Assembly (NCBI GenBank): GCA_947164965.1
Contig: CAMUYR010000006.1
Coordinates: 79,705 to 143,704, forward strand
DNA: 64,000 nt
Direction of reading: 5' to 3'
Source: an uncultured Prevotella sp.
GTDB lineage: Bacteria; Bacteroidota; Bacteroidia; Bacteroidales; Bacteroidaceae
Shown: one piece after another, positions 1 through 64,000 of the stretch
Layout of the letters: each line of letters starts with the position of its first letter
Numbering within the stretch: position 1 is the stretch's first letter
Program-made: the position numbers and the translations under genes
The notes under the pieces: generated by a model
The model's database searches: none
Seen by the model: the letters and a program-made list of their open reading frames with translations, nothing else
What the model was told of the DNA's origin: nothing

Positions 1-546
1 AGGACGACCTATATTGATATAGTTGAGAGGTACTAACCAACCAGAAGGAACACTGGAGGAACTGTGGAAAGTGTACATCATGCCTGAAACAAACGAAGCT
101 GTAATAGTAGTGCCATTACGATAGACGCTCATCTTGTCGACATATTGCGAAGGATCAATATTCTGTCCTACCGAACTGTTATAAACAGAACCTTCCATAT
201 CGTTACGAATCAAGATCGCATCTGTCTTAATGTTCTTCTCCATGAAACGGCAAAGTATATTGACACGCTTCTTATTCTCCAATTTAGAACCGCAGCCCTT
301 GCGGCGAATCTGCATATAGACACCAGAACGTGATAAACGAACATACTCGTTAAGGGTCGTATCGGTATTCTCACCTTGGGCGGCAAATTCTTCTTCGCTA
401 ATCACGCGAATACCCTCCTTAGCTATAAAGTCGGAGATAGCATCTTGCTCTTGTTCTTTCTTATCGGCATAGGTCTCATAATTATTGCAACTCAAGAGCG
501 TCATTAGACACATGAGCAGCATAACGGGACAGATAATTCTTTTCAT
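1..546 (-). CDS. DUF4827-like lipoprotein, partial (3' end beyond the left edge)
   Basis: Minus-strand reading frame from ATG at 544-546: MKRIICPVMLLMCLMTLLSCNNYETYADKKEQEQDAISDFIAKEGIRVISEEEF...; lipobox LLSC; no stop before the window edge. Confidence 0.75.
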   Translation of the reverse strand, partial: MKRIICPVMLLMCLMTLLSCNNYETYADKKEQEQDAISDFIAKEGIRVISEEEFAAQGENTDTTLNEYVRLSRSGVYMQIRRKGCGSKLENKKRVNILCRFMEKNIKTDAILIRNDMEGSVYNSSVGQNIDPSQYVDKMSVYRNGTTITASFVSGMMYTFHSSSSVPSGWLVPLNYINIGRP

Positions 547-615
547 TTTGATATCTTCTATTTCTAATTCGGGCACAAAATTACAAATAAATCATCAATT
601 ATCGGCAATATTAGA

Positions 616-1650
616 CTACTTTAACTTGTCTTCGAAGGTAATAAATGCCTCTTCCACGATTCGGACGGCTTCTGGCAAAGAGCAATTCAGCCTTCCTCCA
701 GAGGCATTCAAATGTCCTCCACCATTGAAGAAACGAGCAGCAACCTCATTGCAGGGAAAATCATCTACAGAACGCAGGCTCACCCATATCAAGTTGTCGC
801 GCTCAGTATCCTCACGTAACGAAATACTCAACTTCAGGCCCTTCATCTGCAAAGGCATATTCACTAGTCCTTCTGCGTCTCCTTTAACAAAATGGAAGTC
901 TCGAAGGTCTTTCTTTGACAATGTATAGTAGGCAGCATGACGTTCCTGATCCACAACCATTGTGTTGAGCAGCACATGTCCGACCAGTCTCATGCGGTGT
1001 TCACTGTAATTGTGGTACACATTCCGATAAATCTTATCCTTATTGATATGCTTAGTCAGCAGCTGGCTAATAATATAAAATATGTCTGGATCGTTGGAAT
1101 TAAAGGTAAAACCGCCAGTATCAGTCATCATACCACAATAGACGGGGATAGCATATTGCTTGCCCAATTCCTCAAAGAGTCCCAATTGCCAAACAATGCG
1201 GAACACAAGTTCACTGGCTGACGACAACTCAGGATGAGAAATGACCAACACTGCATCGACATCAGGACCAGGATGATGGTCTATCAGAACCTTCTTGGCA
1301 GGTGAGGCAACTAATGCATCAGCCATCTGATCGGTACGTGATGCTGTATTGAAATCGAGGCAGAACACAAGATCTGCCACCTTCAGCATCATATCAACAA
1401 AATCCTTGCGCTTGTCGTAGCGTGCTACCTTTTCCGTGTTAGGCAACCAATGCAGATAGTCAGGATATTGATCAGGCACAACCATTAAGGGCTCTTTACC
1501 CATATATCGCAGGGCATCAAAGAGTCCCAACATAGAACCCATAGCGTCTCCATCTGGGTTCTGATGGCTGCAGAGCACGATGCTCTCCGCATTGGCTATG
1601 AGGGAGCGCAGTTCACTGCACTCCCCCTCAGTCATTATTTCCTTCAGCAT
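616..1650 (-). CDS. DHH-family phosphoesterase (NrnA-like oligoribonuclease/pAp phosphatase)
   Basis: SHQNPDGDAMGSMLGL, DHHPGPD and GGGHLNASGG motifs. Confidence 0.9.
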   Translation of the reverse strand: MLKEIMTEGECSELRSLIANAESIVLCSHQNPDGDAMGSMLGLFDALRYMGKEPLMVVPDQYPDYLHWLPNTEKVARYDKRKDFVDMMLKVADLVFCLDFNTASRTDQMADALVASPAKKVLIDHHPGPDVDAVLVISHPELSSASELVFRIVWQLGLFEELGKQYAIPVYCGMMTDTGGFTFNSNDPDIFYIISQLLTKHINKDKIYRNVYHNYSEHRMRLVGHVLLNTMVVDQERHAAYYTLSKKDLRDFHFVKGDAEGLVNMPLQMKGLKLSISLREDTERDNLIWVSLRSVDDFPCNEVAARFFNGGGHLNASGGRLNCSLPEAVRIVEEAFITFEDKLK

Positions 1651-1653
1651 TCT

Positions 1654-2595
1654 TTAGAATAGTTTATTAGGATAGACACCTTCGTCTACCAGTTTCTGTA
1701 TACGTGCTACCGTGTCATCGCGATCAGCAGCGTAGGTCACACCAAACCATTTTGAGGTAGTGTCAAGTACTTCACAGGTGGCAGTACCCTCGGTAATCAA
1801 CTTGTTAACCATGAGAGGGATAAAGAACTCTGCTTTCAAGTTCTCCATATTCTTAGGATCACTCAAGAACTCCTTGAAGTACTGCTCGCTATATTCGAAA
1901 TAGTCGGGAGTAAAACCCCACATATTCATGGAAACAGGTGTATTGTCATCAACCACTACCCATTTGCCTTCCTCGTCCTTATAACGAATCGGCTGATCTG
2001 CGGCACCTGCCTTTGAGCCATCTTCTGCGCAACGAACAATCTCGGTACGTTCTACAACATCCGTCAAATGTCCCTGGGCGTTTTTCGAACAGATACCACG
2101 AGCCACTGTTCCGTTCTCACTCAAGGTATTACCAACACGGAAACCCACCATTGCATATTTGTTCTTGGCACCTTCGGGCAGACTGCTCAAATACTTACCA
2201 ATAACCATAAATGCATCACGATTGTAGAAGTCGTCACAGTTGATAACACAGAAAGGTTCCTTAATCACGTCCTTACCCATCAGCACAGCGTGGTTCGTGC
2301 CCCAAGGCTTTACACGTCCTTCTGGAACACTAAAGCCCTCTGGAAGTGCATCAATACCCTGGAAACAGAGCTCACAAGGAATATGTCCTTCATATTTGGA
2401 AAGAATCTGAGTGCGGAACTGCTCTTCGAAGTCCTTGCGAATCACCCATACTATCTTACCAAAACCAGCCTGAATGGCATCGTAAATACTATAGTCCATA
2501 ATGGTCTCACCATTGGGGCCCAGACCGTCGAGCTGCTTCAGACCGCCATAACGGCTTCCCATGCCAGCTGCTAATAAAAATAATGTTGGTTTCAT
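1654..2595 (-). CDS. NTP-transferase / nucleotidyltransferase family protein
   Basis: N-terminal LAAGMGSRYGGLKQLDGLGPNGETIMDYS; NCDDFY motif. Confidence 0.85.
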   Translation of the reverse strand: MKPTLFLLAAGMGSRYGGLKQLDGLGPNGETIMDYSIYDAIQAGFGKIVWVIRKDFEEQFRTQILSKYEGHIPCELCFQGIDALPEGFSVPEGRVKPWGTNHAVLMGKDVIKEPFCVINCDDFYNRDAFMVIGKYLSSLPEGAKNKYAMVGFRVGNTLSENGTVARGICSKNAQGHLTDVVERTEIVRCAEDGSKAGAADQPIRYKDEEGKWVVVDDNTPVSMNMWGFTPDYFEYSEQYFKEFLSDPKNMENLKAEFFIPLMVNKLITEGTATCEVLDTTSKWFGVTYAADRDDTVARIQKLVDEGVYPNKLF

Positions 2596-2629
2596 TGTCT
2601 CTCTTAATTAAATGTTTGTTTATTGGGTG

Positions 2630-2637
2630 CAAAGGTA
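2630..2637 (-). promoter_or_regulatory. Bacteroidetes -7 box (TACCTTTG) upstream of the nucleotidyltransferase
   Basis: CAAAGGTA on + strand = TACCTTTG on - strand, 35 bp upstream of the ATG. Confidence 0.6.
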
Positions 2638-2683
2638 CAAAATATTTCCGACACTCACCTTATTAATTATTATTTATTAATCA

Positions 2684-4591
2684 TTAATTTGTCTTTAGAG
2701 CACGCATAGCGTTAAGTACAGCCAGTACTGTGACGCCCACATCTGCAAATACCGCCAACCACATCGTGGCAATACCAACGGCAGCCAATAGGAGCACAGC
2801 AACCTTAACGCCAATGGCAAACCATACGTTCTGACGGGCAATGGAACGGGTGCGTCGACTGATTCTAATGGCTGCAGGCAGTTTTGAAGGCTGATCATCC
2901 ATCAATACCACATCAGCGGCTTCTATAGCGGCATCACTACCTAATCCTCCCATAGCAATACCGACGTCTGCTCGTGCCAATACTGGAGCATCGTTAATTC
3001 CATCTCCGACAAAAGCTACACAGGCGTCCTTTTTCTGGAGCAGGCGTTCTACGAAGGCCACCTTATCAGCAGGCAACAGCTCTGCTTGGTAATCATCCAG
3101 TTGCAACTGGTTTGCCACGTGTTCAGCTACTTCCTTTCTGTCACCCGTCAGCATCACCGTCTTTTTCACTCCCAACTGCTTCAGTTGTCGAACGGCTTCT
3201 GCACTGTCTTCCTTCACTTGGTCATTGATCACAATATGTCCTGCATACTCGCCATTAATAGCTACATGAATGATGGTACCCTGATGATGACAGTCGTGCC
3301 ATTGGGCTCCTACATAGTCCATCAATTTCGTATTTCCTACACTCACCAGATCGTCTCCGACACGGGCCTGAATACCTTTACCAGCTATTTCTTCCACATC
3401 ACTAACCCGACAACCGTCTGTTGCCTCATCAGGAAACGCATCTCTCAAGGCGGCACCTATAGGATGAGTGGTAAAATGCTCTACATGGGCTGCAAGATGC
3501 AGCAAATGGTGTTCATCATACTGCTCAGGATGTACAGCAGTCACAGCAAACTGCCCATGTGTCAGTGTTCCTGTTTTGTCAAACACCACAGTGTCTACCT
3601 TTGCCAATACATCCATAAAGTTGGCACCTTTGATCAGGATACCGCGTCGAGAAGCGCCACCTATACCTCCAAAGAAAGTAAGGGGAACGCTAAGCACCAG
3701 TGCACAAGGACACGATACTACCAAGAACATCAATGCACGATAAATCCATGTTGAGAGGACTGCATGAGCACTTAATATCGGCGGCAGAACAGCCAGTGCA
3801 ATAGCAGCAAACACCACTATAGGTGTATAGATGCGTGCGAATTGAGTGATAAAAGTCTCGCTCTGTGATTTATTAGCTGTAGCATGTTCTACCAACTGGA
3901 TGATTTTCGCCACTGTGCTTTCGCCAAAGGCTTTGGTGGTACGTACCTTGATGACACCTGAAAGATTAACGCAGCCACTCACCACTTCATCTTCCATATT
4001 CACTTCACGAGGCATCGATTCACCTGTCAAAGCTATGGTATTCAGAGCAGAAGTTCCCTCTACTACAACGCCGTCCAATGGAATCTTTTCGCCTGGACGT
4101 ATCACGATAATACTTCCTACACTTACCTCCTCCGGAGCATAGTCACTAACACAACCATCCGTTTCCACATGGGCAACGTCTGGACGAATATCCATCAAGT
4201 GAGCTATACTCTCCCTGCTCTTCCCCTCAGCATACCCTTCAAAGAGTTCGCCAACCTGGAAGAAAAGCATGACAAAGACAGCCTCGGGGAACTGAGTTTC
4301 TGCACCTGGCAGAAAACCTATACAGAGTGCTCCGATTGTTGCTACTGACATTAAGAAGTTTTCGTTAAAAGCATCGCCATGCAATAATCCTTCTAATGCT
4401 TCTTTGAGCGTATCATGTCCCACCAGAAGGTAGGGTACAAGATAGACTAGCAGTAACTGCCATGTAGTCAATGAAAACTGGTGTTCAATTAATACTGCTA
4501 CTGCCAGCAATACTGCAGAAATTATGATTAGCCATAATTGGCCATGCTGGTGTTCATGATGGTGTTCATGATGTTCGTGTTGATGTGCCAT
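2684..4591 (-). CDS. Heavy-metal translocating P1B-type ATPase (Zn/Cd/Co type) with His-rich N-terminus
   Basis: SCPCAL, DKTGTLT, TGES and GDGINDAPVLARADVGIAMG motifs; N-terminus MAHQHEHHEHHHEHQHGQ. Confidence 0.93.
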   Translation of the reverse strand: MAHQHEHHEHHHEHQHGQLWLIIISAVLLAVAVLIEHQFSLTTWQLLLVYLVPYLLVGHDTLKEALEGLLHGDAFNENFLMSVATIGALCIGFLPGAETQFPEAVFVMLFFQVGELFEGYAEGKSRESIAHLMDIRPDVAHVETDGCVSDYAPEEVSVGSIIVIRPGEKIPLDGVVVEGTSALNTIALTGESMPREVNMEDEVVSGCVNLSGVIKVRTTKAFGESTVAKIIQLVEHATANKSQSETFITQFARIYTPIVVFAAIALAVLPPILSAHAVLSTWIYRALMFLVVSCPCALVLSVPLTFFGGIGGASRRGILIKGANFMDVLAKVDTVVFDKTGTLTHGQFAVTAVHPEQYDEHHLLHLAAHVEHFTTHPIGAALRDAFPDEATDGCRVSDVEEIAGKGIQARVGDDLVSVGNTKLMDYVGAQWHDCHHQGTIIHVAINGEYAGHIVINDQVKEDSAEAVRQLKQLGVKKTVMLTGDRKEVAEHVANQLQLDDYQAELLPADKVAFVERLLQKKDACVAFVGDGINDAPVLARADVGIAMGGLGSDAAIEAADVVLMDDQPSKLPAAIRISRRTRSIARQNVWFAIGVKVAVLLLAAVGIATMWLAVFADVGVTVLAVLNAMRALKTN

Positions 4592-4619
4592 ATCTTTGCT
4601 TTTTAATTATTTCTGGGTG

Positions 4620-4627
4620 CAAAGGTA
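4620..4627 (-). promoter_or_regulatory. Bacteroidetes -7 box for the P-type ATPase
   Basis: TACCTTTG on the minus strand just upstream of the start codon. Confidence 0.55.
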
Positions 4628-4662
4628 CAGCAAAGGTTTCGCAACTTGGTTGCAAAGTAACA

Positions 4663-7047
4663 TCAGAAGGGATATCCGATGGCAAAGTGAAGAGTATGAC
4701 TGCTCTTAAAACTATCAATATTGTAGAAGCCAGACTTACCCGTCTCCCAAGGATAATGAAGAGCGACACCCCAATCGAGGCGCAGGATTAGGAAGTTGAG
4801 GTCATAACGGATACCGACACCCGTACCAACACCCATCGAATCGAATAAATTATTGAAACGTAAGTTGAGGTTTTTGAACATACCAGGATATTCGCCATCC
4901 AATTCACCTACATCCTCGTTACGGAACCAGACATTACCTGCATCCAGAAAAACAGCGCCATGAAGGTTTCCAAAGAGTTGCCGGCGATATTCCAAATTCA
5001 TAATTAGCTTGATTTCGCCATTCTGCAACAAATAGTTGTATGCCTTATTACCTACTCCACGGAATCCGCCAGGACCCAGTCCGCGTACAGAGAAAGCTCT
5101 GATGCTGTTGGCACCACCAGCATAGAACATTTCACTATGGGGTGTTGCATCACAATTGCCGTAGCAATAGATAATACCTCCATTGACATGTGCCAGTAAC
5201 TTCGACTGTTCATCAAGTGTCCACGTCTTTGTAAAGTCTGTTTCCAGTTTGAGAAACTGTGAATATGGATTCTTGAAGAGTTTCTTGTTCTTCTCATTCC
5301 AGCTCCTACCCGTGATGACATCATAAAGTGCAACGCCATTTCCTGCCTCTGCCAACGTAGTCTCCCATCGGATAGGATTCCGATAGCTTGAAGGACTCGT
5401 GTAAGTATAGGTATAACGCATCTCCGTGATGAAACGATCCTCCATGGTGGCTTCAAGATAAGGATTTTCTTTCAACAGATTTTCGTATTCATCAGTATGA
5501 CTATTCATAAACTGATACTTTACCGTAAGAGGCGAGAATTCATGACGACTCTGTGGCGAGGTCTGCCAGCGATAGGTCCACTCACCGGAAGCCACGTGCA
5601 TCTTATAGTAGCTAGGGCGGTAGATAATGTCGGTAGAGATTTTTGCAATAGTACTGGGTGTGCTATAGAAACGACGCCGACGAATAACACGTCCATCCTT
5701 GTCACGACGGACGCGATTACCTCCAAAGAAAGGAGCAATAATACGTGGGAACTCGACACTGAGATCGGCACCATACTCGTAATTATTCATCGCATTATTA
5801 CTCTGAGTAGACCACTCATAAGAGCCATGCACGTTGAAGTCAATTTTCTCTGCACCTCTAAAGGCGTTTCGACGTGTAATACCCATCCTGACCTCAGGAC
5901 CCATACGTCCGATTGTGCGCGCATTGAAATTGGTTTCAACATAGAAATCCCACGGCTTGTCAAAAGTAAGGTTGAGGTTGAGGTCGAGCGTATCGCATGC
6001 TGCAGTCGTGTCGCGAGGTGTAAAGACGAAATCCGCCATCGAGAATAGGCCGTTGGCATTGATCTTGCTCGCAGTTTGCAGATAATTATCATAGCTATAG
6101 ACCTGACGAGGACGCAGCTTCATATCAGCCATCAAGACACGAGGACTGACGGGTGGTTTTTTACCAGAATAGCGAACGGTTAAATAACGACGTACGGTAG
6201 AATCGGTAAGTACCTCGCGATTGGTTTTCCTCATATTGATATTGACACGTCCTATATACCACTTGTGCTTCACCGCTTCAGGCACCCCGTCCGCCAACTG
6301 GAAACGCAACTGCGCTTTTCCATCAACAGCAAAAGTATCTGCCAGATAAGAGGCATAACTTGGCTGATAATAATAATAGCCATTATTTCGTAACAACAAA
6401 CTGATACGCTGGCGTTCAGCATCCAGATTGGAGACACTGAAGGCATCACCTTTGCGTACATAACTCTGATCAATAGTAGAATGTATCAAACTGTCTGCTT
6501 CTGCAGGGAAGCCGAAATAACCCACGGAGTCGAGCGTGGTCAAGCGACCGTAATGTACATTATAAGCAATCTTTGAGGTCTTGGGATTCTTCTGAGGTAC
6601 AGCCTCATAGTTGACCTGTCCGCTAAAATAGCCATGATTGCGCAACACCCCTTGTGCCACCTTTGCTCGCAGTTCAGGATTTACCCACGACATGAGCACA
6701 GGCTGCTTTCCGAATGTCTTCGTCATCCAACGGGCGAAGGGCTTGTCTATATGAGCATACTTATTCCAAATACTCACTCCTAATGAGAAAGGAACACGAT
6801 AGTAACTACTTCCAAAGATGGCGCCATTAGGGGCTGTCGCCAGTGCTGCCTCCACCTCCTGCTGTGTAAGATTCTTGTTATCTATCACTGTCTGCGTTTT
6901 GAGGGTGTCCGTATTATCATAGGTAATCTTTGTGAGTCCCGTAAACAACTGGTCACCATCAGGGATGTTCTTCGTCATAGAGCATGCTACAATGAAGAAG
7001 GAAGCAGTCAGAAGGATGATGTATGATGTGATACTATTTCGTGTCAT
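4663..7047 (-). CDS. tamL: TamL-type outer-membrane lipoprotein (BamA/TamA superfamily surface antigen)
   Basis: Lipobox SFFIVACSMTKNIPDGDQLFTG; C-terminal Omp85-like GGANSIRAFSVRGLGPGGFRG ... GTGVGIRYDLNFLILRLDWG; 4-bp overlap with tamB. Confidence 0.85.
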   Translation of the reverse strand: MTRNSITSYIILLTASFFIVACSMTKNIPDGDQLFTGLTKITYDNTDTLKTQTVIDNKNLTQQEVEAALATAPNGAIFGSSYYRVPFSLGVSIWNKYAHIDKPFARWMTKTFGKQPVLMSWVNPELRAKVAQGVLRNHGYFSGQVNYEAVPQKNPKTSKIAYNVHYGRLTTLDSVGYFGFPAEADSLIHSTIDQSYVRKGDAFSVSNLDAERQRISLLLRNNGYYYYQPSYASYLADTFAVDGKAQLRFQLADGVPEAVKHKWYIGRVNINMRKTNREVLTDSTVRRYLTVRYSGKKPPVSPRVLMADMKLRPRQVYSYDNYLQTASKINANGLFSMADFVFTPRDTTAACDTLDLNLNLTFDKPWDFYVETNFNARTIGRMGPEVRMGITRRNAFRGAEKIDFNVHGSYEWSTQSNNAMNNYEYGADLSVEFPRIIAPFFGGNRVRRDKDGRVIRRRRFYSTPSTIAKISTDIIYRPSYYKMHVASGEWTYRWQTSPQSRHEFSPLTVKYQFMNSHTDEYENLLKENPYLEATMEDRFITEMRYTYTYTSPSSYRNPIRWETTLAEAGNGVALYDVITGRSWNEKNKKLFKNPYSQFLKLETDFTKTWTLDEQSKLLAHVNGGIIYCYGNCDATPHSEMFYAGGANSIRAFSVRGLGPGGFRGVGNKAYNYLLQNGEIKLIMNLEYRRQLFGNLHGAVFLDAGNVWFRNEDVGELDGEYPGMFKNLNLRFNNLFDSMGVGTGVGIRYDLNFLILRLDWGVALHYPWETGKSGFYNIDSFKSSHTLHFAIGYPF

Positions 7048-10000
7048 GGGCGTTGCGTCTTTAGGGTGTCTCTTCTCACGCTATCGCGCGGTGTAGTTGT
7101 CAAACTGCGCACAGGCATGGTAGGAGTTGTATTCTTGAAGCGGAATATATCCGTGAATTTCTGCAAAGTACGACGCCAGATAAAGCCTCCACCGTACTTT
7201 TGCGAATAACCGTCCAGCCAGTCGTAGGCATTATTCTGATAGAACAGGGTAATATACTTGTTGGCAGTATCGTCCAGTCGGTATTCCAGCGAGACATTGT
7301 CGAAGAATGAATTGTTACGCTGTTGAAGTTCAGCACCTGTCGACACTTTACCACCCACCGCTATCTTCAAACGGTTGTTCAAGAATCGCTTGGCAAACTT
7401 GAAGGAATAATCAGTATGTGTGGCACCTGTAGCATCCGTCGAATTGTCCATACCAATAGAGAGGTCGAGAGTACGCAGGGCATTACCTGTTATCTGATTA
7501 ATTTCTGAATTAAGGAATGAGCTCAAGGCCGAGTTCATAGAGAAAGCACCAGTATTACCATCGGCCAGATACATGCCTGTAGTCAACATCGAAACAGCTA
7601 GTTTTCCCCGCTGTTCCACACTCATTGCCTGCAACTCACTATGCAGCTGCATATCCTCTGGTGCGTCGAGGGTAAACTCCAGTCCCATATCGTTAAGGGT
7701 ACGCGTAATCTTCACACCACAGTCAAATTCCACGCTGCGTCCTACCCCACTGGAATTCGATACTGTCGCCTTTGTACGCTCTGTGGCAGTGATGTTCAGC
7801 GTAGGATTCATAATCTCACCTGTAAACTCAATATAGGAACCGTCCTGAATGGTGAAAGTCTTCAACGGGATAACAGGCAACGAATACTTCATCTCGCCAT
7901 TCGACAGTGTATAGCGTCCCGTCAATCTCAAGTTGTCAGTAGGATTATAGATCATATGCAGAGTACCACCACCCGTCAAGTCGATATAGTTGGAGTGGTC
8001 AGTATTCAGATAAGCCATAACATGGGCACCATTCGACACGTCGATAGTCATATCCATATTGAAACCTGTCAGTGTCGGACGTTCCACCACAATCTGCGTG
8101 GTGTCTGAGAAATCCGTAAACTTCACCAACTCATCCAAATGGTTATCCGTTGTCAGAGGTGAATCACGTAGCACGTAGCTCATATCCGTTGTTCCCAACA
8201 ATTCCAAACGTCCTCGCATCGTCAGGTTATCCAATGGTCCTCTGATGCGTGCAAAGGCATTGACAAAGGCCTTACCGTAGGCGATACTCTTGGCATTCTC
8301 CTTGGCACCTATAATCTGATAGTTTCTTGCCCTCATCCTCAGGTTCACCATCATGTGGTCCATATCGCTGAAATCCACATCACCTTGAACAGTCAGAGGA
8401 CTATCGTTATACTGTGAATAGACAGTAAAGTTCTCGAAGAGCAGTTTTGAGTTCACAATGCGGACGGGGTCGTTATCAAAGCGGAGCCTCATACCATAAG
8501 GGATGCTCTCCATATACGACGAATCCAGATAGACCTCACCATCCACCTTAGGATGCGACATCGTTCCTTTGATGTTCAATTCGCCATCACCATAACCCTG
8601 CAAGCCTACTATCTGATCAGGTACAAAACCATTCACCAGCGACAAGGGCAGACGGGTCATGAGGAACTTGGCATCTATGCCTCCATCACCCTTATCGTAA
8701 TAAGTACCTGTCAGCAATCCTATTTCTTCCTCGTCCTTCATCAGTCGGGCTTCTACAGCATGAGCCGAATCACCCTTCTGCATATACACCATTTCAGTGC
8801 TGACATCACCAATAGGACTATGTTCATAGGTCATGTTGCGAACGGACATATCGCCAGCAACCGAGAAGCGCCCGTTGGCATCCTGCACCACGTGGTAGTC
8901 ACCATTCATCAGGCCAGACATACGTGGTGCATAAGGAATCACAGAGGTTACCTCGTCCAAGTTAAACTTATTCAAACTCACGGTGATATCCTGTTGCAGA
9001 CTAGGATCGCTATCTTCCGTATAGACCTTCACACCCGTTCCGTCACTGGCTATCAGGTCGAGCTTTGCTTCCACCTTATTCTTATTACTGATAAAAACGA
9101 AATTATCGTCGTTCAACTTGAATATCTTATAACCCAACGTAGGCTCTTTTGGCATCAAGTGCATACGAATACCACTATCTACCATCTCTGCCTGCGCACC
9201 CAATCGGGCACCCAGTTTATTATCCGAGTCGTAGTAGCGCACACCAAAGGTGGCTCCTTTTTCCTGTAATATACCATCGAAGAGGGCATTAAACACGAAC
9301 TGCGGGTTCTTCTTGTTGTTACGTATCTGTCCACCAAATGAGATGCGCTTCGGACGTTGCGTGATACGGAAATTGATCGTATCCAGTCGCACATCGCTTA
9401 CCACCAATGAATGAATGTGTCCACTGCCGTTTAGTCCTGTTTCCGGCGATGCGCTCATATCGTATACCAAGTCTTTGAAATCAATGCCTTCACCACTCTT
9501 CAGCAGGTTAGCTACGGGATTATTCTGCTTGCTCTCAATATGCAGCTTCATAGAAGGCAACAATCTGCGGATAGCTGCCTGATCAATGATCTTTGCCTCC
9601 AGTTGTGCCATCACCGAATCGCCTAAAGTCGAGGCTTTCTTCAACAGGTCTTCGTAATTGCCACTGCCGTCCATCTTCACAATCAGATCACCACTCTGTG
9701 CTCGTAAGATGGTGGTATCAGGCTTGGTATTTATATGCAGTCCGATAAACTCAGAACGATAGGACTTGCTGGAGTCACGGATGACAATATCGCTAATCAG
9801 GCCACTGACGTAGTGCGACAGCTTCAGGTCGGAAGTAACATCCACGTGTCCGCAAAGTCCCAAGGTCAGCGGATTCTCCACCAAACCCATAGCATGAAGG
9901 TCGGCACTCTTCACTTCAGTAGTAATGGTTCCATTAAACTTCTTCGTATTCATCAGAGCGTCGAAGCTCACGATGCCGTTCAGCAGATGATTTCTTGAAT

Positions 10001-11672
10001 CGACAGTTGCCAAAGCATGCCCGTTACGAACCTCTGCCTGCGCTGTCATATTCGTCAGATTCAGATGTCCATAACGCAGCTGGCTGATTTTGGCATCCGC
10101 CTGCATTGTGGTACGTGGTGACAAGAAGTCCGTACCCTGTCCACGAGCATTCAAATCGGCAGTAATGGTATAGATAGAGTCACGAGGCATGAAGTGATGA
10201 AGGTTCAGGTTCCGAATATTCACCTTAGCGTCATAGCGCATCACGTCGGCATTCAGATTACCCTTCACTTTCACTACACCACCAGCCTCTCTGGCAGTGA
10301 TGTCTGCCATATATTGTGCACCATCAGCTTTCACCCTACCCTCAGCACTCATGGGTGGAATTCGGTAGTTGCGCTGCACATCACGAGGCATCATGGCTTT
10401 TACAAAGTCCAGATTCTGCGTCTTGGCATTAAACTGCACATCGGCTCTCAGTCGTTTCGGATCAGTCACATTCGCCACAAAGCCATCGGCCTTTGCATAG
10501 AAAGCAGTAGGAAGGGCAATGTCCAGATCGTTAAACTCCATATAGTCCATATTGCCACGTGCAGAACCCTTGATATTCAACGGATAGTATGGCCAACGGT
10601 CACGCATAGCTGGTGGCAGGTCACCCATAAATTGCATCAGGTCCTTGCGACCAACCTGCGCATCCAATCTCAGACGCATCTTACCTGGATTAATGCTATC
10701 CATCAACGACAGAGGCATATCCATCTCGACATAAATGTCACTCTCTGGCGTCTTCAATCTGAAACGAGGCAGTTTGATGCTTCCGTTTTCCATAGCCACA
10801 GGTCCGCTGAGGTCTGTTATCTGCAGACCACTCTTCTCCTTCACAGCTACATGTCGCATGTAGAGCCGTAAGGTGGGGTCGTGATAATAGATGGAGTCGA
10901 TGCCGATATTAATGTTTTTCAGATCCAGATGGTTGTAGTCCAATCCCTCTATGCGTGGTTGGAAGTTCTGGTCGTAGGCCAGTGCGCCGTTATTCCAGTC
11001 CACACTACCAACGGTATATGTTTGGGTCTCAAGATCAACAAGTGCCTGCCTGGCTGTCAACGTACCAAAATGCGACTTCACACTCATCGTGTCGCCAGGC
11101 ATATGCAGGGCCAAATCGGTACGCTCGATAACGATGCTATCGATATTAATCTTCCAGAAATTTTCAGATTTTGTTGTATCCTCAGGTACTGAGTCATTCA
11201 ACTGGATATCCAATTGTGCGTTTTCCAGTCGGGCCCCATTCACCTCCACTGTCTGCTTATCCAAATCGATGCCTCTGCTAGCTACAAAGAGACGATCGAA
11301 GCGTCCTTTTACGCGTGCTGCTTCCACAAAGCCGTTGGTGTTCAGTTGGGTGTTGGTCACCTCTAATTGGTTCAGCACAACACGATGATCTATCAGTGGC
11401 AACAGCTGCACGTCGACCACCATCCTTTCTACGTTGGCAATGGTGTCGGGATGTTGAATGGCTTTCAGGTCGTTGATTTCCAAATCGAGCGGAAACTTGA
11501 GTCGCACATAATCCACACTGATGTCCATGCCTGTCTTTTCAGAGACAATAGCAGCAACCTTATCGACAGCCCAATTCTGTACGGGCGGCAGATAAAGCAA
11601 TACTGTCAGCAATAGGAACAACAGTAAGGGACTAAGCAGAATGCCCAAAATCCACCAGAATGCTTTCTTCAT
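7044..11672 (-). CDS. tamB: TamB-like translocation/assembly module protein (AsmA/DUF490 type)
   Basis: About 1540 aa, N-terminal TM anchor MKKAFWWILGILLSPLLLFLLLTVLL, C-terminal DUF490-like region; directly upstream of tamL. Start moved from the ORF-track 11699 to the MKKAF Met. Confidence 0.85.
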   Translation of the reverse strand: MKKAFWWILGILLSPLLLFLLLTVLLYLPPVQNWAVDKVAAIVSEKTGMDISVDYVRLKFPLDLEINDLKAIQHPDTIANVERMVVDVQLLPLIDHRVVLNQLEVTNTQLNTNGFVEAARVKGRFDRLFVASRGIDLDKQTVEVNGARLENAQLDIQLNDSVPEDTTKSENFWKINIDSIVIERTDLALHMPGDTMSVKSHFGTLTARQALVDLETQTYTVGSVDWNNGALAYDQNFQPRIEGLDYNHLDLKNINIGIDSIYYHDPTLRLYMRHVAVKEKSGLQITDLSGPVAMENGSIKLPRFRLKTPESDIYVEMDMPLSLMDSINPGKMRLRLDAQVGRKDLMQFMGDLPPAMRDRWPYYPLNIKGSARGNMDYMEFNDLDIALPTAFYAKADGFVANVTDPKRLRADVQFNAKTQNLDFVKAMMPRDVQRNYRIPPMSAEGRVKADGAQYMADITAREAGGVVKVKGNLNADVMRYDAKVNIRNLNLHHFMPRDSIYTITADLNARGQGTDFLSPRTTMQADAKISQLRYGHLNLTNMTAQAEVRNGHALATVDSRNHLLNGIVSFDALMNTKKFNGTITTEVKSADLHAMGLVENPLTLGLCGHVDVTSDLKLSHYVSGLISDIVIRDSSKSYRSEFIGLHINTKPDTTILRAQSGDLIVKMDGSGNYEDLLKKASTLGDSVMAQLEAKIIDQAAIRRLLPSMKLHIESKQNNPVANLLKSGEGIDFKDLVYDMSASPETGLNGSGHIHSLVVSDVRLDTINFRITQRPKRISFGGQIRNNKKNPQFVFNALFDGILQEKGATFGVRYYDSDNKLGARLGAQAEMVDSGIRMHLMPKEPTLGYKIFKLNDDNFVFISNKNKVEAKLDLIASDGTGVKVYTEDSDPSLQQDITVSLNKFNLDEVTSVIPYAPRMSGLMNGDYHVVQDANGRFSVAGDMSVRNMTYEHSPIGDVSTEMVYMQKGDSAHAVEARLMKDEEEIGLLTGTYYDKGDGGIDAKFLMTRLPLSLVNGFVPDQIVGLQGYGDGELNIKGTMSHPKVDGEVYLDSSYMESIPYGMRLRFDNDPVRIVNSKLLFENFTVYSQYNDSPLTVQGDVDFSDMDHMMVNLRMRARNYQIIGAKENAKSIAYGKAFVNAFARIRGPLDNLTMRGRLELLGTTDMSYVLRDSPLTTDNHLDELVKFTDFSDTTQIVVERPTLTGFNMDMTIDVSNGAHVMAYLNTDHSNYIDLTGGGTLHMIYNPTDNLRLTGRYTLSNGEMKYSLPVIPLKTFTIQDGSYIEFTGEIMNPTLNITATERTKATVSNSSGVGRSVEFDCGVKITRTLNDMGLEFTLDAPEDMQLHSELQAMSVEQRGKLAVSMLTTGMYLADGNTGAFSMNSALSSFLNSEINQITGNALRTLDLSIGMDNSTDATGATHTDYSFKFAKRFLNNRLKIAVGGKVSTGAELQQRNNSFFDNVSLEYRLDDTANKYITLFYQNNAYDWLDGYSQKYGGGFIWRRTLQKFTDIFRFKNTTPTMPVRSLTTTPRDSVRRDTLKTQRP

Positions 11673-11727
11673 ACACCTGATTTCATAAACTCCCTGCAAA
11701 AATAAGGTAAAAATCGGAAATACGAAA

Positions 11728-12405
11728 CTATTTGACCGATTTTTTTAGTGTTTCCCATAGAATATCTGCTGGTAAGGGTGCTTCTACGGCTATTTTCTCC
11801 TTTGAAACAGGATGAACAAACTCTATTCTGCGTGCCAACAGCGAGATGCTGCCATCCTGATTCGAACGCTTGGCTCCATACTTCAAGTCACCCTTGATGG
11901 GACACCCCATCGTGGAGAGTTGGCAGCGTATCTGATGATGGCGCCCTGTCATCAGTTGTACCTCCAACAGATAGTAACGTTCCGACTCGCCAATCAGCCT
12001 GTATTTCAACTTAGCCAGTTTGCTGTTTGGCACCTCTCTGTCGTAAGCATAGCTTTTGTTCTGTTTTTCGTTCCTTACCAGCCAGTTTTGTAATAGTCCT
12101 TCCTCCGCCTCTGGTTTGTTCTGAACGATGGCCCAGTAGGTCTTATGCACCTCACCCTCGGCAAACATCTTGTTCAGTCGGGCTAGTGCTTTCGATGTGC
12201 GGGCAAAGACTACCAATCCTGATACAGGACGATCCAAGCGATGTACTACCCCCAGAAAAACGGCTCCTGGCTTCTGATACTTCTCTTTGATATAGTCTTT
12301 AACCAACTCAGAAAGGGGGCGATCGCCAGTCTTATCGCCCTGTACGATCTCCCCACTCTGTTTGTTTACTATGATAATATGGTTGTCTTCGTAGATGACT
12401 TCCAT
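11728..12405 (-). CDS. RluA-family pseudouridine synthase
   Basis: GVVHRLDRPVSGLVVFARTSKAL and TGRHHQIRCQL motifs. Confidence 0.92.
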   Translation of the reverse strand: MEVIYEDNHIIIVNKQSGEIVQGDKTGDRPLSELVKDYIKEKYQKPGAVFLGVVHRLDRPVSGLVVFARTSKALARLNKMFAEGEVHKTYWAIVQNKPEAEEGLLQNWLVRNEKQNKSYAYDREVPNSKLAKLKYRLIGESERYYLLEVQLMTGRHHQIRCQLSTMGCPIKGDLKYGAKRSNQDGSISLLARRIEFVHPVSKEKIAVEAPLPADILWETLKKSVK

Positions 12406-12414
12406 ACGCTCTGA

Positions 12415-13152
12415 TTACATGTTCATACCACCATCAACCTGAATAACCTGTCCGCTTACGTAGCTCGACATGTCAGAAGCCAGGAACGTAGCAACATTGG
12501 CGATGTCCTCAACCTGTCCACCACGACGCAGAGGAATCTTGTTGCACCACTCTTTGCGGATGTCCTCAGGCAGAGCAGCAGTCATAGCTGTCTCGATGAA
12601 TCCAGGAGCGATAGCGTTGGCACGGATACCCTTTGGTCCCATCTCCTGAGCGATACTCTTAGCCAGAGCGATAAGTCCTGCCTTTGAAGCAGCGTAGTTA
12701 GCCTGACCAGCGTTACCGTGTACACCTACTACAGATGCCATGTTGATAATAGAACCGCCACGCTGACGCATCATTACAGGCACACATGCGTGAATGAAGT
12801 TGAATGCACTCTTCAGGTTTACTGCGATAACAGCATCCCACTGCTGCTCAGTCATACGCAGCATCAGTCCGTCCTTAGTGATACCAGCGTTGTTAACCAG
12901 AATATCAATTGAACCAAACTCTTCCTTAACTGCCTTTACAACTTCCTCAGTCTGAGCAAAGTCGGCTGCGTTTGATGCATAGCTCTTAGCCTTTACGCCA
13001 AGTGCAGCAATCTCCTTCTCAGTCTCCTCGTTAATCTCAAGGTCGGTGAATGCGATGTTACAGCCCTCAGAGGCGTACTTCAGTGCGATAGCCTTTCCGA
13101 TACCGCGTGCAGCACCTGTAATAAGCGCTGTCTTACCACTTAATAATCCCAT
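12415..13152 (-). CDS. fabG: 3-oxoacyl-[ACP] reductase
   Basis: SDR motifs TGAARGIGKAIA, NNAG, YAASKAG; C-terminus SYVSGQVIQVDGGMNM. Confidence 0.95.
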   Translation of the reverse strand: MGLLSGKTALITGAARGIGKAIALKYASEGCNIAFTDLEINEETEKEIAALGVKAKSYASNAADFAQTEEVVKAVKEEFGSIDILVNNAGITKDGLMLRMTEQQWDAVIAVNLKSAFNFIHACVPVMMRQRGGSIINMASVVGVHGNAGQANYAASKAGLIALAKSIAQEMGPKGIRANAIAPGFIETAMTAALPEDIRKEWCNKIPLRRGGQVEDIANVATFLASDMSSYVSGQVIQVDGGMNM

Positions 13153-13187
13153 AATTCTTTTCTTATTGATGATTTACAATTCAATTC

Positions 13188-13775
13188 TTATCTTAATTTT
13201 CCCAATGCACCATATACCACCTTTGCTACTTGTGGCTTGGTGTCCTCTTCCCGCATACCATGTGCAATACGTCCGTAGATATAAGGAACTTCCAGACCCT
13301 TGATACAGTAGTGGGTGATATCTGCTACGAGGTCGACGTTATCGATATCAAACTCGCCGTCCTCCTTACCCTCCGTATACACCTTGCGGAACAGTTCGAT
13401 TTCAGCATCGTCAAAATGCTTGCGAACCTTCTCCACCATCCAGATATTACGGAAGAACTCAGCTCTCAGGTTACCATTGCGAACAACCGTCTCACGTATC
13501 ATGCTCAGATGCGTATAGATCAGCTCGATAATCTTATCCTGCGGACGAATCTTACGGGCAGCCACCTCGTCGAGTTTGTCGCTCAGTCGCTCCAGCTCAC
13601 CCTCGATGACAGCATAGTATATCTCATCCTTCGATTTAAAATAGGTATAGAGCGTACGCCTACCCTTACCAGAAGCAAGGGCAATGTCGTTCATTGTAGT
13701 GCTCTCCAATCCGTTTTTGGCAAACAGCTGACGAGCCACATCTACCAGTTTCTGCCTAGTTTTCGATACTGACAT
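13188..13775 (-). CDS. TetR/AcrR-family transcriptional regulator
   Basis: N-terminal HTH VDVARQLFAKNGLESTTMNDIALASGKGRRTLYTYFKSKDEIYYAVIE. Confidence 0.9.
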   Translation of the reverse strand: MSVSKTRQKLVDVARQLFAKNGLESTTMNDIALASGKGRRTLYTYFKSKDEIYYAVIEGELERLSDKLDEVAARKIRPQDKIIELIYTHLSMIRETVVRNGNLRAEFFRNIWMVEKVRKHFDDAEIELFRKVYTEGKEDGEFDIDNVDLVADITHYCIKGLEVPYIYGRIAHGMREEDTKPQVAKVVYGALGKLR

Positions 13776-13935
13776 ATTTCAATCCTCCCAGAATTTCAGA
13801 TTGCACATTAACGATACTGTGTGCAAAAGTAGAAAAAACCCTTGAAACGACCAAACTTTTCTGCATAAATTCTTTTAAATTACCTATTTTTGACGATTTT
13901 CTGCAAAAATATTTGGTTATTTCCCAAAAAAGTCG

Positions 13936-13943
13936 TACCTTTG
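13936..13943 (+). promoter_or_regulatory. -7 box TACCTTTG upstream of tRNA-fMet
   Basis: agtcgTACCTTTGcaccc about 48 bp upstream of the tRNA. Confidence 0.6.
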
Positions 13944-13990
13944 CACCCGCAAAACAGGAAACGTCCTGAATTGCAGCGAAAAATTAACAT

Positions 13991-14067
13991 CGCGGAGTGG
14001 AGCAGTTGGTAGCTCGCCAGGCTCATAACCTGGAGGTCGCATGTTCGAGTCCTGCCTCCGCAACCAA
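13991..14067 (+). tRNA. Initiator tRNA-Met (anticodon CAT)
   Basis: Cloverleaf from CGCGGAG to CTCCGCA-ACCA with C1:A72 mismatch, A11:U24, anticodon loop CTCATAA, encoded CCA. Confidence 0.95.
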
Positions 14068-14074
14068 CACAAAA

Positions 14075-14115
14075 CGGGAGTACTTCCAACGAAGTATTCC
14101 CGCTTTTCTTTTTTT
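14075..14115 (+). terminator. Intrinsic terminator after tRNA-fMet
   Basis: CGGGAGTACTTC ccaac GAAGTATTCCCG stem followed by a T-rich run. Confidence 0.8.
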
Positions 14116-14127
14116 CACCCTTAAACA

Positions 14128-15243
14128 TTAGAATGTCAGCGGCTCATAAGGCAAACCGAAGACATCAGCTACGGCCTTGAATACCACCTTGCCTTCCACG
14201 ATATTCAGACCCTTGGCCAGTGCCGCATCATCCTTGCAGGCCTGCTGCCAACCCTTGTCTGCCAGCGCAATAGCGTAGCGCAGAGTGGCGTTGGTCAGTG
14301 CGAGTGTTGAAGTATTGGGAACAGCACCTGGAATATTGGCCACACAATAGTGCACGATGCCCTCTTCCGTATAGACAGGTTCGCTGTGGGTAGTTGGACG
14401 CGATGTCTCGAAGCATCCTCCCTGGTCGATAGCCACATCGACGAGCACAGTGCCTGGCTCCATTAGTTTCAGCATCTCGCGGGTAATCAGATGAGGCGCT
14501 TTGTCACCAGGTACGAGCACAGAGCCTACCACAATATCGACAGTGGACAATTGCTGGCGGATATTATGCTCCGACGAATAGAGGGTATGCACGTTAGCTG
14601 GCGTCTCGATATCGAGCTGGCGCAGACGAGGCAATGACACATCAGCAATCGTCACCTCAGCACCCATACCTGCTGCCATTCGTGCCGCAGCCTCTCCTAC
14701 GACACCACCTCCTAATACTAATACGCGTGTTGGCGACACACCAGGTACACCACTAATCAGTTTACCCTTGCCACCTTTGGTCTTTTGCAGATAATAAGCG
14801 CCGTTGAGCGTAGCCATACGTCCTGCCACCTCACTCATAGGCTGCAACAGAGGCAGCGAACCGTTAGGCAGCTGTACTGTCTCGTAGGCCAGACAGACGG
14901 CACCACTCTTCAGCATAGCATCTGTCAGTTCTTTCTCGCATGCGAAATGAAAATAAGTAAACAGCAGTTGCCCTTTCCTTACCAGCGCATACTCGGGCTC
15001 AATGGGTTCCTTAACTTTTACAATCATATCACCCTCGCGATACACGTCCTCAATCGTCGGCAGTATCTTGGCTCCCGCCTTCACATAGTCGTCATCGCTG
15101 AATCCGCTACCCTCGCCAGCCGTATGCTGCACGAAGACTTCATGTCCGCGACGCGTCAGTTCTGAAACTCCCGCAGGGGTCATACCCACGCGGTTCTCAT
15201 TGTTCTTAATCTCCTTGGGAATACCTACCTTACACATAAGCAT
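14128..15243 (-). CDS. ald: Alanine dehydrogenase
   Basis: MCKVGIPKEIKNNENRVGMTPAGVSEL ... VLGGGVVGEAAARMAAGMGAEVTIADVSLPRL. Confidence 0.95.
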   Translation of the reverse strand: MLMCKVGIPKEIKNNENRVGMTPAGVSELTRRGHEVFVQHTAGEGSGFSDDDYVKAGAKILPTIEDVYREGDMIVKVKEPIEPEYALVRKGQLLFTYFHFACEKELTDAMLKSGAVCLAYETVQLPNGSLPLLQPMSEVAGRMATLNGAYYLQKTKGGKGKLISGVPGVSPTRVLVLGGGVVGEAAARMAAGMGAEVTIADVSLPRLRQLDIETPANVHTLYSSEHNIRQQLSTVDIVVGSVLVPGDKAPHLITREMLKLMEPGTVLVDVAIDQGGCFETSRPTTHSEPVYTEEGIVHYCVANIPGAVPNTSTLALTNATLRYAIALADKGWQQACKDDAALAKGLNIVEGKVVFKAVADVFGLPYEPLTF

Positions 15244-15412
15244 ATTAGATTTTAGTTACTATGATGTTGCAAATATACATTTTTATTTTCAATTATCAAT
15301 GACATCTATTAAAAAAGAATAAAAAATTTGATAATTCAAAACATTTTTCATACATTTGCGGATGTAAATGCAAAGTGCATGTTACTAAAAAACGACCTAA
15401 ACTTATTAAATT

Positions 15413-15820
15413 ATGACTTACAAAGTAATTGACATCGAAGGTGTTGGCGAAGTTTACGCCGAGAAACTGATTGCAGCAGGCATCAAGACAGATGCAGAGT
15501 TGTTGGAGAAATGCGCTAAGCCAGCAGGCCGCAAGGCTCTGGAGGCTGAGACAGGCATCAGCGGAAAGCTGATTCTGAAGTGGGCCAACCACTGCGATCT
15601 GTATCGCATCAACGGCGTAGGCCCTCAGTTTGCCGAACTGCTGGAGGCCAGTGGTGTAGACACCGTTAAGGAGCTGAAGCACAGAGTAGCCGAGAACCTG
15701 CAGAAGAAGCTGGAAGAGGTGAACGCTGTGAAGAACCTGACCAATCGTGTACCTGCCGTTGTGGAGGTTCAGAAGATGATTGACCAGGCTAAGGAGCTGC
15801 CTGCAGTGATGGAGTACTAA
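15413..15820 (+). CDS. DUF4332-like helix-hairpin-helix protein
   Basis: Two HhH-like segments: IEGVGEVYAEKLIAAGIKT and INGVGPQFAELLEASGVDT. Confidence 0.8.
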   Translation: MTYKVIDIEGVGEVYAEKLIAAGIKTDAELLEKCAKPAGRKALEAETGISGKLILKWANHCDLYRINGVGPQFAELLEASGVDTVKELKHRVAENLQKKLEEVNAVKNLTNRVPAVVEVQKMIDQAKELPAVMEY

Positions 15821-15929
15821 GCCCTTCGTTTGTTTTTTGACAAATTACTGATGTGATGGACTTCGGTGGTTCAACGCAGAACTGCCAAAGTCCATTTTTC
15901 TACTAAAACAATACACGTATTATAAAACT

Positions 15930-16688
15930 ATGAAAATCGGACTATTTATCCCCTGTTACGTGGATGCCGTTTATCCTGAGGTGGGTATGGCGACCTACAA
16001 GTTGCTGAAGCATCTGGGCATCGATGTAACGTATCCTGAGAAACAGACCTGCTGCGGACAGCCTATGGCCAATGCGGGGTTTGAGAAGCAAGCCATTCCT
16101 CTGGCTGAGAAATTTGAGGAGAAATTCAAGGACTTCGACTATGTGGTGGCTCCCAGCGTATCGTGTACAGCCTTCGTGAAGATAAACTATCCACGATTGT
16201 TGGGCGGCAAAACCGCCCAAAACAACGAGGCGCACGTCTGCGAGACGGCGAAAAAGTGCATGGACGTCGTCGAATTTCTGCACGATGTGGTGAAGGTGGA
16301 CCGCCGTCTGGGCACGTTCCCCCACAAGGTATCGCTGCATAATTCATGTCACGGTGTCCGCGAGTTGGGACTGTCGAGCCCCAGCGAGGAACATGTGGCT
16401 CCGTTTAATAAGATTAAGGACCTGTTGCAGTTGGTCGATGGCATCGATGTCGTAGAACCCAAGCGCCACGATGAGTGCTGCGGTTTCGGAGGTATGTTCT
16501 CTATCGAAGAGACTGCTGTCTGCGCCCAGATGGGTAAGGACAAGGTGGAGCGTCACATGCAGACGGGCGCTGAATACATTACAGGCCCCGACTGCTCTTG
16601 CCTCATGCATATGGCAGGCGTTGCCAAGAAGCAAGGCCTCGATATTAAGTTCAAACATGTTGTAGAGATTTTAGCCGCAGGATTATGA
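15930..16688 (+). CDS. lutA: LutA-type lactate utilisation Fe-S oxidoreductase (CCG domain)
   Basis: CCGQPMANAG and ECCGFGGMFS CCG motifs; followed by lutB and lutC homologs. Confidence 0.93.
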   Translation: MKIGLFIPCYVDAVYPEVGMATYKLLKHLGIDVTYPEKQTCCGQPMANAGFEKQAIPLAEKFEEKFKDFDYVVAPSVSCTAFVKINYPRLLGGKTAQNNEAHVCETAKKCMDVVEFLHDVVKVDRRLGTFPHKVSLHNSCHGVRELGLSSPSEEHVAPFNKIKDLLQLVDGIDVVEPKRHDECCGFGGMFSIEETAVCAQMGKDKVERHMQTGAEYITGPDCSCLMHMAGVAKKQGLDIKFKHVVEILAAGL

Positions 16689-18052
16689 GTACAGGACATA
16701 GTAAAGCCGCCAAGCAGTTCTTGAAGAACCAGCAATACGCCCACTGGCACGATGCCACTTTCTGGGCAGTGCGCACCAAGCGCGACAATATGGCTCACGG
16801 ATTGGAAGAGTGGGAACAGCTCCGTGAAAAAGCTTCGGCCATCAAGCGCCACACCATTACCCATCTGGATGAATATCTCGACCAGTTTGCCACGAATGCC
16901 GAGAAGAACGGCGTCGAGGTACACTGGGCGAAGGATGCCGAGGAGTTCAATGAAATCGTCTACGGCATTCTGAAGAACCACAACGTGAAGAAGATGGTGA
17001 AGTCGAAGTCGATGCTCACGGAGGAGTGCGAGATGAACCCATACCTGGAGGCTCGCGGCATAGAAGTCGTAGAGACCGATTTGGGCGAGCGCATCATCCA
17101 GCTGAAAGGTCAGAAGCCCTCGCACATCGTGATGCCTGCCATCCATCTGAACCACGACGATGTGGGTGAACTGTTCGAAGAGAAGGGCATCTCCAAGGAG
17201 AAGGGCAACCACGACCCCACGTACCTCACATACAGAGCACGATTAAGCTTGCGCAACGAGTTTCTGACTGCCGACGCAGGTATGACGGGCGCCAACTTCG
17301 GTATTGCCGAGACGGGCGACATCGTGGTATGCACCAACGAGGGTAATGCCGATATGTCGACATCTTGCCCCAAGCTGCACATCGCAGCCATCGGACTGGA
17401 GAAAATCATCCCCAACTACGAGTGTCTGGCCGTGTTCCAGCGCATGCTCTGCCGAGCAGGCACAGGACAGCCCACGACAACCTACACCTCGCATTTCCGC
17501 AAGGCACGTCCAACGGCTCACCACATGCATATCATCTTGGTGGATAACGGCCGTTCGGAATGGATTGCCAACCCAGAGCATTGGGAGAGTCTGAAGTGCA
17601 TCCGCTGTGGCTCGTGCATGAACACATGCCCAGTATACCGCAGAAGTGGTGGATACTCGTACAGCTACTTCATCCCTGGTCCCATCGGCATCAACCTCGG
17701 TATGCTGCGCGACCGTCAGGCCCATTCGGGCAACGTTTCGGCCTGCACACTCTGCCTGTCGTGTCAGACCGTCTGTCCCGTCAAGGTGAACCTCGGCGAC
17801 CAGATCTACCTGTGGCGCCAGCAGCTCGACGAGTTCGGTACCGCCAATCCGCAGAAGAAGATGATGTGCAAGGGTATGTCGATGCTCTATGGTTCGCCAG
17901 GCCTCTACAACTTCGGCACAGCGCTCGCCCATTGGGCCAACATCATCCCATCGCCTCTCATGAACTGCGGCCTCAACCCTTGGGCTGAAGGTCACGACAT
18001 GATGAAGTTCCCCAAGAAACCGTTCCACGAGTTGATTAAGGAAATTGAGTAA
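16685..18052 (+). CDS. lutB: LutB-type lactate utilisation iron-sulfur protein
   Basis: Two 4Fe-4S motifs CIRCGSCMNTCPVYR and CTLCLSCQTVCPVKV; 4-bp overlap with lutA. Confidence 0.95.
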   Translation: MSTGHSKAAKQFLKNQQYAHWHDATFWAVRTKRDNMAHGLEEWEQLREKASAIKRHTITHLDEYLDQFATNAEKNGVEVHWAKDAEEFNEIVYGILKNHNVKKMVKSKSMLTEECEMNPYLEARGIEVVETDLGERIIQLKGQKPSHIVMPAIHLNHDDVGELFEEKGISKEKGNHDPTYLTYRARLSLRNEFLTADAGMTGANFGIAETGDIVVCTNEGNADMSTSCPKLHIAAIGLEKIIPNYECLAVFQRMLCRAGTGQPTTTYTSHFRKARPTAHHMHIILVDNGRSEWIANPEHWESLKCIRCGSCMNTCPVYRRSGGYSYSYFIPGPIGINLGMLRDRQAHSGNVSACTLCLSCQTVCPVKVNLGDQIYLWRQQLDEFGTANPQKKMMCKGMSMLYGSPGLYNFGTALAHWANIIPSPLMNCGLNPWAEGHDMMKFPKKPFHELIKEIE

Positions 18053-18078
18053 TTGAGATAATGAGAAAATGAGAAATT

Positions 18079-18702
18079 ATGGCAAGTAAAGAAGATATAT
18101 TAAAGAAGTATCGCGCGAACGTGCGCGAGAAGTTCGACATGCCCGACCTAAGCGACATCCGGGGCATCACCTACCCCGACCCGCTGTTGCAGTTTATGAA
18201 CATGACGAAGAGCGTGGGCGGCAATGCCATCGAGGTGGAGAAGGGACGCGACATCAACGAGCTCATCCGCGAGCTGTATCCTGATGCCAAGGAGATAGCC
18301 TCCAACCTGCCCGAGATTACCATTGCTACGCGCAATCCTGACGAGGTAGGTCGTGCGCGCGACTTGAACGGCACCGACGTTGGCGTCATTCGTGGCAGCT
18401 TTGGCGTAGCCGAGAATGCCTGCGTGTGGATTCCCCAGCAGATGAAGGAGAAAGCCGTCTGCTTTATCAGCGAGAACCTCATCATCCTGCTCGACAAGAA
18501 GCAGATAGTCAACAACATGCACGAAGCCTACGCACGGTTGTCAAACACCAGCGGCAAAACCGCTGGCGACACGGAGCTGTTCGACCAGTACGGCTACGGC
18601 ACGTTCATCAGCGGTCCGTCGAAAACTGCCGACATTGCCCAGGTGCTGGTCATGGGTGCCCAAGCCGCCCGCTCGGCAACGGTGCTGCTGTTGGATGAAT
18701 AG
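18079..18702 (+). CDS. lutC: LutC-type LUD-domain protein
   Basis: LUD domain: GTDVGVIRGSFGVAENACVW ... ISGPSKTADIAQVLVMGAQAARSATVLLLDE. Confidence 0.92.
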   Translation: MASKEDILKKYRANVREKFDMPDLSDIRGITYPDPLLQFMNMTKSVGGNAIEVEKGRDINELIRELYPDAKEIASNLPEITIATRNPDEVGRARDLNGTDVGVIRGSFGVAENACVWIPQQMKEKAVCFISENLIILLDKKQIVNNMHEAYARLSNTSGKTAGDTELFDQYGYGTFISGPSKTADIAQVLVMGAQAARSATVLLLDE

Positions 18703-18733
18703 GAAATTCCCTACGACATTATAGGAAATTCCC
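18700..18733. repeat. Two copies of TAGGAAATTCCC (palindromic core GGAAATTCC), 22-bp period, starting at the lutC stop codon
   Basis: TAGGAAATTCCC at 18700-18711 and 18722-18733. Confidence 0.8.
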
Positions 18734-18796
18734 CTCATTGCGTTTCGGGAAAAAACACTACTTTTGTGGCAATAATCATCCACAATGGTAACAGTT

Positions 18797-19639
18797 ATGA
18801 AAGAATCATGCTTAAAAAGTCTCCTGTTTCTCGTGGCAATGGCCCTGTCTGTGCCTTCGTATGCGCAGAAGATGGATTTTTTAGGACCTGACAAGAACAA
18901 CCAGAAGGTCATCAAACGATACAACCGCTATTATCACAAAGCATTTGCCCCAGGTATGGGAGGCATGGGAATAGGTTATACCGCCGTGTTTGGCGTGAAG
19001 AAAAATTCGATCATGTCGACCGACGACATCGAAGTGAACGTTGTCAAGCGATGGGTTCAGGATGCTGCCATCAATGATATGGAAAACCGCTTGTACTTCA
19101 TTGAAATCAAGAACAAGTCGGACAAGACTCTGTATATCGACAAGAGTCATTGCTACAGAGTATACCACAATGGCACAAAATACTGTTACTTTGACGCCGA
19201 ACGAGATGCCAAACGAAACGTTCAGCGCATCATGGCCATTCCGCCGCACACGAAGAAAAACCTGTCGGACTATCATGCAGAATTAATCAAAAAGGAGAAA
19301 TACTCAGAACTCAAAATCATCGACTATCCAGAGGAATTCAATTGGGATGCAAAAGAGGCCGGAATCTGTGAAGGTTTTCTGGGCCAATACGAAGTCAGGT
19401 CGTTCACAGAAGACAAGTCGCCCTATTACCGATCGTTCGTGATTTCATACTCGAAGGATGAGGATTTCTCTACCTACTCCCTGCTGACCATCAATTTCTA
19501 CATACGTCAGCTGATTGGTTGCTACTATCCTGAGCTGTATCGCGACAACGACATCTTCGACCGGTTCGGAGGCGATGAGTATACCATTACCAATTGTGAG
19601 TACGGGTATGGAGGCGTCAACCGGTTCAGAAGATTCTAA
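18797..19639 (+). CDS. Exported protein of unknown function
   Basis: Signal peptide MKESCLKSLLFLVAMALSVPSYAQ; upstream TACTTTTG box at 18759-18766; no family recognised. Confidence 0.75.
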   Translation: MKESCLKSLLFLVAMALSVPSYAQKMDFLGPDKNNQKVIKRYNRYYHKAFAPGMGGMGIGYTAVFGVKKNSIMSTDDIEVNVVKRWVQDAAINDMENRLYFIEIKNKSDKTLYIDKSHCYRVYHNGTKYCYFDAERDAKRNVQRIMAIPPHTKKNLSDYHAELIKKEKYSELKIIDYPEEFNWDAKEAGICEGFLGQYEVRSFTEDKSPYYRSFVISYSKDEDFSTYSLLTINFYIRQLIGCYYPELYRDNDIFDRFGGDEYTITNCEYGYGGVNRFRRF

Positions 19640-19686
19640 ATAAATAGCCCCACTGTCATCGCTGTCATCGTCATCGCTGTCATCGA
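19638..19686. repeat. Left copy of the ~49-bp direct repeat bracketing the primase island
   Basis: AAATAAATAGCCCCACTGTCATCGCTGTCATCGTCATCGCTGTCATCGA; 38 bp (19649-19686) identical to 23845-23882. Confidence 0.95.
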
Positions 19687-19716
19687 TGTAACAAAAGAAC
19701 CGTCCCTCTGTTACAT
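19686..19716. repeat. Hairpin ATGTAACA-N15-TGTTACAT (REP-like)
   Basis: Perfect 8-bp inverted repeat with loop AAAGAACCGTCCCTC. Confidence 0.7.
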
Positions 19717-19728
19717 AAAGAATATCTC

Positions 19729-22155
19729 TCAAGCCGCATGGCCTGAGAGATATTTCTGTGTTTTCCGATACATCTTCGTGACTTCGTCATAGCTGATGAA
19801 TCCACGCTTGGTCCATTGTGCCAACTGATCCTTGGGGTTTGGATTCTTCTTACCCTGCTGAATACGCATGGAGCGGCATTCCTCACGGGTAAACTCATCG
19901 GATAGCAGGTCGAGCATGTTGGCCATACCGCCATGAGCAGCCTTCTTCTCCACCTCCATGTCTTCATTGAGGGCTTCGCTGAATAAGCTCATCTTAACCC
20001 ACATGTCGTAGTCAAAGGCCCAACGGCAGAATTCTTCAATATCACGCGACCATTTGTAGCCGTTCATGACGTAGAGAATACAAGCCTTACGGAAGGCGAT
20101 GACGGCACCACGACGGGCCAATATCCGATAACCGTCATCGTCGAACAAGGCGGCACGTTCAACCCCCAGCTTACACAGGTCACCAGCCATCTTCTTAGCC
20201 TGCTGACAGACAATGAGTCCCCTGTCCTTCGCTTCGTCAAGCAGTTGCAGATAGGCCATCATCTGCTGCTCGTACTTCTCGTCGTAACGCTTGTAGACGG
20301 GTATTTCACCATTGTCCTCAATCTCTGGAATAGTACAGAAATTCAGGCGCGACACGGTACCATCGTTCACGTTCTTGCGGAAGAATCGGATGGCGGAAGC
20401 AGGCGTGGTCGATGCATTCCAACACCAGCGCATAGGAGCACGGGCTGTCACCGACTGAGCACCAACGCGCTCTTGTCCATACATATCCGTATCGAAGTTA
20501 CGGCAAATAATGCGACTCACCATCTCCCTTGAGCTACCGCCCGCCATCTTCGACAGCATCTCCACTTCGTCCATACGCGTATAGAGACACTTATGGCCTG
20601 CTCGCTCGGCATCAGCCAGACGTTGTGTAAAAGCGGCATTGGTCATATCGGAATCGTTCACCTGGATACAGATGTCCGTGGGACGAACCATACCTTTCTT
20701 GTTGGCCGATTTGCTATTCTGCTCGTCCTTCCACTGTTGCTCCTGCTCACGGCAGAGGGCGTCACGGGCCATGATGTCCTTCAGACAGACGTCGATGGGT
20801 TTCTTGATACACGACTTACCTGTCGACATCGGTGCCACCAGCACATTCATCATCGTAGCCTCCATCTCCGAATTGTCAGCATACTCCAGTTTCACACCAC
20901 CCATGCGTGTAGCAAAGGCTGGAAAGATAGCGTGAGCCATAGCCGCACGACAGTGGTCGGGTACCTTCGAGATGGCAACACGAATGGGGGTAGGCAAACG
21001 GTGGGGCATCTCAGGCTCCTTCATCAGCGACTCGCGACTCTTACCCTGCTCCATATTCAGTCGGCGACGGCAGAGATCGATAGTCAGCTTTATCTTCGGA
21101 CTCATCGCACCTGCCTGCTTACGCTTGCATGCATTCTGAATGGTTTCCGTCACACGCGTGTGATCCTCACCAAAATCGGGCATTACCTGACGAATCCACT
21201 GAGGGTCATCGTTGCAGACGTGGCGAAGATGGCAACTCATTGAGAAGATGAAGTCGTTCCTGTTGCCGTGCTCTGGTGCTCCACCCAGCTGATCGGCCAA
21301 CTCCTCGACAATCATCGTGTAAGGAATGCCGTTGTACTCCGTGGGATAGTCGCTCAGGGAAATTTTTCCCTCAGTGGCAACAGGGGAAATTTTTCCCTCG
21401 TTGGCAACCGATGCAATTTTGCTTTCGTTGGACGTCGGCGCAATTTTGCTTTCGTCTTCCGATGTCAGGGAAAATTTTCCCTCACGTCCATCAATGTCCA
21501 ATCCACGCTCGGCATAGGCCTTGCGGCGCAGGGCGATCTCCTCGTCCGAGAGGCGCGTCTGCCATTCAGGGCTGGTGTAGAGCTGCGAGCAGCTGTCTAC
21601 GATGTAGATCATGCGCTCAGGCGAGCAGCAGTCTTCATCGAAGTCAACACCCAGCGCATCGGTATAGGCCAACTGGGCTTCCCTGATGGTCTTGCCCACA
21701 GGGATGCGGATGTCGATGTGCAGCTTCTTCGATGCCGAATACTCCATGTGGAGCAACATGCCCTGCCACTCGCTGTCTTTCTTATTATTAAGAATGAACG
21801 CACGTGTGCGCGCGATGTCCACCTGGCTGGCATCGTCGATGTCAACGCAGGTCTGGAACGTGAACTCCTCGGGCAAGATACAATCCTGCGCACGATGGTC
21901 GTCAGCGAAACGGAAGTAGTGCGGACAGCGGAAAGGCAACTGGCTCTTCAAATTGCGGCGCTCGTCCACATTCTCCGTAGCGCGAATACGGGTTATCAAA
22001 CTTGCCACCTCGTCAGACTTGGTGACGTTAACAAACTCCTCGAGGCTAGCCTCGAACACTTGGCCTTTCTGGCCACGAACCTTGCGGTTCATTGCGATTG
22101 ATTTTTTCAATGTCATCATATCCATAATTTTTCTTTTCTTTTTTTGATTAAACAT
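19729..22155 (-). CDS. VirE_N (BT4734-like) / DUF3987 protein; putative primase-helicase-like protein
   Basis: Walker A-like VAPMSTGKSCIKKP; Walker B-like LYTRMDEVEML; N-terminal CVDIDD, SASKKLHIDIRI and CSPERMIYIVD resembling PrimPol motifs I-III. Start uncertain (22155 or 22125); the 22236 start lies upstream of a likely -7 box. Confidence 0.8.
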   Translation of the reverse strand: MFNQKKKRKIMDMMTLKKSIAMNRKVRGQKGQVFEASLEEFVNVTKSDEVASLITRIRATENVDERRNLKSQLPFRCPHYFRFADDHRAQDCILPEEFTFQTCVDIDDASQVDIARTRAFILNNKKDSEWQGMLLHMEYSASKKLHIDIRIPVGKTIREAQLAYTDALGVDFDEDCCSPERMIYIVDSCSQLYTSPEWQTRLSDEEIALRRKAYAERGLDIDGREGKFSLTSEDESKIAPTSNESKIASVANEGKISPVATEGKISLSDYPTEYNGIPYTMIVEELADQLGGAPEHGNRNDFIFSMSCHLRHVCNDDPQWIRQVMPDFGEDHTRVTETIQNACKRKQAGAMSPKIKLTIDLCRRRLNMEQGKSRESLMKEPEMPHRLPTPIRVAISKVPDHCRAAMAHAIFPAFATRMGGVKLEYADNSEMEATMMNVLVAPMSTGKSCIKKPIDVCLKDIMARDALCREQEQQWKDEQNSKSANKKGMVRPTDICIQVNDSDMTNAAFTQRLADAERAGHKCLYTRMDEVEMLSKMAGGSSREMVSRIICRNFDTDMYGQERVGAQSVTARAPMRWCWNASTTPASAIRFFRKNVNDGTVSRLNFCTIPEIEDNGEIPVYKRYDEKYEQQMMAYLQLLDEAKDRGLIVCQQAKKMAGDLCKLGVERAALFDDDGYRILARRGAVIAFRKACILYVMNGYKWSRDIEEFCRWAFDYDMWVKMSLFSEALNEDMEVEKKAAHGGMANMLDLLSDEFTREECRSMRIQQGKKNPNPKDQLAQWTKRGFISYDEVTKMYRKTQKYLSGHAA
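21354..21484 (-). repeat. Five tandem 27-30 bp coding units (nonapeptide E[GS]K[IF][AS]x4) within the DUF3987 gene
   Basis: Protein EGKFSLTSED-ESKIAPTSN-ESKIASVAN-EGKISPVAT-EGKISLSD; DNA dyads GGGAAATTTTTCCC at 21357 and 21384, GCAATTTTGC at 21413 and 21440, GGGAAAATTTTCCC at 21468. Confidence 0.9.
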
Positions 22156-22200
22156 ATTTTTACTTCTCACTTTGCGGGCACCGGCCGGGTTTCCGTGATG

Positions 22201-22208
22201 CAAAGTTA
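22201..22208 (-). promoter_or_regulatory. Probable -7 box (TAACTTTG) of the DUF3987 gene
   Basis: CAAAGTTA on + strand. Confidence 0.5.
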
Positions 22209-22262
22209 ATAATAAAAATAAGGTATATGCAAACAATTAAACCACTTTCCTACCGTCGGAAG

Positions 22263-22305
22263 AAAGTTGGAAAAAGTTCGGAAAAGTTCGGAAAAACTAT
22301 GGAAA
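22263..22305. repeat. Helically phased 10-bp repeats (AAAGTTSGGA)
   Basis: AGTT at 22265, 22275 and 22285: AAAGTTGGAA/AAAGTTCGGA/AAAGTTCGGA/AAAACTATGGAAA. Confidence 0.75.
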
Positions 22306-22333
22306 TCTCAGGAATTCCTTCGGCATATTTTTG

Positions 22334-22393
22334 GGTAACAATTGCTACCATTAAAGGTAACAATTGCTACCATTAAAGGTAGCAATTGCTACT
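22334..22393. repeat. Three 22-bp tandem repeats with palindromic core (GGTARCAATTGCTACCATTAAA)
   Basis: Copies at 22334, 22356 and 22378; the third abuts the stop codon of the 22394-22990 CDS. Confidence 0.92.
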
Positions 22394-22990
22394 TCAGAAG
22401 TCGGCGCTGATGGTGCGCATCAAGATGGGTGCAAACTCGAGGGCTATCTGGTTGCAGATGATGCGCTCGGCGGCTAGCGTAGGGTTGATGTATGACGTTT
22501 CCGGTTTGGGCCATTGCGACCACGGTTGTTCATGTTTCATCAGGTATTCGTAGTCACCATGCTTGCGCACGGTGTCGCGACCCTTGTCGGGAATCATTGA
22601 GCAGATGATGGTATCGAAGCGGTTTGGCGTCAGTTGAACGAGGATGAGTTCGTCAGTCATCACGCGCATGACGTGTGCCCACGTCCAGTTCTCTTGTTTC
22701 GAGGCAATGACGTCGTTTATGTGGCGAACGATTTCTATCAGCTTCAGAGCCGTTTCGGGCTGACGATAGCGGGGCATGAACTCACGCGGCATCTTCTTAG
22801 GGTCAATCTCCTGGCCTTCACGCAGTCGCTTCAACAATTGGCGGGCTTCTTCGGCACAATTCATCTCCTCGCCCCACCGCTGTATCAGTTCGATGTAGGG
22901 TCGGCGCTGCGCTTCAGTAGCCTTCGTCTGCGCAATGCCCAGAACGTATTCTACGGGTATGGGGTCAATCCCAGTCAGACTAGTCTTCAT
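22394..22990 (-). CDS. Uncharacterised protein of the primase island (ORF B)
   Basis: Full-length ORF, start MKTSLTGIDPIPVEYVLGIAQ, overlaps ORF A end; no family recognised. Confidence 0.65.
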   Translation of the reverse strand: MKTSLTGIDPIPVEYVLGIAQTKATEAQRRPYIELIQRWGEEMNCAEEARQLLKRLREGQEIDPKKMPREFMPRYRQPETALKLIEIVRHINDVIASKQENWTWAHVMRVMTDELILVQLTPNRFDTIICSMIPDKGRDTVRKHGDYEYLMKHEQPWSQWPKPETSYINPTLAAERIICNQIALEFAPILMRTISADF

Positions 22991-23657
22991 GCTTGAATCC
23001 CTCAATGTGTTGGTCAGCGTTCAAACGGTTGGTTACCTCCGTCAATTGGCCGTCGTTTGTCTGGAAGCGGATGTCGATGATGTCATCATAGAAATGACCT
23101 GTGTATACGCTCAACTGATAGCTCAGGTCATGATAAACCTCATCGGCAGTACCTTCCGACTGGAAATAGAAGCCCTGAAAGCGATTGCTGCGGACGCGAT
23201 AGATGGCATCGGGATCGCCTGAGAATCCTTTCATACACCAAACGTCCAGCGTGGCCTGATAGTGCATCACCTGCTTTTCCTCGTCCGTTTCAGGGTCCTT
23301 CTCCACGGGCATCGTTATCTTGCAGCCCAGCAGCTTCATGCGTTCCAATATATATTCGGCACCAGCGGGCTCCAGCTGTTGGAAATCGTACTCAATCATC
23401 TTGGCTACCCAGTAGAGGTTGGTACCGCCCGCAGGACAAAGCACGCGGCAATCGTGCAGCTCGGCATAGTCGATGAGCGTGCCCGCAGGAAATTCCTCAC
23501 CTTCGTCGATGACGGGATAGGAAGCACTGTCCATAATGCCTCCTGCTGCCTCATCGTCGTCGTTCCATACCATCAGCGTGGCAATGTGCCTGCCAACCTT
23601 GCCCCCAGCGTATATCACGTTGTAAGGCGCATCGAGTTTTATCAGTTTCGAATTCAT
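22980..23657 (-). CDS. Uncharacterised protein of the primase island (ORF A)
   Basis: 225-aa ORF with upstream TACCTTTG box (23663-23670 minus); no family recognised. Confidence 0.7.
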   Translation of the reverse strand: MNSKLIKLDAPYNVIYAGGKVGRHIATLMVWNDDDEAAGGIMDSASYPVIDEGEEFPAGTLIDYAELHDCRVLCPAGGTNLYWVAKMIEYDFQQLEPAGAEYILERMKLLGCKITMPVEKDPETDEEKQVMHYQATLDVWCMKGFSGDPDAIYRVRSNRFQGFYFQSEGTADEVYHDLSYQLSVYTGHFYDDIIDIRFQTNDGQLTEVTNRLNADQHIEGFKHED

Positions 23658-23662
23658 GACTG

Positions 23663-23670
23663 CAAAGGTA
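23663..23670 (-). promoter_or_regulatory. -7 box of the island operon
   Basis: CAAAGGTA on + strand = TACCTTTG on - strand, immediately upstream of ORF A. Confidence 0.6.
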
Positions 23671-23700
23671 GTGTTTTATTTTCAATCCACCAAATTTTTC

Positions 23701-23756
23701 GCTGACGATGACACCGATGACACCGATGACACCGACCTATTTTTGTCATCGTTAGC
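23701..23756. repeat. Iteron-like array: three GATGACACC units inside an inverted repeat
   Basis: GATGACACC at 23707, 23716 and 23725 (9-bp period); GCTGACGATGACA (23701-23713) opposite TGTCATCGTTAGC (23744-23756), one mismatch. Confidence 0.9.
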
Positions 23757-23769
23757 AGGGAAATCAGTT

Positions 23770-23806
23770 CTTTATATATATAATATATATATTATATAAT
23801 ATAAAG
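23770..23806. other. 37-bp near-palindromic AT-rich segment (candidate unwinding element)
   Basis: CTTTATATATATAATATATATATTATATAATATAAAG. Confidence 0.75.
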
Positions 23807-23833
23807 CTACTGCAAATTGCTCCCACTACGGCA

Positions 23834-23882
23834 AAATAAACAGGCCCACTGTCATCGCTGTCATCGTCATCGCTGTCATCGA
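23834..23882. repeat. Right copy of the ~49-bp direct repeat bracketing the primase island
   Basis: AAATAAACAGGCCCACTGTCATCGCTGTCATCGTCATCGCTGTCATCGA; two mismatches to 19638-19686. Confidence 0.95.
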
Positions 23883-23889
23883 GACATGT

Positions 23890-24531
23890 TTATTTCCTGA
23901 CAACGACGGCATTGGGATATTTCTTGGGGTCGAGCACGAAGAGGTTGTCGCTCACGCCCAGTTTGATCTTCGTCACCGTCATCTTCATCTTGGCTATGCT
24001 CACCTTCGTCTCATACTCGTGCAGCATGTACGTGTCCTTCACGATGCGGATGATGCTCTTCTTGGGCATGTCCTTCGTCAGCGGACCGGTGAAGGTAATC
24101 TCGTAGAACTTGTCCGTGGTCTTCAGCTTCGCCTTCTTGTACTCCTTGTCCAAGCCCATGTCGACAGAGAATTTCTCCTTCTTCTTTTTCGCACCCTTCG
24201 TGATGGTCAGCGTGTCGCGCTCGTCCTTATCAACGGCCTTCCCATAGGTCCACGTCTGTGTGCCGTCGTAGCCCGTCTCGCGATACATCTCGTGGCCCTT
24301 CACTTTCATCTTCATGGTCGAAAACGACTTGTCGCCCTTCTTGCACATCTTCATCGTACCGTCCATCGATATGATGACGGCACCCACGTGCAACTTCATG
24401 TCGAGCTCGAGGCCGTTATCGTTCTTGAATTTCTCGCCACACTTCTTCATAATTTCCGTTACTTCGGCAGGAATCTGCGCCTGCGCTACCATACAAAGCT
24501 GCAAGAGCAGCAAAATCAGAATCTGTTTCAT
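23890..24531 (-). CDS. Exported LolA-like / outer-membrane lipoprotein-sorting-like protein
   Basis: Signal peptide MKQILILLLLQLCMVAQAQ; LolA-like beta-rich body; C-terminus FVLDPKKYPNAVVV. Confidence 0.65.
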   Translation of the reverse strand: MKQILILLLLQLCMVAQAQIPAEVTEIMKKCGEKFKNDNGLELDMKLHVGAVIISMDGTMKMCKKGDKSFSTMKMKVKGHEMYRETGYDGTQTWTYGKAVDKDERDTLTITKGAKKKKEKFSVDMGLDKEYKKAKLKTTDKFYEITFTGPLTKDMPKKSIIRIVKDTYMLHEYETKVSIAKMKMTVTKIKLGVSDNLFVLDPKKYPNAVVVRK

Positions 24532-24532
24532 A

Positions 24533-24576
24533 TCATTAAATGTACTGTTTACCGTCATTAAATGTACTGTTTACCG
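24533..24576. repeat. Perfect 22-bp tandem duplication at the 3' end of the DegT aminotransferase gene
   Basis: TCATTAAATGTACTGTTTACCG at 24533-24554 and 24555-24576. Confidence 0.92.
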
Positions 24577-25718
24577 GGTCTAAAACTGTTGATGAGTGCC
24601 ACTACGCGTGCTGCTTCATCGTCCGTCAGTGCAGGATGGCAGGGGATGCTGAGCTCTTCGCGATGGATGCGCTCGGTGATGGGCAATTCTGACAATTCTG
24701 ACAATTCTGACAGCAAATTCTGTGCACCGTTGGCATAGCAGCGTTGCTGATGGGGCGGAATGGGATAGTGTATCTCCGTCTGCACACCATTGTCGGCCAG
24801 ATACTCTCGCAGCTCGTCGCGATGGGGACATAGCACAGGAAAAATATGATATACCGAATCGCGAGGAGAGAGCAGTATTCTCACATGGTCGTTGATTACT
24901 TCTCGTTCATAGCGAGCAGCAATCTCCTTGCGGCGCTGGTTGTCGGCATCCAGATGGGGCAGCTTAGCCAGCAGAATGGCGGCTTGTATCTCGTCGATGC
25001 GCGAATTGCGGCCCTGATAGTCGAAGACGTATTTTTCCGAAGAGCCGTAATTGCCCAGTGCCCGCACCACAGCAGCCAGCTCCTCGTCGTCAGTCGTAAT
25101 GGCTCCTGCATCGCCAAGGGCCCCAAGGTTCTTGGTGGGGTAGAAGCTGTGACCAGCGGCATCACCAAGGGCTCCCGTCCTTGTTTGTTGCGATGGCATC
25201 GCAACAGACTGAACAGACGGAACGAAGTGGCAACCATGAGCCTGCGCATTGTCCTCGATGAGCTTCAGGTGGTGCTGGCGGCAGATATCCCCTATCCTAT
25301 CGGTGTAGGCACAGCGGCCATAGAGATGCACAATCATGATGGCTCGGGTGCGAGGCGTGATGGCCTGCTCAATGAGGCTGTCGTCAATCTGGAGGGTATC
25401 TATCGAGGGCTCAACCAACACGGGCTTCAAGCGGTTTTCCGTAATGGCCAGTATCGAAGCGATGTAGGTGTTGGCCGGCACGATGACCTCGTCGCCCTCC
25501 TGCATCACCCCCATCTCCTTGTAGGCCCTGAGAATCAGCGTCAGCGCATCGAGTCCGTTGCCACAGCCAATGCAGTGGCGGGTGCCGATATACTGCGCAT
25601 AGGCCTCCTCGAAACGGCGCGTATAGTCACCCTTCAAGTACCACCCGCTCCTGAGCACCTCGTCGGCAGCATGCTCGTAGGGTTTATTGATTGCTTGTAA
25701 ATCAAGATACTTAATCAT
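24558..25718 (-). CDS. DegT/DnrJ/EryC1/StrS sugar aminotransferase (FdtB-like)
   Basis: MIKYLDLQAINKPYEHAADEVLRSGWYLKGDYTRRFEEAYA ... GHSFYPTKNLGALGDAGAI; 4-bp overlap with the upstream gene. Confidence 0.92.
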   Translation of the reverse strand: MIKYLDLQAINKPYEHAADEVLRSGWYLKGDYTRRFEEAYAQYIGTRHCIGCGNGLDALTLILRAYKEMGVMQEGDEVIVPANTYIASILAITENRLKPVLVEPSIDTLQIDDSLIEQAITPRTRAIMIVHLYGRCAYTDRIGDICRQHHLKLIEDNAQAHGCHFVPSVQSVAMPSQQTRTGALGDAAGHSFYPTKNLGALGDAGAITTDDEELAAVVRALGNYGSSEKYVFDYQGRNSRIDEIQAAILLAKLPHLDADNQRRKEIAARYEREVINDHVRILLSPRDSVYHIFPVLCPHRDELREYLADNGVQTEIHYPIPPHQQRCYANGAQNLLSELSELSELPITERIHREELSIPCHPALTDDEAARVVALINSFRPGKQYI

Positions 25719-26659
25719 AGTGTCCATTCGTATGTGTCGTAACAAACGGCGCGAGCACCAAAGCCTTCCTTCTGGAAGATCAGCGGTTCGTTGAGGTCGT
25801 CGTTCTCCACCTTGTTCGACGTGCCGAAGTCGAAGAACTGGCGCCCTTCGGCCTCATAGCGTTCCAGCAAACGGCTGAACAGGAAATCGAGCGCACCATG
25901 CTGGCGTCCTTCCTCGGATGCCACGATATACTGCGTCTTCACCGTCTGACCGCAGTCGTAGAGCAGTGTGCCGCCCACGATGGCATCGTCCTTGCAAACG
26001 GTCATCAGTCGGATGTTGTCAGGAAACCGCTCCTTCAAGAGCATGATTTCGTCCAACCTATGGACAGCCTTCGCACGGAATTTATCCCACAGATGCTGCA
26101 CCAGCATGTGCCAATACTGCGTGAAATCGGTCTGTTCGCGAACGTACAGACACGCCTGACTACCCTTCTTCACACCCCGCTTACGCAACGTAGCAAACGG
26201 CAGGCGGCGATCGAGCTCGACCACCGATGCTATATCGCGACTGCGCAGCTGGGCACGACAGACATTGGCAATCGCAAAGAGCGCCTCCTCAGAGGGTTGC
26301 TTGGCGTAAATCCAGGGGATATGCTTGTAGACAACACGCGAAAAGCCCTGCTGACGGAGATAATCGTTCATCGCCGACAGCATCTGACACGCCTGCGCAG
26401 CCTTCGTGCGATGGTCCATCAAGAGTCCGCCGTAGGTCAGTCCGCGATGCGACCACAGCGTACCCTGCCCGTCGTCGTTGGCAGGCAAGAGGGCACACAA
26501 GCGGCCCTTGTCGTAGAACATCAGCGAATGGTCAAGGAAGCGGTCGCTGTGATAGTCCATATAGCCACGAAAGAACAGGAACGTCGCATTCTTCGACGTC
26601 TGCACAAAGGCATCCCACTCGGCCTTTCTCTCTGGCGTATATCTGACGACTTCAATCAT
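25715..26659 (-). CDS. GNAT/FemAB-like acyltransferase
   Basis: FLFFRGYMDYHSDRF, GGTLLYDCGQTVKTQYIVASEEGRQHGALDFLFSRLLE. Confidence 0.75.
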   Translation of the reverse strand: MIEVVRYTPERKAEWDAFVQTSKNATFLFFRGYMDYHSDRFLDHSLMFYDKGRLCALLPANDDGQGTLWSHRGLTYGGLLMDHRTKAAQACQMLSAMNDYLRQQGFSRVVYKHIPWIYAKQPSEEALFAIANVCRAQLRSRDIASVVELDRRLPFATLRKRGVKKGSQACLYVREQTDFTQYWHMLVQHLWDKFRAKAVHRLDEIMLLKERFPDNIRLMTVCKDDAIVGGTLLYDCGQTVKTQYIVASEEGRQHGALDFLFSRLLERYEAEGRQFFDFGTSNKVENDDLNEPLIFQKEGFGARAVCYDTYEWTL

Positions 26660-27062
26660 TTCGCTTCACCCATTCCTGGAATTCATCATACTCATAGATA
26701 TACTCGTCCTCATCGAACAATTCCGATGCCAATACCAGACAGACGGAACCACTCGAAAAATCCTCCAACGTGCGCCACACGCCTGTGCCGATGTACAAGC
26801 CCTGATAGGGATGGTTCAGATGATAGATCTCCTTGCCACCCTTGCCGTCGTCGACAGTCACATCGAACGAGCCGCTGACCGCCACCACAATCTCCTCGCA
26901 CGTGCGATGGGCATGACCGCCACGACGCTCACCCGAGGGTACATCGTAGGTCCAGTAGACGCGCGCAATATCGAACGGCACATTCTTCATCTGCTCAGCC
27001 ACCGTCAGATTGCCTCGTGGGTCAATATGCTTCGGCAGGTCTATCAATCTGTATTTTTCCAT
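26652..27062 (-). CDS. FdtA/QdtA-like sugar 3,4-ketoisomerase (cupin)
   Basis: HIDPRGNLTVAEQMKNVPFDIARVYWTYDVPSGERRGGHAHRTCEEIVVAVSGSFDV. Confidence 0.9.
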   Translation of the reverse strand: MEKYRLIDLPKHIDPRGNLTVAEQMKNVPFDIARVYWTYDVPSGERRGGHAHRTCEEIVVAVSGSFDVTVDDGKGGKEIYHLNHPYQGLYIGTGVWRTLEDFSSGSVCLVLASELFDEDEYIYEYDEFQEWVKRND

Positions 27063-27073
27063 CGATACGCCGA

Positions 27074-28279
27074 TTAGTGCTCGAATTTCGTGTAGGGGTC
27101 AGTACCCAGCACGGTCTTAGCCAATCGCTTGGCCTTTTCACGGAGGGCATTGACATCATCGCCCACCTCACCGTAGCAGAGGACGACACCCATGCGGCGA
27201 CCTTTGTGAGCCTCTGGCTTGCCGAAGATGCGGATGCGCGTGCGGTCTTCCTTCAGGGCGTCGACGAAGTTGTAGTCGAGCAGCGAACGGTCGACGGGTG
27301 TAGAAGCCTCCTTGGGCGACAGAATGACAGCCGAAGCACCAGCATGCTCGAGATGGATGCCAGCAATAGGCAGTCCAAGAACGGCACGCAGATGGAGCTC
27401 AAACTCGCTGAGATTGATGGTATGACCCAGCGTCACCATACCTGTATCGTGTGGACGAGGGCTCAGTTCGCTGAAAATCACCTCACCCTGCTTGGTCAGG
27501 AAGAACTCGACACCCCAGATGCCAGCACCCGTCAAGGCCTTCGTCACCTTGTCGGCCATCATCTGAGCCTGCTTCAGGGCCTCATCGCTGATTTTGTATG
27601 GCTGCCACGACTCACGATAGTCGCCAGCCTTCTGAACGTGTCCGATAGGCGGACAGAAAAGTGTTGGCCAGCCGTGCTGCTGGGTAACGGTGAGCAGTGT
27701 GAACTCAGAATCGAAGTCGATAAACTCCTCGATAATCACCTCTTTCACGTCACCACGCGAGCCCTCCATAGCCTCCTTGAAAGCTGTTTCAAGCTCGCCC
27801 TCGTTGTGCACATAGCTCTGACCGTGACCAGAAGACGACATCAACGGCTTCACCACACATGGGAAACCAATCTCCTCGGCAGCCGCCTTGAACTCATCAT
27901 AGGTCTTGGCATAAAAGTACTTGGCTGTGCGCAGTCCCAACTCCTTAGCAGCGAGGTCGCGAATGGCACGACGGTTCATCGTGAAGTTGACGGCACGGGC
28001 ACTGGGAACAACCTGAATACCCTGCTCCTCAAACTTGAACAGCCTTTCAGTACGGATAGCCTCAATCTCTGGTACGATGATATCGGGCTGGTGCTTCTTC
28101 ACCACAGCCTCAAGGGCATCGCCATCGAGCATGGAGAACACCTCGCGCTCGTCGGCCACCTGCATGGCTGGCGCATTATCGTAACGGTCGCAGGCTATCA
28201 CATACTGACCTGCACGCATGGCGGCAATCACAAACTCCTTGCCCAGTTCGCCTGAGCCTAACAGCAATATCTTTTTCAT
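27074..28279 (-). CDS. purT: Formate-dependent phosphoribosylglycinamide formyltransferase
   Basis: [43 protein letters not shown]-grasp body; [12 protein letters not shown]. Confidence 0.95.
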
Positions 28280-29412
28280 CTGTTGTTATACATTTTTTCG
28301 TAATACTTCTGATAGTCGCCACTCGTCACATTGTCGAGCCACTCCTGATTGTCAAGATACCAGCGGACGGTCTTCTCGATGCCCTCCTCGAACTGCAGCG
28401 AGGGTTCCCAACCGAGTTCCTTCTGGAGCTTCGAGCTATCGATGGCATAACGGAGGTCGTGACCAGCACGGTCGGTAACGAAGGTGATGAGGTCCATATC
28501 CTCGCCTTCCTTACGACCCAGCAGTCGATCGACGGTGTTGATGACCACCTTGATGATATCGATATTCTTCCACTCGTTGAAACCACCGATGTTGTAGGTC
28601 TCAGCAATCATACCCTGATGGAAGATGAGGTCGATAGCACGGGCGTGATCCTCTACGAACAACCAGTCGCGCACGTTCTCGCCCTTGCCATAAACGGGCA
28701 GAGGCTTGCGATGGCGGATGTTATTGATGAACAACGGAATCAACTTCTCAGGGAACTGATAAGGACCGTAGTTGTTCGAGCAGTTGGTCACGATGACAGG
28801 CATGCCGTAAGTGTCGTGATAAGCGCGAACGAAATGGTCGCTACTTGCTTTTGCAGCTGAGTAGGGAGAGTGAGGATTGTACTTCGTGGTCTCCAGGAAG
28901 AACTTGTCACCATAAGCCAGATGATGCTCAGCGCTCGATGCTGTCGTGGTGAATGGAGGCTCGATACCCTCAGGGTGTGTCAACTCCAAGGCACCATACA
29001 CCTCATCGGTAGAGATGTGGTAGAAACGCTTGCCCTCGTAACGCTCAGGCAACGACTCCCAATACAGCTTGGCAGCCTGAAGCAGCGACAGTGTACCCAT
29101 CACGTTGGTCTTGGCAAAGGTGAAGGGGTCTTTAATACTTCTATCCACATGCGATTCAGCAGCCAAGTGGATAATGCCGTCCACCTTCTTGTCCTGCATC
29201 AGCTTGTAGAAAGCATCGAAGTCGCAGATGTCCATCTTCACAAACTCGTAGTTGGGCTTGTTCTCGATGTCCTTCAGGTTAGCCAGATTGCCTGCATACG
29301 TCAACTTATCGAGGTTGATGATGTGATAATCGGGATACTTGTTCACGAAAAGGCGCACCACGTGACTTCCAATAAAGCCTGCGCCACCAGTAATGACGAT
29401 TGTTCTTTTCAT
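28276..29412 (-). CDS. rfbB: dTDP-glucose 4,6-dehydratase
   Basis: [68 protein letters not shown]. Confidence 0.95.
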
Positions 29413-29415
29413 ATT

Positions 29416-29907
29416 TTAATCTCCTAATGTTATAACTTCTAAATCTTTGAATTCCTTGCCATCGATGGTCAGTCGGACAAGCGTGCGCTCCTTGTGCCAA
29501 CCCTGAATGCCAGCGGCACCAGGATTGATGTGCAGCATGTTGAGCGTCTTGTCGAACTTCACCTTCAGAATGTGCGAATGGCCAGCCACGAAGAGCTGGG
29601 GCGGATTGGCATAGAGCGTAGAGCGCACGGAGTAGTCGTAGTTGCCAGGATAGCCACCAATATGCTTGATGAGCACGTCGACATCTTCAATCTTAAAACG
29701 GTTCAGCTCGCGATACATCAATCGCAAGTCACCTCCATCGCAATTGCCACAGACAGCCCTGAACGGACGGAAGGCAGCCAAACGGTCGGCCACCTCGACA
29801 CTGCCTATATCGCCTGCATGCCATATCTCGTCGCAGGGTTCGAAGTAATGCAGGTACTTCTCGTCCCAATAGCTGTGCGTATCGCTGATAATACCTACCT
29901 TCTTCAT
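29416..29907 (-). CDS. YfcE/MJ0936-family metallophosphoesterase
   Basis: GIISDTHSYWDEKY, GNCDGGD, GHSH motifs. Confidence 0.88.
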   Translation of the reverse strand: MKKVGIISDTHSYWDEKYLHYFEPCDEIWHAGDIGSVEVADRLAAFRPFRAVCGNCDGGDLRLMYRELNRFKIEDVDVLIKHIGGYPGNYDYSVRSTLYANPPQLFVAGHSHILKVKFDKTLNMLHINPGAAGIQGWHKERTLVRLTIDGKEFKDLEVITLGD

Positions 29908-30521
29908 AGCCCAAAACGCTTACAGATAAAGTCGGCTATCAGCCTCTCTGTAGCCTGAAGGCCCAGAATAGAGGAATCGATACACAAGTCGTACGACTCG
30001 GCAGCACCCCACTTCTTGCCTGTATAGTAGTTGTAATACTGAGCACGACGGCTCTCACCTTGCTCTATGATATGGCGGGCCTCTTCATGACTGACACCTT
30101 GTCTGGTAGCCACCTGCTCGACACGGAACTGCATAGAGGCAGAAATAAAGACGTTGACCACGTTTTCAAAATCCCTCAGGACATAGTCGGCACAACGACC
30201 AACGAACACACACGAGCCCTCCTGAGCCGCCTTCTTGATGGCGTCGCTCTGAAACTGGAACAGGCTCTCCTGCGAGAAGTTCGACTTATAGAGGTTGCCT
30301 CCACCTAGATGAGCCGTCTGCACATTGAACAATCCCCTGAGGAAACCCTTGCGCTCATCGTTCTGCTCGAAGATCTTCTCAGAGAATCCACTTTCCTTTG
30401 CAGCCAGATTCAGGAGTTCACGGTCGTAGTATTTGGCACCAAAATCGAGTGCCAGCATACGGCCTATGTCATGACCGCCACTACCCAGTTGTCTGCCAAC
30501 ATTAATAATTATTTTGTCCAT
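29904..30521 (-). CDS. Cytidylate kinase-like family protein
   Basis: INVGRQLGSGGHDIGRMLALDFGAKYYDRELL; CVFVGRCADYVL. Confidence 0.88.
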   Translation of the reverse strand: MDKIIINVGRQLGSGGHDIGRMLALDFGAKYYDRELLNLAAKESGFSEKIFEQNDERKGFLRGLFNVQTAHLGGGNLYKSNFSQESLFQFQSDAIKKAAQEGSCVFVGRCADYVLRDFENVVNVFISASMQFRVEQVATRQGVSHEEARHIIEQGESRRAQYYNYYTGKKWGAAESYDLCIDSSILGLQATERLIADFICKRFGL

Positions 30522-31902
30522 AAGTCTTTAATCGTTTCATATACCATATCAGTATGGGAATAGTCATTGCAAACGAGCCGAAATCACTGGCGGGCATCGA
30601 ATACCACACACCGTCAAGCTCCCAGAACAGTGGGAAAATATATGCCATCGGCAATAAGAGGAACAGCTGGCGCGAGAGCGACAGGAAGATAGAAATCTTC
30701 ACCTTGCCAATGCTCTGGAAGAAATGGGTGATCGCAGCCTGCGAACCCACCACGAAGAACACCAGCATATCGAGCTTGATACCCGTTGCTGAAAGGTCGA
30801 GCAAGGTAGAGTCAGTAGTGAAGATACGGGCTATCTGTCGTGGGAAGACCATCGAGAGTCCCCAACCAACAAGCAGGAAACCCGTAGCACAAGCTATCGT
30901 CAACCACAGGCAACGGAACATACGGTCGTACTTCTCAGCACCGTAGTTATAGCCAACAATCGGCTGCATGCCCTGATTGACACCCATCACAAACATGAAG
31001 AACACCATGACCACTGAGTTGGCAATCGAATAGGCACCCACAGCCATATCGCCACCATAGTGCACGAACTGATTGTTCATGAAGATGACGATGATGCACG
31101 ACGTAGCATTCATCAGGAAAGGAGAGATGCCGATGCTGATAATATTCTGCACCAGATTCTTCCTCAGTTTATAGATGCCCTGCTTGAAATGCAGCAGTTC
31201 CTTCTTGTTAGAGAATATCCACAACTGCCAGCAGAGCGCCAACGACTGTGATGTAATGGTAGCTAATGCCGCACCTCGGATGCCCCAACGGAACCACCAC
31301 ACAAAGGCTACGACGAGCACAATGTTGCAGGCAACTGTAAACAGCGTGGCATACATTGCATGACGAGGCTTTCCTGCCGCACGAAGCACAGCATTCATAC
31401 CAAAATACATGTGCGTCATCATGTTGCCTAGCAGAATGACCGTCATAAACTCACGTGCATAAGGCAATGTCACATCGGAAGCACCAAAGAAACGCAGAAT
31501 AGGATCGAGGAATATCAGGCTGACGACCATAAAGAGGAATCCCACTATCAGATTGAGCGTCACCGTATTACCCAACAGGTTTTCTGCGGTCTCATAGTCC
31601 TGCTGTCCTAATTTCACACTGATACATGCCGAAGAGCCCACACCTACAGCTGCTCCGAAGGCGGCGCTTAGGTTCATGAAAGGAAAAGTGATGCCGAGAC
31701 CTGCAATAGCCTCAGGGCCCACCATCTGACCAATCATGGCGCGGTCGATAATATTATAGAGACTGGAGGCCGTCATAGCCACAATGGCTGGCAGAGCATA
31801 CTGTACCAACAGTTGCCCTACAGGTTTCGACCCCAACTCTAATGCTGCTTGTTTATTGTCCATATTTATTAATAATGTGCAAAGGTACTGCATAATATGC
31901 AA
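30502..31902 (-). CDS. MATE-family efflux transporter (start probably the internal MDNKQAALELG Met)
   Basis: Multi-TM; VGQLLVQYALPAIVAMTASSLYNIIDRAMIGQMVGPEAIAGLGITFP. Confidence 0.92.
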   Translation of the reverse strand: MHIMQYLCTLLINMDNKQAALELGSKPVGQLLVQYALPAIVAMTASSLYNIIDRAMIGQMVGPEAIAGLGITFPFMNLSAAFGAAVGVGSSACISVKLGQQDYETAENLLGNTVTLNLIVGFLFMVVSLIFLDPILRFFGASDVTLPYAREFMTVILLGNMMTHMYFGMNAVLRAAGKPRHAMYATLFTVACNIVLVVAFVWWFRWGIRGAALATITSQSLALCWQLWIFSNKKELLHFKQGIYKLRKNLVQNIISIGISPFLMNATSCIIVIFMNNQFVHYGGDMAVGAYSIANSVVMVFFMFVMGVNQGMQPIVGYNYGAEKYDRMFRCLWLTIACATGFLLVGWGLSMVFPRQIARIFTTDSTLLDLSATGIKLDMLVFFVVGSQAAITHFFQSIGKVKISIFLSLSRQLFLLLPMAYIFPLFWELDGVWYSMPASDFGSFAMTIPILIWYMKRLKTYGQNNY

Positions 31903-31971
31903 ACAGCCAAATCTTTTAGATTTAATTTGCGTTCTTTTGCTTGTATGTTTGGTCGTTTCAATATATTTTCC

Positions 31972-31979
31972 TACCTTTG
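31972..31979 (+). promoter_or_regulatory. -7 box TACCTTTG upstream of the subtilase gene
   Basis: ttttcCTACCTTTGCagg, 30 bp upstream of ATG 32009. Confidence 0.6.
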
Positions 31980-32008
31980 CAGGCAGAAAACAACCTCAAA
32001 AAAAAGAA

Positions 32009-33430
32009 ATGCAGCGTCTACTAACTATAATGATATTCCTGTTGTGCGAGCTCGCCATACATGCTGACAACATGCAAAGCATCAAGCAACGGACAAAATT
32101 CAAAGGCGGACCAGCCTATATCTATCGTGTCACCCTGACTGACAAGCAAGGGACGCCCTACGATATAGACCACCCCACCCGATTTCTCTCTCGCAGAAGC
32201 GTGGAAAGAAGGAAGCGCCAGGGATTGAGCATCGATTCCACCGACTTACCCATCAATCCCAAATACGTCAGGCTCATTGAGAAGAAGAATATCCAGATTG
32301 TTGGCAGAAGCCGTTGGCAGAACACTCTTTTGGTCAAAGTCAAGGACACAGCACTTATCAACAATCTTGGCACGATTCCTTGTGTCAAAGCATACAAGCT
32401 GGTTTGGCAGTCGCCCGACTCTGTGATGACTGAGGTCCGTACGAAATACCACGACCGCTTTGAAGAGCACGACAGTGTGACGGGAGAGGTCTATGGTACT
32501 GCTGCAGAGCAAATTAAGAATGTCATGGGCCAACGATTGCATGATATCGGTTTACGAGGTGAAGGCATGATGATAGCCGTTATCGATGGCGGATTCAAGA
32601 ATGTGGACCGTATCCCAGAATTCCAGAAGATTGACATTCGCGGCTGGTATGATTTCGTTAATCAAGATGCTCCTCGCCTGTTTGCTGATACTGATCACGG
32701 TACGCGTGTTCTATCGGCAATGGCCATTTATCATCCCTATTACTATATCGGCACAGCGCCCAAGGCCTCCTATTGGCTACTGAGAAGCGAAGACCAACAG
32801 ACAGAGCAGGAGGTAGAAGAGGACTATTGGACGATGGCTGCTGAGTTTGCCGACTCTGTGGGCTGTGATGTCATCAACTCGTCAGTAGGTTACAATGAAT
32901 ACGATCATAAGTCCATGAGTCATCAGCTGTGGCATTTGGATGGTTGCACAGCCTTCGCAAGCCGCTCAGCCTCTATGTTGGCTGACAAAGGCATCATACT
33001 GGTCAACTCCGCAGGCAATTCAGGGATGGGTCCTTGGAAGAAGATTGGTGTACCAGCTGATGCCGATAACATCCTAACCGTAGGTGCTGTCTCTGATATG
33101 ACACCATCACGTATCGCTCCTTTCAGCAGCGTGGGTCCCACACAAGACGGACGCGTAAAACCTGACGTTGTAGCCATTGGCGCACCAGCCAGACTGGTCA
33201 ATGGACGAGGTGTAGTCACCAGCGATATGGGCACATCGTTCTCTACGCCTGTTGTTTGTGGTCTCGTGGCTTGTCTGTGGCAGGGAATGCCCAAGAAGAC
33301 AGCTAAAGAAATCATGGCAATCATCCGTCAGACCAGCAATAACTATCAGCATCCGGATAATGTCTATGGCTACGGACTTCCCAACTTCTGGCGGGCTTAT
33401 ATGATAGGGATGGCGACCACAAACGAATGA
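32009..33430 (+). CDS. S8-family (subtilisin-like) serine protease, exported
   Basis: MIAVIDGGF (Asp), DTDHGTRVLSAMA (His), TSDMGTSFSTPVVCGLVA (Ser); signal peptide at the MQRLL start. Confidence 0.9.
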   Translation: MQRLLTIMIFLLCELAIHADNMQSIKQRTKFKGGPAYIYRVTLTDKQGTPYDIDHPTRFLSRRSVERRKRQGLSIDSTDLPINPKYVRLIEKKNIQIVGRSRWQNTLLVKVKDTALINNLGTIPCVKAYKLVWQSPDSVMTEVRTKYHDRFEEHDSVTGEVYGTAAEQIKNVMGQRLHDIGLRGEGMMIAVIDGGFKNVDRIPEFQKIDIRGWYDFVNQDAPRLFADTDHGTRVLSAMAIYHPYYYIGTAPKASYWLLRSEDQQTEQEVEEDYWTMAAEFADSVGCDVINSSVGYNEYDHKSMSHQLWHLDGCTAFASRSASMLADKGIILVNSAGNSGMGPWKKIGVPADADNILTVGAVSDMTPSRIAPFSSVGPTQDGRVKPDVVAIGAPARLVNGRGVVTSDMGTSFSTPVVCGLVACLWQGMPKKTAKEIMAIIRQTSNNYQHPDNVYGYGLPNFWRAYMIGMATTNE

Positions 33431-33449
33431 CTCTAATTCCGAACCACTT

Positions 33450-34685
33450 ATGGCATCACAACACTATACGCTACGACAATTGAATCTGATGGTAACAGAT
33501 GCCATTGAGATGTCGTTGCCTGACGAATACTGGGTGGAGGCTGAACTGTCGGAATGCAGAGAGCATGGTGGCCACTGCTACATGGAGCTGATTGAAAAAG
33601 ACGAACATTCCAACACGCCAACAGCTCGTGCTTCTGCCAAATGCTGGCGACAGACGTGGGTAATGGTTAAGCCTTATTTCGAACGAGTAACTGGCCAACA
33701 GCTAAGTGCTGGCATGAAGGTACTTCTCAAAGTGTATGCCCAATTCCACGAGGCTTATGGCTTCTCTTGGATTGTCAGCGATATCGACCCCACCTATACT
33801 TTAGGTGATATGGCCCGTAAGCGCCAGGAAATAATCAGACAATTAAAAGAAGAAGGAGTATTCGATTTACAAAGAGACCTGACGATTCCCCTCTTTGCAA
33901 AACGCATCGCTGTTATTTCTGCTCCCAACGCAGCTGGTTATGGTGATTTCTGCCGCCAACTGGAAGACAATGAATATGGTTTCCGCTTTGAAGTGGCGCT
34001 GTTTCCTGCCATCATGCAGGGCAATCAGGTAGAAGCATCCATCATCAGTGCCCTGAACAGCATCTACGAACGCATCAGCGACTTTGATGTAGTCTGCATA
34101 TTAAGAGGTGGAGGAGCGACAGCCGACCTGAGTGGTTTCGATACATTGGCTCTGGCAGAAAACGTAGCCCAGTTCCCGCTGCCCATCATTACTGGCATCG
34201 GACACGAGCGCGACGAGTCGATTCTCGATATGGTGGCAAACACCAAGGTGAAGACACCCACAGCGGCAGCAGCCTTGTTAATAGACCATCTGAAACGCGT
34301 CTTGGAGCGTATCGAACAGGCTGAGAGCTTTATCCATCAATATGTAACACAACGTATTTCCTTCCAGAAACAACATATCAGCCAATTGGCAACGCTCATT
34401 CCCACATTGGCACAGCGTCTTTTGTCTGAGCATCGCCACCGTATAGACATACAAGAAAGCCGTCTGCCTATGGCCATCGAGCGATATCTGACAAGTCAGA
34501 AGCACCGTTTGGAAAGTCTGACACTGCAGTTGCAAGGATTCGACCCGCAGCTGTTGTTGAGTCGAGGCTATAGTATCACCTTGTTAAATGGGAAAGCGGT
34601 ACGCAATCCCCAGCAGCTAAAGCCTGGCGACGAGATAGAAACAAGACTGGAAAAAGGAACTATACGTTCCGTAGTTAAGAGTTAA
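33450..34685 (+). CDS. xseA: Exodeoxyribonuclease VII large subunit
   Basis: YWVEAELSECREHGGHCYMELIEKD; RGGGATADLSGFDTLALAENVAQFPLPIITGIGHERDESILDMVA. Confidence 0.95.
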   Translation: MASQHYTLRQLNLMVTDAIEMSLPDEYWVEAELSECREHGGHCYMELIEKDEHSNTPTARASAKCWRQTWVMVKPYFERVTGQQLSAGMKVLLKVYAQFHEAYGFSWIVSDIDPTYTLGDMARKRQEIIRQLKEEGVFDLQRDLTIPLFAKRIAVISAPNAAGYGDFCRQLEDNEYGFRFEVALFPAIMQGNQVEASIISALNSIYERISDFDVVCILRGGGATADLSGFDTLALAENVAQFPLPIITGIGHERDESILDMVANTKVKTPTAAAALLIDHLKRVLERIEQAESFIHQYVTQRISFQKQHISQLATLIPTLAQRLLSEHRHRIDIQESRLPMAIERYLTSQKHRLESLTLQLQGFDPQLLLSRGYSITLLNGKAVRNPQQLKPGDEIETRLEKGTIRSVVKS

Positions 34686-34703
34686 GAATTAAGAGTTAGA
34701 AAT

Positions 34704-34901
34704 ATGAAGAACGAAGAACTGAAATACGAAGAAGCCCTTGCGCAACTGGAAAACATCGTACGCAAAATGGAGGGCAACGAACTGGATATAGACGAAATCG
34801 CTGAACAGCTGAAAAGGGCACAGCGACTGATCAAGTTCTGTAAGGACAAACTGTCCAAGACGGAAGAAGAAATCCTAAAAATAAATGCTGCAGGTGAGTA
34901 A
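34704..34901 (+). CDS. xseB: Exodeoxyribonuclease VII small subunit
   Basis: YEEALAQLENIVRKMEGNELDIDEIAEQLKRAQRLIKFCKDKL, directly after xseA. Confidence 0.92.
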   Translation: MKNEELKYEEALAQLENIVRKMEGNELDIDEIAEQLKRAQRLIKFCKDKLSKTEEEILKINAAGE

Positions 34902-35020
34902 AAGTATAAAAAAGCGGGGAATACTTGCTTTTTTCCACATTTTTTTTGCACATCCGAAGGATTTTGATTACTTTTGTCGGCTGTAAGAAAGATTTATAGG
35001 ACAATAAAAACATAGACGTT

Positions 35021-36037
35021 ATGAAGAATTTAGACTGGGGAAACCTGTCGTTCGGTTATATGAAAACCGACTACAATGTACGCTGTTACTATCGTGACGG
35101 CAAGTGGGGAGAAATCGAAGTTTGCTCTGACGAGTATCTGAACCTGCACATGGCTGCGACCTGTCTGCACTATGGTCAGGAGGCATTCGAAGGCTTGAAG
35201 GCCTATCGTTGCAAAGACGGAAAGGTACGTATTTTCCGCGTTGACGAGAATGCCAAGCGCCTGCAGTCAACCTGTCGTGGTATTATGATGCCCGAGGTAA
35301 GCACCGAGCTGTTCACTGAGATGGTTAAGAAGGTGGTTCGCCTCAACCAGGAGTGGATCCCTACCTACGAAAGCGGCGCTACACTGTATATCCGTCCGTT
35401 GCTTATTGGTACCAGCGCTCAGGTTGGTGTTCATCCCGCTAAAGAGTATTGTTTCCTCATTTTCGTAACACCAGTAGGTCCATACTTCAAGGGTGGCTTC
35501 TCAAGCAATCCTTACGTCATCGTTCGCGATTACGACCGTTCTGCACCTCTCGGTACAGGTAAATATAAGGTAGGTGGAAACTACGCTGCCTCTCTGTTTG
35601 CCAACAATCTGGCTCACGAGAAGGGTTATGCTTGCGAGTTCTATCTCGATGCTAAGGAGAAGAAGTACATCGACGAGTGCGGTGCTGCCAACTTCTTCGG
35701 TATCAAGAACAACACCTATATCACTCCAGAGTCAACCTCTATCCTGCCCTCTATCACCAACAAGAGCCTGATGCAGGTAGCCGAGGATCTGGGCATGAAA
35801 GTAGAGCGCCGTCCTATTCCTGAAGAGGAGCTCGAGACCTTCGAGGAGGCAGGAGCTTGCGGAACAGCCGCTGTTATCAGCCCTATCTCTTATATCGACG
35901 ACCTCGACACTGGCAAGCGATACAGCTTCGGCGACAAGCCAGGCCCACAGTCTAAGCGACTCTTCGATACCCTTCGTGGTATTCAGTACGGCGAGATCGA
36001 AGACAAGCACGGCTGGACAACAGTAGTGATTGAATAA
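35021..36037 (+). CDS. ilvE: Branched-chain amino acid aminotransferase
   Basis: [50 protein letters not shown]. Confidence 0.95.
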
Positions 36038-36807
36038 TGGGAAAAGGCAAACTGGCGAAATTCGCCGATATGGAATCCTATGCGAACGTGTTCCAATACC
36101 CCTATTCGGTAGTGGAACATGTTCCTTTTGAGATGAAAGGCAAATGGCGCGAGCAATACTTCCATAACGACAATCCCATCGTGCTCGAACTAGGATGCGG
36201 CAAGGGTGAATACACTGTTGAACTGGCGAAGCTATATCCTGACGTAAACTTCATTGGTGTCGACATCAAAGGTGCCCGTATGTGGACTGGTGCCACGCAG
36301 GCTCTGAACGAGGGACTGAAGAATGTGGCTTTCCTGCGTACAAACATCGAGATTATCGAGCGTTTCTTTGCAGAGGACGAGGTACAGGAGATATGGCTCA
36401 CCTTTAGCGATCCTCAGATGAAGAACCCAAGAAAGCGCCTCACGTCGACATATTTCATGGAGCGCTATCGCAAGTTTCTCGTCGATGGTGGTGTTATCCA
36501 CCTGAAGACCGACTCTAATTTCCTCTTCACCTATACGTCGTATATGGTAGAGCATAACCATCTGGCCGTAGAGGAGAAAACGGTCGATCTCTATCATGAC
36601 GACAACCTCTCTCCCCTTACCTCCCAACTCTTGTCCATCCAGACTTATTACGAGGCGATGTGGATAGCTCGTGGCCTGAACATCAAATACATCAAGTTCA
36701 GACTACCTCGTGAAGGGCAGCTGGAAGAGCCTGATGTAGAAATAGAACTCGACGACTATCGCTCTTACCATCGTACGAAGCGCAGTTCGTTAGACAAAGC
36801 AAAATAA
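36037..36807 (+). CDS. trmB: tRNA (guanine-N7)-methyltransferase
   Basis: [53 protein letters not shown]. Confidence 0.94.
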
Positions 36808-36823
36808 TCTTACGCAATAGAAG

Positions 36824-37921
36824 ATGACATTATATCCAAAACTGATTATGGACGCGCTGGCTACGGTGACGTATGCTGGCACCAAGAAGAATCTGGTAGA
36901 AAGCCAGATGGTAGCCGATCAGCCTGCCATCAATGGCAATCAAGTTACCGTCGTATTGGAGTTTCCTCGTAATACCGATCCTTTCTTGAAGTCGACAGTC
37001 AAGGCTGCCGAAGCAGCTATTAAATATCACTGTGGACAGGATGTTGAAGTAATCATTCAAACAGAATTCAAGTCAAAGCCTCGCCCTGAGGTTGGCAAAC
37101 TGCTGCCACAGGTCAAGAACATCATTGCAGTCAGCAGTGGCAAGGGTGGCGTTGGCAAATCGACGGTTTCTGCCAATCTGGCTATCGCTCTGGCCCGTCT
37201 GGGTTACAAGGTAGGACTGCTGGATTGCGACATTTTTGGTCCGTCTATGCCCAAGATGTTTCATGTTGAGGACGAACGTCCCTATGCTGTCAACGTCGAC
37301 GGACGCGACCTTATCTGTCCTATCGAGGCCTATGGCATCAAGATGCTGAGCATTGGTTTCTTTGTATCGCCAGACACTGCTACTCTTTGGCGTGGAGGTA
37401 TGGCTACCAATGCACTCAAGCAACTGATTGCTGATGCTGACTGGGGTGAACTGGACTATTTCATTCTCGACACCCCTCCTGGAACCAGCGACATCCACCT
37501 CACCCTGTTACAGACACTGGCTATAACTGGTGCCGTCATTGTTTCTACGCCTCAACAGGTAGCATTGGCTGATGCACGTAAAGGTATCGATATGTATCGC
37601 AATGAGAAGGTGAATGTTCCTATTTTGGGACTCATCGAAAACATGGCTTGGTTTACGCCTGCCGAACTGCCTGAGAACAAGTACTATATCTTTGGCAAAG
37701 AAGGCTGCAAGAAATTGGCTGAAGAGATGAACGTCCCTCTGCTGGCACAAATACCCCTCGTTCAGAGCATTTGCGTGAGTGGTGACACTGGTGAACCAGC
37801 AGCTACAAATAGCGACACAGCCACAGGACTGGCTTTTATCAATCTGGCTCAGGCAGTGGTCACAGTTGTCAATAAACGCAACCGTGAAATGCCAAAAACG
37901 GAGATTGTGGGCGTTAAGTGA
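36824..37921 (+). CDS. mrp: Mrp/NBP35-family Fe-S carrier ATPase
   Basis: IAVSSGKGGVGKSTVSANLAIALARLGYKVGLLDCDIFGPSMPKM; LDTPPGTSDIHLTL. Confidence 0.95.
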   Translation: MTLYPKLIMDALATVTYAGTKKNLVESQMVADQPAINGNQVTVVLEFPRNTDPFLKSTVKAAEAAIKYHCGQDVEVIIQTEFKSKPRPEVGKLLPQVKNIIAVSSGKGGVGKSTVSANLAIALARLGYKVGLLDCDIFGPSMPKMFHVEDERPYAVNVDGRDLICPIEAYGIKMLSIGFFVSPDTATLWRGGMATNALKQLIADADWGELDYFILDTPPGTSDIHLTLLQTLAITGAVIVSTPQQVALADARKGIDMYRNEKVNVPILGLIENMAWFTPAELPENKYYIFGKEGCKKLAEEMNVPLLAQIPLVQSICVSGDTGEPAATNSDTATGLAFINLAQAVVTVVNKRNREMPKTEIVGVK

Positions 37922-37990
37922 TAAAAAATGTTAAGCAATCGCTGTTATTAAAGATTATTTGATAATTTTGCAAAATTAAAACTATTAGTT

Positions 37991-38842
37991 ATGAAAACAG
38001 TTTATAGTCTTTTAATTTCGACATTGATAGTAATGTCATTCTTTGCTTGCGGTAACAATACTGCTAATCAAGAACGTATTGATTCTTTACAGACAGCTCT
38101 TGAACAGCGTAATGCTGACTACCAGGAACTCGATGAGTATCTAACCATCATTTCTACAGGTCTCGACAGCATTGCTATGCAAGAGAGCGAAATTTTCAAT
38201 CCCAGCAAAGAGAGTCCTATTCCCAATCGTGATCAGATCAAGCAGGATCTTGAGAACTTCCAGCAGACGCTGAAGAACCAGCGCGAGCGCATTGCACAGT
38301 TGGAGCAGAAGCTGAAGAGCGGAAAGGGCGAGAATAAGAAATTGCAAGCCATTGTCGTTTCGCTGAAGGCTCAGCTCACTGAGAAGGAGAGTCAGATTGC
38401 CCAGTTGCGCGACGAGCTGAACAGCAAGAACATCACTATCGGCCAGATGTCAGAGCGCATTGGCACTATGACGCGTCAGGCTGCTGTTCAGGAGGAAGTC
38501 ATCACTTCTCAGAACAAGATGCTGCAGACTCAGGACGACATTATCAACGAAGGCTTTGTCAAGATTGCCTCGAAGGCTGAGCTCAAGCAGTCTGGCCTGC
38601 TCACTGGCGGTTTCCTGAAGAAGAGCAAGGTTGACTATTCACAGGTTGACAAGCGTGCGTTCCGTTCTATCGACACACGTGTCGTCACTGAGTTTGAAAT
38701 CAACTCAAAGAATCCTAAAATCCTGACTCAGGTGCCCTCCGATTCCTATACACTCGAGAAGAATGGCGATAAGACTATTCTTCGCATCATCGATCCCAGC
38801 AGATTCTGGAGCGTCTCTAAGTTCTTGATTATCCAAATCTAA
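37991..38842 (+). CDS. Coiled-coil lipoprotein of unknown function
   Basis: Lipobox MSFFACGNNTANQ; extended heptad-rich region. Confidence 0.8.
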   Translation: MKTVYSLLISTLIVMSFFACGNNTANQERIDSLQTALEQRNADYQELDEYLTIISTGLDSIAMQESEIFNPSKESPIPNRDQIKQDLENFQQTLKNQRERIAQLEQKLKSGKGENKKLQAIVVSLKAQLTEKESQIAQLRDELNSKNITIGQMSERIGTMTRQAAVQEEVITSQNKMLQTQDDIINEGFVKIASKAELKQSGLLTGGFLKKSKVDYSQVDKRAFRSIDTRVVTEFEINSKNPKILTQVPSDSYTLEKNGDKTILRIIDPSRFWSVSKFLIIQI

Positions 38843-38849
38843 CAGACGT

Positions 38850-39731
38850 ATGAAGAAAGTTCTTGCTATTCTGTTAGTCCTACTACCACTTACCTTATGT
38901 GCTCAGACACGTAAGGTGAGTGGTGTGTATACTTACTATGCAGACCCCAGCATGTCTGTCAAGCAAGCGATGGCTGCTGCTATTGAGAATGCCAAGGCGC
39001 AAGCTCTAGCAAAGGAGTTCGGCACCTTGCTCGTGCAAAGCACTCTATCTCAAACAGAACAGAAGAACGGAAAAGATAACGAGTATTTCAGTCAGCTTAG
39101 CACGGAGGAAGTGAAAGGCGAATGGATAGAAGACCTCAAAGAGCCTGAAGCTAAGATTACAGCAACCATGAATGACGGTACGCTGGTTATCGAGGCCTCT
39201 GTATCAGGCAAGGCTCGCGCCATCAGCAACGAAGCGGTAGATTTCCAGACATTTGCACTTCGCAATGGTACGGAGAAGCGTTTCGCTGACAACAACTTCT
39301 ATGAGGGCGACGACCTCTTCCTCTATTTTAATGCTCCTACTGATGGCTATGTAGCAGTTTATCTGGTTGGAGAAGACAAGAACGCCTATTGCCTGCTTCC
39401 CTATGCTAACGACGAGAACGGTCAGCAACCCGTTAAGCACGGCAAGGAATATGTCTTCTTTTCTTCCAATCACACCTACGATCTTCCTCGCAACGTGATA
39501 GACAATGTCTACATGACTTGCGACGACGAACGCATGGAGCACAACACGCTCTACGTCATCTTCTCACCCAATCCGTTCACAAAGGCTGTCGATGTCAACA
39601 AACAGACTGACGACCGACTGATGCCTCGTCAGCTCAGCTTTAAGGACTTCACCAAATGGATAGGAAAGCTAGGAGCTCGTGACAAGCAGATGAACAGAAA
39701 GATTATCCGACTTATTGTCAAGAAGAAATAA
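38850..39731 (+). CDS. Exported DUF4384-domain protein with an LPP20-like N-terminal region
   Basis: Signal peptide MKKVLAILLVLLPLTLCAQ; FYEGDDLFLYFNAPTDGYVAVYLVGEDKNAYCLLPY. Confidence 0.75.
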   Translation: MKKVLAILLVLLPLTLCAQTRKVSGVYTYYADPSMSVKQAMAAAIENAKAQALAKEFGTLLVQSTLSQTEQKNGKDNEYFSQLSTEEVKGEWIEDLKEPEAKITATMNDGTLVIEASVSGKARAISNEAVDFQTFALRNGTEKRFADNNFYEGDDLFLYFNAPTDGYVAVYLVGEDKNAYCLLPYANDENGQQPVKHGKEYVFFSSNHTYDLPRNVIDNVYMTCDDERMEHNTLYVIFSPNPFTKAVDVNKQTDDRLMPRQLSFKDFTKWIGKLGARDKQMNRKIIRLIVKKK

Positions 39732-39758
39732 AACATAAAACAATAATTACATTTACCT

Positions 39759-41831
39759 ATGAAGAAAATTTTATTACTACTCATCCTTGCAGTTTGTGCA
39801 AGTAGCACTACTGTCAATGCACAGCAGTTGCAGCAAGACAATGTTCGCAGAATCGCTCAGAAAGTTCAGCCTAAGGGAATGGACAACCACTCGTTTGGCG
39901 TATTCTATTACAGCGGCAAAGACGTCTATAATGTCAGAGGCTACAAGATTTGCAGCGGCGACTCTATCGACGATCTGAAGATCAATCCTTCCTACACTTC
40001 TTTTGCTACGCTGGAGCGCAACAAGAAAGGCGTGACCCACGTATCTGTCTGGGATGCCAGCAAGCAAGACGAACTGATCAAGAAGATTCAGCTGAAGAAG
40101 ATTAACACGACAGCTATCGCCTACTCTTATGATGCCAAGCAGTTTGCTGTCGCCTCCGCTGACAAGCAGATTACCATCTACGACCCCAAGACCTTCAAGA
40201 TCATCAAGGCCTACACGTCGTCTATCATCCCCAATAAGTTGGAGTATAGCGACAACAACTATTTCCTCGTTGCCTCCGATGGTACCAATCTGGAAGTATG
40301 GAACCTGGAGCGTGGCACCGTTCGTACTACTATCAAGCTCGACAGCCCAGCCAACGACTATCTGTTCAGCAATAACAGCAGTCTGTTTGCTGTTCCCATG
40401 AAGAATGGCAAGATGAACATCTACGACACCAAGACCTTTAAGCTGCAGCAGACTATCGATGACTTGGGCAAAGCCTTTGCATGCTATCCCAATACTGATG
40501 GTAAATATATGTCTGTCCTGAACAACGACAGCCGTATCAGCATTATCAACCTGTTGGATCCCACAGAGCGTCATATCCTTGACGACTCTTTTGGTAGCAT
40601 TTCTGATATCCGCATGGTTTACAATGCTGTCGATGAACAGAACTATATGGTATACAACAATGCTTCCAACATCAACTTTCAGCGCATCGATGGTCTTACA
40701 CCTTATTATAATAAGATGATGACCTCCATGTTGAACGAGCGCTTGAACCAGTGGATGAAGCAGATGCCTGACGAGTCGCTCCAGGCATACCAGGCTCGTG
40801 TCAACGAAACCACCCGTGCCGTACAGGCCAAGGCCATTGAGCAGGAGATTGCCACCAAAATGGCAACAGGACTGTTGGAGACTTCTGATGTAGCCATTGG
40901 TAACTATAACACCGCTGCCAAGAGTCTGGCTCTGCATTTCAACTCAATGCCAGACATCTTCCTCGATGTGCCAATGAGCGACCTGAATGCCTTCAACGAT
41001 GCTGGCAAACTGGAATTCCGCAACGCCAAGTACGGCCTGAATCCTGACGATAAGTTTGAGCTGATCTACGCTGAGGTTTACAACCCTGAGAACGGCAAGA
41101 CCTATATCTTCAACAACCTCGATCGCCAGTCGCTGGCTTCTATGGCTGAGGACGACAACTTCGTTCCCCTCGAAATCATCCAGAAGTCGAACATGGAGGA
41201 AACTGCTCTTCTAGGCATCAAGGAGGACGTGCTAGAACTGGCTAAGCAGGAGCAGACCATTACTGACAAGACGCACATCTCTGTAAAGACGGAAGCCGTG
41301 CCTGCATACAATGCCGATGGTGAGAAGATTGTCAACTACAACGTTGAATTCACCTACGAGGTTGAAGAGGAATACTCTGCTCGTGACGACTTCAAGCCTG
41401 GTCGCTACCATGTTGAGGAGTCGAAGGCAGCTATGCTGATGCTGGAGATTATGACCAAGGCCTTCGAGAACGACTTCAAGAAGTATATGGCTGAAGGCAA
41501 GCGTGTGCTCATCAAGGTGAAGGGTACTGCTGATGCTGCTCCCATCAACCGCGCTCTGGCCTACGACGGCAAATACGGCGAATATGAAGGCGAGCCTGTC
41601 TACAAGAACGGTGAGCTGAACAACATCACATTGAACAAGAAGGAAGGTATGGCCGACAACGAGCAGCTGGCATTTGCACGTGCACTGGGTGTCAAGAACT
41701 ATATCAACAACAAGATACAGGGCTTTGCCAACATGCAGACCGACTATCAGCACCACATCGAGGTAGCTAAGGAGGAAGGCAGCCAGTTCCGTCGCATCAG
41801 CGTCATCTACACCTTCATCGACGCATTCTAA
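39759..41831 (+). CDS. Exported WD40-like protein with OmpA-like C-terminus
   Basis: Signal peptide; NLEVWNLERGTVRTTIKL repeats; C-terminal VLIKVKGTADAAPINRA...NEQLAFARALGVKNYINNKI. Confidence 0.65.
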   Translation: MKKILLLLILAVCASSTTVNAQQLQQDNVRRIAQKVQPKGMDNHSFGVFYYSGKDVYNVRGYKICSGDSIDDLKINPSYTSFATLERNKKGVTHVSVWDASKQDELIKKIQLKKINTTAIAYSYDAKQFAVASADKQITIYDPKTFKIIKAYTSSIIPNKLEYSDNNYFLVASDGTNLEVWNLERGTVRTTIKLDSPANDYLFSNNSSLFAVPMKNGKMNIYDTKTFKLQQTIDDLGKAFACYPNTDGKYMSVLNNDSRISIINLLDPTERHILDDSFGSISDIRMVYNAVDEQNYMVYNNASNINFQRIDGLTPYYNKMMTSMLNERLNQWMKQMPDESLQAYQARVNETTRAVQAKAIEQEIATKMATGLLETSDVAIGNYNTAAKSLALHFNSMPDIFLDVPMSDLNAFNDAGKLEFRNAKYGLNPDDKFELIYAEVYNPENGKTYIFNNLDRQSLASMAEDDNFVPLEIIQKSNMEETALLGIKEDVLELAKQEQTITDKTHISVKTEAVPAYNADGEKIVNYNVEFTYEVEEEYSARDDFKPGRYHVEESKAAMLMLEIMTKAFENDFKKYMAEGKRVLIKVKGTADAAPINRALAYDGKYGEYEGEPVYKNGELNNITLNKKEGMADNEQLAFARALGVKNYINNKIQGFANMQTDYQHHIEVAKEEGSQFRRISVIYTFIDAF

Positions 41832-41847
41832 ACAATAATTCATAATA

Positions 41848-43812
41848 ATGGTAAAAGAAAAAATAGACTTCACTACCCAGCACAGACTCTTCTGGAGTCT
41901 GCTGCTGGTTCTCATGCTCGCTTATTGCCCTGCTTGGGGACAGTCGGTAGAGGAAGCTGACCGTGCATACAAGGATCTTATCACGATGCGCCAAGATACA
42001 TCCTTCACTAAGGATCAGATGTACAGCAAGGCGATGTATATCACCAAGATATACCAGCAGCATCTGCTCTCCACACCAAGTGGTGTCGAAGGCTTTACCA
42101 AGGCGCAGTCGATGCTGAAATCCCTCTACCCCTTCATCCGTTCTGGTGCCGGCTACTATTCGCAGTCCCATCAGGACTCTATCGCTGTCATCTACGCCCA
42201 GATGGCTGTCGACATAGCCATGATGAAAGAGATGGGCAGTCAGGGATTACGCAACACTCCCGACTATCCAAACTTCGTCTACTATGTGGCATCCCGCACT
42301 TATAACGCAGGGCAATACGAAGCAGCCATCAAGTATCTGAAGGAATATATGGATGTCACCGATCCCTCTATGCACCCCCGTGTGCTGGCTTATCTGAAGG
42401 AAGCTGAGCATCTCTTCACCCAGATGCAGAAGAGCAAGGCCCGCTTCCAGGACGTCAACAAGGGCGTGCCCGATTTCGATATCTTTGCCCGTGAGTCAAT
42501 CCAACAGGGTATGGACAAGTGGAAGCAGAAGGATCCCTACGAGACGGTAGCTGAATATAAGGAGCGCGTCAACGAAGAGACTGCCAAGAAGAAGCAGAAG
42601 GAGTTGCAGGACATCCTGATGGAAGAGTACGTGCAGCGCTTTGCCCACAAGATGACGATTACCGACATGCAGCTGAAGCCTTACGATGCCGACAACCAGT
42701 CGTTCCTCATCGGCTCGCCCTATGGCGACATCGTGCTCGTGGTACCACGTACCAACAACGAGGCTCGCGACTTTGCTGAGAGCTGGGCCGACATCAAGGT
42801 GTATAACCAGAATTTCGTCATTGCCAACAAGAAACTGGCTCTGGCTGGTCTCACCTTCTCTACCCCCGCTGGCAAGATTTACAACTACAACAACCAACAG
42901 GCCCTCGCTTATAACGAGACGCAGGTAGACGCTAACTTCACAGAAGACCTTGTCGACTATGGCAAGCTGGTCAACTCTGAAGGCAGCGAGTCGAAGGCTA
43001 AGATTGGCGTGAAGGAAGTAGCTGTTGGCGTTTCCGATGTCGACATCAACATTCCTGAGTATAAGAAGGTGAACGACAAAACGTTTGCAGTCATCATCTC
43101 CAACGAGAACTACACCCTTGTACCTCATGTTCCTATGGCTGGCAACGATGGTAACGTCTTCGCACAATACTGCCAGAAGTCACTGGGACTGCCCAAGGAG
43201 AATATCCTGCAGTATCCTGATGCCACCTATGGTAAAATGATTCGTGCCGTACAGGATATCAAGAACATCGCCGATGCCTATGATGGCATCCGCATCATCT
43301 TCTTCTATGCCGGTCACGGCATTCCCAACGAGTCAACGCGCGATGCCTTCCTGCTACCTATCGACGCTGATGGTGGAAGCACAGAGGTCTGCTATCCGCT
43401 GAAGAAGCTCTACAACGAACTCTCAGCTATGAAAGCAACCAGCGTAGTGGTGTTCCTCGATGCCTGCTTCAGTGGTACTACAGGCGAAGGCAAGTCACTC
43501 ATGGCGTCAGCACGTGGCGTAGCCCTCAAAGCCCGTCAGGAGAAGCCAACAGGCAATCTGGTAGTATTCTCTGCAGCCTCCGACGATGAGACTGCCTATC
43601 CTTATACCGATCGCGGACACGGCCTCTTCACCTATTTCCTACTGAAGAAACTGCAGGAGTCGAAGGGTAATACCACGTTAGGCGATCTGGGCGACTTCAT
43701 CACAGAGAATGTCAAGCAGAAGTCTGTGCTTATCAATCACAAGATCCAGACGCCCACCGTTTCCTACTCGAACGAATTGCAGAACAGTTGGCGAAAGCTG
43801 AAACTCAGATAA
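41848..43812 (+). CDS. Exported caspase-family (C14-like) protease
   Basis: Catalytic His FFYAGHGIP and Cys VVFLDACFSG; AVIISNENYTLVPHVPMAGNDGNVFAQY. Confidence 0.9.
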   Translation: MVKEKIDFTTQHRLFWSLLLVLMLAYCPAWGQSVEEADRAYKDLITMRQDTSFTKDQMYSKAMYITKIYQQHLLSTPSGVEGFTKAQSMLKSLYPFIRSGAGYYSQSHQDSIAVIYAQMAVDIAMMKEMGSQGLRNTPDYPNFVYYVASRTYNAGQYEAAIKYLKEYMDVTDPSMHPRVLAYLKEAEHLFTQMQKSKARFQDVNKGVPDFDIFARESIQQGMDKWKQKDPYETVAEYKERVNEETAKKKQKELQDILMEEYVQRFAHKMTITDMQLKPYDADNQSFLIGSPYGDIVLVVPRTNNEARDFAESWADIKVYNQNFVIANKKLALAGLTFSTPAGKIYNYNNQQALAYNETQVDANFTEDLVDYGKLVNSEGSESKAKIGVKEVAVGVSDVDINIPEYKKVNDKTFAVIISNENYTLVPHVPMAGNDGNVFAQYCQKSLGLPKENILQYPDATYGKMIRAVQDIKNIADAYDGIRIIFFYAGHGIPNESTRDAFLLPIDADGGSTEVCYPLKKLYNELSAMKATSVVVFLDACFSGTTGEGKSLMASARGVALKARQEKPTGNLVVFSAASDDETAYPYTDRGHGLFTYFLLKKLQESKGNTTLGDLGDFITENVKQKSVLINHKIQTPTVSYSNELQNSWRKLKLR

Positions 43813-43832
43813 CCCAATAAGACAACACAAGA

Positions 43833-43862
43833 AAAGCGGACCGCAGGGCCCGCTTTCTTTTT
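43833..43862 (+). terminator. Putative terminator after the caspase cluster
   Basis: AAAGCGGACC gcag GGCCCGCTTT + T-run; nearly identical to 48640-48663. Confidence 0.7.
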
Positions 43863-43935
43863 GTTAAAAGAATTAAAATCCAGTTTGGTTTCCACGTTCA
43901 AAAGCGTCTTATAGTTGTAAAGAGAACAAAAAAGA

Positions 43936-44427
43936 ATGAACAAAAGTGCATTTGAACATCAGGTCAGCTCATGGCGAATGAAAGCCGTTAAGGTGTGCAG
44001 GAGTTGTGGAGCCGACAATGAAGAAGCAGAAGACATAGCCCAAGAGGTGATGCTTCGCTTGTGGCAGATGCACGAAGAACTGGACAAATACCGGTCAGTA
44101 GAGGCCATCGTGACGTTAGCAGCCCGTCATCTGCTAAGAGACCACCAACGGCGACGAACGACAGAAACGCTTGACGAAGCCATCGTGACAAGCATCAGCA
44201 ATAGTCCACAAGAGACTTTGGAGATGAAAGAAGACGAAGAATGGCTGACGGAAAAGCTGCAACAGCTACCCACTACCCAACGTACCTTAATATATATGCG
44301 GCAGGTGGAACGGCGAAGTCACGAAGAGATAGCCTGTTTGCTGGGCATTGAGAAAACATCAGTTAGCACGCTGCTGGCACGGGCACGACGAACACTATTA
44401 GAAGAAATCAATCAAAGAAACAAATAA
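43936..44427 (+). CDS. RNA polymerase sigma-70 (ECF-like) factor
   Basis: ADNEEAEDIAQEVMLRLWQ; region 4 LPTTQRTLIYMRQVERRSHEEIACLLGIEKTSVSTLLARARRTLLEEI. Confidence 0.92.
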   Translation: MNKSAFEHQVSSWRMKAVKVCRSCGADNEEAEDIAQEVMLRLWQMHEELDKYRSVEAIVTLAARHLLRDHQRRRTTETLDEAIVTSISNSPQETLEMKEDEEWLTEKLQQLPTTQRTLIYMRQVERRSHEEIACLLGIEKTSVSTLLARARRTLLEEINQRNK

Positions 44428-45074
44428 TGATACACTACACAAAGGAATACATCGGACAACTGCTGGAGCGCTACATGGAAGGAACCTCTACGCTGGAAGA
44501 AGAAGACATCATTGCCGACTATCTGAAAGGCAATGACGTGCCTGAAGAGTGGCTGTCCTATCAGCAGATGTTCCAGGAGATAGACGACATGCGACCCAAG
44601 CAGCACAGCAAGCGCAGGATAGGTTGGAGCATAGCGGCTGCTATTGCCATCGCACTGGTTGCCTATGTATCAATTCTGTTGCAGCAAACGGCACAACAGC
44701 CCGCAGCTCCTCTGATTGCCAAAACCGACTCAACAAGCATGAAGCAAGAGACTGTCATTGAGAAAGCCAAGCCTGATACAGTTCAAGAGCAACCTTGGCA
44801 AGTACAGCCGGCAAAGCCCTTAAAGCGCAGCAGAAGGAAACCGCAACCGACTATTAACGACGACCTCAAGGCATCCATTCTTATGGCTGAGGCGGAGCGC
44901 AAGCAACGAGAGGCGGAACAGCAATTAATGGAAATGGAGATGCAGCTGCAACAGGAAGAAATGCTGGCCATCAAGCTCCAGATGGAGGCTTTGGGCTATG
45001 TAGCAGTGAGACATGAAGACGGTACCATCTATTATATTAACGAAAACGAAAAAGATATAGCTTATGAAGAATAG
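44427..45074 (+). CDS. Single-TM anti-sigma-like protein
   Basis: Overlaps the sigma factor stop; soluble N-terminus, TM IGWSIAAAIAIALVAYVSILL, Gln/Glu-rich coiled-coil C-terminus. Confidence 0.65.
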   Translation: MIHYTKEYIGQLLERYMEGTSTLEEEDIIADYLKGNDVPEEWLSYQQMFQEIDDMRPKQHSKRRIGWSIAAAIAIALVAYVSILLQQTAQQPAAPLIAKTDSTSMKQETVIEKAKPDTVQEQPWQVQPAKPLKRSRRKPQPTINDDLKASILMAEAERKQREAEQQLMEMEMQLQQEEMLAIKLQMEALGYVAVRHEDGTIYYINENEKDIAYEE

Positions 45075-45915
45075 ACAAATCATAGCGGCTGGCATCATGC
45101 TGATGCTTCCGCTGGCCATACAGGCTCAGGAAAACATCAAGAAGGCCTTCGACGTCTTGATTAACGACGACAAGGCCAACGTCTCTACGACCCACAAACT
45201 GAACAAAGATCCGAAGACGGGCAAGAAAGAGGGGCAGTTGGATGTGTATGAGTTTACCATCCCTCTGTTCAAGAAATTATTGGTAACTAACATTGAAAGT
45301 GCTTTCGAGAAAGACCAAGACAAGGCCTATAGCATCAACAGCGGAAGTCCGAACAAAAGCGGTTATGCCTATGAGTCGATTGCCGTTGGCGGCGGTTCGT
45401 CCTACATGTTAGGCAACATCAAGGGCTCGCGCTATATTTTTGCCGCCTTTATCGACCCACAGGATAAAGAGAAGAACCACCGCTATCTCTATGCGATGGA
45501 ATGGAAAGAGGGAGAAAGCGAGATTGAGGGCAAACTGGTCATCACATACGCCACGACGGCACAATTCAGATCCAAGCAGTTCTTGAATAATGCTGAAGAC
45601 TTGGTAAACAAGCTCTCAAAAAGGTCATCCGTCACCACTGATAAAAAGATCGACATTAGCTTGGATCAGATAAATCGTGGCGCTCATCTCTGGCTGGGGA
45701 AATTCCATATGTATAAGAAATGGTTTCTTGAAGATGACACAGAGTGGAGTAATAAGCAGGCTATTAATATTTATGAGCTGTGCAAAGATGTGTCGCCCCT
45801 GAATGCTGAAGAGAAAAAGCTGATTATTGGCGAGATACAGAAACTGAGAAAGAAAACAAACGACGAGCTGATACAGAAGATGTTCGACATGAGCATCGAG
45901 AAGCTCAAGAAATAA
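45064..45915 (+). CDS. Exported protein of unknown function (DUF6108-like)
   Basis: Signal peptide MKNRQIIAAGIMLMLPLAIQAQ; family assignment tentative. Confidence 0.6.
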   Translation: MKNRQIIAAGIMLMLPLAIQAQENIKKAFDVLINDDKANVSTTHKLNKDPKTGKKEGQLDVYEFTIPLFKKLLVTNIESAFEKDQDKAYSINSGSPNKSGYAYESIAVGGGSSYMLGNIKGSRYIFAAFIDPQDKEKNHRYLYAMEWKEGESEIEGKLVITYATTAQFRSKQFLNNAEDLVNKLSKRSSVTTDKKIDISLDQINRGAHLWLGKFHMYKKWFLEDDTEWSNKQAINIYELCKDVSPLNAEEKKLIIGEIQKLRKKTNDELIQKMFDMSIEKLKK

Positions 45916-45922
45916 TCCCGTT

Positions 45923-48121
45923 ATGAACATACTGAAAACCAGCGTACTTTCGCTCCTCATGGTGGCGAAAGCAGGGATCGCTATGTCCCAGAACGATAGC
46001 ATTGCCAGCAACGACTCCATCACCTGGAACAAGGAACTGGACGGTATAGAGGTGAAGGCGCAGCGCCAGCTGATTAAGCAGGAGATAGACCGCATAGGCT
46101 ACGATGTTCAGGCCGACGAGGAATCGAAAACGCTTACAGTCATTGACATGTTAAGGAAAGTACCTATGGTAACCGTTGACGGAGAAGGCAACATCAGCGT
46201 GAAGGGCAACAGCGACTTCAAGATATACAAAAACGGGCACTACGATCCCAACCTGTCGAAGAATGCCAAAGAGATACTGAAGGCTATGCCAGCATCGATG
46301 GTCAAGTGCATTGAGGTGATTACCGACCCTGGAGCTCGCGAAGATGCCGAAGGTGTAGACGCTGTACTGAACATTGTGATGAAAGAAACCTGCAAGATGC
46401 AAGGTGTGACAGGAAGTGTGTCTACGGCGTACAACACACTCAACCGTACAGATATCGATGCATCTATCACAGCCCAGATAGACAAGCTGATGGTTTCTGC
46501 CGATTACGGATACTTCAGACAGGCAAGACGTCAGATGCATTGGACGCAAGAGAACACCAGCACCTATAAAGATACTGGCAACACGATGAACAAATCATCA
46601 GACCAGACACAACCAGGCAATGTGCACTATGCTAATATCAATGCCAGTTATGACATCGATTCGCTGAACCTGCTGTCGGCCTCATTTGGCGGCTATTACT
46701 GCGACTTAAGGCAGGAAGGGTATATCCGCACAACGCTGACAGCGCCCTCTGGAGAGATTCTGCAAAGCTATCTGGGCACATTCCAAACACCAGACAAAAC
46801 CTCTTACCAATCGTGGAACGGACGATTGGACTTTGAACATAAGACGCGACGAAAGGGCGAGCGACTGACTCTCTCGTATATGCTCGCCCTGACTCGCAAT
46901 CACGGAGGACTGGAACACCGGTATTCAGAAAAGTATCATGCTCCGTTCAACTATACCGGCAAGATGATGACTGACAGTGAACGGTTCTTGGAACATACCT
47001 TCCAGATAGACTGGCTTCGCCCATTGGGTAAAGGTCATCAAGTGGAGATAGGTGCCAAGTATATCAATCGCAACAACCAGAGCGATGCCGTTCAGACGTT
47101 TTATGGCACCGACAACCAGCTGACAGATGAGTTTGAACATACCACCAGCGTATTGGCAGGCTATGCGGACTATCAATATAAAAAAGACCGATGGTCGGCA
47201 CGAGCAGGGCTGCGCTATGAATACAGCTACATGAAGGGCAGCTACCCTGACGGGAAGGGTGAGCCATTCCACAAGCACCTGAGCGATTGGGTGCCTCAAG
47301 CCAGCATCAGATATCAGATGACGGATGCACAATCGCTGAAGCTAAGCTACACTACCAGCATCTCCCGTCCTGGCATCTCCTATCTGAACCCGATGGCATA
47401 CACGTTGCCAGCCTCCGTACAGACAGGTAACAGCCATCTGTCAAGTGCCCACTCACAGCGCATCAGCCTGAACTATTCATATATCGGAAATAAGATCACT
47501 CTCCAGCTATCGCCCAGCTATAGTTTCTGTTCGGAAGGTATCGCAACGGTACAGACAGCACAAGGCAACGTGGTATACAGAACCTACGACAACATCCTGC
47601 AACGCAGAATTTTCTCGTTCAGTCAGTATATGCAATGGCAGCCCTTTAAGGGTACAACCATCATTGTGAACAACACCTTATATTATATGCACTACGGCAA
47701 TCCTGAACAGGCGCTCAGCAATCATGGATGGTGTGACTATCTGTATGCCAGCCTGTCGCAACAGCTGCCTTGGAAATTGCGTCTGTCGCTGAGCGGAAGT
47801 ACCGACATTGGCAGAGAACCTTCAGGCGTTTATGCTGTAGACTATCCTTGGAACTTATGCTACGCCAGCCTGCAGCGCTCGTTCCTCAAGGACAACAGAC
47901 TCACCGTGAGTATCAGCATCCGCAATCCTTATAAGAAATTCATCCATACACGCACTGAAACAATTCATGGCGACTTCTTGCAATCGTCAAACCTATGGCA
48001 ACGCACTCGCAGCATCGGCCTCTCCGTCTCTTATCGCTTCGGTTCGCTGAAAGCCAGCGTCAAGAAGGCGGCAACGAGCATTACCAACGACGACATGGTG
48101 GGAGGTATTTCAAAGGGATAG
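45923..48121 (+). CDS. TonB-dependent receptor family outer-membrane beta-barrel protein
   Basis: IDMLRKVPMVTVDGEGNISVKGNSDFKIYKNG ... IEVITDPGAREDAEGVDAVLNIVMK plug domain; barrel C-terminus. Confidence 0.88.
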   Translation: MNILKTSVLSLLMVAKAGIAMSQNDSIASNDSITWNKELDGIEVKAQRQLIKQEIDRIGYDVQADEESKTLTVIDMLRKVPMVTVDGEGNISVKGNSDFKIYKNGHYDPNLSKNAKEILKAMPASMVKCIEVITDPGAREDAEGVDAVLNIVMKETCKMQGVTGSVSTAYNTLNRTDIDASITAQIDKLMVSADYGYFRQARRQMHWTQENTSTYKDTGNTMNKSSDQTQPGNVHYANINASYDIDSLNLLSASFGGYYCDLRQEGYIRTTLTAPSGEILQSYLGTFQTPDKTSYQSWNGRLDFEHKTRRKGERLTLSYMLALTRNHGGLEHRYSEKYHAPFNYTGKMMTDSERFLEHTFQIDWLRPLGKGHQVEIGAKYINRNNQSDAVQTFYGTDNQLTDEFEHTTSVLAGYADYQYKKDRWSARAGLRYEYSYMKGSYPDGKGEPFHKHLSDWVPQASIRYQMTDAQSLKLSYTTSISRPGISYLNPMAYTLPASVQTGNSHLSSAHSQRISLNYSYIGNKITLQLSPSYSFCSEGIATVQTAQGNVVYRTYDNILQRRIFSFSQYMQWQPFKGTTIIVNNTLYYMHYGNPEQALSNHGWCDYLYASLSQQLPWKLRLSLSGSTDIGREPSGVYAVDYPWNLCYASLQRSFLKDNRLTVSISIRNPYKKFIHTRTETIHGDFLQSSNLWQRTRSIGLSVSYRFGSLKASVKKAATSITNDDMVGGISKG

Positions 48122-48259
48122 GTTATTTGTAGAGAGAGACCGATGAAAAAAAATGGAGGGTGCTTTAAACCTTTTACATTTGCCATCGTCAAAGAATCAG
48201 AAATCAGGATAACATTCAGGATAACAATTTAAATAAACAGGATAACAAATTAAAAAGTA

Positions 48260-48619
48260 ATGACAATGAAAAAGATTGTATTAACATTAGTTGCCGCGAT
48301 GGCATTTACGTTTAGCTTTGCAAAGAGTGATCAAGCTGACAAGCGTTTTGACATGAATTGTGACATCTACCGCCTAGCCGTCGTACTCGACTTGGACGAT
48401 CGTCAGATGGACGCAGTAGAAGAAAATCTGGAAATCTTCAGCAACGAGATGAAGTCGCTGGCTACACTGAAGGGTCCACAGTTAAGATTCAAGATTCATC
48501 AGGCAGTCGTGAAGGATGCAAGACAGATGAGACAGGTGCTTAACGACAAGCAATTCCACGACTACATGCGCATCTTAGGAGTGACGCTTCGTAACAGAAA
48601 TCTCTTAGCAAGGTGGTAA
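48260..48619 (+). CDS. Small exported protein of unknown function
   Basis: Signal peptide KKIVLTLVAAMAFTFSFA; helical body. Confidence 0.7.
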   Translation: MTMKKIVLTLVAAMAFTFSFAKSDQADKRFDMNCDIYRLAVVLDLDDRQMDAVEENLEIFSNEMKSLATLKGPQLRFKIHQAVVKDARQMRQVLNDKQFHDYMRILGVTLRNRNLLARW

Positions 48620-48639
48620 AGCAACCACAAAACGAAAAG

Positions 48640-48669
48640 AAAGCGGGCCGCAGGGTCCGCTTTTCTTTT
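48640..48669 (+). terminator. Putative terminator
   Basis: AAAGCGGGCC gcag GGTCCGCTTT + TTCTTTTG. Confidence 0.75.
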
Positions 48670-48703
48670 GCTCCATCCGGTAGCAGTAATCTTGAGAAGT
48701 GGC

Positions 48704-48747
48704 ACTAAAAAGGTTGAGAGAACGTACTAAAGAGGTTGGAAGGCCGT
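48704..48747. repeat. Two degenerate 22-bp repeats (ACTAAARAGGTTGRRAGRMCGT)
   Basis: actaaaaaggttgagagaacgt / actaaagaggttggaaggccgt. Confidence 0.6.
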
Positions 48748-48765
48748 ACTTAAAGTTCGTTCGTC

Positions 48766-48833
48766 GTCGATGAACGACAATTCACCGTCGATGAACGAGA
48801 ATTCATCGTCGACGAACGAGAATTCATCGTCGA
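48766..48833. repeat. 21-bp tandem repeat array (GTCGATGAACGAGAATTCATC, 3.2 copies)
   Basis: Units at 48766, 48787 and 48808 plus partial GTCGA. Confidence 0.92.
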
Positions 48834-48860
48834 AGATTTGAGTTTTTCAAACTTTTTGCT

Positions 48861-48868
48861 TACCTTTG
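48861..48868 (+). promoter_or_regulatory. -7 box TACCTTTG upstream of the HU-like gene
   Basis: tttttgctTACCTTTGcac. Confidence 0.6.
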
Positions 48869-48934
48869 CACTAGAAACAAGGACACAAATAGTCCGCAAA
48901 CATCATTTAACAACCCTAAAATCAATTAGTTAAC

Positions 48935-49561
48935 ATGTATGCCAAGTATATTAAAAAGGAAATAGCCGACCTGAACGGAACGGGACAGACGCAGGCTTAT
49001 TACAAGATGAAGACGCAGGCCATGGGTCACGACGACTTTATTGACCTTTGCTGTCGGGAGGGAGCAATGCCTAGAGACGCCATTCTGGGTGTACTGACAC
49101 TGATTCATGAGAAGCTGGCACTCAGCATGGCTGAAGGATACTCCGTGAAGATTGACGGTCTTGGCACTTTCTCGGCCAAGCTGGGTATGAGGGACGGCGT
49201 GCTGCCCGATGCCTTCGAACCAGGCGAAACCAAACATAACGTAAAAGCCATTAAGGTGACAGGCGTATCGTACAGACCAGACAACGAGCTGATAGCCGAC
49301 ACCGCCAGAAAATGCCATCTGGTGAAGGACGGCGAAAGCCGTATCAAGAAGCCTCAAACCACACTGGAAGAACGCACGGCGATGGCCAGAAAATATCTGG
49401 AACGGACGCCCATGATGAGAGTGATGGACTATGCAATGCTGACAGGACTCTCGCGAACAACCGCATCGATGGAACTACGCAAGATTGCTTCCGACCCCAA
49501 CTCAGGTATTATATCGTTAGGCCAGAACAGCCAGAAATACTACACATTGCGCTTGAAATAA
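48935..49561 (+). CDS. HU-family (HU-HIG-like) DNA-binding protein
   Basis: YYKMKTQAMGHDDFIDLCCREGAMPRDAILGVLTLIHEKLALSMAEGYSVKIDGLGTFSAKLG. Confidence 0.82.
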   Translation: MYAKYIKKEIADLNGTGQTQAYYKMKTQAMGHDDFIDLCCREGAMPRDAILGVLTLIHEKLALSMAEGYSVKIDGLGTFSAKLGMRDGVLPDAFEPGETKHNVKAIKVTGVSYRPDNELIADTARKCHLVKDGESRIKKPQTTLEERTAMARKYLERTPMMRVMDYAMLTGLSRTTASMELRKIASDPNSGIISLGQNSQKYYTLRLK

Positions 49562-49564
49562 AAG

Positions 49565-49600
49565 AATCGGGCTCACCAAACGGTGAACCCGATTATCTTT
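49565..49600. terminator. Bidirectional terminator between convergent genes
   Basis: AATCGGGCTCACC aaac GGTGAACCCGATT (one internal mismatch) flanked by A- and T-rich tracts. Confidence 0.85.
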
Positions 49601-49614
49601 TACTTTCACTTCGC

Positions 49615-50388
49615 TCACTTAACCACAATCTTCTTTCCATTCTGAATGCGGATGCCCTTAGAGGTGTTGGTCACCTTACGGCCCTGCAGGTCGTAGTTGT
49701 CAGCACTGGCAGCCTTTTCACGAACAGTATTGCTGATGGCTGTCACGTCTGACTTGGCGACGTGTTTAATTTCCAACTTAGTGGCAGTAGATGTCTGCAT
49801 ATCCCAAGTAAAACCACAACGGGTAGGCAGGAAGTTCTTGTCGGCATTGGTACGAACAAGGACGCTCTCCAGCGGTGTGACATTCTGCTTGGCAGGAATA
49901 CCGTAACGACCCTCCTTAACCATGTTCTCCCAGCTACTGCCGAAGGTCACCATATTGCCTTTGTTGTCGCTCATGCGGACAGCCTTGAGCTCTGAGTCGA
50001 AGCTGAGCGCCTCGGTATTTTTCACCCGCAGATATTGCGATGTGGGCGAATAAATAAGGTAAGGCATGCCTGCGGTGATGCCCTCAGAGGTGCAGTCGAC
50101 GAAGAGAAGGTTCAGCGTCTCGCCGTGCTGCTGGATGGCAGCCAGTCGCTCAACCCTGAGGTCCTTAGCCACTTCAGCCACTTGTTCGGCTGTCAGCGAG
50201 AAAGGCAGGCAGAGGGTGTTGTAACCAGCAAAGAAGTAGCGGTTCAGCTGTACGGTCTGCTCGCTACTCTGCATCAGTTCCATGTCCAGTTTGTTGCTGC
50301 TGGCATAGATATTCTTCACTCTGTTTTGTGCAACAGCCACAGTCGAAAGGGCCATTGTCAACGTCATTGCAAGTAGTAATTTCTTCAT
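49615..50388 (-). CDS. Exported protein with a YDLQGRKV-type C-terminal sequence
   Basis: Signal peptide MKKLLLAMTLTMALSTVAVAQ; C-terminus DNYDLQGRKVTNTSKGIRIQNGKKIVVK. Confidence 0.75.
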   Translation of the reverse strand: MKKLLLAMTLTMALSTVAVAQNRVKNIYASSNKLDMELMQSSEQTVQLNRYFFAGYNTLCLPFSLTAEQVAEVAKDLRVERLAAIQQHGETLNLLFVDCTSEGITAGMPYLIYSPTSQYLRVKNTEALSFDSELKAVRMSDNKGNMVTFGSSWENMVKEGRYGIPAKQNVTPLESVLVRTNADKNFLPTRCGFTWDMQTSTATKLEIKHVAKSDVTAISNTVREKAASADNYDLQGRKVTNTSKGIRIQNGKKIVVK

Positions 50389-50555
50389 ACGCTATTGGTT
50401 TAAAATGTTTAGTCTGTTGCAAATATACGAAAAATTCTATATAATTAGTATCAGATTTGGGAAGATTAACATATTTAAGCCCCAAATTTTCATTCTGAAC
50501 CATAAAAAAAACTTAAAACTACAAGGCAACCAGTTGGAAAACCTTCTATAAGTTG

Positions 50556-50563
50556 TATCTTTG
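50556..50563 (+). promoter_or_regulatory. -7 box TATCTTTG upstream of the DUF3857 array
   Basis: agttgTATCTTTGcaag, 32 bp upstream of ATG 50595. Confidence 0.55.
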
Positions 50564-50594
50564 CAAGTCAATAGACAAAATAAATAAAAATTGC

Positions 50595-52553
50595 ATGAAA
50601 AAACATTTATTACTTCTCGCTTTCTGTGCACTAAATGCTGTGGCACAGACGTCGGAGCCAAACCTGAAATGGGGAAAACCTACAGACGAAGAGCTTAACA
50701 TGACAGAATATCCAAACGACAAAGATGCTGATGCTGTGGAACTTTGCCGATTGGTTGATGTCAACTACAACTGGGTGAATAACAGCTTCCGTGTCTATTA
50801 TAGAGTCAAGTGTCGCCTTAAGGTTCTCAAGCCAGAGGGCAAACACGTAGGCGACCAGTCTATCTCCATCCATACTGGCGAAGGTAATCACAGATACGAA
50901 ATAGTGGCAGGCTTGAAGGCCGCAACCTATAATATGGAAAACGGCAAGATGGTGAAAACCAAAATGGAGAGTTCGATGGTTCATGAAGAGCAACTTGACA
51001 AGACCACAAAACTGATAAAGTTCAGCCTTCCTCAAGTACGCGTGGGTAGCGTTATAGAATATGAGTACCGCATTGAAAGTGATTACTTCTATAACCTGCG
51101 TGACTGGTATGCCCAGAAAAACATCCCCGTGGTCTATTCTAAATACGAGCTCGCTGTACCTGAATGGTTTTCTTTCAATATAGACCAGACTGGTATGAAC
51201 CAACTGGAGTATAAAAACAATAGCACTTCGATGGCCATTGGCGATACACACCTAAACGTCAAAGAAGATATTTTTATTGCCAGAAACCTGCCTGCGCTTA
51301 AAGACGACGACTATGTGTGGTGTGCAGAGGACTATGGCACGAAGATCACTCATGAACTTAAAGGCATCTACGTGCCTGGTGCGGTATACAAGGACTATAC
51401 ATCGAAGTGGGAAGACATTGACAAGACACTGCTTGAAGACGATGAGTTCGGAGGAAGAATTAAGAAGAGCAGTCCACTGAAAGATGAGATACTCTCAGCA
51501 GGAATACCAGCCATCAGCGACCCACAAGAGCGAGCAGCAGCATGCTGGCAAATGCTGAAAAAGAAAGTAAAATGGAATGGCGACTATGCTTTCTGGGCCA
51601 AATCGGGAAGCAAAGTACTGAAAGAAGGAACAGGCACTAATGCCGACATCAATTTTCTGTATATCAACATGTTGCGCGATGCCGGCATCGAAGCTTACCC
51701 TGTTGTGATGCGACTACGCAATCATGGTCGGTTACCTTTGTCGCATGCCAGTCTGAAATATCTCTCTTCATTTGTAGTCGGCATACAACTCAACGACACA
51801 ACGGCTACTTACATGGATGCCTCAGTGGAAGATGGCTACCTCAACGTATTACCACCACGTCTGCTGACGGAGATGGCTCGTACGGTGCGCAAGGGCAAAC
51901 AGGGAGAATGGGTGAACTTGCTGAAGAATGCGCAGTCAGCTGAGACCACCATTATTCAGGCAACTATCAATGACGAAGGTATCATCAGCGGAAGCAAACA
52001 GACCAATTGCGTTGGCGAAGCAGCAGCCAGCCTCAGAAAGAAGTGGAGAACGGCAAAAGATAGCATTGACGTCATACACCAGATGCAAGAAAGAGACGAG
52101 ATGGAGATTACCCAGTACCAAATAGAGGGACGTCACGACTTTTCCCCAACGGTGCGCGAAACTATCAATTTCACTAAATCGTGTACCACGGCTGGCGACC
52201 TGATCTATCTGAATCCGTTAGTCTTCGTCCCTTGGCAGAAGAATCCTTTCACCACTGATACGCGCAATCTGCCTGTAGAGTTTCCATATAGCCAGCGCGA
52301 AAATCTTAACGTGACGCTTACAATTCCTGAAGGTTGGGAAGTGGAAGAAGTGCCTCAGCCCATCATTCTGAAATTCGATGGTATTACAGCACGTATCGGC
52401 ATACGACAAATGGATAATGTATTACTGACACAATACAGCCTGAACACTAAGCGCACTTTCTTCTCACAGCAACAATATCAGGATCTGAAGAGTTTCATCG
52501 ACAAACTGATTGAGAGCAACAAGAAAATCATCACATTGAAGAAGAAGCCATGA
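50595..52553 (+). CDS. DUF3857/transglutaminase-like exported protein, paralog 1 (catalytic Cys apparently replaced by Asn)
   Basis: MKKHLLLLAFCALNAVAQTSEPNLKWGKPTDEELNMTEY; TG-like core GTGTNADINFLYINMLRDAGIEAYPVVMRLRNHGRL. Confidence 0.83.
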   Translation: MKKHLLLLAFCALNAVAQTSEPNLKWGKPTDEELNMTEYPNDKDADAVELCRLVDVNYNWVNNSFRVYYRVKCRLKVLKPEGKHVGDQSISIHTGEGNHRYEIVAGLKAATYNMENGKMVKTKMESSMVHEEQLDKTTKLIKFSLPQVRVGSVIEYEYRIESDYFYNLRDWYAQKNIPVVYSKYELAVPEWFSFNIDQTGMNQLEYKNNSTSMAIGDTHLNVKEDIFIARNLPALKDDDYVWCAEDYGTKITHELKGIYVPGAVYKDYTSKWEDIDKTLLEDDEFGGRIKKSSPLKDEILSAGIPAISDPQERAAACWQMLKKKVKWNGDYAFWAKSGSKVLKEGTGTNADINFLYINMLRDAGIEAYPVVMRLRNHGRLPLSHASLKYLSSFVVGIQLNDTTATYMDASVEDGYLNVLPPRLLTEMARTVRKGKQGEWVNLLKNAQSAETTIIQATINDEGIISGSKQTNCVGEAAASLRKKWRTAKDSIDVIHQMQERDEMEITQYQIEGRHDFSPTVRETINFTKSCTTAGDLIYLNPLVFVPWQKNPFTTDTRNLPVEFPYSQRENLNVTLTIPEGWEVEEVPQPIILKFDGITARIGIRQMDNVLLTQYSLNTKRTFFSQQQYQDLKSFIDKLIESNKKIITLKKKP

Positions 52554-52564
52554 TTTTAAATAGT

Positions 52565-54553
52565 ATGAGAAAGTTTTTATTATTCTTTGCTTTCTGTGCA
52601 TTAAATGCTATGGCACAGACGTCAGAGCCCAACCTGAAATGGGGAAAACCTACAGACGAAGAGCTTAACATGACGGAATATGCCGACGACAAGGAAGCCA
52701 GGGCCGTCGTGCTCTGTCATCTGACATCCGTCAACTATACGATAGACCTATATAACTATCTGGTGGACTATCAGGTTAAGAAACGTATCAAAATTCTGAA
52801 AGATGAAGGAAAAAGCTATGCCAATATCAGCATTCCATACATCAACAACACGAAAGAGGAATACGGCATTGAATCCATCGAGTCATTCAAGGCGACAGCC
52901 TATAACGTCGTGAATGGCAAGGTGGTGAAAACGAAAATCGGTAAGAATCAGATACACACGGAGCGCATTGATGAAGACTATATGCTGGCAAAGGTTGCCA
53001 TACCCCAAGCGATGGCTGGCACAGTGATAGAGTATGAATATACGCTCCACAGCAACGTATTCTTCCACATCTACGACTGGGATGCCCAGGAAGAGATTCC
53101 TGTCATGTTTGCCCAATACAGGCTGGAGATTCCTGCCCTCTTCATATTCAACGTAGAAACGAGCGGTATTCAGCTCCTCAAGAGTTTTCAATCGACAGGC
53201 ACTCTCACCTATAATACTTCCAGCGACAATATGTCGAGACCGTCTTCCTGCAAGACGAACATCTACCTTTGCACAGGACGTAATCTGCCCGCTCTGAAAA
53301 AGGATGACTATGTGTGGAACGAACGCGACTATATAACCAAAGTCACCGCAGAACTGAAAAGCTATGCATCATCGGGAGGAAGCTATCGTGAAGTGAAGAA
53401 GACATGGGAACAGGCTGATAACATCCTTATGCAACATCCAGAATTCGGCTCACGACTAAACGATCACAGCAAGTTCCGCGACGAACTTGCCACCGCAGGA
53501 ATTGCCGGGATGACAGATTTAAAGGAAAAGGTGGCAGCAACATTCAGGATACTGCGCCAAAAGCTGGCATGGAACGGTGAATATGAATTGCTGGCACATC
53601 CTGCCTCGGAAGTCATCAAAAAAGGAAGCGGCACAAGTGGTGACCTGAATATGATGCTAATCAACATGCTTGGAGATGTTGGCATACAGGCATACCCCGT
53701 TGTCATGAGCACTCGCCGTCACGGTCGTCTGCCACAGACTTATCCCAGTCTGAACAAACTCAACACCTTCATCGTTGCCGTGCCCAATGGAACTTCTTGG
53801 CTGTATCTCGATGCGTCATCAGCTGAAGGTTACATTAATGTATTATCTTCCAATCTCTATGTTGAACGTGCCCGTCTTATTCAGAAAGGGAAGCCAAGCC
53901 AATGGGTGAATCTACAGAATATAGGTGATGCCAGAAGCCTGATTACAGTTGTCGGCTCAATTTCACCAGAAGGAAAAATGAGCGGTGAACAGACTGCTTC
54001 CTACTCTGGCAATGCTGCCGCCAATGAGCGGAGAGCTTTCCATGCGGTCAGCGACAGTGCGGCATTTATAACCAAGAAGGCGACGGATTACGGTATAGAG
54101 ATAAATAGTTGTCAGATGACAGGACATCGTGAATACGCAGAAAATGTAAAAGAGGTGATTAAGTTTACCAAGCAGGGGGAAGTCGCCTCCGACCATATCT
54201 ATATCAATCCCTTTACGGAATTCCCCATTCGCAACAACCCCTTCATGGAGGCAGAGCGATTGTTACCAGTGGAATTTCCCTACAAGCAGACGTTCAGTAT
54301 GACCATCCGTCTTGCACTACCGAAAGGATGGACTTTGGAAGAAAAGCCGAAAAATACAAGAATCACGACTGCTGACAAGAGTATTAGCGGTCATTTCCTC
54401 TATGAAGAAACTGACGAACACCAGCTGTCTATCCAAATTCAATTCCGCTTGAGCAGTGTGACATACTACAAGAGCCAGTATGAAACATTACGTCAGCTAT
54501 TCGACCTGTTCTCCAATCGGAGCAAGGACATGTTGGTACTCAAGAAAATTTAA
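52565..54553 (+). CDS. DUF3857/transglutaminase-like exported protein, paralog 2 (catalytic Cys apparently replaced by Ser)
   Basis: MRKFLLFFAFCALNAMAQTSEPNLKWGKPTDEELNMTEY; GSGTSGDLNMMLINMLGDVGIQAYPVVMSTRRHGRL. Confidence 0.83.
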   Translation: MRKFLLFFAFCALNAMAQTSEPNLKWGKPTDEELNMTEYADDKEARAVVLCHLTSVNYTIDLYNYLVDYQVKKRIKILKDEGKSYANISIPYINNTKEEYGIESIESFKATAYNVVNGKVVKTKIGKNQIHTERIDEDYMLAKVAIPQAMAGTVIEYEYTLHSNVFFHIYDWDAQEEIPVMFAQYRLEIPALFIFNVETSGIQLLKSFQSTGTLTYNTSSDNMSRPSSCKTNIYLCTGRNLPALKKDDYVWNERDYITKVTAELKSYASSGGSYREVKKTWEQADNILMQHPEFGSRLNDHSKFRDELATAGIAGMTDLKEKVAATFRILRQKLAWNGEYELLAHPASEVIKKGSGTSGDLNMMLINMLGDVGIQAYPVVMSTRRHGRLPQTYPSLNKLNTFIVAVPNGTSWLYLDASSAEGYINVLSSNLYVERARLIQKGKPSQWVNLQNIGDARSLITVVGSISPEGKMSGEQTASYSGNAAANERRAFHAVSDSAAFITKKATDYGIEINSCQMTGHREYAENVKEVIKFTKQGEVASDHIYINPFTEFPIRNNPFMEAERLLPVEFPYKQTFSMTIRLALPKGWTLEEKPKNTRITTADKSISGHFLYEETDEHQLSIQIQFRLSSVTYYKSQYETLRQLFDLFSNRSKDMLVLKKI

Positions 54554-54563
54554 GCAAGAAAGC

Positions 54564-56399
54564 ATGAGAAAGTTATTTTTTATAGCACTACTGCTGACAA
54601 CTATCCTGCACGCCACAGCACAGAATGCTGTCGTAGAAGAGTCCTTGACTGAAGTGGAATGCATCAGCCCTACACATGCCATCATTCGTTTCAAGGAAGT
54701 GACAACCATTCTCAACGAACATGGAGCAAACCTTGCAACTTTCGTCTGTTCTTGCAACAAAAACGATAAGTTGACGCGTTTTAAGGGACAAGTGATGGAT
54801 GCCGATGGGCACGTGATTCGAAAGTTCAAGGAGAGTGAGTTGAAGCGGACAGAATACTCGCAGTATCTTGCCGTCGACGACTATAAGATGTATCTTGACT
54901 ACACACCACCAGTCTTTCCCGTCACCATCACCTATGAGTGGACGACGGAAAGCCACGACGATGTGATAGAGTTCCCCCGTTTCTGTCCACAGACAGACTA
55001 TGATATCAGCGTCAAGAAGGCTATCTATCAATTGACGGTCCCCAAGGATCTTTCCATCCGACATGCACTGTTGAATATCGACAAAGCAGTGACAATGTCA
55101 GATGATGGAAAAACACTTACCCTCGAGCTCGACGACCTACCGCCCATCAAACAAGAACCTTATGCCAGACCCCTACGAGAACGGTTGCCGATGGCTTACT
55201 TTGCACCTACGGACTTCATCTACTACGGTACAAAAGGCAGTTTAAGCAGCTGGGCCGACTATGGCAAGTGGGAATACAGTCTCATCAACGGACGTGAGGC
55301 CTTGCCAGAGGACGTCCGGAGGGAAATCCACCAGTTGACTGACGGTCTAAAGACCGACCGCGAAAAGGTGGCAGCCCTCTATAAGCATTTGGAAAAGACC
55401 ACACGCTATGTGGCTGTCCTGCTGGGAATCGGTGGTCAGCAGCCTGCCCCTGCAGCAAGTGTTTGCAAGAGTGGCTTTGGCGACTGCAAAGGACTTTCGA
55501 ACTATATGCGCGCCATGCTGAAAGAGGTAGGCATCTTATCAAATTACACGACCATTAGCACGACCAATCGTCGTCTTCTCCACGATTTCGCTAGCGCAGG
55601 ACAGTTGAATCATGTCATCCTGAAAGTGCCACTCAAAGGTGACACATTATGGTTGGAATGTACAAATCCGCAATTACCCTTAGGCTATATTCATGAAGAC
55701 ATCGCTGGACACAATGCTATTGTAATCAGCGAGAAAGGTGGGGAGTTTGTACAGTTGCCCGTCTATGCTGACAGCGTCAACTTGTTACATCAGGACATTA
55801 GTATCAACCTGTCTGGAGAAGGTAGTGCTGACATCAGCCTATCCCAAACCGCCTACTATAGAGAATACGAGAAGCGGCTACCTCTGCTCACAATGGGCAA
55901 GCAGGATTTTCAGCGCACCTTGCTTCAAATGATGAGAGTTCCACAAGCCGTTATCAGTAAATCCGGCATAAAGGAAAACAAAGGAAATGTGTCTCTATCG
56001 TTAAGCACAGACATAACAAGCAGGGGCTATGCCACTGTGACAGGCCAAAGACTATTCGTCCCATTATTTCCCATGCGCTTAGGATTCAACTCACCTAACA
56101 CAAACAAGGAAAGGACAGAGGATCTTTATATTGCGAATGGTTGGCAGGATGAAAGTATCATCACATTAACGATTCCTGAAGACTATAGCGTTGAGGCAAA
56201 GCCAAAAGACATCACCATAGAGAAACCATTTGGTACGTTTTTCTTCCATCTCTCCCAACAAGAGAATACAATAAAGGCGGAATATCGCTTGCTACTGAAA
56301 AAGGGATCTTACGACAAATCGCTCTTTGCCGACCTTTCCGAATTCATTAAACAAATAGGTAAGGCCTACGCTCAGAAAGTAGCACTTAAGAAAAAATGA
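54564..56399 (+). CDS. DUF3857/transglutaminase-like exported protein, paralog 3 (catalytic Cys retained)
   Basis: MRKLFFIALLLTTILHATAQ; SGFGDCKGLSNYMRAMLKEVGI; start moved from the ORF-track 54480. Confidence 0.83.
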   Translation: MRKLFFIALLLTTILHATAQNAVVEESLTEVECISPTHAIIRFKEVTTILNEHGANLATFVCSCNKNDKLTRFKGQVMDADGHVIRKFKESELKRTEYSQYLAVDDYKMYLDYTPPVFPVTITYEWTTESHDDVIEFPRFCPQTDYDISVKKAIYQLTVPKDLSIRHALLNIDKAVTMSDDGKTLTLELDDLPPIKQEPYARPLRERLPMAYFAPTDFIYYGTKGSLSSWADYGKWEYSLINGREALPEDVRREIHQLTDGLKTDREKVAALYKHLEKTTRYVAVLLGIGGQQPAPAASVCKSGFGDCKGLSNYMRAMLKEVGILSNYTTISTTNRRLLHDFASAGQLNHVILKVPLKGDTLWLECTNPQLPLGYIHEDIAGHNAIVISEKGGEFVQLPVYADSVNLLHQDISINLSGEGSADISLSQTAYYREYEKRLPLLTMGKQDFQRTLLQMMRVPQAVISKSGIKENKGNVSLSLSTDITSRGYATVTGQRLFVPLFPMRLGFNSPNTNKERTEDLYIANGWQDESIITLTIPEDYSVEAKPKDITIEKPFGTFFFHLSQQENTIKAEYRLLLKKGSYDKSLFADLSEFIKQIGKAYAQKVALKKK

Positions 56400-56479
56400 A
56401 ATACACGTCGTCCTTCCTTGTTTTGCGTTTACGACAATAGTTTTTTGAACGAAAATTTGGCAATGTCAAGAAAAAAGCG

Positions 56480-56487
56480 TAACTTTG
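56480..56487 (+). promoter_or_regulatory. -7 box TAACTTTG upstream of the topoisomerase gene
   Basis: agcgTAACTTTGcaac, 22 bp upstream of ATG 56509. Confidence 0.55.
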
Positions 56488-56508
56488 CAACAGTAACTAA
56501 AATCACTT

Positions 56509-59241
56509 ATGGACGACGAAACTAGAGACGACATTTTAGAAAACACAGAGAGCCCAGAGGCTTCGGAGAATGTGGAGAACACGGAAAACGCTGATACTCC
56601 AGAAAACTCTGAAGCGCACTCTGACTATAAACCCGTAAACCGTTTTGACGCTGCTGCCGTACATCACTTGAGCGGCATGTATCAGAACTGGTTCTTGGAC
56701 TATGCCAGCTACGTCATTCTGGAACGTGCCGTTCCACACATTGAAGACGGTCTGAAGCCCGTTCAGCGACGCATTCTGCACTCGATGAAGCGCATGGACG
56801 ACGGACGATATAATAAGGTGGCGAACATTGTGGGACACACTATGCAGTTTCACCCTCACGGCGATGCCTCGATAGGCGACGCGCTGGTACAAATGGGACA
56901 GAAGGACCTGCTGGTGGATACACAGGGAAACTGGGGAAACATTCTGACTGGCAACAAAGCGGCAGCACCCCGTTACATCGAGGCCCGCCTGTCCAAGTTC
57001 GCTCTGGACACTGTCTTCAATCCAAAAACCACAGAATGGCAGATGTCGTACGACGGACGCAACAAGGAACCTATCACGCTACCCGTGAAATTCCCATTGT
57101 TGCTGGCTCAGGGTGCTGAGGGTATTGCCGTAGGATTGTCATCGAAGATACTGCCTCACAACTTTGTAGAGATATGCGATGCTGCCATCAGCTATCTGCA
57201 CGGCGAGGAGTTCCACCTGTATCCTGACTTCCCAACAGGTGGCTCGATAGACGTGTCGAAATATAACGACGGACAACGCGGAGGCGTGCTGAAGGTACGT
57301 GCGAAAATTGAAAAGCTGGATCCCAAGACACTGGTGATTCGCGAGATACCATTCTCGAAGACCACAGAGACACTAATAGATACCATCCTGAAGGCCATAG
57401 ATAAGGGCAAAATCAAGGCACGCCACGTAGAAGACCTGACGGCCGCAAAGGTGGAGATACAAGTACAACTGGCTCCTGGCGTATCGAGCGATAAGACGCT
57501 GGACGCCCTCTATGCTTTCTCGGATTGCGAAATCAACATATCGCCCAACTGCTGCGTGATTGAGGACAACAAGCCCCAGTTCCTGACGGTTAGTGATGTA
57601 TTGCGACACTCAACAGAACGAACCAAGGACTTGATTCGACAGGAACTGGAAATCCGCAAGGGTGAATTGCTGGAACAGTTGCACTTTGCATCGCTGGAGA
57701 AGATATTCATTGAGGAGCGTATCTATAAAGACAAGAAATTCGAACAGGCACCCACGATTGATGCTGTCTGCGAGCATATCGATGAACGACTGACGCCCTA
57801 CTATCCGCAGATGGTACGCGAGGTAACAAAGGACGACATCCTGAAACTGTTGGAAATCAAGATGCAGCGCATCCTGAAATTCAATAAGGATAAGGCTGAC
57901 GAAATGATGGCCAGAATAAAGGCCGAGATAGAGGAAATTGACCGCGACCTGGCTAATCTGACTGAGGTGACAGCCCAGTGGTTCCAGTTCCTGAAAGATA
58001 AGTACGGCAAGGACCATCCACGCATGACGGAGATTCGCAACTTCGACACCATCGAGGCTACCAAGGTGGTAGAGGCCAACCAGAAGCTCTACATCAACCG
58101 TCAGGACGGATTTATAGGCACAGGACTGAAGAAGGACGAATTTGTATGCAACTGCTCGGACATCGACGACATCATCATATTCTATAAGGATGGTAAGTTC
58201 AAGGTGGTCAGAGTGGCCGACAAATTGTTTGTAGGCAAGAACGTGATGTGGCTGGGTGTGTTCAAGAAGAACGACCAGCGCACCATCTACAATGCCGTTT
58301 ATCGCGATGGACGCAAGGGATACTATTACATCAAGCGATTCAACGTGCCCAGCATAACGCGCGACAGAGAATACGACCTGACAATTGGTACTGAGGGCTC
58401 GCGTGTGCTCTACTTTACAGCCAATCCAAACGGTGAGGCTGAGATTATCAAGGTAACACTCGACCCAGCACCCAAGCTGAAACGCATCTTCTTCGACAAG
58501 GACTTCTCGGAAGTGCTGATTAAAGGACGTGCGGCAAAGGGTAATCTGCTGACAAAATACCAGGTGCATCGCATAGGACTGAAGAGCCACGGACACTCTA
58601 CATTAGGCGGACGCAAGGTGTGGTACGACCCGGATGTGAACCGACTGAACTACGACGAGCACGGACAATTGCTGGGCGAGTTTAACGATGGAGACCAGAT
58701 ACTGGTAATCCTGAAGAATGGCGACTACTATCTGTCTGGATTCGATCCCAACGTGCACTTTGAGGACAACATCGCTCATCTGGAGAAATACGAGCCGGAT
58801 AAGGTGTGGAGTTGCGTACTGTTTGATGCCGATAACCAAGGCTATCCATACGTGAAGCGATTCCTCATGGAAGCATCGAAACGAAAGCAGAACTATCTGG
58901 GTGAGAATCCTAGTTCGCAACAGATATTGCTGACAGACACTGTCTACCCACGTCTGCAGGTGACCTATGGCGGCAACGATGAGTTCAGAGGAAAGGAGGA
59001 GATAGACGTGGAGCAGTTTATTTCCGTCAAAGGATTCAAGGCGAAGGGTAAGCGACTGACCACTTGGCAGGTGGAAAGCATCGAAGAACTGGAGCCTACA
59101 CGATTCCCAGACCCTGTGGAGACGGGTGAAGACCCAGAGGAGGAAGAAGAAAACCTGGATCCGGACGCTGGCAAGAGTCAGCAACAGGTGTTAGACGAAC
59201 TGACTGGACAACTAAACCTATTCCCCAATGAAGAAGACTAA
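56509..59241 (+). CDS. parC: DNA gyrase/topoisomerase IV subunit A-like protein
   Basis: YASYVILERAVPHIEDGLKPVQRRILHSMKRM; HPHGDASIGDALVQMGQ; catalytic-Tyr region AAPRYIEARLSKFA. Confidence 0.92.
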   Translation: MDDETRDDILENTESPEASENVENTENADTPENSEAHSDYKPVNRFDAAAVHHLSGMYQNWFLDYASYVILERAVPHIEDGLKPVQRRILHSMKRMDDGRYNKVANIVGHTMQFHPHGDASIGDALVQMGQKDLLVDTQGNWGNILTGNKAAAPRYIEARLSKFALDTVFNPKTTEWQMSYDGRNKEPITLPVKFPLLLAQGAEGIAVGLSSKILPHNFVEICDAAISYLHGEEFHLYPDFPTGGSIDVSKYNDGQRGGVLKVRAKIEKLDPKTLVIREIPFSKTTETLIDTILKAIDKGKIKARHVEDLTAAKVEIQVQLAPGVSSDKTLDALYAFSDCEINISPNCCVIEDNKPQFLTVSDVLRHSTERTKDLIRQELEIRKGELLEQLHFASLEKIFIEERIYKDKKFEQAPTIDAVCEHIDERLTPYYPQMVREVTKDDILKLLEIKMQRILKFNKDKADEMMARIKAEIEEIDRDLANLTEVTAQWFQFLKDKYGKDHPRMTEIRNFDTIEATKVVEANQKLYINRQDGFIGTGLKKDEFVCNCSDIDDIIIFYKDGKFKVVRVADKLFVGKNVMWLGVFKKNDQRTIYNAVYRDGRKGYYYIKRFNVPSITRDREYDLTIGTEGSRVLYFTANPNGEAEIIKVTLDPAPKLKRIFFDKDFSEVLIKGRAAKGNLLTKYQVHRIGLKSHGHSTLGGRKVWYDPDVNRLNYDEHGQLLGEFNDGDQILVILKNGDYYLSGFDPNVHFEDNIAHLEKYEPDKVWSCVLFDADNQGYPYVKRFLMEASKRKQNYLGENPSSQQILLTDTVYPRLQVTYGGNDEFRGKEEIDVEQFISVKGFKAKGKRLTTWQVESIEELEPTRFPDPVETGEDPEEEEENLDPDAGKSQQQVLDELTGQLNLFPNEED

Positions 59242-60037
59242 GTGCCTGCTCATAGTGTTGCTCGTCCCATTCGTTACGCTACTTGCGCAACCTGATAACT
59301 CGCAAAAGGTCATCACCAGGAGTACGATGGTAGGTTTGGGCCGTACCAACATTCTGGACACCTACCTTTCGGCTGAGCACTTCAAAGGAAATGGCATGTC
59401 GTTTTTGTCGACAGTAGAGCGCCAAAGGGATGGGCACAGATGGTCGACAATCATTGAGCACGAAGCCAACCTGTCGACAGTGGATGACCGTGCCAACTCC
59501 AAGAAAGAACTGGAGGGTGCCTATAATTTCTATTGGGGCAAGCTGTATAGCTGGTATCTGTTTGGACAACGGCTAAAATTGCAAGCTGGCGGAGTGGTCA
59601 ATGCTTCAGCAGGATTTATTTATAACACATCGAACTCCAACAACCCAGCACAGGCTCGTCTGCATTTGAACCTGATGCCGACAGGCGTGGCAAGCTATCA
59701 TTTCACACTGTTCAACAGGAAGATGGTGGCCCGCTACGAACTGAACCTGCCATTGGCTGGCATTCGATTCTCACCCAACTACGGGCAGTCGTATTACGAA
59801 ATATTCTCACGTGGCGATTATGACCACAATGTGGTGCCCACTACATTTGTATCGGCTCCTGAATGGCGTCAGATGCTGACAGTGGACGCTAATATCTCCA
59901 AAAACATAACACTACGCATAGGCTATTTGGGCAACATGCAACAGGCTAAAGTCAACGACCTGCGCCAGCATGTCTATACCCATCGGTTGCTCATTGGCAT
60001 CACCAAACGTTTCAGTATCATTCCTCACTCACTATGA
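59228..60037 (+). CDS. DUF3316-like exported protein
   Basis: Signal peptide MKKTKCLLIVLLVPFVTLLAQ; beta-rich body; overlaps the upstream stop. Confidence 0.7.
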   Translation: MKKTKCLLIVLLVPFVTLLAQPDNSQKVITRSTMVGLGRTNILDTYLSAEHFKGNGMSFLSTVERQRDGHRWSTIIEHEANLSTVDDRANSKKELEGAYNFYWGKLYSWYLFGQRLKLQAGGVVNASAGFIYNTSNSNNPAQARLHLNLMPTGVASYHFTLFNRKMVARYELNLPLAGIRFSPNYGQSYYEIFSRGDYDHNVVPTTFVSAPEWRQMLTVDANISKNITLRIGYLGNMQQAKVNDLRQHVYTHRLLIGITKRFSIIPHSL

Positions 60038-61038
60038 AAAAATTCTTCGTGTTTATTGCTTCCATCTTCCTGCTTGCTTCATGTGTTGATACTGAAGAAC
60101 AGCCCGATACCCCCACCGGCAATTTCGAGGCTCTATGGAAAATCATAGACGAGCACTATTGTTTCTTTGACTATAAGCAACACGACTACGGACTCGACTG
60201 GAACAATGTCTATAATAAATATAAGGTACGCGTGAGCGACAAGATGTCGGATACACAGCTATTTGAAGTGCTATGCGACATGCTTGCTGAATTGCGCGAC
60301 GGACATGTTAACCTTTATTCGTCGTATGATGCTGGACGTTATTGGACTTGGCACGAAGCCTATCCTAAAAACTATAGCGACACACTGGAGCGACACTACT
60401 TGGGGACTGACTATAAGATATCTGGAGGTATGGAATATCGCGTGCTCGACGACAACATCGGATACATTCGGTACGCCTCGTTTCAATATCCTGTTGGAGA
60501 AGGGAACCTGAACGACTGCCTTTCATACCTGAGTCTGTGCAGAGGACTTATCATTGACATTCGCAACAACGGCGGTGGTGACATGACGATGGCAGAAAGG
60601 TTGGCAGGACGATTCGTACAAGAAAAGACGCTGGTGAGCTATATGCAACATAAGACTGGAACAGGGCATAACGACTTCTCGTCACTGGAACCTCGGTATC
60701 TGGAACCTTCCAGCAAGATACGATGGCATAAACCTGTCTGTGTGCTGACCAACCGCTCTGTCTATAGTGCTGCTAACGACTTTGCCGTTATGATGCATGC
60801 GTTACCCAATGTAAAACTAGTGGGCGACCATACGGGAGGCGGAAGCGGATTACCCATGAGCAGCAGCTTGCCCAATGGATGGGGCGTACGATTCTCAGCC
60901 TGTCCTATGTACGACAAAAACAAGCAGCACACTGAATTTGGCATCAATCCAGATGTGAATGTGGCACTCAACACCGACGACATTAATCGTAATATCGACA
61001 CAATAATTGAAACAGCAAGAAAAATAATTGCCAATTAA
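60034..61038 (+). CDS. S41-family peptidase, lipoprotein
   Basis: Lipobox FLLASCVDTEEQ; IDIRNNGGGDMTMAERLAGRF; NRSVYSAANDFAVMMHALPNVKLVGDHTGGGSGLP. Confidence 0.88.
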   Translation: MKKFFVFIASIFLLASCVDTEEQPDTPTGNFEALWKIIDEHYCFFDYKQHDYGLDWNNVYNKYKVRVSDKMSDTQLFEVLCDMLAELRDGHVNLYSSYDAGRYWTWHEAYPKNYSDTLERHYLGTDYKISGGMEYRVLDDNIGYIRYASFQYPVGEGNLNDCLSYLSLCRGLIIDIRNNGGGDMTMAERLAGRFVQEKTLVSYMQHKTGTGHNDFSSLEPRYLEPSSKIRWHKPVCVLTNRSVYSAANDFAVMMHALPNVKLVGDHTGGGSGLPMSSSLPNGWGVRFSACPMYDKNKQHTEFGINPDVNVALNTDDINRNIDTIIETARKIIAN

Positions 61039-61062
61039 TGCTGATAATTGACTTTTATTTCG

Positions 61063-61070
61063 TACCTTTG
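61063..61070 (+). promoter_or_regulatory. -7 box TACCTTTG upstream of the tRNA pair
   Basis: TTGactttttatttcgTACCTTTGcatcc, 22 bp upstream of tRNA-Leu. Confidence 0.65.
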
Positions 61071-61091
61071 CATCCGCAAAGCTAAGACAGA

Positions 61092-61173
61092 GCGCTTGTG
61101 GCGGAATTGGTAGACGCGCTAGACTTAGGATCTAGTGTCTCACGACGTGCAGGTTCGAGTCCTGTCAGGCGCA
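61092..61173 (+). tRNA. tRNA-Leu (anticodon TAG)
   Basis: GCGCTTG ... CTAGACTTAGGATCTAG ... GGTTCGAGTCC ... CAGGCGCA; class II long variable arm. Confidence 0.93.
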
Positions 61174-61187
61174 CAAAATAATGCTAG

Positions 61188-61261
61188 GTCGGCATAGCTC
61201 AGCTGGTTAGAGTATCACCTTGACATGGTGGGGGTCCTTGGTTCGAATCCAAGTGTCGACA
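61188..61261 (+). tRNA. tRNA-Val (anticodon GAC)
   Basis: GTCGGCA ... TCACCTTGACATGGTGG ... TTGGTTCGAATCCAA ... TGTCGACA. Confidence 0.93.
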
Positions 61262-61265
61262 CAAA

Positions 61266-61305
61266 AAAGAATTCCAAACCACTCTTTTGTGATTTGGAAT
61301 TCTTT
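61266..61305. terminator. Bidirectional terminator between the tRNA pair and the convergent lipoprotein gene
   Basis: AAAGAATTCCAAA-N14-TTTGGAATTCTTT, perfect 13-bp stem. Confidence 0.85.
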
Positions 61306-61310
61306 CTTCT

Positions 61311-61787
61311 TTATTTCTTTTCTGCCTTGGGTACGTATCGTACCATCAGCGTGGGTTTGTACGTGTTCTCAAGAATGACGGAAATAATTCCATCGGAAGC
61401 ATCGAAATTGGCTACCTTGTGATCGTCCTTCAAGATAGGACAGTCAGGCCAGGCATCAAGTTCTTTTTCCAACCCGTCACGTAACTGTTGCCACAACTTT
61501 CGTGTACTGTCGTTAGTGGAAACTAAGTATCTTTCCTGTACTGCCTGCAACTTTTCATCCTTAAAAGCTACCAACACACGATAACGCTCTGCTGTATTAG
61601 CAAACACGATAGTATGTCCGCTATCAGAGGCTGCTGAGTCAACGACAAAGCCACGAGCTAACATTGAGTCTACCATCTGGCTAGTTGGTAGCGAAAACGC
61701 TAATCCGCGATAATTAAATGCCTTCTTGTCATCTGAACAAGACATTAGAAATACCAAGGCAAATAGGAATAACACGATTTTTTTCAT
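61311..61787 (-). CDS. Lipoprotein of unknown function
   Basis: MKKIVLFLFALVFLMSCSDDKK lipobox. Confidence 0.75.
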   Translation of the reverse strand: MKKIVLFLFALVFLMSCSDDKKAFNYRGLAFSLPTSQMVDSMLARGFVVDSAASDSGHTIVFANTAERYRVLVAFKDEKLQAVQERYLVSTNDSTRKLWQQLRDGLEKELDAWPDCPILKDDHKVANFDASDGIISVILENTYKPTLMVRYVPKAEKK

Positions 61788-61800
61788 TGGGGGAAAGGAA

Positions 61801-62814
61801 CTATTTAACGTTACCAACCTTGATGAGATACTCACCAATCTGAACAGCATTCAATGCAGCACCCTTACGAATCTGATCGCCAGAAAGCCAGAAGGTCAGA
61901 CCATTCTCGTCTGAAAGATCCTTACGAACACGACCTACATATACATCATCCTTACCAGCTGTCTCCAAAGGCATGGGGTAAACAAGATTAGCAGGATCGT
62001 CGACCAACGTACAACCTGGAGCTGCAGCAATGGCTTTTTGTGCCTCTTCTACACTGATGGGGCGCTTTGTCTCAATCCATACAGACTCCGAATGGCTGCG
62101 CAACGAGCTGACACGAACACACATAGCCGAGCATTTGGCATCAGTATGCATAATTTTCTGCGTCTCATTGTACATCTTCATTTCTTCTTTCGTATAACCA
62201 TTGGGCTGGAACACGTCAATCTGAGGTATGACATTATAGGCCAACTGATGAGGGAATTTCTTGATAGTCTTCACCTCACCATCTTCTACCATCTCCTTGT
62301 ACTGCTGTTGCAGCTCTGTCATAGCAGCAGCACCTGCACCAGAAGCACTCTGATAGGAAGAAACATGGATGCGCTTGATATGAGATAATTTCTCCAGAGG
62401 CTGGAGCACAACAACCATCATGATTGTAGTACAGTTAGGATTGGCAATAATACCGCGGGGACGCTTCAGCGCATCCTCGGCATTACACTCAGGAACAACC
62501 AAGGGTACATCATCGTCCATACGGAAAGCACTGGAATTGTCTATCATAACACAACCATACTTCGTAATAGTATCAGCAAACTCCTTACTGGTTCCTGCAC
62601 CTGCTGAGGTGAAGGCTATGTCTATATCCTTGAAATCGTCATTATGCTGCAAAAGCTTCACTGTCAACTCTTTGCCGCGGAAGGTATATTTAGTACCTGC
62701 TGACCGCTCTGAGCCAAACAATACCAGTTCGTCCATTGGGAAATTTCTCTGGTCCAGAATTCGCAAAAACTCCTGACCTACAGCACCTGAGGCGCCCACA
62801 ATTGCTACTTTCAT
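61801..62814 (-). CDS. asd: Aspartate-semialdehyde dehydrogenase
   Basis: [55 protein letters not shown]. Confidence 0.95.
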
Positions 62815-62852
62815 AAGTCTACTTCTTTTCCTTAGTTATACTTTTCAGCATG

Positions 62853-62860
62853 CAAAGGTA
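62853..62860 (-). promoter_or_regulatory. -7 box upstream of asd
   Basis: CAAAGGTA on + strand = TACCTTTG on - strand, 39 bp upstream of the start. Confidence 0.6.
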
Positions 62861-62980
62861 CAAATAAGTGTCTGAAAAACCAAAAGAAAACGGATAAATC
62901 TATTCATAGTCGCTTCTCATAAGCCTTCTATGAATATTTATCCGAAACTTATAATATATGAAATATAAAAAAATTCTGCC

Positions 62981-63805
62981 TTATTGCATAGTATAGCCCT
63001 TACGCAAGAGATTACATTGAGTAACTATATTAAAGAAACCATTGACAAACAATCCCTTTTCCTTAAGATTAGCCACATCAGTGGCAGAAAGAATAATTCT
63101 ATATATGGTTGCTTCCTTAGCAATTGTAGCACATCCCCAATCGTTAAGCTCGTTATCATTACCTTCCAGTGTAGTATCTGTACCATTATAAATGGTCTTA
63201 AATTGCCAGAAAGAAATCTCTGGATTACTAGTATCTGTGGTAAAAACAAACTCAATTTTGTCACCCTCTAAAGCATTTGCAAATTTACTTGCTTCAACTA
63301 CAAAGCCATTTTCCCAATTACCAAACACACATTTCCCTGTCCATATAGGAGATGATTCCCAAACAGCATTATCAGGAGTAAGATAGATACTCTTGATTTT
63401 CAAAGTTGTTGGTTCCTCTGTCTGAAGAGCTACCTCACTAACTGCTTTCACATTCTGACCATCGAAATTGCATTTTAACGATGTAATGCCTTTTCTTCCA
63501 AGAGTCTTCAGCTTATCAGAAATCATAATCTGGGTCGCTACTTTTGTCGGCTCAGCAAATTCAAAAGTGATAGATTCATATTTTGACCAGTCAACAGGTA
63601 AGTTTTGCTTTTTAACTGACCCAACTAATCCTCCCCAAGCAAGAGAATTGTAAGTTATACTACCATCAATATTTTTATCTATACTTTCGTGAATATTCCA
63701 AGTACTATTGAATTTGGAAGTAAGGTTCATGTCATCTTCTGCATTAGGCGCTAGTCCACAAGAAACAAGCAGGGAACATGCAAAAAAAAGGAAAAGTTTC
63801 TTCAT
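62981..63805 (-). CDS. Lipoprotein of unknown function
   Basis: MKKLFLFFACSLLVSCGLAPNAEDD lipobox. Confidence 0.75.
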   Translation of the reverse strand: MKKLFLFFACSLLVSCGLAPNAEDDMNLTSKFNSTWNIHESIDKNIDGSITYNSLAWGGLVGSVKKQNLPVDWSKYESITFEFAEPTKVATQIMISDKLKTLGRKGITSLKCNFDGQNVKAVSEVALQTEEPTTLKIKSIYLTPDNAVWESSPIWTGKCVFGNWENGFVVEASKFANALEGDKIEFVFTTDTSNPEISFWQFKTIYNGTDTTLEGNDNELNDWGCATIAKEATIYRIILSATDVANLKEKGLFVNGFFNIVTQCNLLRKGYTMQ

Positions 63806-63973
63806 AATACTATAGTATACATTCATAATGATTAGTAAAACAATTAATGCAAGAGCATTTTTAGCAATCGCTGTGCAAAGATAACAACTTTCTTTTAAAT
63901 AATAGCATTTTTTTTCCTAAAAATGAAGGAACCCTCTCATCATTGCTGACGAAAGGGCTTCTCTTCTTGAAAA

Positions 63974-64000
63974 GTGGCGGCCTCCTACTCTCCCACATTG
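63974..64000 (-). rRNA. 3' end of 5S rRNA (partial; rRNA operon continues past the right edge)
   Basis: Reverse complement CAATGTGGGAGAGTAGGAGGCCGCCAC matches the 3' end consensus of bacterial 5S rRNA. Confidence 0.75.

Follow-up and report, generated by a model that had tools for sequence, protein, structure and literature searches.

The phage satellites of Vibrionaceae called PICMIs are islands of about 6 kb that carry a DUF3987 primase and 17-bp direct repeats, and deletion of the primase lowers their copy number (PMC10803314). According to PMC5862659, DUF3987 is a predicted helicase of mobile elements with AEP primases, for which the same text gives D-x-D and H motifs. No description of the element family reported here was found in the open papers searched on DUF3987, BT4734, primase-linked iterons, and Prevotella MITEs, nor any statement of a DNA site of action for DUF3987-type proteins. 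Iteron origins of the RSF1010 type contain hairpins that are recognized by a primase. REP and BIME sequences are short, dispersed palindromic units, often intergenic, and the RAYT proteins are Y1 transposases.

The window analyzed here is a whole 64,000-nucleotide stretch of DNA from an uncultured Prevotella sp. (contig CAMUYR010000006.1). It contains a 4.2-kb element, for which PICMIs are the closest described islands. A sequence-only reading of the window had proposed positions 23701–23882 as an iteron replication origin. We hold with moderate confidence that a small integrated mobile element has its left end in this segment, and that an array of short words (B), an AT-rich palindrome, and an opposed array (C) form the initiation site, for replication, mobilization, or both, of the element's own primase-helicase.

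Repeats and palindrome of the left end

The word GATGACACC occurs in exactly three copies, at 23707, 23716, and 23725 of the window sequence, within an inverted repeat whose 13-bp arms, GCTGACGATGACA (23701–23713) and TGTCATCGTTAGC (23744–23756), pair at 12 of 13 positions. Both this arrangement and the oppositely oriented array of the same family at the boundary had been noted in the sequence-only reading and were confirmed. The opposed TGTCATCG array occupies 23850–23882, and its 33 bp recur as an identical copy in unchanged orientation at 19654–19686, 4.2 kb away. With up to two mismatches allowed, TGTCATCGCTGTCATCG has six occurrences in the window, compared with 0.03 expected from shuffled sequences; these repeats are not due to chance. 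Direct repeats of one word, regularly spaced and adjoining an AT-rich segment, are the layout of an iteron origin.

The palindrome had been described as 37 bp of A and T only. An AT palindrome is present; however, it has C and G at its ends, is imperfect, and is perfect only over its 22-bp core. Its counterpart in many relatives is a perfect palindrome of 36–42 bp. As single-stranded DNA, the segment (187 nucleotides) has a predicted fold of −45.4 kcal/mol (z = −8.7), which was equaled by none of 200 shuffles. A promoter motif equivalent to TACCTTTG is also present in relatives.

Table 1 Features of the element and of a nearby single array (window coordinates)
Feature	Coordinates	Strand	Description	Basis
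Whole element	19638..23881	-	Bounded by direct repeats B and B′; genes on - strand	Limits of homology between window, L017, and L019
B′	19638..19686	-	Right-end direct repeat; words CGATGACA x3 and GTGGGGCTATTTATTT; + strand reads AAATAAATAGCCCCACTGTCATCG...	
Primase-helicase	19729..22116	-	Predicted AEP primase and DUF3987 helicase, about 795 aa; frame open to TTG at 22236	
ORF2	22394..22990	-	198 aa; all-helical model (pLDDT 83); no known family	
ORF1	22980..23657	-	225 aa; no known family	
Promoter motif	23663..23670	-	TACCTTTG, agrees with TAnnTTTG, the Bacteroidetes -7 promoter consensus; located between C and ORF1	Consensus match only
C	23701..23756	-	Inverted word array; three GATGACACC on + strand, one opposed TGTCATCG	
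Palindrome	23770..23806	none	AT-rich, imperfect; 22-bp perfect core 23777-23798	
B	23834..23881	-	Array of the left end; forms a direct repeat with B′ and is opposed to C	
Single array in degT	24687..24713	+	Other word family (TTCTGACAA x3), in frame within the neighboring gene; separate from the window element but a similar type of unit	

Borders and genes of the element

The element ends in 48-bp direct repeats, B and B′. DNA similarity between the window and the loci L017 and L019 begins at the start of B or up to a few bases earlier and stops at TATTTATTT of B′; no similarity was found in the 300 bp outside these borders, where the three loci are unrelated. The agreement between L235 and L244, which have a word unlike that of the window, likewise extends only from B into B′. 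The shared limits of homology therefore place the window element at about 19638–23881. Because it has a matching copy at 19.6 kb, the right-hand array of the segment is one of two terminal direct repeats and not only part of an origin. The stop codons of two convergent genes lie on either side of the element, which has orf284 and an uncharacterized gene for 222 amino acids as its flanks. The word of the window recurs in L017, between GH115-like genes, in L019, at a different locus, and in L114 (on a contig shared with L018), near degT.

ORF1 and ORF2 matched no family in Pfam, PHROGs, or NCBIfam. Structure searches gave no match for ORF2 and only weak RNase H-like matches for ORF1 (E at least 0.04); since no acid is conserved in its first strand either, no catalytic activity is claimed for ORF1. 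No integrase was recognized among the element proteins by domain searches, and no transposase domain was found in the element with Pfam, PHROGs, or NCBIfam. The idea of an RNA element was rejected after a search of Rfam without a match, as was a defense role of the three core proteins, which had no match in PADLOC.

The DUF3987 match of the window helicase is below the Pfam cut-off (16.8 of 27 bits, E = 0.004), and the distant relative in L145 passes the cut-offs for DUF3987 and BT4734-like_N. The window protein contains AEP-like D-x-D and S-x-x-H motifs and a Walker A GKS. AEP motifs I and II and Walker A are conserved in alignment A3, in which D92, D94, G433, and K434 are invariant and H133 is present in at least 90% of the rows. 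Motif III (hD/E) reads RMIYIVD in the window and most rows, and is non-acidic in L140 and L145. Proteins of the DUF3987 type were found in 84 of 150 genomes of the genus Prevotella, often in several copies. The more distant DUF3987 islands L237 (G000 C4:117500–125500), L140, and L141, from a shared genome, contain genes named by eye as HicB-like, lysozyme-like, and DUF5675-like; in L141, 95-bp direct repeats surround the helicase and lysozyme genes.

Other repeats accompany the element. A REP-like TGTAACAAAAGAACCGTCCCTCTGTTACA of another dispersed-repeat family adjoins B′ at 19686–19718, with similar copies in G000 C31, C4, and C14. The interval between the helicase gene and ORF2 contains a tandem palindromic repeat, GGTAGCAATTGCTACCATTAAA (22335–22392), and L128 has a similar inverted repeat, GCTACTATTAATGG. 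The helicase linker encodes repeated GGGAAAATTTTCCC-like palindromes (21364–21485), and this motif also occurs upstream of B in L017, L019, L134, L145, and L235.

Conserved layout and changing words

The same map has been found in about 20 elements: B, a spacer of roughly 100 to 300 bp, the opposed C, ORF1, ORF2, the helicase gene, and B′. The genes flanking these elements are mostly unrelated, as are their loci in Prevotella genomes. The word is 8–9 bp long and falls into about a dozen families, with B, C, and B′ in agreement within one element. Homologs with 50–57% identical helicases keep the layout with the words GATGACAAT, ATGACAAAT, TTCTGACAA, and CGTGACAAA, and 30 further loci add TTCACAGA, TTGTGACAA, ATCACAGT, ATCCCAGT, GTGACTTC, CGTTGCCAA, TGTTTCAT, and others. 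The match between B and B′ exceeded all shuffled controls in 23 elements. Array matches within an element exceeded those to other word families in 17 of 23 cases for the direct B–B′ comparison and in 19 of 23 for the inverted B–C comparison. The sequence-only reading had named a lack of repeat conservation beside homologous genes among the outcomes that would refute it; the arrays and the AT-rich segment are conserved there, so the reading was not refuted on this point.

The B–C spacer contains 64–77% AT in all elements. It includes a strong palindrome in 14 of 30 (at most 1 of 60 shuffles as good) and is AT-rich only in the remainder. Across eight palindromes, 16 of 19 arm positions differ and 151 of 152 cells pair; therefore, pairing has been maintained despite sequence change. 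Some relatives have an additional opposed array, A, upstream of B. A profile search with ORF1 gave matches in 37 of 399 genomes of the genus and in no further genome among 295 drawn from the order. As far as searched, in genomes that are mostly drafts or MAGs, the element family appears to be confined to Prevotella chromosomes.

Several relatives depart from the common arrangement or share neighborhoods. An orthologous element occupies the locus of the window element in L016 (1484–6000), with an inverted ORF1–ORF2 segment and, next to the palindrome, an IS66-like insertion. An element with another word, CGTTGC, ends beside the 3′ end of lutC in L244 (5213–5520), as in L016, and the window element lies one gene away; it is possible that the lutC neighborhood is an insertion hot spot. 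About 50 bp directly upstream of B are alike in L017 (3533–3582) and L235 (1100–1160), across different word families, which may mean that the element extends further to the left or that both were inserted at a common target repeat. A DUF3990 gene of L114 is located between ORF2 and the helicase gene, outside B–B′ there.

Association of the word with the primase-helicase

Word similarity, taken from non-homologous array pairs only (for example, B against C), was compared with protein identity in 28 elements. As correlations among related sequences from draft genomes, the values for DUF3987 identity were rho = 0.69, with partial correlations of 0.58 given ORF1 (p = 0.002) and 0.78 given ORF2. 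Given DUF3987, the word had a partial correlation of 0.01 with ORF1 (p = 0.43) and −0.09 with ORF2 (p = 0.81) in the same elements. The association with the helicase was 0.49 (p = 0.002) in a non-redundant set of 19 elements.

Exchanges of modules bear on the same point. The elements L218–L221 combine a window-like ORF1 (about 60–71%) with a helicase of another clade (32–35%) and the word TTCACA. L224 and L145 have a common helicase (79% at the DNA level) and the word TTGTGACAA, and a HIRAN gene replaces ORF1 in L145. An exception is the pair L234 and L238, with helicases that are 85% identical and words that differ. The left arrays adjoin ORF1, yet they match the most distant gene, that of the helicase. 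Since the words follow the primase-helicase and neither ORF1 nor ORF2, the element's own primase-helicase is the likely reader of the words. ORF1 was rejected as the word reader on the basis of its partial correlation.

Geneless copies and single arrays

The genome of L018 and L114 (G151) contains one full element and about seven geneless copies of ~420 bp located between genes, one of them rearranged. Their layout is array A, 200 bp, B, palindrome, and C. No clear target duplication was seen by eye at these copies. A comparison of the joined flanks of three copies with 198 genomes gave no exact empty site, because only coding flanks aligned. A clean empty site was also not found at a lolA-like neighbor in G040, nor was a circular form of the element in genomes that were mostly drafts or MAGs. 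One geneless copy, L073, abuts a Y1 fragment, which raised the possibility of a RAYT/REP origin; this was rejected because other array-bearing genomes (G215, G205, and G020) gave no match in a Y1_Tnp search.

Single arrays were found inside genes. The helicase linker has one in L017, L115, and L145, a rhamnosidase-like gene has one in G095, and others are in degT, which has a loop of normally 12 amino acids. This loop bears an array in the window (TTCTGACAA), G081 (decayed), G040 (CGATGACA), and G083 (TTCAAC-type); the loci with arrays of different words in other species are L250/L147, L251, and L262. Such single arrays may represent scars of excision or small insertions that arose independently. 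No relatives of ORF1 were found in viral contigs, and the helicase had no match in the plasmid set and one weak match in the phage set. The 4,086-bp phage record MT839699, which is linear, unverified, and unannotated, matches the helicase with 22% identity, and one relative of the helicase is on a viral contig.

Proposed role of the segment and alternative explanations

The word arrays are probably the DNA address that the primase-helicase reads to begin copying or moving the element. It would bind the words of B and C and melt or extrude the AT segment between them, so that DNA synthesis could be primed and started at this site. The copied DNA might then be excised, resolved, or inserted between B and B′, and the site would have a joint role in replication and mobilization. 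In having opposed arrays on both sides of an AT segment, the site resembles origins at which two helicases are loaded. By analogy with plasmid incompatibility, diverged words would stop elements within one genome from cross-reacting. The evidence from sequence is the layout, its conservation, the borders, the match of word and helicase, and the spread in the form of complete elements, geneless copies, and single arrays.

The origin interpretation of the segment is partly supported. Iteron-like arrays around an AT-rich segment are conserved, and the words track the primase-helicase in the 28 elements, as would be expected of a helicase that reads an origin. The sequence-only reading did not anticipate that the same arrays terminate a mobile element, have spread as geneless copies and single arrays, and vary in word between elements. 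A role in transposition ends or recombination must therefore be taken seriously, either instead of an origin or in addition to it. The geneless copies and the single arrays are explained by transposition ends no less well than by an origin. That the arrays are transposon ends only is rather doubtful in our estimate. The segment would then not be an origin, and a trans-acting or unrecognized nuclease, which could be ORF1 or ORF2, would cut the arrays or hairpins. This would account for the G151 copies, the borders at B and B′, the arrays within genes, and the strong single-strand fold, and it could draw on the weak RNase H likeness of ORF1 and on the target duplication not being clearly seen by eye; however, the element has no transposase domain, its words follow the primase-helicase and neither of the other two proteins, and several array-bearing genomes are without a Y1 transposase. 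A further, unlikely reading is a transposon-like class without a known recombinase, in which the primase-helicase would read private end arrays and drive copying and re-insertion, and spent copies would leave single arrays, in some cases in frame within genes. Since its words would diversify together with the helicase, several such elements could reside in one genome without cross-reaction.

We consider it quite unlikely that the element is a minimal phage satellite similar to PICMIs, which would use the primase-helicase and a B–C origin after infection by a helper phage and be excised between B and B′. The size, primase, repeats, and primase-dependent copy number of PICMIs (PMC10803314), the helicase relative on a viral contig, and a match of the DUF3990 gene close to the element in L114 (8504–8980) to the PADLOC candidate defense models PDC-M13B/M10A are in agreement with a satellite; however, the element proteins include neither an integrase nor AlpA, and relatives are absent from the plasmid set and nearly so from the phage set. 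It is highly improbable that C (and B) are bound for autoregulation of an ORF1–ORF2–helicase operon, with B′ as the remnant of a duplication. C precedes ORF1 by roughly 40–100 bp, both in the window and in close relatives, with the TAnnTTTG promoter motif in between, but an operator leaves B′, the borders, the geneless copies, and the arrays in unrelated genes unexplained, and it is the operon's most distal gene that the words follow. An initiation site of the primase-helicase at the left end of the element remains our preferred reading.

Comparison with known systems

The elements constitute natural matched pairs of helicase and word, with module swaps; therefore, the recognition code of an AEP primase-helicase is directly testable. 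In addition, they indicate where short in-frame gene insertions and dispersed intergenic repeats in Prevotella may come from.

The predicted primase-helicase shares its protein class, AEP motifs with a DUF3987-type P-loop ATPase, with the AEP-DUF3987/VirE/DUF927 fusions of mobile elements and the BT4734-like AEP family. By contrast, the accessible part of the source describes no cis-acting site for those fusions, and the window protein is below the Pfam cut-off (PMC5862659). The BrickBuilt MITE of Porphyromonas gingivalis is likewise a small intergenic element of Bacteroidales with tandem repeats; however, its repeats are 23 bp long and its terminal inverted repeats IS-like, and it is without a primase gene, word families, and the palindrome layout (PMC4596501). 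Transposons with MITEs of that type have terminal inverted repeats and a target duplication; in the window element, B and B′ are direct repeats, and no clear target duplication was seen by eye at the G151 copies. Like REP and BIME sequences, the family includes short dispersed palindromic units, but its elements have no Y1 gene. With RSF1010-type origins the window element shares iterons, an AT-rich segment, a palindrome, and its own primase and helicase; it differs in being chromosomal, in having arrays also at the two ends of a mobile element, and in having opposed arrays on either side of the palindrome. PICMIs have in common with the window element that they are small chromosomal islands with a DUF3987-type primase, short terminal direct repeats, and genes of unknown function. 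However, PICMIs have int and alpA and sit next to fis (PMC10803314), whereas the window element has no recognized integrase or AlpA among its proteins and is flanked by orf284 and the 222-amino-acid gene. The window element is further set apart from PICMIs by its own word arrays around an AT palindrome, its geneless derivatives, and its Prevotella host.
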